Origin: a virus
Length of the DNA: 27,852 nt
Virus record (IMG/VR): IMGVR_UViG_3300011258_001289
Coordinates: 1 to 27,852 of that record
Strand: one strand, 5' to 3'
The notes under the pieces were generated by a model. That model was not told the origin of the DNA. It ran no database searches and saw nothing but the letters and a program-made list of their open reading frames with translations. Shown here piece by piece: positions 1 to 27,852 of this stretch (within the stretch, counting starts at the first letter, position 1; each line of letters opens with the position of its first letter). A program made the translations under genes and the position numbers.

Positions 1-122
1 CTGTTCACTTTTCAAAAACCGCCCGATTGGGATTGCGTTCCTAAGATCCAAGCTTATTGCACCAATCCGCACCGCGGGTTATACGACAAGCACACAAGAT
101 CAATTCACGAAAGGCCGGCACC

Positions 123-638
123 ATGACGATCAACAGCGCCAAACTCATTGCAACATTCCAGGCGGATCAATCCGGCGCGAACGCATTTGGTGGTGCCTAT
201 ACGCCCCACATCATCGCGAGCCTTGCTTTCACGAACGGCACCGGCGCCAATCAATCCGATTTGCTGTATGCGGCAACCCGCACCGTCGCGGACGGGGCAA
301 ATGATGACGTTGATCTCGCTGGCGCGCTATCGGATGCGTTCGGCTCAACTCTGACGTTTGTCGAGATCACCGGGCTTCTGATTGTCAACGCGCCTGCCAG
401 CGGCGCGAATACAACTGATCTGACAATCGGTGCCGCAAGCTCGCCCTTTGTCGGCTTCCTCGGCGGCACATCGCCAACCATCGGACCTATCAAGCCGGGC
501 GGGTTTATCTTGCTTGGTGCTGGCGATGCGGCGGGCCTGGGAACGGTGACGGCCGGCAGTGCAGATGAGCTTCGGATTGCAAATAGCGCCGGCGCTGCAA
601 ACACCTACAAAATCGCGGTGCTTGGCCGTTCGGCTTAG
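123..638 (+). CDS. Small virion structural protein (probable)
   Basis: Encodes 171 residues. The ATG at 123 is chosen because GAAAGG lies 8 bases upstream; the frame is open further upstream to a TTG at 57 but that segment has no ribosome site. The protein is rich in Ala, Gly, Thr and Asn with alternating hydrophobic residues and no Cys, the style of beta-structured phage decoration or fibre-associated proteins. No catalytic motif is seen. It is closed by the terminator at 668 and, if the genome is circularised, would follow the structural genes at 24512-27320, which have the same composition. The family was not recognised, so the structural role is inferred from composition and position. Confidence 0.7.
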   Translation: MTINSAKLIATFQADQSGANAFGGAYTPHIIASLAFTNGTGANQSDLLYAATRTVADGANDDVDLAGALSDAFGSTLTFVEITGLLIVNAPASGANTTDLTIGAASSPFVGFLGGTSPTIGPIKPGGFILLGAGDAAGLGTVTAGSADELRIANSAGAANTYKIAVLGRSA

Positions 639-667
639 GGGCTAGGTAAGCTAGCGCTCAACAGTTA

Positions 668-698
668 GGCCGGCGGGTTATCCCTTGCCGGCCTTTTT
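668..698 (+). terminator. Rho-independent terminator
   Basis: A 7-bp GC stem, GGCCGGC (668-674) with GCCGGCC (687-693), is extended inward by GGG/CCC and followed by five T residues at 694-698. It ends the transcript of the 123-638 gene. It also lies just past the end of the leftward operon, but no T-run exists on that strand. Confidence 0.9.
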
Positions 699-727
699 GT
701 TTTCGTCGTCAATGTAAAAGTGCACCG

Positions 728-892
728 CTACCCTTCCCACCCCGGCGGAATAGCCTCTTTTTCCAGCCTCTCAATACGGGCAAGCGCGCGCTCTAATTCA
801 AGGTGAAGTGTCCCTTCCGACGCGGTGCCGCTATCAAGTAACCTACGGACTTTCTCAATAGGATAGGGGTGAAGGGGTGGTGGTTTGGACAT
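728..892 (-). CDS. Small hypothetical protein, 54 aa
   Basis: Last gene of the leftward small-gene operon. Reads MSKPPPLHPYPIEKVRRLLD at the start and ends in an amphipathic segment with the residues ERALARIERLEKE, probably a short coiled coil. The ATG at 892 has AGGAG about 9 bases upstream, located inside the end of the preceding 30-aa gene. The stop is TAG at 728-730, 35 bases before the hairpin at 668-693. Proline-rich N-terminus followed by a helix. No family recognised. Being only 54 codons it could be missed by automatic calling, but the ribosome site, tight spacing and helix-like composition support it. Confidence 0.7.
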   Translation of the reverse strand: MSKPPPLHPYPIEKVRRLLDSGTASEGTLHLELERALARIERLEKEAIPPGWEG

Positions 893-895
893 TGG

Positions 896-988
896 CTATA
901 CTCCTATTGCTAGACCGAAAAGAGCGCCAACGGTGGCAACAAGAATGCCAAAGCCAATCAAGGCGCTTAAGAATGAGAAAGGCATCAT
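896..988 (-). CDS. Tiny single-pass membrane protein, 30 aa
   Basis: Reads MMPFSFLSALIGFGILVATV followed by GALFGLAIGV. Almost the whole protein is one hydrophobic helix with small residues (Gly, Ala) spaced along one face, so it is probably an inner-membrane peptide. Start is ATG-ATG at 988/985, preceded by AAAGGACCAGACAG, a start-site cassette shared with neighbouring genes. It sits 13 bases downstream of the 57-aa gene and 3 bases before the 54-aa gene. Function unknown; phage membrane peptides of this size can be accessory lysis, exclusion or host-interaction factors, but nothing here selects among these. Confidence 0.65.
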   Translation of the reverse strand: MMPFSFLSALIGFGILVATVGALFGLAIGV

Positions 989-1001
989 CTGTCTGGTCCT
1001 T

Positions 1002-1175
1002 TCAGTCTTCATCATCAAAAGCGGTTCCGCCCGCGGCCTTGTAACGGGCCAAAGCTGCATCAACCACGCTATCTACAATGATAGCTAGATCGTCGGCCCC
1101 GGCGTCGTCCAACCGGACGGCTGCGGTGCGCGCGGCGTCTATCGCTCTCTTCATTTCCAAGATGTCAATTGCCAT
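1002..1175 (-). CDS. Small acidic hypothetical protein, 57 aa
   Basis: Starts MAIDILEMKRAIDAARTAAV and ends with the acidic tail FDDED. The sequence is alpha-helical in character (heptad-like Ala, Leu and Val positions) and strongly acidic. The ATG at 1175 is chosen over the out-of-frame ATG just upstream; AAGGA lies 8 bases before it, overlapping the stop of the 67-aa gene. It is followed closely by the 30-aa membrane peptide. No family recognised. Small acidic helical proteins in phage accessory operons include host-takeover and anti-defence factors, which is only an analogy here. Confidence 0.7.
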   Translation of the reverse strand: MAIDILEMKRAIDAARTAAVRLDDAGADDLAIIVDSVVDAALARYKAAGGTAFDDED

Positions 1176-1186
1176 TTCATGCGTCC

Positions 1187-1390
1187 TTACTCTGGCGTTT
1201 CGGTAGCGAGCATTTCAGTGATATAGACCGCCATAGCCTCGAAACATTGGCGCAGTTCGTCAAACTCCATACACCGAACAAGCGGCCCAGCGTCACATTG
1301 GAAGTCATAATGGTCGACCAATCGCCTGAGCACTTCTCGACCGTTTTCAATTGCCCCTAGGGGCGGGTCATTGGGATTACTTAATACCAT
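1187..1390 (-). CDS. Small hypothetical protein, 67 aa
   Basis: Begins MVLSNPNDPP and contains two Cys residues (in DFQCDAG and LVRCMEF) and a C-terminal helix ending ETPE. The ATG at 1390 is preferred over the in-frame TTG at 1396 because GAGGA then has a 9-base spacer. The gene lies 12 bases after the 68-aa gene and 11 bases before the 57-aa gene, so the operon is tightly packed. Composition is that of a soluble, acidic protein. No family recognised. Confidence 0.7.
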   Translation of the reverse strand: MVLSNPNDPPLGAIENGREVLRRLVDHYDFQCDAGPLVRCMEFDELRQCFEAMAVYITEMLATETPE

Positions 1391-1402
1391 CGTCAAGCGT
1401 CC

Positions 1403-1609
1403 TCATTGCGAACCGTTGAAGTGTTCGAGTGCGAGCCGTTCGGCTTCGGCCTTTCTCACTCCATCGGCAATCGGGTTTTCCCCAAATTCATCGTCAACGT
1501 CGATCACTGACCATTGGTCAGCATCATTGTCTTTGATGACTTCATACGGCGCTTCGCAGCCGTTGTGCTCCATCACATATCCGCCGCCGTTGCGTGGGTG
1601 AATTTTCAT
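1403..1609 (-). CDS. Small acidic hypothetical protein, 68 aa
   Basis: Starts MKIHPRNGGGYVMEHNG and contains an acidic central segment (WSVIDVDDEFGENP), then a helix ending EHFNGSQ. ATG at 1609 is preceded by AAAGGACCAGAGGCG, one copy of the leftward start cassette. The W-S-V-I-D-V-D-D pattern suggests a compact alpha/beta fold of the kind seen in short phage proteins, but no family was recognised. It is 13 bases after the 70-aa gene and 12 bases before the 67-aa gene. Confidence 0.75.
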   Translation of the reverse strand: MKIHPRNGGGYVMEHNGCEAPYEVIKDNDADQWSVIDVDDEFGENPIADGVRKAEAERLALEHFNGSQ

Positions 1610-1622
1610 CGCCTCTGGTCCT

Positions 1623-1835
1623 TTATCGAAGGTTGATTTCGTCCATCATAAAACGCCAATCCGGCTCCTCCCCTTTCAGCGCGCCACCGAGATTAACGTA
1701 TGGGCAGTCACTGCCGTCGAATATGCGCCCGGACGGCGCGTCGGCTTCAAATTCTCGGCCAAAAGGGGTGGAAGACACGGTTATCGTCACACCGAGCCTC
1801 TCCGCTTTATCGAATAATTTTCGGCGAGTAGCCAT
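1623..1835 (-). CDS. Small hypothetical protein, 70 aa
   Basis: Starts MATRRKLFDKAERLGVTITV and continues with FGREFEADAPSGRIFDG, a mixed alpha/beta composition. The frame is open upstream to 1994, but the ATG at 1835 is chosen because AAAGGACCAGACG, the leftward start cassette, directly precedes it. The upstream part of that open frame is simply the antisense-shifted reading of the neighbouring gene. A single Cys is seen in GSDCPYV. Function unknown. The cassette in front of it is the cleanest example of the motif shared across the operon. Confidence 0.75.
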   Translation of the reverse strand: MATRRKLFDKAERLGVTITVSSTPFGREFEADAPSGRIFDGSDCPYVNLGGALKGEEPDWRFMMDEINLR

Positions 1836-1851
1836 CGTCTGGTCCTTTGCG

Positions 1852-2035
1852 TTAAGCGGTGAAGCCGTTCTCGTGCGCCACCGAGCCCACCCAGTTGCCG
1901 GCGCGATCGTAGTTGATGACCCATGCGTTGGCGTCGAGCATGTTAGCGGCGTCAGCAATACGTCCCTTGGCTTCCAGAGCCTCGATTGCGTCATGGATGC
2001 GGTTCAATTCTGCCGATTTTTTCGGCTTTGGTCAT
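1852..2035 (-). pseudogene. Small gene broken by a one-base frameshift in an A6 run
   Basis: From the ATG at 2035, behind the strong site GAGGAGGGCCAGACG, the frame reads MTKAEK and then stops after 14 codons. Dropping one base from the six-T run at 2017-2022 (A6 on the coding strand) gives a clean 60-residue protein beginning MTKAEKSAELNRIHDAIEAL and ending AHENGFTA, stopping at 1852-1854. The span is 184 bases, exactly one more than 61 codons. So the gene is either a real mutant, an assembly error, or uses slippage at the run. The intact product would have a helical N-terminus and a beta C-terminus (WVINYDRAGNWVGSV). It sits between the 76-aa and 70-aa genes with normal operon spacing. Confidence 0.65.
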
Positions 2036-2044
2036 CGTCTGGCC

Positions 2045-2060
2045 CTCCTCACTCTGCCGG
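2045..2060 (-). repeat. Start-associated cassette copy on the minus strand (CCGGCAGAGTGAGGAG)
   Basis: The 16-base sequence is identical to the copy at 3745-3760 on the plus strand. In both places it encodes the last codons PAE and the stop of one gene, and supplies the GAGGAG ribosome site of the next. Shorter relatives (GAGTGAGGAG) precede the genes at 3242, 3601 and 4060. Confidence 0.85.
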
Positions 2061-2279
2061 CCTGATTGCAGCAATCTGCGCGGCGGACTGGTCCATATTC
2101 TCGATTGTCAGGCTGAACGGATCGACGCGAGACTGCTCTATTACAGCCCAAGGCAACACGCGTCGCTCTGGGCGGATGTTTGTCCGCATTTCTAAAACTA
2201 TCCCGTCTTGACGCAGCTGGCAGGTCACGCCTTCACGGCCCGCCGCCGCCTTTATCCACGACCAAATTTCCGGGTTCAT
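2049..2279 (-). CDS. First gene of leftward operon, hypothetical 76 aa
   Basis: Starts MNPEIWSWIKAAAGREGVTC and ends IRPAE. ATG at 2279 is selected because GAGGAGAGG lies just upstream; the frame is open to 2366 and that extension would look like a signal peptide, but it runs through the promoter at 2314-2342. The C-terminal codons and stop form part of a 16-base cassette, CCGGCAGAGTGAGGAG, also found on the opposite strand at 3745-3760. Probably a small soluble alpha/beta protein; no family recognised. Confidence 0.75.
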   Translation of the reverse strand: MNPEIWSWIKAAAGREGVTCQLRQDGIVLEMRTNIRPERRVLPWAVIEQSRVDPFSLTIENMDQSAAQIAAIRPAE

Positions 2280-2313
2280 TGAACCTCTCCTCGTTCTGTG
2301 TTTCTGTCCTGTA

Positions 2314-2342
2314 CATATAAACCCAATTACAAACACGATCAA
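2314..2342 (-). promoter_or_regulatory. Putative sigma70-type promoter of the leftward small-gene operon
   Basis: On the minus strand, TTGATC (2342-2337) is separated by 17 bases from TATATG (2319-2314). Each box matches the consensus at four of six positions. Initiation near 2307 would give a leader of about 27 bases that contains the GAGGAGAGG ribosome site of the first gene. No other promoter-like sequence was seen in front of the operon. Confidence 0.55.
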
Positions 2343-2383
2343 GAGGCATTGCAAAATAAAATTCAACTGCTACGTTTGGATGT

Positions 2384-2833
2384 ATGAAAATAGGTTACGG
2401 CTACAGAAAGCACACCGTGGACTTGCAGGCGGCAGGTGCAGAGCGCGTCTATATCGACACGGATAGCGCAAGGCCGCGGCGTGCAGAGATGATGCGGCGC
2501 GGCTTACGCGCGGGCGATACGCTGGTGCTGCTATATCTGCGCGACCTGGGCGGCTCGCCCGTCGCGGATACGGTCTGGCGTGGAAAAGTCGAGGCATTGG
2601 GGGTGACGATCAAAATCGTCCGCCCGGTCAACGTCCGCCCGGTTGGTCGCCCGCGAAAATTTCAGCCCACGCCAGAAGAAGACGCCGCTATCCGCGCAAT
2701 TTGGCTTGACGGGCTGGAAACGGAAAAGCGGCGGTTGCAACGAATAGCCGACTACAAGCGCCAAACCGTCGGCAAAGGCGCGCTGGTCTGGCGTTACGGC
2801 ACGCCAACAAATCCCAAACCGCCAAAAAGTTAG
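2384..2833 (+). CDS. Serine-recombinase-like protein with degenerate active site
   Basis: Encodes 149 residues. The order MKIGYGYRK, VDLQAAGAERVYID, then a RAGDTLVLLYLRDLGGS segment follows the resolvase/invertase catalytic fold. The C-terminus (GRPRKFQPTPEED then a helix pair ending VWRYGTP) resembles the recombinase helix-turn-helix tail. However, the family signature Y-x-R-V-S-T, which carries the nucleophilic serine, is replaced by YGYRKHT, and the LDRLGR arginines become LRDLGG. It should therefore bind DNA but not cut it. It is the first rightward gene opposite the leftward operon promoter, a typical place for a regulator. No clear ribosome site is seen before the ATG, so initiation may be leaderless or weak. 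A packaging-linked role is an alternative, because the terminase lies in the same transcript. Confidence 0.75.
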   Translation: MKIGYGYRKHTVDLQAAGAERVYIDTDSARPRRAEMMRRGLRAGDTLVLLYLRDLGGSPVADTVWRGKVEALGVTIKIVRPVNVRPVGRPRKFQPTPEEDAAIRAIWLDGLETEKRRLQRIADYKRQTVGKGALVWRYGTPTNPKPPKS

Positions 2834-2843
2834 GAGTTAAATA

Positions 2844-3023
2844 ATGGCTAAAGCATACGCAGAAATGAGTGTTGATGAACTGACGGGTGAATTAGAGGTT
2901 TGGTGGAATATTATCGACCAGCCGAAAGGCCCTGAGACGCCTAGCAATGGAGCGCGCAGAGGCGCAGAACGTGAAGTCGAGGCAGTGGAGGCTTGGCTTG
3001 CGCGCCGGCATATGGGTCAATAA
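2844..3023 (+). CDS. Small hypothetical protein, 59 aa
   Basis: Reads MAKAYAEMSVDELTGELEVW at the start and ends AWLARRHMGQ. ATG at 2844 follows AGGAG with an 8-base spacer, 10 bases after the recombinase-like gene. It is helical and acidic in its first half (DELTGELEVWW) with a second amphipathic helix after a Pro/Gly loop. Likely a small soluble protein; no family recognised. Its stop overlaps the start cassette TAAAGGAGCGATTGAG of the DUF551 gene. Confidence 0.75.
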   Translation: MAKAYAEMSVDELTGELEVWWNIIDQPKGPETPSNGARRGAEREVEAVEAWLARRHMGQ

Positions 3024-3037
3024 AGGAGCGATTGAGT

Positions 3038-3229
3038 ATGGCTTGGCAACCTATTGAGACAGCGCCACAAGATGGCTCCCCGGTGCTGGCATACGATCCT
3101 ACATGGTATGATGTCCCGCACCCGATGCTGTGGAATGGCGCGACATGGTGCTTATGGTTCCAGTCAGACCGGTATGACGGTTTCCGCCCCACGCATTGGA
3201 TGCCGTTGCCCGAACCACCAGCAGAGTGA
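3038..3229 (+). CDS. DUF551-like protein, 63 aa
   Basis: Carries the DUF551 pattern: WQPIETAPQDGSPVLAYD at the start, an internal W-rich strand, and THWMPLPEPP at the end. This family is widespread in phages and prophages, usually as a small protein of unknown function that is often expressed early. The ATG at 3038 follows AAAGGAG and is preferred over the further in-frame start at 2993, which lies inside the neighbouring gene. Ends PPAE-stop, the stop being embedded in the repeated cassette GCAGAGTGAGGAGTGATTG. Confidence 0.85.
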   Translation: MAWQPIETAPQDGSPVLAYDPTWYDVPHPMLWNGATWCLWFQSDRYDGFRPTHWMPLPEPPAE

Positions 3230-3241
3230 GGAGTGATTGCG

Positions 3242-3373
3242 ATGCAAGGATTTAATCTACCGGATTTCTGCCCGCTGATGGTGTTTGCCGGAATTGGCTT
3301 TCTGGCGAGCGCCATCGCTGCCGCGTTCCTGGTCTTTCATCTGGCCATGGCGGTCTGGTTTTATCTTACGTAA
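3242..3373 (+). CDS. Tiny membrane protein, 43 aa
   Basis: Begins MQGFNLPDFCPLM, followed by an almost continuous hydrophobic stretch (about residues 12-42, FAGIGFLASAIAAAFLVF and onward), which can form one long or two short membrane helices. ATG at 3242 follows GAGGAG with an 8-base spacer, TGATTGCG, identical in layout to other starts in this run. Role unknown. It lies in the small-gene block rather than the lysis region, so a holin role is not supported. Confidence 0.75.
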   Translation: MQGFNLPDFCPLMVFAGIGFLASAIAAAFLVFHLAMAVWFYLT

Positions 3374-3389
3374 AGGGGTGTGATTGAGT

Positions 3390-3590
3390 ATGCCGCATTG
3401 GACTCTCCAACAATGTCCGTCTCTGGCAAGCGTGTCAGAACAAATGTTAGAGGACGCCGAATATGCGATTATTCTGGAGATGGCGCAAACAATTGGAGAC
3501 CGCGAGAACGTTGAGTATCGGCTTGATCGTCTGGAAGCTCTCGCGTTGTTCCAGACGGAATTAAAGCACCGTGAGAAAACGACAGAGTGA
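3390..3590 (+). CDS. Small hypothetical protein, 66 aa
   Basis: Begins MPHWTLQQCPSLASVSEQML and is helical throughout, with an acidic helix (EDAEYAIILEMAQTIGD) and a second helix (EYRLDRLEALALFQTELKH) ending REKTTE. ATG at 3390 is preferred over an in-frame TTG at 3384 because AAAGGGG and the TGATTGAGT spacer match its neighbours. Probably a helical-hairpin or dimeric protein. No family recognised. Confidence 0.75.
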   Translation: MPHWTLQQCPSLASVSEQMLEDAEYAIILEMAQTIGDRENVEYRLDRLEALALFQTELKHREKTTE

Positions 3591-3600
3591 GGAGGATGCA

Positions 3601-3756
3601 GTGGCAGATCTAGAACTGGCGGAGCGACAGGCACCTATTGCGCCGGCTGCCGCCGTCCTGGAGCGACAGTTACGGATAATCTGCCATCTGATCGAGAAAC
3701 AGTCGCCATCCGCGCGGGAAAACCTGCGTGGACACTTTACGTTTCCGGCAGAGTGA
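3601..3756 (+). CDS. Small helical protein with GTG start, 51 aa
   Basis: Starts at GTG 3601, five bases after GAGGAGG; the frame is also open upstream to 3571 but that part overlaps the preceding gene without its own site. Reads ADLELAERQAPIAPAAAVLE and ends FTFPAE. A central helix (LERQLRIICHLIEKQ) follows a Pro-rich linker. The final codons and stop form the cassette CCGGCAGAGTGAGGAG, which recurs in inverted orientation at 2045-2060. Function unknown. Confidence 0.65.
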   Translation: MADLELAERQAPIAPAAAVLERQLRIICHLIEKQSPSARENLRGHFTFPAE

Positions 3757-3760
3757 GGAG
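3745..3760 (+). repeat. Start-associated cassette copy on the plus strand (CCGGCAGAGTGAGGAG)
   Basis: Identical to 2045-2060 in inverted orientation. On this strand the longer form GAGTGAGGAGTGATTG(A/C)G is repeated before several small genes (3231-3241, 3754-3768, 4042-4058), and a TAAAGG-type variant with the same TGATTGAG spacer is found at 3021 and 3371. Confidence 0.85.
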
Positions 3761-3768
3761 TGATGGAG

Positions 3769-3855
3769 GTGGTTAGCATAGACCTGATTTATCTAGCGCT
3801 GCCTGTGCTGTTTGCCTTGGGTGTGGTTCTGATCGAAATAATCAACTCACAGTAA
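3769..3855 (+). CDS. Tiny single-pass membrane peptide, 28 aa
   Basis: Residues run VVSIDLIYLALPVLFALGVV and end LIEIINSQ, one hydrophobic helix. The GTG at 3769 has an 8-base spacer to GAGGAG, the same layout as the neighbouring genes. The ATG at 3763 in the same frame would leave only two bases and is less likely. It is too short for most gene callers; the start cassette and the pure helix composition are the evidence. Function unknown. Confidence 0.55.
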   Translation: MVSIDLIYLALPVLFALGVVLIEIINSQ

Positions 3856-3866
3856 GGGGTGATTGA

Positions 3867-4052
3867 ATGCCGACCTTGGAAACATCTTGGGTCGTTGAGC
3901 AGCTAGTTGCTGCTTATCACAATGCAGATCGCGGAATAATTCGCACGCCGGGCGAACGGTCGGGCCATCGAGACGGAGTGCGAGACGCAGCTGTCAGATT
4001 GGGTGTTTATGGAGAATTCTGTAACACAATCGGCGAACAGAGTGAGGAGTGA
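3867..4052 (+). CDS. Small hypothetical protein, 61 aa
   Basis: Begins MPTLETSWVVEQLVAAYHNA and includes a segment SGHRDGVRDAAVRLGVYGEF. ATG at 3867 follows AAGGGG with the spacer TGATTGA. It ends QSEE because the cassette AGAGTGAGGAGTGA is here read in a different frame from the other genes, so the stop is the second TGA of the cassette. This suggests the cassette was joined to the coding region without respect to frame. Soluble, mixed charge; no family recognised. Confidence 0.75.
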   Translation: MPTLETSWVVEQLVAAYHNADRGIIRTPGERSGHRDGVRDAAVRLGVYGEFCNTIGEQSEE

Positions 4053-4059
4053 TTGAGTG

Positions 4060-4425
4060 ATGCGCACACCTGCACCCAAAACACTAACGCATGCAGAGGC
4101 CGCAATCTGGCGCAAAATGATAGCAGCCGAACCGCCGGCGTTACTGACAACGGCCAGCGCGCGCCAATTGCTGGCGCAATATTGCGTGCATATGGCAGCG
4201 CTTGACGTGTTAAACGAGAAAGCGCGGACGGCTATCCATGCGGATGAGTTCGAAAAGTTGGCGGTAGTGAGCAATATTCGCGCCAGAGAAGAGGCGGCAG
4301 CAATCAAAATCCTAACGTCTTTACGCCTCACAAATCAGGCGCGCGTTGACAAAAAGACGGCGGGCACGGCCGCGCGTAAATCCGTCCCCGATGCTGCGGA
4401 GCGCAAACCATGGGAAGCGGAATAA
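4060..4425 (+). CDS. terS: Terminase small subunit
   Basis: Recognises the packaging site and hands the DNA to the large subunit. The 121-residue protein has a helical N-terminus (LTHAEAAIWRKMIAAEPPAL), a mid segment with LLAQYCVHMAALDVL, and the C-terminal pattern ILTSLRLTNQARVDKKTAGT. This layout (an L-RLT-NQAR motif before a basic, disordered tail) is typical of small terminases of HK97-type phages. It sits immediately upstream of the large subunit with one small gene between. ATG 4060 (10 bases after GAGGAG) or GTG 4057 (7 bases) may start it; both are compatible. Family assignment is by pattern and position. Confidence 0.8.
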   Translation: MRTPAPKTLTHAEAAIWRKMIAAEPPALLTTASARQLLAQYCVHMAALDVLNEKARTAIHADEFEKLAVVSNIRAREEAAAIKILTSLRLTNQARVDKKTAGTAARKSVPDAAERKPWEAE

Positions 4426-4601
4426 CCTGCAAAGAATGGCTGGCAGAATATGGGGAGCGGGCCGCCATCCGCGAATTTGACGGCCGGTTGCCTCGGATCC
4501 AGGCAGAGGCGTTGGCGTTTAGAGAGACGGTGCAGGCAACCGGAATAGACAGGGCGACAGCAAGAGAGTGGGTGCGCAGTGCATCGCCTGCATTGGGTTA
4601 A
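4410..4601 (+). CDS. Small hypothetical protein between terminase subunits, 63 aa
   Basis: Overlaps the end of the small terminase by 16 bases. Reads MGSGITCKEWLAEYGERAAI, then basic and helical, with TGIDRATAREWVRSASPALG at the end. The last part (IDRATAREWVRS) has the look of a recognition helix, so a helix-turn-helix protein is possible but unproven. ATG 4410 follows GGAG at an 8-base distance. No family recognised; a second packaging-recognition factor is one option given the position. Confidence 0.6.
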   Translation: MGSGITCKEWLAEYGERAAIREFDGRLPRIQAEALAFRETVQATGIDRATAREWVRSASPALG

Positions 4602-4686
4602 GCGCTCGCACCCTGGGCGCATCCCAGAATGGCGAACGGCCTGCGGAACTTACGCGGTGCTTTTCCACCCCGCCTCTCACGGTGTA

Positions 4687-4714
4687 GGCTCGCTATATGT
4701 AAAGACCGCGAGCC
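4687..4714 (+). promoter_or_regulatory. Inverted repeat just upstream of terL
   Basis: GGCTCGC (4687-4693) and GCGAGCC (4708-4714) form a perfect 7-bp stem with a 14-base loop, ending 6 bases before the large terminase ATG. The stem's right arm covers the only GCGAG that could serve as a ribosome site, so an RNA hairpin could limit terL translation. It could equally be a DNA element for packaging. The 119 bases between 4602 and 4720 contain no gene. Confidence 0.4.
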
Positions 4715-4720
4715 ACACAA

Positions 4721-6337
4721 ATGGCAGGCTCGGCACTTGGGAACACCTGGGAAGCTATGCGCGCGAAAAAGTCAACAAAGCAGTCAGGGCAGACATTAAC
4801 GCGCGGCGAGCGTAATTGCCTATGGATTGAGAAAAATTGCAAAGTTCCCAAGGGGCGGGACAAGGGCAAGCCGCTTATTCTGCGGCCGTTTCAACGCAAA
4901 ATAATCTTATCCATATACGACAACCCCCAAATTACGCGGACTTGCATTGTGTCCATGGGGCGCAAAAACGCCAAAACCGCGTTGGCGGCTTGCATTGCAT
5001 TGTTGCATTTGGTCGGGCCGGAGGCGGTGGCGGACACTGAACTTTACAGCGCCGCGCTATCCAAAGAGCAAGCGTCAATTACCTATAAATTCATCTGCCT
5101 TTTGCTGGATCATGCGCCGCAATTGGATAGCTACGTTGTTCGCAGGGCAACACACAAGCAGCTTGAGAACCCGCATCTACAGATCAATTTCGAAGCGCTT
5201 TCGAGTGAAAGCAAAACCAAATATGGCCTTTCCCCTTCGCTGGTCATCTTTGACGAGCTGGGCGAAGTTGAGGCGCCAACGTATCCTCTATATGAGGCGT
5301 TAGACACCGCGGCGGCGGCGGAAGAAGGTCCGCTAACAGTGGTGATCTCAACCCAAGCCGCTACAGATACCGCGTTGTTATCGACGATGATTGACAGCGC
5401 ACTTGCCGGCAATGACCCGTCGACGGTGTTGCACCTATTCACCGCGCCCGATGATTGCGACCTGTTAGACGTTGACGCCATCAAGGCGGCAAACCCTGCC
5501 TTTGGCGATTTCCAATCCGAACGCGAAACCCTGGCCAGTCTCCAAAAAGCAAAGTCAATGCCGGCGCTTGAGAGCAGCCGCCGGCGGTACATGCTCAATC
5601 AGCGAGTGCATACGGTCGGCGGATATGTGACCCCGGCAACCTGGGCACGCAATGCCGGGCCCGGTGGCCTCACATTAGAGGGCGCCCACTGTTTTGGCGG
5701 GCTGGATTTGTCCGCGGTGAACGATCTCACCGCGTTCGTTTTGGTTGGCAAGGTCAAGGGTGTTTGGGTGGTGGAATGCTGGTTCTGGCTCCCTAATATT
5801 GGCCTGGATGAGAAGTCAGAAAAAGATATGGTGCCCTATACAACGTGGCGTGATCAGGGGTTTATCCAAGCATCGCCAGGATCAACCATATCATACGCGC
5901 ATGTTGCGGAAACGCTGCGGGGCATATTTGATCGCCGCAATATCGTTGGCGTGAATTTCGATCGATGGCGCATGGCTCACTTGTTGCCGCATCTTGAGGC
6001 GGCGGGATTTTCAGAAGATGAAATAGAACGCTTCCACGAATTCGGCCAAGGGTATCAAAGCATGACCCCGGCGCTACGGGATCTGGAAGCGGAGCTGATC
6101 GAGGGGCGGCTAGCACATGGCGACAACCCGGTGCTGAGAATGTGCGCATTGAATGGCGTTATCGAAATGGACCATGCAGAAAACCGCCGGCTGACCAAAA
6201 AGATTGCACGCGGTCGAATTGACGGATTGGTTGCACTGGTTATGGCGATGGGGTTAGGAATGACCACGGCGCCCGATGATGACGGGCCGGACCTGTATCA
6301 AATGTTGGCAGATTTAGAGGCGGCGAAACATGGCTAG
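4721..6337 (+). CDS. terL: Terminase large subunit (Terminase_1 family)
   Basis: The 538-residue packaging motor: an N-terminal ATPase translocates DNA into the prohead and a C-terminal RNase H-fold nuclease cuts it. The Walker A loop is GRKNAKT (about 80-86), Walker B is LVIFDE (174-179) with catalytic Glu179. Nuclease acidic residues are visible as D329 and D335 (GLDLSAVNDL), D414 (NFDRW) and D501 (RGRIDG). Length is normal for this family. Start ATG 4721 lacks a strong ribosome site; an in-frame ATG at 4757 is a possible alternative. The portal start overlaps its last codons by 8 bases. Confidence 0.97.
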   Translation: MAGSALGNTWEAMRAKKSTKQSGQTLTRGERNCLWIEKNCKVPKGRDKGKPLILRPFQRKIILSIYDNPQITRTCIVSMGRKNAKTALAACIALLHLVGPEAVADTELYSAALSKEQASITYKFICLLLDHAPQLDSYVVRRATHKQLENPHLQINFEALSSESKTKYGLSPSLVIFDELGEVEAPTYPLYEALDTAAAAEEGPLTVVISTQAATDTALLSTMIDSALAGNDPSTVLHLFTAPDDCDLLDVDAIKAANPAFGDFQSERETLASLQKAKSMPALESSRRRYMLNQRVHTVGGYVTPATWARNAGPGGLTLEGAHCFGGLDLSAVNDLTAFVLVGKVKGVWVVECWFWLPNIGLDEKSEKDMVPYTTWRDQGFIQASPGSTISYAHVAETLRGIFDRRNIVGVNFDRWRMAHLLPHLEAAGFSEDEIERFHEFGQGYQSMTPALRDLEAELIEGRLAHGDNPVLRMCALNGVIEMDHAENRRLTKKIARGRIDGLVALVMAMGLGMTTAPDDDGPDLYQMLADLEAAKHG

Positions 6338-7601
6338 AAGTCCCCTTGCACGTTTTTTTGGCTTTGGCCGCACCGTCAAAGATGACGAAGGCACCGGGGC
6401 AAACGGGCTGTTTTTCTACCGGCGCACGCCATCGGGTGAGCCAGTCTATAACGACACCCCGCCAACCGTTGCCGCGTTTTTTCGAGGGCTGAACTACATT
6501 TGCGACAGCATCGGGCAAATGCCTTGGCTGATCCAGGAAACCAAAACGGACGGATCACAAGCCAAGGCCGCGCGTCATCCCCTCTTGCCGATCTTGAATG
6601 TCCGCCCGATGGGCAGTGAGGGCGGGGCGCTTAGGTGGCGGCAAATTATGCTTTGGCGGGCGGTGTTGTACGGCAACGCGTATGCAGAGATCCAACTTGA
6701 TCAAGCAGGCAACATCGCGGGCCTTTGGCCGATCCATCCGGACCGGGTGCGGGTGTGGCGCGGGCCGTCTGATTTGATCTATGAAATTTCCAACGGTCGG
6801 ACCGGCACAATTGAATTGCCGCCTTCTGCGGTGTTCCATGTCCGCGGTTTTGGTGATGGCCTGATCGGGCGGCCGCTGATTGAGTTCGCGGCATCATCGA
6901 TTGGCTGGATGAAGGCCACGGAAATTTTCGGCGCATCGTATTTTGCGGCTGGGCTTAATCCCACCAGCATCATCAAGACCACTCGAGCAATGACACCCGA
7001 AGCGCAGGCGGCCTTGCGCAGGGAATACAACCGGGTCTACAGCGGAGCGAATGGCGAGCGGTTGCTTGTGCTGGATCACGACAAAGAATTCCAGAGCGTG
7101 CCCGTTTCCGCGGAGGCTGGTCAGTTTATGGAAACGCGGTCACACCAAGTTGTGGAGGTCTGCCGGTGGCTTGGGGTGCCTCCGCACGTTGTTTTTGATA
7201 ACAGCGGCGCCAAATACAACGGGGTTGAGCAGGCCGGCCTATCGATCGTTGCAAACACCCTTGGCCGATGGATGGTCACGCTCGAGCAAGAGGCGAACGC
7301 AAAGCTGATCCGCGCGCCGAACCGATACCGCACCGACTTAGACGAAAGCGCACTATTGCGGGGCGATCAAGCCGCGCGCTCCAAATATTACCGCGAAATG
7401 GTATCAACCGGCTTGATGAGCCGGAACGAGGCGCGCGCATTGGAGGGGTTGCCGCCAATTGACGGGGGGAATGAATTCCTTATACCTGCAAACATGTTGC
7501 CGGCAAACGAAAGGCCAGACGATGAAACCAATCCTGATGCTACGCCAAACGGGCCCGGCAGCGATCAAGACCCCGGCGCAGGGGGCAGGCCAGAGGAGTG
7601 A
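6330..7601 (+). CDS. Portal protein (HK97 family)
   Basis: Forms the dodecameric channel at the head vertex through which DNA enters and exits. Of 423 residues, the N-terminal part contains TPPTVAAFFRGLNYICDSIG and the central part the family pattern GNAYAEI...GLWPIHPDRV, followed by VFHVRGFGDGLIGRPLI and later WLGVPPHVV. The C-terminal tail after about residue 385 is low-complexity and rich in Asp, Pro and Gly. It starts 8 bases inside terL (ATGGCTAG serves both) and its last 80 bases overlap the protease start. Length and order fit the family well. Confidence 0.97.
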   Translation: MARSPLARFFGFGRTVKDDEGTGANGLFFYRRTPSGEPVYNDTPPTVAAFFRGLNYICDSIGQMPWLIQETKTDGSQAKAARHPLLPILNVRPMGSEGGALRWRQIMLWRAVLYGNAYAEIQLDQAGNIAGLWPIHPDRVRVWRGPSDLIYEISNGRTGTIELPPSAVFHVRGFGDGLIGRPLIEFAASSIGWMKATEIFGASYFAAGLNPTSIIKTTRAMTPEAQAALRREYNRVYSGANGERLLVLDHDKEFQSVPVSAEAGQFMETRSHQVVEVCRWLGVPPHVVFDNSGAKYNGVEQAGLSIVANTLGRWMVTLEQEANAKLIRAPNRYRTDLDESALLRGDQAARSKYYREMVSTGLMSRNEARALEGLPPIDGGNEFLIPANMLPANERPDDETNPDATPNGPGSDQDPGAGGRPEE

Positions 7602-8208
7602 GCCAGCGCCAGAAATGCTCTTGCATGATTTTATCGGCGATCCTGACGGCATAACGTCTAGCGCGGTCATCATGGCGCTAGCGGAAATTGATCCGAACGA
7701 GCCCTTGGTTGTGCGTATCAACAGCGACGGCGGCCTAGTCTCGCACGGCACGGCAATTTACAACGCATTGCGGGCGCGTCCTGGCTTGGTGCATGTGTCG
7801 ATCGATGGGACAGCGGCGAGCATGGCCAGTATCATTGCGATGGCTGGCGACACCATTACGATAGGCGAGGCCGCAACCGTGATGATCCACAACGCATGGA
7901 CCATAACCCTAGGCGATATGCGGGACCATAAGCAGGCCGCGGACCAACTCGAAACCATAACGCAGCAAATGGCAGAGATTTACGCGAACCGAACCGACAA
8001 CCCGGTTGCGCGCGTTCGCGAATGGATGGACGCGGAAACGGTTTTTTCAGCCAAGGGCGCGGTTGCCGCCGGCTTTGCTGATGCTGTAGCCAAACCCGCG
8101 GCAAAAAACCAAAACTTGCGCACCGCTGCAACTATGGGTAATCGTGCGCTAGATGACCAGATGCGACGCAATAGGCTTCAACTTGCAATGAAAGGCGGCC
8201 AACGATGA
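7522..8208 (+). CDS. Head maturation protease, ClpP-like
   Basis: Cleaves scaffold and capsid N-termini during head maturation. From ATG 7522 the protein has 228 residues: VVRINSDGGLVSHGTAIYNAL, then GTAASMASIIAMAGD with the nucleophile Ser100, and MIHNAW with His123, the ClpP fold signature. The start at 7522 is chosen over 7459 because AAAGGCCAGACG precedes it, the same cassette seen before small genes at 1835 and 988. It overlaps the portal gene by 80 bases in another frame. Its stop overlaps the capsid ATG by 4 bases (ATGA). Confidence 0.95.
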   Translation: MKPILMLRQTGPAAIKTPAQGAGQRSEPAPEMLLHDFIGDPDGITSSAVIMALAEIDPNEPLVVRINSDGGLVSHGTAIYNALRARPGLVHVSIDGTAASMASIIAMAGDTITIGEAATVMIHNAWTITLGDMRDHKQAADQLETITQQMAEIYANRTDNPVARVREWMDAETVFSAKGAVAAGFADAVAKPAAKNQNLRTAATMGNRALDDQMRRNRLQLAMKGGQR

Positions 8209-9611
8209 ACCCTGATGAAATGATCCGCGCACTTACCGAAAAGATGGAGGGCGCCCAAGGTGAAATGGGCGCTATTCAGGCCAGCATGCACGCAGACGGG
8301 CGGGACGAAATGACCGCGGATGAGCTGCAAAAAATGGAAGACTTGCAGGCGCGTTTTGACAATTGGGGCAAACAGCGCCAAGCGCAAGAAAAGGCAATGG
8401 CAGCGCACGCCGAAATGCGGGCCGTCCAGCCTCGGCAGACGGTGAGCGATGATGACGCGCACACCGATGATGACGGCGCGGCGCCACGCATGCAGGCGCG
8501 GGCACCGGTTACCGGCAACCAACCACTTGCCGCAATCCGCGGGCCATCTATGGCGCAATCTCCGCAGGCTATGCTTCGGGATGGCCAGCGGGGTTTTCAG
8601 ACGTTTGGCGAATTTGCGCAGGCAGTTTATGCGGCCAACACTGCCCACCACCTCGACCCGCGGTTGCAGTTTATGGCGAACAGCCAAAACACCTTGACCG
8701 GTTCGGATGGTGGCCATTTGGTGCCGCCTGATTTTCAAGAGGAAATCGCGGAACGCTCGTTTGGCGATCAGTCTGTAATCGGCATGACGGACCGCCGCAA
8801 CTCGGCCCGCGGTGAGATCATCGTGCCGCGCAATAAAAACGCGCCCTGGACGGGTGGCGTTACTGCCTATTGGACCGGGCAAGAGAGCCAAGCGACGAAA
8901 TCCAAAGAGGATATTGAGCCGTTCCAGGTTAAGGCGCACAAGCTGATGGCGTATGTCGAGGTTTCGGAAGAGGCTTTCGAGGATGCGCCGGCGCTTGATA
9001 GTCACCTTCGCGCACGCATGCCCGGCGCGATTGATTGGAGTGTTGCTAAGGCAATTTTCTATGGCAGCGGCGTTGGCCAACCGCTCGGCTTGATGAACGG
9101 CGACGGGTTGATTGTCCAAGCCAAAGAGACCAGCCAAGCGGCTGACAGTGTAGTTGCCGCGAACATCACCAAAATGCTTGCGCACCTTCCCAGCACCAGC
9201 CGCAACACGGCGGCTTGGTTTATTCATCCGCAGGTTGAGGGCCTGTTGCCGTTGATGACCCTTGGTGATCAGCCGGTCTACATGCCGCCGGGCGGCCTGT
9301 CTGGTCGCCAGTACGGCACATTGCTTGGCCGTCCAGTGATCCCGCACGAGACCTGCAAGGCGGTTGGTGATCAGGGCGACATTGTTCTGACTGATCTTCG
9401 CCAGTATATGACGGTCCTCAAAACCGGATCGGGCCGCGCTGCGGACGGCATGAAAATGTCTGTTTCCATGCACTTCCTGTTTGACACCGACAAGATGGCT
9501 TACAAACTGACGATGCGTGTTGGCGGTGCGCCATGGTGGGAAGACGCGCTAGCCTCTGAAAACGGCAGCTTCACCACGTCGCCATATGTGACGCTTGCGG
9601 CTCGCGCCTAA
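8205..9611 (+). CDS. Major capsid protein (HK97 family)
   Basis: Builds the icosahedral shell. The 468 residues begin with about 120 residues of charged, coiled-coil-like sequence (EMIRALTEKMEGAQGE, ELQKMEDLQARFDNW), the delta/scaffold domain removed by the protease. A linker rich in Asp and Pro follows. The HK97 core starts near residue 150 with GSDGGHLVPPDFQEEI and continues through VEVSEEAFEDA, GSGVGQPLGLMN and DLRQYM. Translation is coupled to the protease by the ATGA overlap. Scaffold and capsid are fused, as usual for HK97-type phages with no separate scaffold gene. Confidence 0.97.
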   Translation: MNPDEMIRALTEKMEGAQGEMGAIQASMHADGRDEMTADELQKMEDLQARFDNWGKQRQAQEKAMAAHAEMRAVQPRQTVSDDDAHTDDDGAAPRMQARAPVTGNQPLAAIRGPSMAQSPQAMLRDGQRGFQTFGEFAQAVYAANTAHHLDPRLQFMANSQNTLTGSDGGHLVPPDFQEEIAERSFGDQSVIGMTDRRNSARGEIIVPRNKNAPWTGGVTAYWTGQESQATKSKEDIEPFQVKAHKLMAYVEVSEEAFEDAPALDSHLRARMPGAIDWSVAKAIFYGSGVGQPLGLMNGDGLIVQAKETSQAADSVVAANITKMLAHLPSTSRNTAAWFIHPQVEGLLPLMTLGDQPVYMPPGGLSGRQYGTLLGRPVIPHETCKAVGDQGDIVLTDLRQYMTVLKTGSGRAADGMKMSVSMHFLFDTDKMAYKLTMRVGGAPWWEDALASENGSFTTSPYVTLAARA

Positions 9612-9627
9612 GCCCTGACACCACAAC

Positions 9628-9652
9628 GCCCGGCGGTTGCATGCCGCCGGGC
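9628..9652 (+). other. Intergenic hairpin after major capsid gene
   Basis: GCCCGGCGG (9628-9636) pairs perfectly with CCGCCGGGC (9644-9652) around a 7-base loop. No T-run follows, so it is not a standard terminator. It lies between the stop of the capsid gene and the ribosome site of the next gene. It probably stabilises or separates the highly expressed capsid message, or acts as a weak attenuator. Confidence 0.7.
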
Positions 9653-9671
9653 ATGAGATAAGGAAATTCCA

Positions 9672-10181
9672 ATGTCTGTAATGCACAGCCTTTTGGTCGA
9701 AAATATCCAAATCGTTTCGGCGTTCGATCCCGTCAACCTTGCCAGCGGGGCGAACGCTGGCGATTGGGTATCCCTAGAAAATTACCGCGGGGTCGCGTGC
9801 CTATTGCGCAAAAACGCGGCAACCGCCGGCGATGATCCAACTATCACGATTGAGCAGGCAACCGACGCTAGCGGCACCGGCGCAAAGGCGGTCAACTTCA
9901 CGCGCGTTGACACCAAAGAAGATGCCGATATCACAACCGTTGGAACGTTCACCACGGTTACGCAGGCGGCAGGCAACACGTACACGCACGCAGCCTATGC
10001 AGAGGTTGAGGCAATCACCGTGATCGACATCACAGAAGACCTGATGGATGCCGCGGGCGGGTTTACTTTTGTCCGCATGTCGGTTGATGATCCAGGCACA
10101 AACGCACAAATTGCAGATGGCCTTTACCTCCTCCATGGCCCGCGCTATCAGTCGAACCCGTTGCCGTCTGCGATTGCGTAA
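9672..10181 (+). CDS. Head-associated structural protein (probable)
   Basis: Encodes 169 residues with a beta-rich, Thr/Ala/Asp composition; starts MSVMHSLLVENIQIVSAFDP and ends SNPLPSAIA. ATG 9672 follows AAGGA. It lies between the capsid and the first connector protein, the place where many HK97-type phages carry a decoration or fibre-like head protein, but the sequence itself was not recognised. No Cys other than one in VACLLRK. The hairpin upstream and the non-overlapping spacing suggest expression is tuned separately from the capsid. Role inferred from position. Confidence 0.8.
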   Translation: MSVMHSLLVENIQIVSAFDPVNLASGANAGDWVSLENYRGVACLLRKNAATAGDDPTITIEQATDASGTGAKAVNFTRVDTKEDADITTVGTFTTVTQAAGNTYTHAAYAEVEAITVIDITEDLMDAAGGFTFVRMSVDDPGTNAQIADGLYLLHGPRYQSNPLPSAIA

Positions 10182-10184
10182 CCG

Positions 10185-10748
10185 TTGCAGAGCTTCACGC
10201 AAACCGTAGCGCCTACCGGCGCCGTTGTGCCCCTTCACGAGTTGAGGGGGCACTTGCGCGTGCTGCACAATGACGAAGACCAAGCCATCATGGCGATGGA
10301 GCAGGCGGCGGCGGCGTGGGTTGAGGCTCGCACCGGGCGTTCATTGCTTCGGCAAACTTGGCAATTGTCCATGGACTGTTTTCCGCGGACAATCGAGCTA
10401 TTGCACGGCCCGGTTGAGGCGATCACAAGCGTTACCTATAAAGACGCGAACAATGCCGACGCGGTGTTGACAAGCTACCTATTCGACAACGGGCCGTTGC
10501 GCCCATGGATCACGCCATCTATTGCCGATCCGACTTGGCCAACGGTAACGACGCAGCCGGGTTGCGTCCGCGTGATCTACACAACCGGCGCCGATGATCG
10601 GCACGGCGTCCCAGCAACAGCCAAATCGGCAATAAAGTTGCTTGTTGGCCAGTGGTATGAAAACCGCGAGGCCGGCGGGGCAGGCGCGGAAATCCCGTTT
10701 GGCGTCGAGGCGCTGATTTCTCCCCTAGTCATCCCGGCGCTATTCTAA
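10185..10748 (+). CDS. Head-tail connector protein, gp6-like
   Basis: Adaptor that docks beneath the portal. Of 187 residues, the typical helical opening is PLHELRGHLRVLHNDEDQAI, then AAAAWVEARTGRSLLRQTW, then a beta-rich part with PGCVRVIYTTGAD and a C-terminal helix (AIKLLVGQWYENRE). This is the standard pattern of the phage gp6-like/DNA-packaging connector family. The only start near the conserved N-terminus is TTG 10185, four bases after the previous stop; a ribosome site is not evident, suggesting coupling. Its end overlaps the next ATG by one base. Confidence 0.9.
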   Translation: MQSFTQTVAPTGAVVPLHELRGHLRVLHNDEDQAIMAMEQAAAAWVEARTGRSLLRQTWQLSMDCFPRTIELLHGPVEAITSVTYKDANNADAVLTSYLFDNGPLRPWITPSIADPTWPTVTTQPGCVRVIYTTGADDRHGVPATAKSAIKLLVGQWYENREAGGAGAEIPFGVEALISPLVIPALF

Positions 10749-11086
10749 TGGGCGCGGGCGGTCGGCTTGACCGGCTGGTGACGCTGCAACGCAAAACCGT
10801 CACCGTTGACAATTTCGGCGCGGAAAGCGTCACCTGGGCCGATCACCTGACGGCATGGGCTCGGCGGCGCGATCAGTCAGACGGCGAGGCTTACGGGGCA
10901 GGGCAAGTGCAATCAACGCGCCTGACCCGCTTCCTCATTCGCTGGAGCGTTCTTGCGTCCAGCTTGACCGCGGAAGACCGGCTGACCAGCGGCGCGGACA
11001 CCTACCAAATCATGCACGTTAAAGAGGCCATAGGCGAAGGGCGCCGGCGGTATCTCGAAATCACGGCGGGCATTACCGATGGCTAG
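10748..11086 (+). CDS. Head-tail adaptor / stopper protein
   Basis: 112-residue protein with the phage head-tail joining pattern: MGAGGRLDRLVTLQRKTVTV at the start, a central WARRRDQSDGEAYGAGQV, and FLIRWS...LTAEDRL...YQIMHVKEA. Such proteins form the stopper ring under the connector and hold the packaged DNA. The start ATG shares the A of the previous TAA. The next gene overlaps by 8 bases. Family recognised with good confidence from the ordered strands and position between gp6-like and gp10-like genes. Confidence 0.9.
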   Translation: MGAGGRLDRLVTLQRKTVTVDNFGAESVTWADHLTAWARRRDQSDGEAYGAGQVQSTRLTRFLIRWSVLASSLTAEDRLTSGADTYQIMHVKEAIGEGRRRYLEITAGITDG

Positions 11087-11522
11087 AAGCGCAATAGAGT
11101 TCCATGGTTTTGCCGAATTGGACAAAGCACTAGGCGACCTGGGCAAATCGACAGGGCGGCGGGTGTTGCGCAAGGTTGGGAAAGACAGCCTCAAGCCGAT
11201 GGCGCTGCACGCAGAAACCCTTGCGCCGCGCTCGCGTGGCTTCCTGGCGCGCTCTATCAAGATAGGCGGGCGACTAAGCCGGAACGCAGCAAGAGAAGCG
11301 CGACGGGGGCGCAACAAGGCGGACGTGATCACCTACATGGGACCGGCGCCAAGCGCGGCTGCAATCGCTCAGGAGTTCGGCACCATCCATCACCCGGCGC
11401 AACCCTACATGCGCCCGGCATGGTCGGCAGGAAAAAACGCCTTGCTTGCGAATGTTGAAAGCAACTTGCGCGTTGAAATCGCCAAGGCCGCCAAGCGGGC
11501 CGCGAGGAAGGCGCTTAAATGA
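11079..11522 (+). CDS. HK97 gp10-like neck/tail-completion protein
   Basis: 147 residues, very basic. Contains AELDKALGDLGKSTGRRVLR, then APRSRGFLARSIKI, and the family's most characteristic stretch AQEFGTIHHPAQPYMRPAW, ending in a Lys/Arg/Ala-rich helix (AKAAKRAARKALK). HK97 gp10-type proteins act at the head-tail interface and are encoded just before the tail terminator. The start lies 8 bases inside the adaptor gene and its stop overlaps the next ATG (ATGA). Confidence 0.93.
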   Translation: MARSAIEFHGFAELDKALGDLGKSTGRRVLRKVGKDSLKPMALHAETLAPRSRGFLARSIKIGGRLSRNAAREARRGRNKADVITYMGPAPSAAAIAQEFGTIHHPAQPYMRPAWSAGKNALLANVESNLRVEIAKAAKRAARKALK

Positions 11523-11941
11523 TCGACGGACTGCAGGCGCTGCGCACCCTATTGATCAACGATGCGCAGTTGTCCGCAATGGTTGGCGCTCGCGTTTATC
11601 CATTGGAGCGGCCGCAAGGGGCAGCATTGCCGGCGGTGGTTATCTGGCAAGCTGCGGGTGATCGATCGATTGCGCACAAAGGCCCAACCGGGCTTGCTGA
11701 TACCACGGTGCAAATCGACTGCTATTCAGAGGGCGGCACGTTATCACCTTATGCCGAATGCAAGACCATCGCAGCCCACGTCACGCGCGTTCTAAACGGG
11801 TTTCGCGGTACGGTTGACGGGGTGCCGCTGCGGGGCGTATTTCTGGTTGCAGATCGAGACAACAGGCAGGACGGGCCGCAAGGCGTGCAACGGGTTGTCA
11901 CCGTCTCGCTGGATTTCAACGTTCACAACACAGAGGGTTAA
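11519..11941 (+). CDS. Tail terminator protein (DUF3168)
   Basis: 140 residues. The opening MIDGLQALRTLLINDAQLSA, the GARVYPLERPQGAALPAVV segment, and the ending VTVSLDFNVHN match DUF3168, the family of lambda gpU-like tail terminators that cap the tail tube and join it to the head. Overlaps the gp10-like gene by 4 bases and is followed 3 bases later by the tail tube gene. Length is typical. Confidence 0.9.
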   Translation: MIDGLQALRTLLINDAQLSAMVGARVYPLERPQGAALPAVVIWQAAGDRSIAHKGPTGLADTTVQIDCYSEGGTLSPYAECKTIAAHVTRVLNGFRGTVDGVPLRGVFLVADRDNRQDGPQGVQRVVTVSLDFNVHNTEG

Positions 11942-11944
11942 ACG

Positions 11945-12376
11945 ATGGCAGATGATATTGGTTTCGGCTGCACAATCCGCCGGTCAAGCGACGGCACGCC
12001 AACTGGCACAATGACAAGCGTGGGTTGCTTGTTCAACTTCACGCCCCCTGACTTCAACAATGAGCCGGTAGACGTCACCTGCCACACAAGTCCGGGCCGC
12101 CATCGCGAGTATATCCCCGGCGTTAAAGAACTAAGCGAACTGGTCCTTGACGTATCTTTTGACCCTGGCAGCGCGGACTATGCGGCGTGGTTGCAAGATT
12201 ACAAACGGACTACCCCCCAATATTACGATATCATCTACAACGATGATGGGGCGACGGCCTGGGCAATGTATGGCGTGGTCCAAAACGTCTCGCACGCGGT
12301 GCCACTTGATGACAAACGCATGGCGACGATAACAATCAAGATTTCCGGCTATCCGGATTTTATATCGACCGCATAG
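11945..12376 (+). CDS. Major tail tube protein
   Basis: 143 residues that polymerise into the non-contractile tail tube. Starts MADDIGFGCTIRRSSDGTPT and has the tube-protein features: CHTSPGRHREYIPGVKELSE (the loop that docks to the next ring), LVLDVSFDPGS, and a closing beta strand MATITIKISGYPDF. GAGGG lies 7 bases before the ATG. A strong terminator directly follows, as expected for a gene whose product is needed in large amounts relative to the downstream tail genes. Confidence 0.92.
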   Translation: MADDIGFGCTIRRSSDGTPTGTMTSVGCLFNFTPPDFNNEPVDVTCHTSPGRHREYIPGVKELSELVLDVSFDPGSADYAAWLQDYKRTTPQYYDIIYNDDGATAWAMYGVVQNVSHAVPLDDKRMATITIKISGYPDFISTA

Positions 12377-12403
12377 CGCAAATCAGCTACGGATTAACGC
12401 CCA

Positions 12404-12434
12404 AGGGGATGCGCTTTGCATCCCCTCTTTTTTT
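12404..12434 (+). terminator. Strong rho-independent terminator after the tail tube gene
   Basis: AGGGGATGC (12404-12412) and GCATCCCCT (12418-12426) form a perfect 9-bp stem with a 5-base loop, followed by C and seven T residues. It should reduce transcription of the chaperone and tape-measure genes relative to the tube gene. Confidence 0.93.
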
Positions 12435-12447
12435 GGGAGAATGATCT

Positions 12448-12807
12448 ATGGCAAATCTCGAACGCGGGCAGCTTGCTTTTCACAAGGGGGTGCTTCACCT
12501 GACAACCAACCGATGCTGCGAAATGGAAGCGCATCTTGGTATGCCCTATGGTGATATTTTGATCACCGCCGTTGAGCGTCTCCGGCATTTGCGGGTTGCA
12601 ATTTCGTATGGCTATATCCCAGACAACGGGCCGCAACTTACACTTGATGAAGCGGGCGATCTCATAGATGAGGTGGAAATTAAACCGGCCGCAACAAAGG
12701 TTATGGAGGCGTTCCGGTTGATGCAACCTAGCCTTTTTGCAGAGGTGACAGCGGAGGCGGGCGAAGGCGCCCCTTTAGCCGATCCGAATTCTGGGGAGAG
12801 TGGCTAA
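12448..12807 (+). CDS. Tail assembly chaperone, short form (gpG-like)
   Basis: 119-residue product that coats the tape measure protein during tail assembly. Starts MANLERGQLAFHKGVLHLTT; the N-terminal half is folded and the last 30 residues are acidic and loose (AEVTAEAGEGAPLADPNSGE). Its position between tail tube and tape measure is the invariable place of these chaperones. Near its 3' end a perfect -1 slippery heptamer (12771-12777) lets part of the ribosomes read on into the -1 frame, giving the long form described separately. GGGAGA precedes ATG 12448. Confidence 0.9.
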   Translation: MANLERGQLAFHKGVLHLTTNRCCEMEAHLGMPYGDILITAVERLRHLRVAISYGYIPDNGPQLTLDEAGDLIDEVEIKPAATKVMEAFRLMQPSLFAEVTAEAGEGAPLADPNSGESG

Positions 12808-13085
12808 AGCTATGGGCCGCAACCGGTCGACCGGTTGCGGAGTTCTGGGATCTCACCTTCAAAGAAATTGAAACCGTTTTGCACGGCGTCAACGAAATCG
12901 CAGAGCGAGACCTGCAAAGGATGGCTTGGCAGGCTCACACATTGGCAAGCCTCAACCGATGGCCAAGCAACAAGCGATTGCCTAGCCTTGACAAAATCGC
13001 ACCTACCAGCCGACAAAAGAGACCCGCGACCAAGGCAGAGCTAAAGGCGAAGTTTGATGCTTGGCGCGAAATGCTGAAAGGGTAA
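12448..13085 (+). CDS. Tail assembly chaperone, -1 frameshift product (gpGT-like), 212 aa
   Basis: The long form joins bases 12448-12777 with 12777-13085. After the shift, the -1 frame reads SRSEFWGEWLKLWAATG, then a conserved-looking FWDLTFKEIETVLHGVN, RMAWQAHTLASLNRWP and the basic end KFDAWREMLKG, stopping 3 bases before the tape measure ATG. The -1 frame has no ATG or ribosome site of its own before the aromatic-rich part; the first in-frame start (TTG 12879) would remove it. This is the same arrangement as lambda G/GT, where the T part recruits tail tube subunits. The frameshift is inferred from the heptamer and frame geometry, with no protein data. Confidence 0.85.
12771..12777 (+). promoter_or_regulatory. 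Programmed -1 ribosomal frameshift site C CCT TTA
   Basis: In the zero frame the codons are GCC CCT TTA, so the heptamer C-CCT-TTA fits the X-XXY-YYZ rule exactly: after slipping one base back both tRNAs read CCC and TTT. The zero-frame stop follows 10 codons later at 12805-12807 and the -1 frame stays open to 13085. Confidence 0.85.
12817..12840. repeat. 24-bp perfect palindrome downstream of the frameshift site
   Basis: CCGCAACCGGTC is followed directly by its reverse complement GACCGGTTGCGG. In RNA this makes a stable hairpin 39 bases after the slippery heptamer and 9 bases after the zero-frame stop. It lies inside the -1 frame coding part. It could act as a ribosome roadblock or RNA stabiliser; its distance is larger than the usual 5-9 bases for a frameshift stimulator. 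Confidence 0.7.
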
Positions 13086-13088
13086 CCC

Positions 13089-14882
13089 ATGGCCGCGGCT
13101 TCTAAAATTGGTTCGCTTCACGTCTCGCTAGCGCTCAATTCGGCGCAATTTCAAGAGGGGTTGAAGCAGGCGCGAAGCCGAACCGAGAAATTTAAAGCGG
13201 GCATGGCGACGGCCGCAAAGGTCGGAGCCGCGGCACTTGCGGGCGGAATGGCTTTGGCTTCCCGTGCCGTTCTAAAATTTGCAGAGACCGCGGACGAAAC
13301 GACCAAAACAGCACGCGCGCTTGGCCTGACAACAGAAGAGCTGAGCCGGTTGCAGGTTGGCGCGGATCGATCGGGCGTATCAGTCAAGAACCTGCAAACC
13401 GCCATGCGAACGCTTGCGGTTAATGGGGCAGACGTTGCGGCGGGGGCAAATAACAAAGCGGCGGTCGCTTTTGATCAGCTTGGCGTTTCGGTGCGTCGCG
13501 CCGATGGCACAATGAAAAGCCAACGCGAGCTGCTCGGAGATCTTGCCGAAGCATTTAAGAAAATGCCGGCCGGCATCGATCGAACGGCGGCGGCGGCGGC
13601 AATCTTCGGCACTCGCGGCGCCGCAATGATCAACATGTTGAAGGATGGCGAGGCCGGCCTTAGGGCGTTTGACGCGGAAGCCGACAACCTGGGCAAAACG
13701 ATCAGCACCAAAACAGGCGTGGCGGCGGAGGTTTTTAACGATAACATCGGGCGGCTGCGTGACCGGTTCATGGGCCTGATCAATAACGCGGCGTCAAATA
13801 TCCTGCCTTGGCTCGCGGATCTCTCCAATCAACTTTTCAATTTAACCAGTGACAGCCGTTTTTTTGAAAATGCGGTGAAGGCCATCACGGTAGCGTTTAA
13901 GGGGTTGGTCACCGGCGGCGCCCTGATTATGCAGGTTTTCGAAAATGTACGGTTCGGCATTTCGTCCGCTGCCGGCGGCATCGTCAAAATCATCGACGGC
14001 GATTTCCAGGGCGCGTTTGATCAGTTGAACGCCAATGCTGATCGATGGTGGACGAATACGCGAGACCGTATCAACTACGTTCGCGCGCTTTGGACTGAGG
14101 CCGCGCCAGACATTGCCGGCAGTGCATCTGAGACAGCAAACGCGGTCAACGAATACAATAGCGCAATGGACAGCGCGCGGACCAAAACCGAACGAACCAC
14201 AACCGCAACAAAAGCGGCGGCGGAAAGCTTACGCGACCTAGGCAGAGAGGCGCGCGAACAAGCCGGGCTGCAACAATCCGATTTCCGCATTAGGATGGTC
14301 GAAGAGGCGGACCGGATCAAAAAGAACCTGCAAGAGGTCAAAGACAAAGGCGCGGAGGTCGCAGACGCGCTAGGCGACGGGCTAACCAATTCATTGATGG
14401 CGGCAACCCGCAGCACCGAAGACTTAAAGCGCGCCTTGCTTGAAATGGCGGTGAATGTCATTGGCGGCACGCTTAAGGATGCTCTGACATCTACCCTTGG
14501 CGGCGGCGGTGGCGGCGGTGGCGGCGGTATTTTCGGCTCCATCATCGGCGGCATTGCTGGTTTGTTTGGCGGTGGCGGCGGTGGCGGTGGATACGCAACG
14601 CCATTGCCGGCATTCCGCACTGGTGGCACCATGGCGATTGGCGGTTATGGCGGGCCTGACAGCCAGCTTGCCGCGTTTCGCGTTTCTCCTGGCGAAAATG
14701 TCAACATTACCAAAAAAGGCCAAGGCGGCGGCGCGCCCGGCAATATCACTGTCAATGTCCAAGGTGCCAACGGTGACGCCGCGGTCGAAGAGGCGGTGAG
14801 GCGTGGGGTTGCAGAGGGCTTGGCGGCCTATGATGACGGACTGCCAAGCCGGCTTGTTGAAATAGAAAGCAGGGAATTCTAA
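13089..14882 (+). CDS. Tail tape measure protein
   Basis: 597 residues that set tail length and are ejected first during infection. N-terminal part is helical (LKQARSRTEKFKAGMATAAK) with a hydrophobic stretch (VGAAALAGGMALASRAVLKF), then repeated TMP-style motifs such as TKTARALGLTTEELSRLQVG and FGTRGAAMINMLKDGE. Residues about 240-330 include membrane-prone segments. The C-terminal third holds two poly-Gly tracts (at 14499-14527 and 14569-14590) and ends in a MAIGGYGGPDSQLAAFRVSPGE region. By the usual relation of roughly 0.15 nm per residue the tail would be near 90 nm. AAAGGG precedes ATG 13089. Confidence 0.93.
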   Translation: MAAASKIGSLHVSLALNSAQFQEGLKQARSRTEKFKAGMATAAKVGAAALAGGMALASRAVLKFAETADETTKTARALGLTTEELSRLQVGADRSGVSVKNLQTAMRTLAVNGADVAAGANNKAAVAFDQLGVSVRRADGTMKSQRELLGDLAEAFKKMPAGIDRTAAAAAIFGTRGAAMINMLKDGEAGLRAFDAEADNLGKTISTKTGVAAEVFNDNIGRLRDRFMGLINNAASNILPWLADLSNQLFNLTSDSRFFENAVKAITVAFKGLVTGGALIMQVFENVRFGISSAAGGIVKIIDGDFQGAFDQLNANADRWWTNTRDRINYVRALWTEAAPDIAGSASETANAVNEYNSAMDSARTKTERTTTATKAAAESLRDLGREAREQAGLQQSDFRIRMVEEADRIKKNLQEVKDKGAEVADALGDGLTNSLMAATRSTEDLKRALLEMAVNVIGGTLKDALTSTLGGGGGGGGGGIFGSIIGGIAGLFGGGGGGGGYATPLPAFRTGGTMAIGGYGGPDSQLAAFRVSPGENVNITKKGQGGGAPGNITVNVQGANGDAAVEEAVRRGVAEGLAAYDDGLPSRLVEIESREF

Positions 14883-15481
14883 TGACCAGTCAACACAATT
14901 GGCCCTCAACCCTCCCCTTCCGGTCGCGCACCCTGGCACCGATGGAACGCAGTAAATCGGGCGGGGCGTCGCTGAGTGGGGTTGAGCAAGTCGTGACGGG
15001 CGAGCCCATTTGGAGCCTTGCCGGCGAAGTGCAAATCGCGACAGAAGCGCAGGAGCTGAACCTAAACGCGATCCGCTCGCTGTTACGCGGCCGCGCCAAC
15101 CGTTGCCGGGTTGATTTGGCAGCGGTGACACTGGTTCCAAACCCTGACACCCTGCCGGCAACAACGACACTCACCAGCGCCGCGGCGCTGCGGGCAACAT
15201 CGATCGAGATCGACACAACGAGCCTTACAATTGCTGACTTGCTCGGTTGTTGGATCAACGTTGGCGATTGGTTGCACGAAGTCGCGGCGGTGGACGCAGG
15301 GACGGACACCCTGACAATCAACCCGCCATTGCGGGCGGCTGCGGACAACGGGGCAACAGTGACGCTCACAGCGCCTGTATTCATTGGGCGGGCCGCGTCG
15401 GATGATATGCTGGCCTTGCCGGCCAACCTGATCGGGCATGGTTCGGTTGCGGTGCAGTTTATTGAGGCTTTCGACAGATGA
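14882..15481 (+). CDS. Distal minor tail protein
   Basis: 199 residues following the tape measure with a one-base stop/start overlap (TAATG). Starts MTSQHNWPSTLPFRSRTLAP; the middle has a small beta domain resembling an inserted tail-tip module (EIDTTSLTIADLLGCWINVG, then VAAVDAGTDTLTINPPL), and it ends VAVQFIEAFDR. In phages of this design the gene after the tape measure encodes a distal tail or lambda gpM/L-type protein that starts tube assembly. The precise family was not identified; role is from position and beta-rich composition. Its stop overlaps the next ATG (ATGA). Confidence 0.8.
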   Translation: MTSQHNWPSTLPFRSRTLAPMERSKSGGASLSGVEQVVTGEPIWSLAGEVQIATEAQELNLNAIRSLLRGRANRCRVDLAAVTLVPNPDTLPATTTLTSAAALRATSIEIDTTSLTIADLLGCWINVGDWLHEVAAVDAGTDTLTINPPLRAAADNGATVTLTAPVFIGRAASDDMLALPANLIGHGSVAVQFIEAFDR

Positions 15482-16047
15482 CGATTTTTTCGACCGTTCA
15501 GGAGGCGCAAGCGCGGGGCGAACGGGTTTCCGTCAATCGATTGGTTGAAGCGGAATTCCTTTCCGAGACGTGGCGCGCTTGGGAAGGTGTTGGAGACCTG
15601 CAAACAACGGACGGCAAAACGTGGCTTGGCTTTGGCGATATTCTCAAAATTCCAAACCTGACCCAAGTGACAGGTGGACAAGCAACGTCTGCCACGTTTG
15701 CGCTTGAGGGCGTGACACCGGCGGCCATTACGCGCGCCACGGAAAGCGAGACAGAAGCCAAGGGCCGGCCGATCCGCGTGTATCTGCAATACTTTGACGA
15801 CGCTTCCCAGCCATTAGGTCCGCCCTTGGCGATTGCCTCGCTGTTAATGGATGTGGTCGCATATCGCATGGCTGGGCCTGACTTGCGGTCGCTTTCGATC
15901 TCCGCTGAAAACCTTTTCGTAAACCGTAAACGCGTCCCGCATGGGCGCATAACAGACGCAGACCAGCAAGAGCGATACCCCGGCGATTTAGGGCTAGAGT
16001 TCGTTGCTGATCTGGTTGACGTGGTGGTGACATGGCCAGACTTTTAA
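15478..16047 (+). CDS. Minor tail protein, tail-tip assembly
   Basis: 189 residues. A recognisable tail-tip pattern: VNRLVEAEFLSETWRAWEGV, DGKTWLGFGDILKIPNLT, FALEGVTPAAI, GRPIRVYLQYFDDASQPLG, then ENLFVNRKRVPHGRITDADQ and YPGDLGLEFV. This layout is common in minor tail proteins located between the distal tail protein and the NlpC/P60-like peptidase in alphaproteobacterial phages and gene transfer agents. It overlaps the previous gene by 4 bases and the next by 16 bases, so the set is translated as a unit. Confidence 0.85.
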   Translation: MTIFSTVQEAQARGERVSVNRLVEAEFLSETWRAWEGVGDLQTTDGKTWLGFGDILKIPNLTQVTGGQATSATFALEGVTPAAITRATESETEAKGRPIRVYLQYFDDASQPLGPPLAIASLLMDVVAYRMAGPDLRSLSISAENLFVNRKRVPHGRITDADQQERYPGDLGLEFVADLVDVVVTWPDF

Positions 16048-16445
16048 ATGATTACCTGATAGAGATGGCAAGCGAGCCCTTCCAATGGGGCCAGCTTGAT
16101 TGCATGTTATTTCTCGCTGATTGGGTGCACGTTTGCACCCACAAAGACCCCGCAACCCTATGGAGGCGCGGTGTTTATTGGGACGAAGAAACGGCGAAGG
16201 AACACCTATGCAAAACGGCTCCCGGCGCAATGATTGCGCATGCCCTAGACCGTCTCGGCATTGAATATTACGAAACCGAAAAACCCCAGCCCGGAGATAT
16301 AGGGTTGCTTGCCCTTCCTGCCGGGCTGACTGGCGTCATTAAAACGCAAACGGGATGGGCGGCCAAATCACCAGACGGACTGGCCTTGTTCCGTAACCGC
16401 GTCGCACATGGTGCATGGAGCATCCCAGCATGCCACCAGCTCTAG
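16032..16445 (+). CDS. Tail-tip peptidase-like protein (DUF6950, NlpC/P60-like)
   Basis: 137 residues. Contains EPFQWGQLDCMLFLADWV, in which Cys24 follows Asp23 after an aromatic-Gly pair, the active-cysteine pattern of NlpC/P60-like tail peptidases. Such proteins sit in the tail tip and open the cell wall during DNA injection. A His candidate is found in VAHGAWSIPACH but the full triad was not confirmed. It lies directly before the hub gene, the usual place. It is the only visible candidate for a cell-wall enzyme in the window. Confidence 0.85.
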   Translation: MARLLNDYLIEMASEPFQWGQLDCMLFLADWVHVCTHKDPATLWRRGVYWDEETAKEHLCKTAPGAMIAHALDRLGIEYYETEKPQPGDIGLLALPAGLTGVIKTQTGWAAKSPDGLALFRNRVAHGAWSIPACHQL

Positions 16446-18493
16446 CAGCGGTCACGGCAGCGATTGCCGCCAAACTAACAACGGCGGCAATCATCAAAGC
16501 TGTTGTATCAATCGCAATTTCTGTGGCGCTCTCATTTATTGGGCAGCTTTTGGCGCCAAAACCGCCAACCCTCAAGCCGTCCGATGGACAAGCCAATTTG
16601 CGGCAAGCAATCGGCCCACGGGTGAGGATTTACGGATACGCCAAGCACGGCGGCCAAATGTTTTTTTTCAAATCCAAAGACGGCAACCTCTGGGTAGCTT
16701 CGGCAATCCATCACGAAGAGATTGAAGAGGTCGTTCGCTATTACATATCGAACGCGCCAATGACGCAGGACGGCGACGGGTTTGTGACCACGGCGCCTTA
16801 TGTTCTGGACGGCAACAGTCTTATCAAAATTACAGAGCACCTAGGTACTGCGGACCAAACAGCAGACAGCCGGTTGACAACGGCGTTTAGCAGCGAATGG
16901 ACCAGCGCGCACAGACTTCGCGGGCTGGCTTATTTTGTGGCCAATATGAAAGATACCCCGGCAAGCGATTTCAACCGCATTTATCCACGGGGGCGCCCGG
17001 AAATTGTGCCGCTGATCAAAGGCGCAAACCAATTGATTGACCCGCGCGGCGGCGCGGTCGGTTGGTCGGACAACGCCGGGGTGGTCATTTATGACTTTTT
17101 GCTGACGCCTTCGGGCTTCAATCTTTCCCCTTCCGATTTGTTCACGGCATCATTTCAGGCGTTCGCGGATCTGTGTGACGAAGACGTGCCGCTAGATGGC
17201 GGCGGCACGGAAAAGCGGTGGCGCCTTTGGCTGAAATACTCGCTAGAGGATGAACCAAAGGCAACGCTTGCCCTGTTGCTGGCGGGATGCGCCGCCGAAC
17301 TATACCTAACCACCGGCGGGAAAATTGGCATTCGCGGTGGCGAGTATAAGCACCCAACGGTCACCCTTGCGGATGCGCACATCTTAGAGGCGGATTTTCG
17401 GCGCGGCGCAAATGCCCTGGCCAAATACAATACCTTGCGATTTGAATACACAGATCCGGTCATCTACAAAGAGATAGAAGGCGACCCGTGGGTCGATGCG
17501 GATTTATTGGCAGCGGTCAACGGCGTTGAACTGGCGGAAAGCGCAATATTCCTTGCGGCCCCATCCCATAGCCAAGGCCGGCGGCTGGCAAAGATCAAAA
17601 GCGCGGCGGATAACCCGGAATGGTTTGGTGAGGTAAAGACAACCCTTGCCGGCCTTGATGCCTGGGAAAGCGGAGCGGTCAACCTGACTATTGCAGAACT
17701 AAATATTTCGGGACCGTTCGCGGTCAAAAAGATCGTATTCCTGGACGATGGCGCAACGGTCTCGCTATCGGTGCAAAGCCAGTCGGCAGCGGCTTACGTT
17801 TGGACCACCGCGGAAGAGGGCGAGGCACCGAATACAACCGCCATTGCAGCGGCTGCCGCCGGCGTTGGCGTGCCAACTGGCCTTGCCGCAAATCCAATTG
17901 TGCGGACGCTCACCAGCGGATCTGACGGCCTATTCTTTGAGGTCACATGGGGCGCGCCAAGCAGGACGTCGCTTTCCCATGAAATCGAATTCAAGCGGTG
18001 TGACGAGACAGCATGGCAGCGGTTGGAGGTGAACGCTGGTGTCAGTTTGGTACAAACCCCGGTGGTTGACGAAAATACGGATTATGATTTCAGAGTACGG
18101 GCCGTTGGGCCGGCCGGCACCGCCTCGGAATGGGCGTCGACGGTTTCAGCGAATAGCGGGCAAACAGGCGCGGCGGCACCGGGCGTTGCGTCCGGCGGTT
18201 CGGTTGTCGGCTCGGTTGGCAAGATAAGCGTCTCATGGACGCAGCCAACGTCAAGCACTGTCACGGGCGCTGACATACGCAGATATACAAGCAACACCTT
18301 TGCCAGCTCTATCAAAATAGGCACCAAAAGCGGCGGTCCGTCTGCCTCTTTGACCTATGAAGACACGGCGGCGGGTGATGGCGTGATCTTCCATTATTGG
18401 GCGGTGACATACAATAGTGATGGTGTTAGAGGCTCTGAGCTGTATTGTGGGAGCGATGAAGCCGACCCATTGCCAGACCCCGGCGAGCCGTAA
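16430..18493 (+). CDS. Central tail hub / host-specificity protein (gpJ-like)
   Basis: 687 residues from ATG 16430, preferred over 16415 because GGAG then has a 9-base spacer. An N-terminal hydrophobic stretch (LAAVTAAIAAKLTTAAIIKA to FIGQLLAPKPPTLKPSD) is followed by the conserved hub start QANLRQAIGPRVRIYG. The middle part contains ELYLTTGGKIGIRGGEY. After about residue 470 there are two fibronectin-III-like domains (TGLAANPIVRTLTSGSDG... and GKISVSWTQPTSS), as in many gpJ-like proteins. It is the last gene of the tail operon and probably determines the host receptor through its C-terminus. Confidence 0.92.
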   Translation: MPPALAAVTAAIAAKLTTAAIIKAVVSIAISVALSFIGQLLAPKPPTLKPSDGQANLRQAIGPRVRIYGYAKHGGQMFFFKSKDGNLWVASAIHHEEIEEVVRYYISNAPMTQDGDGFVTTAPYVLDGNSLIKITEHLGTADQTADSRLTTAFSSEWTSAHRLRGLAYFVANMKDTPASDFNRIYPRGRPEIVPLIKGANQLIDPRGGAVGWSDNAGVVIYDFLLTPSGFNLSPSDLFTASFQAFADLCDEDVPLDGGGTEKRWRLWLKYSLEDEPKATLALLLAGCAAELYLTTGGKIGIRGGEYKHPTVTLADAHILEADFRRGANALAKYNTLRFEYTDPVIYKEIEGDPWVDADLLAAVNGVELAESAIFLAAPSHSQGRRLAKIKSAADNPEWFGEVKTTLAGLDAWESGAVNLTIAELNISGPFAVKKIVFLDDGATVSLSVQSQSAAAYVWTTAEEGEAPNTTAIAAAAAGVGVPTGLAANPIVRTLTSGSDGLFFEVTWGAPSRTSLSHEIEFKRCDETAWQRLEVNAGVSLVQTPVVDENTDYDFRVRAVGPAGTASEWASTVSANSGQTGAAAPGVASGGSVVGSVGKISVSWTQPTSSTVTGADIRRYTSNTFASSIKIGTKSGGPSASLTYEDTAAGDGVIFHYWAVTYNSDGVRGSELYCGSDEADPLPDPGEP

Positions 18494-18526
18494 CCTTGCC
18501 TTATTTCATCGCGGCGAGGCATATTG

Positions 18527-18549
18527 CCTAAGTTTCATATGCTTAGGAG
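18527..18549 (+). promoter_or_regulatory. Hairpin covering the ribosome site of the lysis-region gene
   Basis: CCTAAG (18527-18532) pairs with CTTAGG (18542-18547) around a 9-base loop. The TAGGAG ribosome site (18544-18549) is partly inside the stem, so folding should slow translation of the TTG-started gene at 18560. The rest of the 66-base gap after the hub gene has no gene. Confidence 0.5.
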
Positions 18550-18559
18550 CTAGACCAAT

Positions 18560-18877
18560 TTGCCGGGCGAAGAAATCTTACTAGGTGCATGGGCGAAATG
18601 GCTGAGCGAAAACCCGAATTCAATTCTGTTGGTGACCGTTTGCGCAGGATTGGGCTATGTTTGCTGGCGCCTTTTCGCAAAAAATCAAAAGCTATGGGAA
18701 AGCCGCCTAGATCAAGAAAGGGCGCACAAATCAGAGCTATTACAATTGACCCGCGATCAAGCGGAAGCAATGGCACGCCATGCAGAAAAGACGGTCTCAG
18801 CAATGGACCATGTGGGGGCGACATTGCAGAGGGTGGCGACAGTGCAAGAGCTGTCATTGAAGCGGAAAAACGATTGA
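18560..18877 (+). CDS. Membrane-anchored coiled-coil protein (lysis-associated candidate)
   Basis: 105 residues starting at TTG 18560, 10 bases after AGGAG. A short soluble start (MPGEEILLGAWAKWLSENPN) is followed by one membrane helix (SILLVTVCAGLGYVCWRLFA, about 21-40) and a long helical tail (LWESRLDQERAHKSELLQLT to the end). This N-in, C-out topology resembles an inner-membrane spanin subunit or related lysis factor. It is the first gene after the tail operon, the normal place for lysis genes. It ends TGATG, overlapping a 27-codon frame that continues the same kind of helix. Not matched to a named family. Confidence 0.7.
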   Translation: MPGEEILLGAWAKWLSENPNSILLVTVCAGLGYVCWRLFAKNQKLWESRLDQERAHKSELLQLTRDQAEAMARHAEKTVSAMDHVGATLQRVATVQELSLKRKND

Positions 18878-18960
18878 TGGTGGCCGCAATGGAAGCCAAT
18901 CGCGCGGTTGACCGCATTTATGCAGCAATTGAAGCCGCGGCAAAAAAAGATGCTAAGTGA
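18877..18960 (+). CDS. Coupled 27-aa helical mini-gene or frameshift extension
   Basis: Reads MVAAMEANRAVDRIYAAIEA and ends AKKDAK. The ATG at 18877 shares its A with the TGA of the upstream gene, the classical arrangement for stop-restart translation. The same frame is also reachable by a -1 shift at GGAAAAAC (18864-18871), which would add RLMVAAMEANRAVDR and onward to the coiled coil of the previous protein. It is amphipathic and would extend that helix. Whether it is a gene, a frameshift tail, or the remains of one longer gene cannot be decided here. Confidence 0.4.
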   Translation: MVAAMEANRAVDRIYAAIEAAAKKDAK

Positions 18961-19345
18961 GTGGTCAGTCTGGCTGGCCTTGCTTGCGTTAGCGGCGGGC
19001 CTTGGTTTTCCAACGCGCCACCTTGTTGTGATGCTCAAGCGGCGTTGGGTTCACGGCAAACGGTCGGACGATGAAAACAGGACTATTGCAATGGTTGCCC
19101 ACCTTTGCGGCTACACCCTGACTGATTTTGCCGATCAGGCATATTGGGCGTATGCGCGATTTCTGGGCATGCCCGAATATTTGGTTTATGGGCCCGGCGC
19201 GTTGGCACTCAAATTCATGGCAGCTGCAATGTATATGATGCTGATTTGGGTTTATGCTGACCGCTACCGGCTGTTGCAGACGCTCGGGTTCCCGGTTGCT
19301 GCGTTTGCGGCTGCCGTTGCTTTGGCGCAGGTGGTGCAAAGATGA
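18950..19345 (+). CDS. Multi-pass membrane protein, holin candidate
   Basis: From ATG 18950 the 131-residue protein begins MLSEWSVWLALLALAAGLGF and has further hydrophobic segments near MAAAMYMMLIWVYAD and TLGFPVAAFAAAVALAQVV, giving three likely membrane helices. A soluble loop with KRRWVHGKRSDDENRTIAM lies between the first two. An in-frame ATG at 18920 would add a basic N-terminus; neither has a clear ribosome site, suggesting coupling to the preceding frame. Position and topology fit a holin-type protein, but no family was recognised. Its end overlaps the next ATG by 4 bases. Confidence 0.65.
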   Translation: MLSEWSVWLALLALAAGLGFPTRHLVVMLKRRWVHGKRSDDENRTIAMVAHLCGYTLTDFADQAYWAYARFLGMPEYLVYGPGALALKFMAAAMYMMLIWVYADRYRLLQTLGFPVAAFAAAVALAQVVQR

Positions 19346-19467
19346 AAGCGCGGTTTGTTATTTCCGCGGCGGCACTTGTTCTGCTAGCGTCATTGGCGGG
19401 GTTCGCAATCGAGGATTTGCGGGCCGCCGTCGAATTTTCCCTTGAATTATGGAGTTCAACACAATGA
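19342..19467 (+). CDS. Small secreted or membrane-anchored peptide, 41 aa
   Basis: Reads MKARFVISAAALVLLASLAG and ends FSLELWSSTQ. The N-terminal KAR followed by a hydrophobic core is a signal-anchor or signal-peptide pattern, with only about 20 residues after it. It overlaps both neighbours by ATGA, so it is translationally coupled between the membrane protein and the lipoprotein. That tight coupling implies a joint role in the envelope, for example in lysis. Function not assigned. Confidence 0.65.
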   Translation: MKARFVISAAALVLLASLAGFAIEDLRAAVEFSLELWSSTQ

Positions 19468-19874
19468 AGCGACTGTTTATGATCATTATTGCCGGCGCGA
19501 TGCTAAGCGCATGCGCGCGGCTTGACACTGGCTCGCACGGCTCGAGCATCACTGATGCAGAGCTAGCCAACCCTGCCGGGCAAAATAGTTTTTCCGTGAC
19601 GTTTGCGCCAAATGGCATTCCTGAAACGGTGCGGATTTCGCAGGGTAAAGATGAGCAAAACGTCAGCCTGAAAACGGCCTATCTCTACCCTGACGGCACA
19701 AGTTCAACTTGGGAGTATGCCGTTGGTGAAAGCAAAGGCAGCACGCAGACAACAGCGATTGCAACGGCAACCGAAGCTATCGCGGCAATCGAAGCGGAGA
19801 CGGGGCAGAAACTTGGATCTGGCGCGCTTGACGTGTTGGTGCCACTCTTAAAGACAGCACTTGCAGCGCCGTAA
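19464..19874 (+). CDS. Envelope lipoprotein
   Basis: 136 residues. MKRLFMIIIAGAMLSACARL has a short basic start, a hydrophobic core and the lipobox L-S-A-C, so Cys17 should be lipidated. The mature part is beta-rich (FSVTFAPNGIPETVRISQGK) with a C-terminal Ala-rich helix (AIATATEAIAAIEAETGQ). In phages such lipoproteins are either outer-membrane spanin subunits or superinfection-exclusion proteins; this one is longer than most spanins. It ends the cassette, just before the strong terminator at 19929. Confidence 0.8.
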   Translation: MKRLFMIIIAGAMLSACARLDTGSHGSSITDAELANPAGQNSFSVTFAPNGIPETVRISQGKDEQNVSLKTAYLYPDGTSSTWEYAVGESKGSTQTTAIATATEAIAAIEAETGQKLGSGALDVLVPLLKTALAAP

Positions 19875-19928
19875 AAAACGTTGCAGGATGATTGCGGCGG
19901 TTTCCTCCTGACGCCATCCACTCCCAGA

Positions 19929-19963
19929 CCCCCTCAAGCCGTCGACGGCTTGAGGGGGTTTTT
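19929..19963 (+). terminator. 30-bp palindromic terminator
   Basis: CCCCCTCAAGCCGTC is followed immediately by its exact reverse complement (19929-19958), then five T residues, C and TTT. It ends the late rightward transcript where it meets the leftward recombination operon (last gene 19970-20413). No T-run exists on the minus strand, so it works mainly in the rightward direction. Confidence 0.95.
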
Positions 19964-19969
19964 CTTTGC

Positions 19970-20413
19970 TTACCCGTCGCCATCCAAAAACAGCAATCGG
20001 ACCATTTCATTTTCAGCGGCGGCCAATGTATCGAATACCTCTAACCGGGCTTCAACTCCGGTTGCGAGCCGAATTCTGGCCTCGAACCTCCCCCCATCAA
20101 CGGCGGTGATCAATAAGTCTGACCCATCTTTGAGCCGAACGCGGTGCACCGTGTCACCGTCCACCAAATCGGTAGCATCGGCGACAGGTCCGCTTATGGC
20201 CGCGAGCGTTTGTCTGATGGGTTCATCTTTGGGCCGCTTTGCCCAAATTTCCCCGGTCGACAACTGAACGACCAACAGAATGTCACCGTCGACAGATACG
20301 CCGGCAATATTTGGATAATTCAGAGCCGCTTCTGTTTTTGCGGACCATGCTTGCTGCGTTTTGTATCCGGCTTTGGTGAGTGCTGCCCTGATGGCGGATG
20401 CTTGGTTGCGCAT
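19970..20413 (-). CDS. Hypothetical protein, last gene of the leftward operon, 147 aa
   Basis: Starts MRNQASAIRAALTKAGYKTQ and ends LLFLDGDG. GGAGG lies 7 bases before ATG 20413, inside the upstream gene. The N-terminal helix is basic; the rest is beta-rich and acidic (VSVDGDILLVVQLSTGEIWA, LKDGSDLLITAVDGG). The overall pattern suggests a small DNA-metabolism accessory protein, but no family was recognised. The gene overlaps its upstream neighbour by 94 bases in another frame. Confidence 0.8.
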   Translation of the reverse strand: MRNQASAIRAALTKAGYKTQQAWSAKTEAALNYPNIAGVSVDGDILLVVQLSTGEIWAKRPKDEPIRQTLAAISGPVADATDLVDGDTVHRVRLKDGSDLLITAVDGGRFEARIRLATGVEARLEVFDTLAAAENEMVRLLFLDGDG

Positions 20414-20523
20414 ATTGCGGCCTCCATGTCTCGTTTATATGCCGCCTTGATTGCGGCGGCGGTAGCGGGTGAAAGGGTTTGCCGATCGATCATGCTATCA
20501 ATCAAGGTGTTGAGGTTACCCAT
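20320..20523 (-). CDS. Small basic hypothetical protein, 67 aa
   Basis: Starts MGNLNTLIDSMIDRQTLSPA with a helical N-terminus (AATAAAIKAAYKRDME region) and ends in a very basic tail (DTKRSKHGPQKQKRL). The basic tail lies entirely in the part overlapping the 147-aa gene. ATG 20523 overlaps the previous gene by 8 bases. Because the tail composition may simply reflect the other frame, only the first half is strongly supported as coding. Function unknown. Confidence 0.6.
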   Translation of the reverse strand: MGNLNTLIDSMIDRQTLSPATAAAIKAAYKRDMEAAICATKHPPSGQHSPKPDTKRSKHGPQKQKRL

Positions 20524-20860
20524 GGGTTTTCCGATCTTGCAAAGCTTGTCGCAACGCGGTCAATTCGGGCGTATCCCCTATCAGCGCCTGCAACGTTTCA
20601 AGCGACGATGAAATAGCTTGGTTAGGGCGGTCGCGAACCGTGCCAACCCATGCCAACCCTTCGTCAAAAACGGCGGGGAGGTCACCGGCAATCACACGGC
20701 GCATGATGTTTTCAGAAGGCGATAACGCTAGGTGCAGAAAAGCACCCACTGGCTTTATGTCGTAACTGATGGCGGGGCATGTGTAGCCCTTGGCGTTTAA
20801 GCCTCTTTCTATCTCCCGCAGTCTGGCGCGGATCTCATTTATCCTAAGACTTTGCTGCAT
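20516..20860 (-). CDS. Hypothetical protein, 114 aa
   Basis: Starts MQQSLRINEIRARLREIERG and ends ALRQALQDRKTHG. A basic N-terminal helix is followed by a beta/loop section (AISYDIKPVGAFLHLAL) and two helices. ATG 20860 has AAAGG 7 bases upstream, the usual spacing in this phage. The next gene starts 8 bases inside it. It belongs to the recombination operon, so a nucleic-acid role is plausible, but nothing specific is visible. Confidence 0.8.
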   Translation of the reverse strand: MQQSLRINEIRARLREIERGLNAKGYTCPAISYDIKPVGAFLHLALSPSENIMRRVIAGDLPAVFDEGLAWVGTVRDRPNQAISSSLETLQALIGDTPELTALRQALQDRKTHG

Positions 20861-20864
20861 CGGT

Positions 20865-21014
20865 TTACCTTTCGCTTGCTTCGTTTATGGCGGCGTCTAA
20901 CCCGCCGGTTGGTCGATCCTGTATGCTGTGGGCGTGCCTTGCGCAGCACCAAAGCAATTCGGTTGCCAGTCCATCCAAATCGTCAAATTCCAATCGGATC
21001 AATTGATGCGCCAT
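20865..21014 (-). CDS. Small hypothetical protein, start unresolved
   Basis: From the first in-frame ATG (21014) the product is 49 residues, starting MAHQLIRLEFDDLDGLATEL and ending AINEASER, with a Cys pair in LLWCCARH. No ribosome site precedes this ATG. The frame is open upstream through VLDACNDRSGARCDFCENM, which adds three Cys including a C-x-x-C, so a zinc-binding N-terminus is likely if translation begins earlier by coupling from the 187-aa gene that stops at 21088. The open frame extends much further but then merely shadows that gene. Function unknown. Confidence 0.55.
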   Translation of the reverse strand: MAHQLIRLEFDDLDGLATELLWCCARHAHSIQDRPTGGLDAAINEASER

Positions 21015-21087
21015 GTTTTCGCAGAAATCACAGCGGGCGCCCGATCGATCGTTGCAGGCATCTAGAACGCGGACAGGGGCAGGCGCT

Positions 21088-21651
21088 CTAGCCCGTATTC
21101 CCCTCGGTTTCCGCGTCTGCCTGTTTGGCGATCTGTTGCAACTCCGCCTGGATTGGGTGCCCTGCGATATGTGCTTCAAAATCAGCCGGGTTGTCGTCTT
21201 TCCATTTGAGCAACGCAAAGACGCCCTGGCGAGCGGCCGCGTGGGCGCTGTCAATTGGTGAGGAGGCGAGCACATTAACATTGATTGTTTCCCGTTTATC
21301 GCGCGAAAGCTGGACCGCAACCGACATTGCCGCCGGAATATCTGACAGCGCGGCAATGCGGATCCCGCCAACCGCTTTGCCTGCCCATCTAACCGAAGGC
21401 TCATAAAAGAGGAGAGCGCGGCGGCCAACGTATGCTTCGCCATCGCGTCCCCACGCCTGGACCAATACGCGGCGCATGCCCTTTGATGGCTTGTAAGGTC
21501 TGCCCTTGTCGCCTTCGTATCGGATAGCGACAGGCTGGTCACCTTCCGTGACAACAACCCCGGTGATTTTGATTTCCAGCGGGCCAGCGACAAGATCAAC
21601 CGCGTTCAATTGGTCGGACTTGGCAACGATGGTAGGTGCAAGGTCTTTCAT
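21088..21651 (-). CDS. Recombination-associated protein next to RecE-like exonuclease
   Basis: 187 residues from ATG 21651, preferred over 21699 because GGAG precedes it by 8 bases and it overlaps the exonuclease stop (ATGA). Starts MKDLAPTIVAKSDQLNAVDL; the middle has beta strands (LEIKITGVVVTEGDQPVAI) and a distinctive AYVGRRALLFYEPSVRWAGK followed by VGGIRIAALSDIP. Similar small proteins accompany phage exonucleases and are thought to bind single-stranded DNA or assist annealing. No RecT, Erf or Rad52-type motif was recognised, so the partner role is inferred from the operon. Confidence 0.7.
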   Translation of the reverse strand: MKDLAPTIVAKSDQLNAVDLVAGPLEIKITGVVVTEGDQPVAIRYEGDKGRPYKPSKGMRRVLVQAWGRDGEAYVGRRALLFYEPSVRWAGKAVGGIRIAALSDIPAAMSVAVQLSRDKRETINVNVLASSPIDSAHAAARQGVFALLKWKDDNPADFEAHIAGHPIQAELQQIAKQADAETEGNTG

Positions 21652-22709
21652 TTGCTCGGCTCCATACCGGCGCTGCCGCCAGTCATCCAAGCGGGGCAAT
21701 CTTCGTCATATAGCGGCTCAAGCTGGTTCATGTGTCCATACGGCTCTGAGCCGAACATTGCCCGCGTTTCGTAAAATCCAGCCACGGCCATTTCAAACGC
21801 GTTCATTGCCCTGGCCAAAAACCCCGGCGCGGTTTTCCCGTTCAGGCAATAGGCGGCCGTCTCCGGCTGGGCGTCCTGCGTCGCAAACAGATAATTTAGG
21901 TTGTCGCTATCGCTGCCGGTCAATGGTTGGCCAGTGGGATCAACCGGCGCCAATGCTTCAATCACCTGCATTGCCTTGAGGTGCATTCCCATTTGCACGC
22001 TGTAACGGTCTGCCATGTCGCGAAGAGCCCTGCGCGGCAATCCACCCTCTGCCCTGGGCATTGACGTTTTCAGCTCGACCAATCCGAACGCGCCGAACTT
22101 GTCCAAACGATCAAGCCAGCGCGTGCCGTATTCGTCCTGCCACAATACCGTGACTTCCGGCCAACCAGTTTCCAGCACTTCGGCAACACCTGCCATATTG
22201 ACAAGCGCGGCTTTGATGGCCTGGGCAATGTTTAAGGTGCCATGCGGAACAAGCACAAGCCCATTGGCGGCGATTGCCTCGCGCGCAACGTCGCCAATTC
22301 TAGCCGCCAATGCAGGGCGCTCGGCAACAATCGTCGAGATCAAATCTTCTCGCTTGCCACTCGCCTTAAGAATGTCAGGCGCAAGCTCCAAAATTTCCGC
22401 TTTGGTTTCTCTCCAAAGCGGATCTACCGCGGCGTATTCCTCCAAAAATTGTGGCAACCCCTCAATCACGTAGGTATGGACGGCACGGCCAAACGTCATA
22501 GCCGGGGTTGCCTCGCGGTCTGGCAAAATGCCGTCGACGTGGCGGGCCCAATAAAGCCGCGGGTTGCTGTTGATCAGGTTGAGGCGGCTGCAACGCATGG
22601 CAGGCACAGCCTCATATACATGAAAAGGCATGCCGAAATACACGCCAACGGGCAGCGTTTCCGGCTCCATTCCTTCAATCCATTCGCCGCAATACGGTGT
22701 TTCTCGCAT
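21648..22709 (-). CDS. RecE-like PD-(D/E)XK exonuclease
   Basis: 353 residues from ATG 22709, selected because GAGGAAATCAG precedes it; the longer open frame to 22928 runs through a promoter. The N-terminal part has the exonuclease hallmarks YEAVPAMRCSRLNLINSNPR and MTFGRAVHTYVIEG. The catalytic part is visible as WLDRLDKFGAFGLVELKTS, where the Asp of LDRLDKF and the ELK triplet fit the D...E-x-K core of the RecE/DUF3799 type. It resects double-strand ends for phage recombination. It is the first gene of the leftward operon. Confidence 0.88.
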   Translation of the reverse strand: MRETPYCGEWIEGMEPETLPVGVYFGMPFHVYEAVPAMRCSRLNLINSNPRLYWARHVDGILPDREATPAMTFGRAVHTYVIEGLPQFLEEYAAVDPLWRETKAEILELAPDILKASGKREDLISTIVAERPALAARIGDVAREAIAANGLVLVPHGTLNIAQAIKAALVNMAGVAEVLETGWPEVTVLWQDEYGTRWLDRLDKFGAFGLVELKTSMPRAEGGLPRRALRDMADRYSVQMGMHLKAMQVIEALAPVDPTGQPLTGSDSDNLNYLFATQDAQPETAAYCLNGKTAPGFLARAMNAFEMAVAGFYETRAMFGSEPYGHMNQLEPLYDEDCPAWMTGGSAGMEPSK

Positions 22710-22733
22710 CTGATTTCCTCGGTTTTGTTTCAC

Positions 22734-22774
22734 TTGACAATCGCTAGATACCGCTACAAAATCGCGGCTGTCAA
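22734..22774. promoter_or_regulatory. Overlapping divergent promoters with inverted TTGACA boxes
   Basis: TTGACA (22734-22739, plus) is 17 bases before CAAAAT (22757-22762). TGTCAA (22769-22774) is TTGACA on the minus strand, 18 bases before TATCTA (22750-22745). Each -35 box thus lies beyond the -10 box of the opposite promoter and the two transcripts cross the same 40 bases. The two perfect boxes also form an inverted repeat, a natural operator for the regulator encoded at 22800. Confidence 0.65.
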
Positions 22775-22799
22775 CGATTAAATCACAGAAAGGCGCGAT

Positions 22800-23069
22800 A
22801 TGCGACCCAACCCTATGATGGATTTCGTGGATTACGTTTGCGGCGGCACAAAGGCCAAAGCGGCGGAGTTTCTCGATATGCCTTGGTCCACTGTACGCGA
22901 TCGATACAACGGAAAGAACGGCGGGCAAATCCCCGCTGAAAAAATTCCCCGCGCGGTTTTCGTGGCGGAGAAAGAGCGGCCGCGCGGTACGTTTTCACTT
23001 CGTAACGCGTTGCCGATTACCGATGCCGAATGGCAGCAAATGAAAGGAATTAACTTTGGCGAAAACTAA
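22800..23069 (+). CDS. YdaS/Cro-like DNA-binding regulator
   Basis: 89 residues. A helix-turn-helix is seen at about 15-37, with GGTKAKAAEFLDMPWSTVRD, followed by the segment GGQIPAEKIPRAVFVAE, which resembles the I-P-A-E-R motif following the recognition helix in YdaS/Cro-type regulators. ATG 22800 has AAAGG 7 bases upstream. It is the first gene rightward from the divergent promoters, so it probably controls the switch between the two early operons. The lack of a separate CI-type repressor makes it the only clear transcription factor beside the recombinase-like protein at 2384. Confidence 0.75.
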   Translation: MRPNPMMDFVDYVCGGTKAKAAEFLDMPWSTVRDRYNGKNGGQIPAEKIPRAVFVAEKERPRGTFSLRNALPITDAEWQQMKGINFGEN

Positions 23070-23430
23070 GGCTGACACGACCGAAACCCGATGGAGCAAC
23101 ACGCCCCAAGGGGAAGCATTCACTCAAATGGCGGAAGAGTATATAGGGCTTACTCGCGAAATGGAGCCGCACCAAGCCTCCATTCGAGATCTGCGGAGCA
23201 AGCGAAACAAACTCAAGAAGCTTTTTTGCGCGCAATTCGGAGCACAAGCCCAGCACGTTGACCCAATCCTTGAGCTTGCCGCGATCAAGGATGCCGCCAG
23301 CCGCGAAGAAACGGCGCTTCAATTATTCGGCAGCGTCCAGGAAATGCTTTCTGGTATGGGGTTTACGCCCGAAAAACTTGCGGCGCTGCAAGAGGCATCG
23401 GACCAAATGCCGGGCGGCTTGGATGACTGA
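23056..23430 (+). CDS. Helical hypothetical protein with TTG start, 124 aa
   Basis: TTG 23056 overlaps the regulator's end by 14 bases and has AAAGGA 7 bases upstream. Begins with AKTKADTTETRWSNTPQGEA and is mainly helical (YIGLTREMEPHQASIRDLRS, then KRNKLKKLF), ending ASDQMPGGLDD. The heptad-like basic and acidic pattern suggests a coiled coil. It lies between the regulator and the RuvC-like gene, so a replication or recombination accessory role is plausible. No family recognised. Confidence 0.75.
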   Translation: MAKTKADTTETRWSNTPQGEAFTQMAEEYIGLTREMEPHQASIRDLRSKRNKLKKLFCAQFGAQAQHVDPILELAAIKDAASREETALQLFGSVQEMLSGMGFTPEKLAALQEASDQMPGGLDD

Positions 23431-23956
23431 TGCACCGATCCTCGCCTTGGACATAGGCACAAACCTTGGCTTTTCATTTCACAAAGGGGGCCGGCTCGAA
23501 TGGGCCGGCCTCTTGCAATTGCCGTCTGATCGCGCGTTGCGGTTCCGCACGTTTCGCAATTTCGTGCGACTTGGATTAGCTGATCAAAGCCAGATCTCCG
23601 GCAGTGTGAAAATTGGGCAAATCACCGAACACCTAGCGCCGCGGATGATTTGTCATGAGGCGTTATTCGTGCCGCCGCAACGGGGCAGCAAGCGTTCAAA
23701 TATCCCGGCGCTACTGACCCTTTTCGGCATGGTGGCGATCTTAGAAGGCGAGACCGCGAGAGAAAATTGCATCATCAAGAGCGTGCAAGTTGCCTCCATT
23801 CGGGCCGCCATTGCAGGCAAGAAATCCGCGACCAAAGAGGAAACGTCTAGGGCTTTAATCCTGCGGGGAGACGTGAAGGCCAGCGACGTTGAAGGACAAG
23901 CGCTTGATTTAACGGATGCAATCGCGCTCGGCTGTTATTCAGCGGCGGTGTTCTAA
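23423..23956 (+). CDS. RuvC-like Holliday junction resolvase
   Basis: 177 residues from ATG 23423, overlapping the previous stop by 8 bases. The RNase H fold signature is clear: ILALDIGTNLGFSF with Asp10, MICHEALFVPPQRGSKRSN with Glu79, IPALLTLFGMVAILEG, IRAAIAGKKSATKEE, and a C-terminal LDLTDAIALGCYSA with Asp162/Asp165. Such enzymes resolve branched DNA before packaging. The size and motif order match phage RuvC-like nucleases. The start context is weak (GGGCGG), consistent with coupling. Confidence 0.88.
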   Translation: MTDAPILALDIGTNLGFSFHKGGRLEWAGLLQLPSDRALRFRTFRNFVRLGLADQSQISGSVKIGQITEHLAPRMICHEALFVPPQRGSKRSNIPALLTLFGMVAILEGETARENCIIKSVQVASIRAAIAGKKSATKEETSRALILRGDVKASDVEGQALDLTDAIALGCYSAAVF

Positions 23957-23958
23957 CC

Positions 23959-24252
23959 ATGAAGCGCGGGCAAAAATGGTACAAACGCGAGCCGGTTTCG
24001 TTCCTCGGCGGCGTGCATGGGCTCACCGCAAAAGAGCTCGCGATATACACGGTTTGCCTTGAATTGATTTATATCCACGGGGGGGCTGTGGATAACAACC
24101 CTAAAATGATCGGCGGCTATGTCGCGGATCTGGGAACGGCGGCGGTGCGCAACACCATCAAGGAATTGATTTTCAAGGGGAAATTGCAGGAAACGAAATC
24201 CGGCCAATTGACCAACGCGCGTGCAAAAAGAGAGGCGCAAAACGGTGGATAA
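23959..24252 (+). CDS. DUF1376 (YdaU-like) protein, N-terminal domain only
   Basis: 97 residues. KWYKREPVSFLGGVHGLTAK, then ELAIYTVCLELIYIHGGAVD and MIGGYVADLGTAAVRNTIKE match the DUF1376 domain found in phage replication-initiation proteins. Those proteins usually continue for another 100-200 residues; here the frame ends right after REAQNGG, so only the N-terminal domain is present. A perfect DnaA box lies within the gene. It may mark the replication origin, as initiator genes often do. Confidence 0.8.
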   Translation: MKRGQKWYKREPVSFLGGVHGLTAKELAIYTVCLELIYIHGGAVDNNPKMIGGYVADLGTAAVRNTIKELIFKGKLQETKSGQLTNARAKREAQNGG

Positions 24253-24468
24253 GTTGCCTCTCCACCTGTGGGTATCCTGTGGATGAATTCAAAAACCAAA
24301 CGAAAACGCAGGAAAAACGTTCCGTTTTTTCTCGGTTTTGGTTGCGTTTTCGGCACCTGTTTTCCGCAAAAACAAGGGGTTACCGATACAGAATAGAATA
24401 GAATAGAAAATATAACTAACCCCCCTTACCCCCCTTCTTGCGAATGGGGGAAAAACAGTTTATCCCCA
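24087..24468. other. Putative replication origin with DnaA-box cluster
   Basis: TGTGGATAA, a perfect DnaA box, is at 24087-24095. One-mismatch boxes are GGTGGATAA (24244-24252), TGTGGATGA (24278-24286) and, in the opposite orientation, TTATCCCCA (24460-24468). An AT-rich stretch with three GAATA repeats (24391-24405) followed by AAAATATAACTAA could be the unwinding element. The 259 bases from 24253 to 24511 contain no gene. The interpretation as origin is inferred from the boxes, the AT-rich part and the position after an initiator-like gene. Confidence 0.55.
24301..24352 (+). other. Inverted repeat with nested stem in the putative origin
   Basis: CGAAAACGCA (24301-24310) pairs with TGCGTTTTCG (24343-24352); inside it AAAAACG (24313-24319) pairs with CGTTTTT (24323-24329) followed by T and C. 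The inner stem and T-run may act as a weak terminator after the DUF1376 gene; the outer arms may form an origin hairpin. Confidence 0.5.
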
Positions 24469-24511
24469 ATCTTTGAAAAAACGGCGACTTGAGAAGCGGA
24501 GTAAATGAGCA

Positions 24512-24949
24512 ATGGCGATCACTGTAAGCCTATTTAACCACACCGCGCAAAAGTTCGCGGACGGCTCGTTTGCGGCGGCTGACAGCTACAAGCTCAAGCT
24601 CTATTCAGCCCTGACCGTTGACCTAACCGACACAACGCTGGCAGAGGTGGACGCAACGGGCACGGAAGCAACCGCCGGCACTGGGTATACAGCCGGCGGG
24701 CAAGTGCTGGCGAATGTTGCAGTGACAACGGTCACAACCAATGACGCAAAATTCGACGCGGACGATGTGACTTGGACGGCAAGCGGCGGAACGATTGTTG
24801 GGGCATATGGAGTGCTCTACAATGACACCGACACAGACGATCCACCGGTAGCGGTGATCGACTTCGACGGCACGCAAACGGCTAACGATACAGCAACGTT
24901 CACGGTGCAATGGGCAGCGGCTGGAATTTTCACATTCACCGTTGCTTAG
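24512..24949 (+). CDS. Beta-rich structural protein, 145 aa
   Basis: Starts MAITVSLFNHTAQKFADGSF and ends WAAAGIFTFTVA. Rich in Thr, Asp and Ala with alternating strands (KLKLYSALTVDLTD, AVTTVTTNDAKFDADDVTW) and no Cys, similar in style to the genes at 123, 25405 and 27006. GGAG lies 10 bases before the ATG. It is the first gene after the putative origin and starts a second structural cluster. Proteins of this type are found on phage heads or tail fibres, but the exact family was not recognised. Confidence 0.75.
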   Translation: MAITVSLFNHTAQKFADGSFAAADSYKLKLYSALTVDLTDTTLAEVDATGTEATAGTGYTAGGQVLANVAVTTVTTNDAKFDADDVTWTASGGTIVGAYGVLYNDTDTDDPPVAVIDFDGTQTANDTATFTVQWAAAGIFTFTVA

Positions 24950-24958
24950 GGGCACACA

Positions 24959-25402
24959 ATGTCTTTGCTATCAGATGAGCTGACCAATGACCCGCTATCG
25001 ATCGGATATAGCGGCATGACAGACGCTCAAGCAGCGGCTAGCCTCAACAACCTTGTATATCGCGGCGCGGTGGCGACCGACAGCGTTGTGGAATATCTTG
25101 CGTTGCAGGGCAAGTGGTCACCTATCGCAGATGCGGTTTGGCACGAGACCATATCAACTAACAAACGCCTGGCAGCGCGAACGTTGGTTGATATTACGCA
25201 ACGCTATCAAACGCTCGACATGTCGGTAACACTTCGTTACAACGCTATGTCCGCGGCTCTCGACGATTTGGTCTCTCATTCGCTGATCAGCACAACCGAC
25301 AAGGCGGCACTCTTGAGCCTCGGCGAAAACGTTCAAAGCCGGGCGGCTGTTTTGGGCATTCCATATGTCTTTTGGCATGACGTGCAGCGGGCGAGGGCGT
25401 AA
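24959..25402 (+). CDS. Conserved phage protein of the tail-fibre cluster, 147 aa
   Basis: Begins MSLLSDELTNDPLSIGYSGM, then TDAQAAASLNNLVYRG. The pattern L-x-x-E-L-T-x-D-P-L-x-x-G-Y-x-G-M followed by A-A-x-S-L-N recurs in many phage proteins encoded near tail genes, whose role is unknown. The remainder is helical (DITQRYQTLDMSVTLRYNAM) and ends VFWHDVQRARA. AGGGG precedes the ATG. It is helical, unlike its beta-rich neighbours, so it may be an assembly or regulatory factor rather than a virion fibre. Confidence 0.75.
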   Translation: MSLLSDELTNDPLSIGYSGMTDAQAAASLNNLVYRGAVATDSVVEYLALQGKWSPIADAVWHETISTNKRLAARTLVDITQRYQTLDMSVTLRYNAMSAALDDLVSHSLISTTDKAALLSLGENVQSRAAVLGIPYVFWHDVQRARA

Positions 25403-25404
25403 CG

Positions 25405-25773
25405 ATGGCAACAATATCAAGCAGCTACACCGAAAACCAATCATTGCGCGCAAGCGCGACATTGGCAGCCAGTGGCACCGATACGAACACAATCGATCTG
25501 GCCACAAACGGTTATATTGCCGTGCAAATTCAGACAGACATCGACATTGGCTCTTCGACAGGCGTCACGGTCGAGGTTTTCTCGTCGTCTGACAGCGGAA
25601 CAACCGTCGATACCGTGCCGATCATGTCCTACACAACCGACGCGGACGAAGTGCGGGCACTGTTCGTGACCGGCTACCCGTTCTTGAGCGTCAAAGTCAC
25701 CAACGACGATGGCTCGAACGCGGTAACCGATATCACGCAAATATATTCCGGCCTCGAATACGTCACGGCCTAA
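25405..25773 (+). CDS. Beta-rich structural protein, 122 aa
   Basis: Starts MATISSSYTENQSLRASATL and ends IYSGLEYVTA. Ser/Thr/Asp-rich with beta strands (AVQIQTDIDIGSSTGVTVEV, FLSVKVTNDDGSNAVTDI); no Cys. It starts 2 bases after the previous stop. Likely a fibre- or capsid-associated beta sandwich. No family recognised. The close spacing with the LamG-like gene suggests they work in the same structure. Confidence 0.75.
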   Translation: MATISSSYTENQSLRASATLAASGTDTNTIDLATNGYIAVQIQTDIDIGSSTGVTVEVFSSSDSGTTVDTVPIMSYTTDADEVRALFVTGYPFLSVKVTNDDGSNAVTDITQIYSGLEYVTA

Positions 25774-25776
25774 ATC

Positions 25777-27003
25777 ATGGCGTTCCTCGGTGGCACGCAA
25801 AAACCGGCTCCATGGTCGATTGTTCCAGGTTTAACCAAAGCGCCAAACCTTTGGGATGGGCTCGGAACGGGGTTGGTGATCCCGTTTTTCGGCAATGCGT
25901 TTGACCATTCGCCAAACAGAACGCCAATCACCGTAATCGGCTCGCCTGATTTTACCGTCTCTAGCTACGGTGGCATCGGCACAACATTTGGCAGCGGCAA
26001 CCGGTTGAATTTTCCGCAGTCGGTTCGCGACGCCTTGGTGAATTCCTTCACCGTTGGCGTTGTGATCACCAAAAAGAATGCAGACGGCAGCGACGGTTTT
26101 TTGATCGATGGCACGCAAAGCGCGAACAACGGAATAGAACTAGACGCGCAATTTAGCACCGGCTCATTTCGGTTCGTTTTTGCGCTCAACACGTCCGCAG
26201 GAACAGGCAACTTTTTTATTGATATGCCCGTGCAAGGCAGCGGGCCTGCATCTTATGCCATCATTTGCCGATGGGATGGCACAACAGCAACGCTCCAATC
26301 GCATGGTGTTTCCAGCACGCTGTCTCGCGGCGGCACCATTACCGGCAATTATGATTTCTATTTTGGCAGCAAATACAACGGGACTGACCCACTTTCCACT
26401 GATATAGCCATGAATATGGCGGTTGTATCGAGCCGCTGTTGGGGCGAGGGGGAGGTGCAGCAGTTCTTGCGCAACCCCTATGACATGATCACGCCAGCCC
26501 TGGCTTTTCCATGGTTTGCGGAGGCGGGCGGCGCACCTCCTGTGGCGCTCGCCATCCCGGCCGCGGATATAAGCTTAGGGACTTCGGTACCTGCATTGGC
26601 GATCGATCGGGTTCTAGCCTCACCCGCTGTTGATTTGGCAATTGCGGCTGTAGCGCCTGGGCTGGCTGTTGATGCAGCCATAGCGGCGCCGGCTGTTGAT
26701 ATTTCGATTGCTGCGGCCGCGCCATCTTTGATCACGGGCAACAGCCTTGCCATTCCTGCCACTGACATTGGCCTTGCTGCGGTTGCTCCAACCTTGCTTC
26801 TTGACGTGGTGGTGCCAGCGCCGGCGGTTGATTTGGCGGTTGCCGCCGTTGCGCCTGCTATTGTCGCGGATCTCTCATTTGCTATTCCTGCCACTGATAT
26901 TGCGCTTGCTGGCGTGGCACCTTCTGTCAGCGTGTCCCAGATTTTGAGCGTCGACAACCTGACTATACTCAGCGGCTCAACCCGCTACACGATAGAGGCG
27001 TAG
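25777..27003 (+). CDS. LamG-like tail-fibre or spike protein with 22-residue repeats
   Basis: 408 residues. About residues 30-240 resemble a concanavalin/LamG beta sandwich of the kind used to bind surface glycans (SFTVGVVITKKNADGSDGFL, NYDFYFGSKYNGTDPLST, then ...FLRNPYDMITPALAFPWF). The last feature, a W-G-E-G-E-V-Q-Q-F-L-R-N-P-Y motif, is common at the end of such phage domains. From residue 258 to 389 come six tandem 22-residue repeats, followed by a short tail (LSVDNLTILSGSTRYTIEA). It is the best candidate for a receptor-binding or decorative fibre besides the hub protein. No ribosome site is obvious before ATG 25777. Confidence 0.8.
   Translation: MAFLGGTQKPAPWSIVPGLTKAPNLWDGLGTGLVIPFFGNAFDHSPNRTPITVIGSPDFTVSSYGGIGTTFGSGNRLNFPQSVRDALVNSFTVGVVITKKNADGSDGFLIDGTQSANNGIELDAQFSTGSFRFVFALNTSAGTGNFFIDMPVQGSGPASYAIICRWDGTTATLQSHGVSSTLSRGGTITGNYDFYFGSKYNGTDPLSTDIAMNMAVVSSRCWGEGEVQQFLRNPYDMITPALAFPWFAEAGGAPPVALAIPAADISLGTSVPALAIDRVLASPAVDLAIAAVAPGLAVDAAIAAPAVDISIAAAAPSLITGNSLAIPATDIGLAAVAPTLLLDVVVPAPAVDLAVAAVAPAIVADLSFAIPATDIALAGVAPSVSVSQILSVDNLTILSGSTRYTIEA
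26548..26943 (+). repeat. Six tandem 66-bp (22-residue) coding repeats
   Basis: The repeats lie in the fibre gene and all have exactly 22 residues, for example LAIPATDIGLAAVAPTLLLD plus two. The consensus is A-(I/A)-P-A-x-D-(I/L)-x-(L/I)-A-x-(V/A)-A-P, with the D-(I/L) and A-P positions in nearly every copy. The repeats differ at the DNA level, so they are old rather than a recent slippage product. Confidence 0.9.
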
Positions 27004-27005
27004 GC

Positions 27006-27320
27006 ATGACCGCAATCACGGAAACGGTATTTCTGAGCCGCGATAACACAAACAATGTGACGATTAAGAGTGACGGCGTTGCGGTTGATTTCTCAAGCGT
27101 GACGCGCTTTGTGATGACGTTTGAAGGCTCAACCGTGACAGCCGACACCGACACAACCGCGGGCATTATCACGGGCAGCTCTGCCGGCGTTGTCACTTGT
27201 GACTTTGGGGCATTGGCGCTGGCTGGCCTGTATGAGGCCGCGTTGACAGTCTATAGCGCAGGAAACCCGAATGGGTTGCAGGTGACGTTGCCGGGCTCGT
27301 TGTATTTCCACTTTGTCTAA
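27006..27320 (+). CDS. Beta-rich structural protein, 104 aa
   Basis: Starts MTAITETVFLSRDNTNNVTI and ends LPGSLYFHFV. The protein is a likely immunoglobulin-like beta sandwich (VTRFVMTFEGSTVTADTDTT, LYEAALTVYSAGNPNG). GAGG lies 7 bases upstream of the ATG. It resembles small phage proteins encoded after fibre genes, possibly a fibre tip or capsid decoration. Its end overlaps the HNH gene by 8 bases. Confidence 0.75.
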   Translation: MTAITETVFLSRDNTNNVTIKSDGVAVDFSSVTRFVMTFEGSTVTADTDTTAGIITGSSAGVVTCDFGALALAGLYEAALTVYSAGNPNGLQVTLPGSLYFHFV

Positions 27321-27624
27321 GCGTGATCAGTATCACCACCTATACGGCCGCGCCCGGTGGATAGCATTGCGCAAAGCCGTCCTGTTAGATGAGCCAGAGT
27401 GCAGGCGCTGCAAGAGGGCAGGCAGGACCAGGGCGGCAACGGTGGTGCATCACGAGAGGCCGCACAAAGGTGATCTCGAAATCTTTTGGAGCGGGCCCTT
27501 TGAAGCGTTATGCAAACCTTGCCATGATGGCGACGCGCAACAGCAAGAGCGCATAGGCTACAGCAAAGCAATTGGCGTTGATGGCCTGCCGATCGATCCC
27601 AACCATCCGGTGTATAAGCAGTGA
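27313..27624 (+). CDS. HNH endonuclease
   Basis: 103 residues starting at TTG 27313. Zinc ligands are visible in PECRRCK (Cys30, Cys33) and LCKPCHDG (Cys67, Cys70), with the catalytic His pair VVHHERP (His46, His47) and the usual downstream His71. HNH proteins of this size work with the terminase during packaging cleavage in many HK97-type cos phages. Here the gene is at the opposite end of the contig from terS, which would become near only if the genome is circular or if the ends are the packaging ends. Confidence 0.92.
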   Translation: MSKRDQYHHLYGRARWIALRKAVLLDEPECRRCKRAGRTRAATVVHHERPHKGDLEIFWSGPFEALCKPCHDGDAQQQERIGYSKAIGVDGLPIDPNHPVYKQ

Positions 27625-27734
27625 CACGATACCGAACACCACTGATCGAGACCGGAAGGCTAAGCCCTGCCGGTTGGTTGGTGGTGGTGGTGTTGATCGT
27701 TTGGGCCCTGGTTCTATGGGCGGTGATGGGGTAG
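27621..27734 (+). CDS. Tiny membrane protein, 37 aa
   Basis: GTG 27621 overlaps the HNH stop (GTGA). Reads MTRYRTPLIETGRLSPAGWL, then a pure hydrophobic helix VVVVLIVWALVLWAVMG. A single-pass membrane peptide with a basic, cytoplasmic-type N-terminus. Too short for most gene callers; evidence is the coupled start and the helix. The 35 bases after it, up to the adapter, show nothing. Confidence 0.5.
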   Translation: MTRYRTPLIETGRLSPAGWLVVVVLIVWALVLWAVMG

Positions 27735-27769
27735 GGGTTTTGAAACTTTTTCGGAAACATTTTCCAGAG

Positions 27770-27852
27770 AGATCGGAAGAGCACACGTCTGAACTCCAGT
27801 CACAGTTCCGTATCTCGTATGCCGTCTTCTTCTTGACAAAAAAAAGGGCGAA
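27770..27852 (+). other. Illumina TruSeq adapter, not biological
   Basis: From 27770 the sequence is the TruSeq read adapter (begins AGATCGGAAGAGC), the 8-base index AGTTCCGT at 27804-27811, then the ATCTCGTATGCCG flow-cell part with one mismatch (TCTTCTTCTTG instead of TCTTCTGCTTG) and a low-quality A-rich tail. It must be removed; no gene should be called through it. Confidence 0.98.

Follow-up and report, generated by a model that had tools for sequence, protein, structure and literature searches.

Start-associated repeats have been described from several groups of phages, with no consensus on what they do, and the question raised by this locus is whether the short sequence recurring in front of its small genes reflects a ribosome-site preference or a recombination joint. 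That question yields testable predictions here, given the two-module build of the elements, a hybrid among the copies and stops in three frames. The window, meaning the whole stretch of DNA that was analysed, is the full IMG/VR record of 27,852 bases and encodes the gene set of an HK97-type siphophage, including the terminase large subunit (4721-6337), portal, head protease, major capsid, tape measure and a J-like tail protein, together with an exonuclease VIII-like gene (21648..22928, minus strand; phrog_412, E 1.3e-17) and an HNH nuclease gene. From about 2280-2384, two arms of small genes run apart, one leftward to about 728 and the other rightward to the terminase. Searches with TerL or portal returned no close relative in viral contigs, GTDB genomes or phage records, the best TerL relatives being 49-51% identical, and tblastn found no phage homologue of the small proteins L3, L4 and R1.

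R1 (2384-2833) is an orphan gene that opens the right arm. By eye it resembled a degenerate serine-resolvase N-terminus; Pfam, PDB and PHROGs gave this likeness no support and the AlphaFold model was poor, so we abandoned the idea that a site-specific recombinase acts on the elements. Elsewhere in the record, a non-coding stretch ahead of 24512 holds a AGAATAGAATAGAATAG repeat and a C-rich tract (24380-24440), and the contig end (27770-27852) carries AGATCGGAAGAGCACACGTC..., an assembly artefact that we take to be Illumina TruSeq adapter sequence.

Seven right-arm junctions between 3021 and 4060 have in common the stop/Shine-Dalgarno/spacer sequence GAGTGAGGAGTGATTGAGT, with the consensus GAGTGAGGAGTGATTGAG. 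In all seven (R3-R9) the stop codon overlaps the Shine-Dalgarno (SD) core, so that ribosomes can terminate and re-initiate; the spacer is close to TGATTGAGT in six of them, and the gap from stop to start at element junctions is about 8-17 nt. R3 (3009..3037; this and the other right-arm junctions lie on the plus strand) consists of an end-side GTCAATAA, the core AGGA and a start-side GCGATTGAGT, and precedes the ATG at 3038 of a DUF551-like gene. It is followed by R4 (3218..3241, CCAGCAGAGTGAGGAGTGATTGCG), by R5 (3362..3389, ...CGTAAAGGGGTGTGATTGAGT), where the spacer register is displaced by 2 nt, by R6 (3579..3600, ACGACAGAGTGAGGAGGATGCA), by R7 (3745..3768, CCGGCAGAGTGAGGAGTGATGGAG), whose register suggests that the GTG at 3769 is the real start, by R8 (3843..3866, CTCACAGTAAGGGGTGATTGA), and finally by R9 (4034..4059, CGAACAGAGTGAGGAGTGATTGAGTG), which precedes the terminase small subunit gene. 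The element thus recurs directly ahead of a start at all sites named by the first-pass annotation, which had also correctly noted a change of reading frame at the 4041 copy: ORF 3867-4052 ends at the second TGA of the R9 element, and the element is therefore not conserved for its codons.

Its longest identical form is also found once in each arm, as had been claimed. The 16-mer CCGGCAGAGTGAGGAG occurs exactly twice, at 3745-3760 (plus strand) and 2045-2060 (minus strand), and near copies with one to three mismatches lie at 3218, 3579 and 4034, giving five matches where shuffled sequences predict 0.13. The two exact copies bracket the region from which the arms diverge as a perfect 16-bp inverted repeat; if they recombined, a segment of about 1.7 kb would be inverted and the end-side halves swapped.

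The left arm has a start-side family of its own (AAAGGACCAGACGATG). Its typical form, AAAGGACCAGACG, stands before 1835 (L3, 1836..1848; all left-arm junctions are on the minus strand), with close forms before 1609 (L4, 1610..1628, GATAAAGGACCAGAGGCG) and 988 (L7, 989..1004, CTGAAAGGACCAGACAG) and a partial form before 2035. A variant, CGC(T/A)TGA, is found before 1390 (L5, 1391..1408, AATGAGGACGCTTGACG) and 1175 (L6, 1176..1200, CGCCAGAGTAAGGACGCATGAA), and L1 (2280..2298, ACAGAACGAGGAGAGGTTCA) is weakly right-like (8/12). The junction before 2035 (L2, 2036..2060) joins the right-type CCGGCAGAGTGAGGAG to the left-type GGCCAGACG. The gene downstream of it (1852-2035, minus strand) is interrupted by a frameshift where six A's follow one another (2017-2022), which may be an assembly error or real.

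When all junctions are aligned on the AGGR core, each site resolves into two half-modules that meet at the SD core. The end-side half lies where the upstream gene ends, in its last codons and stop ((A/T)-Glu-stop); the start-side half goes with the downstream gene. One end-side type, CAGAGTG (type A), is present at R4, R6, R7 and R9, which agree with one another at 8-10 of 12 positions, and it reappears in the left arm at L2 (11/12 to R7) and L6 (10/12 to R6). The start-side half TGATTGAG is found at R3, R4, R5, R7, R8 and R9 and at none of the left junctions; the end-side half therefore crosses arms and the start-side half is arm-specific. All four combinations are represented: type A with TGATTGAG (R4, R7, R9), another end side with TGATTGAG (R3, R5, R8), type A with another start side (R6, L2, L6), and neither (L3, L4, L7). 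The single cassette described in the first-pass annotation must accordingly be divided, in that the recurrence is real but belongs to two independently assorting halves, and the sites at 3021, 3371 and 3853 share only the start-side one.

The clearest hybrid is L2, a chimeric copy in which the switch from right-type CCGGCAGAGTGAGGAG to left-type GGCCAGACGATG lies inside the element. With the stop held fixed, the chance of its end-side match is about 1.5e-4, or 0.006 if GAG is also fixed, on the assumption that genes end in GAG for purine-rich SD reasons; that of its start-side match is about 2-5e-4. As the first-pass annotation had it, the element precedes unrelated genes in both arms: no paralogy was found among the genes flanking the junctions, which rules out tandem gene duplication, since the likeness of the junctions cannot then be the remnant of a duplicated gene.

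Overlap of stop and SD is common in phages, and convergent selection for stop-overlapping, extended SD sites in tightly packed small genes could in principle produce similar junctions with no DNA copying. Consistent with this, predicted pairing to the 16S tail, taken as an assumed alphaproteobacterial sequence, is stronger in R3-R9 (about -10 to -16 kcal/mol) than the late-gene mean of -7.9. However, the similarity extends beyond the stop and SD core. In a null model that kept each junction's own stop and SD 7-mer and randomised the remainder (500 randomisations), the mean pairwise similarity of R3-R9 was 10.8 against 5.8 expected (maximum 6.7 of 500), and that of the left-arm set was 7.7 against 5.9 (maximum 7.4). 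The first-pass annotation expected equally high scores at other junctions of the genome if this were only a generic ribosome-site preference; late-gene junctions do not give them (mean 4.5, with one late-right pair at 13), and the element is absent from the late genes and confined to the two small-gene arms. Nor does the spacer pair exceptionally well: when the core is held constant, 5-18% of random spacers match the pairing of TGATTGAG with the same assumed 16S tail, so SD strength alone is not the explanation. The end-side identity, moreover, sits in upstream coding DNA. The element very likely has a role in translation, but that role does not explain the sequence identity of the junctions, and we consider generic ribosome sites an unlikely account of them. 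Each of the three frames meets a stop within 22 nt of the start at three of the nine right junctions (R5, R8 and R9) and at none of 25 late ones, and 0.5% of random 22-mers are likewise closed in every frame; these stops may have been selected or may be a by-product of a TGA-rich repeat.

The reading we prefer, at roughly even odds (about 0.5), is that translation-coupling junctions were multiplied by local DNA copying at SD cores inside the genome, and not by independent optimisation. Each element would close one small gene and open the next through its overlapping stop and SD core, and translation coupling would be what selection keeps. The halves would be joined at AGGR, with ..CAGAG-TGA on the end side and TGATTGAG (right) or CCAGACG or CGCNTGA (left) on the start side, and recombination or copying at the shared core would mix them. 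An exonuclease VIII-type recombination system may be the copying agent, as the gene in this genome is a possible source of short-homology recombination. We infer this copying mechanism from the sequence of one genome. Speaking against it are the weaker significance of the L2 end side when GAG is fixed, and the start-side halves, which stay within their arms, whereas free shuffling predicts that they would cross. It is possible, though somewhat doubtful, that the SD core is the point of exchange, with genes moved or copied from core to core carrying a start-side half in front and an end-side half behind. In that case every junction would be a hybrid that is still translatable and blocks read-through in several frames.

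A candidate donor of the end-side half is the DUF551-like gene (3038..3229, plus strand), which ends THWMPLPEPPAE*, as some homologues in other phages do. Those of Salmonella phages seszw and ZBSTP8 end PEPPAE* and that of Stenotrophomonas phage S72 ends PEPPSE*, so PAE* is natural in DUF551; PAE* also terminates the unrelated genes before R7 and L2. These endings suggest that the 3' end of the DUF551 gene donated the half, and they are only suggestive because the tails vary (PPAE, PPSE, PPQEAK, PPENGNG and others).

The first-pass annotation went further and proposed portable recombination joints, retained because a phage can take up small genes through them in a form ready for translation. 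Unrelated flanking genes, hybrid halves and the presence of the element in both arms are in keeping with such a role, three-frame stops would end any incoming gene, and the authors who described the cluster K repeats proposed these short repeats as possible recombination targets (PMC3203893). If this were so, gene content might be expected to break at the junctions, and the right halves of nine cluster K phages, with their start-associated sequences (SAS), provide a comparison. A simple comparison of flanks gave breaks at 0.46 of SAS against 0.35 elsewhere (permutation p 0.004), an excess we reject as confounded by the longer gaps before SAS genes and by the counting of related genomes as independent. 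When breaks were measured from the end of the upstream gene and orthologous junctions were grouped, 0.66 of SAS and 0.61 of non-SAS junction families were broken in the nine phages (p = 0.36), and at gaps of at least 50 bp the values were 0.69 and 0.73; with simple gene calls and DNA-level mappings, this is evidence against a strong effect and not proof of none. The cluster K control also illustrates how a naive breakpoint test can mislead, in that significance was reached only before gap and orthology were controlled.

Searches for kin likewise argue against portability, having given no genuine match to the exact element among viral contigs and no convincing one in phages. An exact 17-mer had a single match in viral contigs, inside an ORF; the 14-mer GAGGAGTGATTGAG matched 107 stretches there, none of those listed with two copies, and 16 of the 80 examined lay ahead of an ORF start, against 12% by chance; and blastn of the 30-mer consensus in phages gave a best E-value of 2. 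We therefore regard portable joints as rather unlikely. What survives of the proposal is its DNA-level part, copying joined at the SD core, to which the 2035 hybrid and the assorting halves point; gene swapping between phages through these junctions is unproven. An operator through which a translational regulator (RegA-like or a small RNA) coordinated expression across the arms would account for the restriction of the element to the small-gene arms and for the conservation of bases at and after the SD. It is very unlikely, however, given that the halves assort independently, that the R5 spacer is out of register and that the two arms have different start-side halves.

Its start-associated junctions place this phage among genomes with repeats at their gene starts. 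The cluster K mycobacteriophages, to which the first-pass annotation aptly compared it, carry SAS, a repeated asymmetric sequence of unknown function that occupies the ribosome-site position before unrelated non-structural genes (PMC3203893; surveyed in PMC12699233), and the present element recurs in the same position before unrelated genes; it is absent from structural genes, but one copy stands ahead of the terminase small subunit gene. The cluster K consensus, GGGATAGGAGCCC, differs from both the right (GAGTGAGGAGTGATTGAG) and the left (AAAGGACCAGACG) forms seen here. SAS lie mostly in intergenic gaps over 50 bp and in essentially one orientation, and 17-bp imperfect inverted repeats (ESAS) lie upstream of about half of them (PMC3203893). 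In contrast, gaps here are short and the stop lies inside the element, there are two arm-specific families with assorting halves, and an exact 16-mer stands ahead of genes on both strands; no local ESAS-type pairs are found upstream, where the DNA is coding.

Microbacterium phages of clusters EF, EC, EG and EI have SAS-like and intergenic genome-specific repeats at or near ribosome-site positions (PMC7302621). The EF consensus, GGGAAAGGACCCC, is different, and the motifs of EC and EG are placed 14-30 bp ahead of starts and not over the stop (PMC7302621). Citrobacter myophage Mordin has a 26-bp start-associated repeat before eight small genes of one arm, with a different sequence and host and a single reported family (PMC4611695). 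A screen of about 265 viral and prophage loci yielded two further start-associated families. One (L116; IMGVR_UViG_3300037851_001277, 239950-271763) comprises 24 copies of GGAGGTGRCGRCGATG, which precede genes of either strand, all fall in an interval of about 32 kb (240-272 kb) in a viral contig of 273 kb, and are unrelated to the present element in sequence and genome; the other (L033) is a small family of three copies of AACTCAAGGAGAAGAACACATG. From these comparisons we conclude that the start-associated junctions of this phage are a real set, specific to its genome, that belongs to a known kind but differs in sequence from earlier cases, and that their two-half anatomy, which points to DNA copying at the SD core within the genome, is not described in the published accounts of the cluster K, Microbacterium and Mordin repeats.
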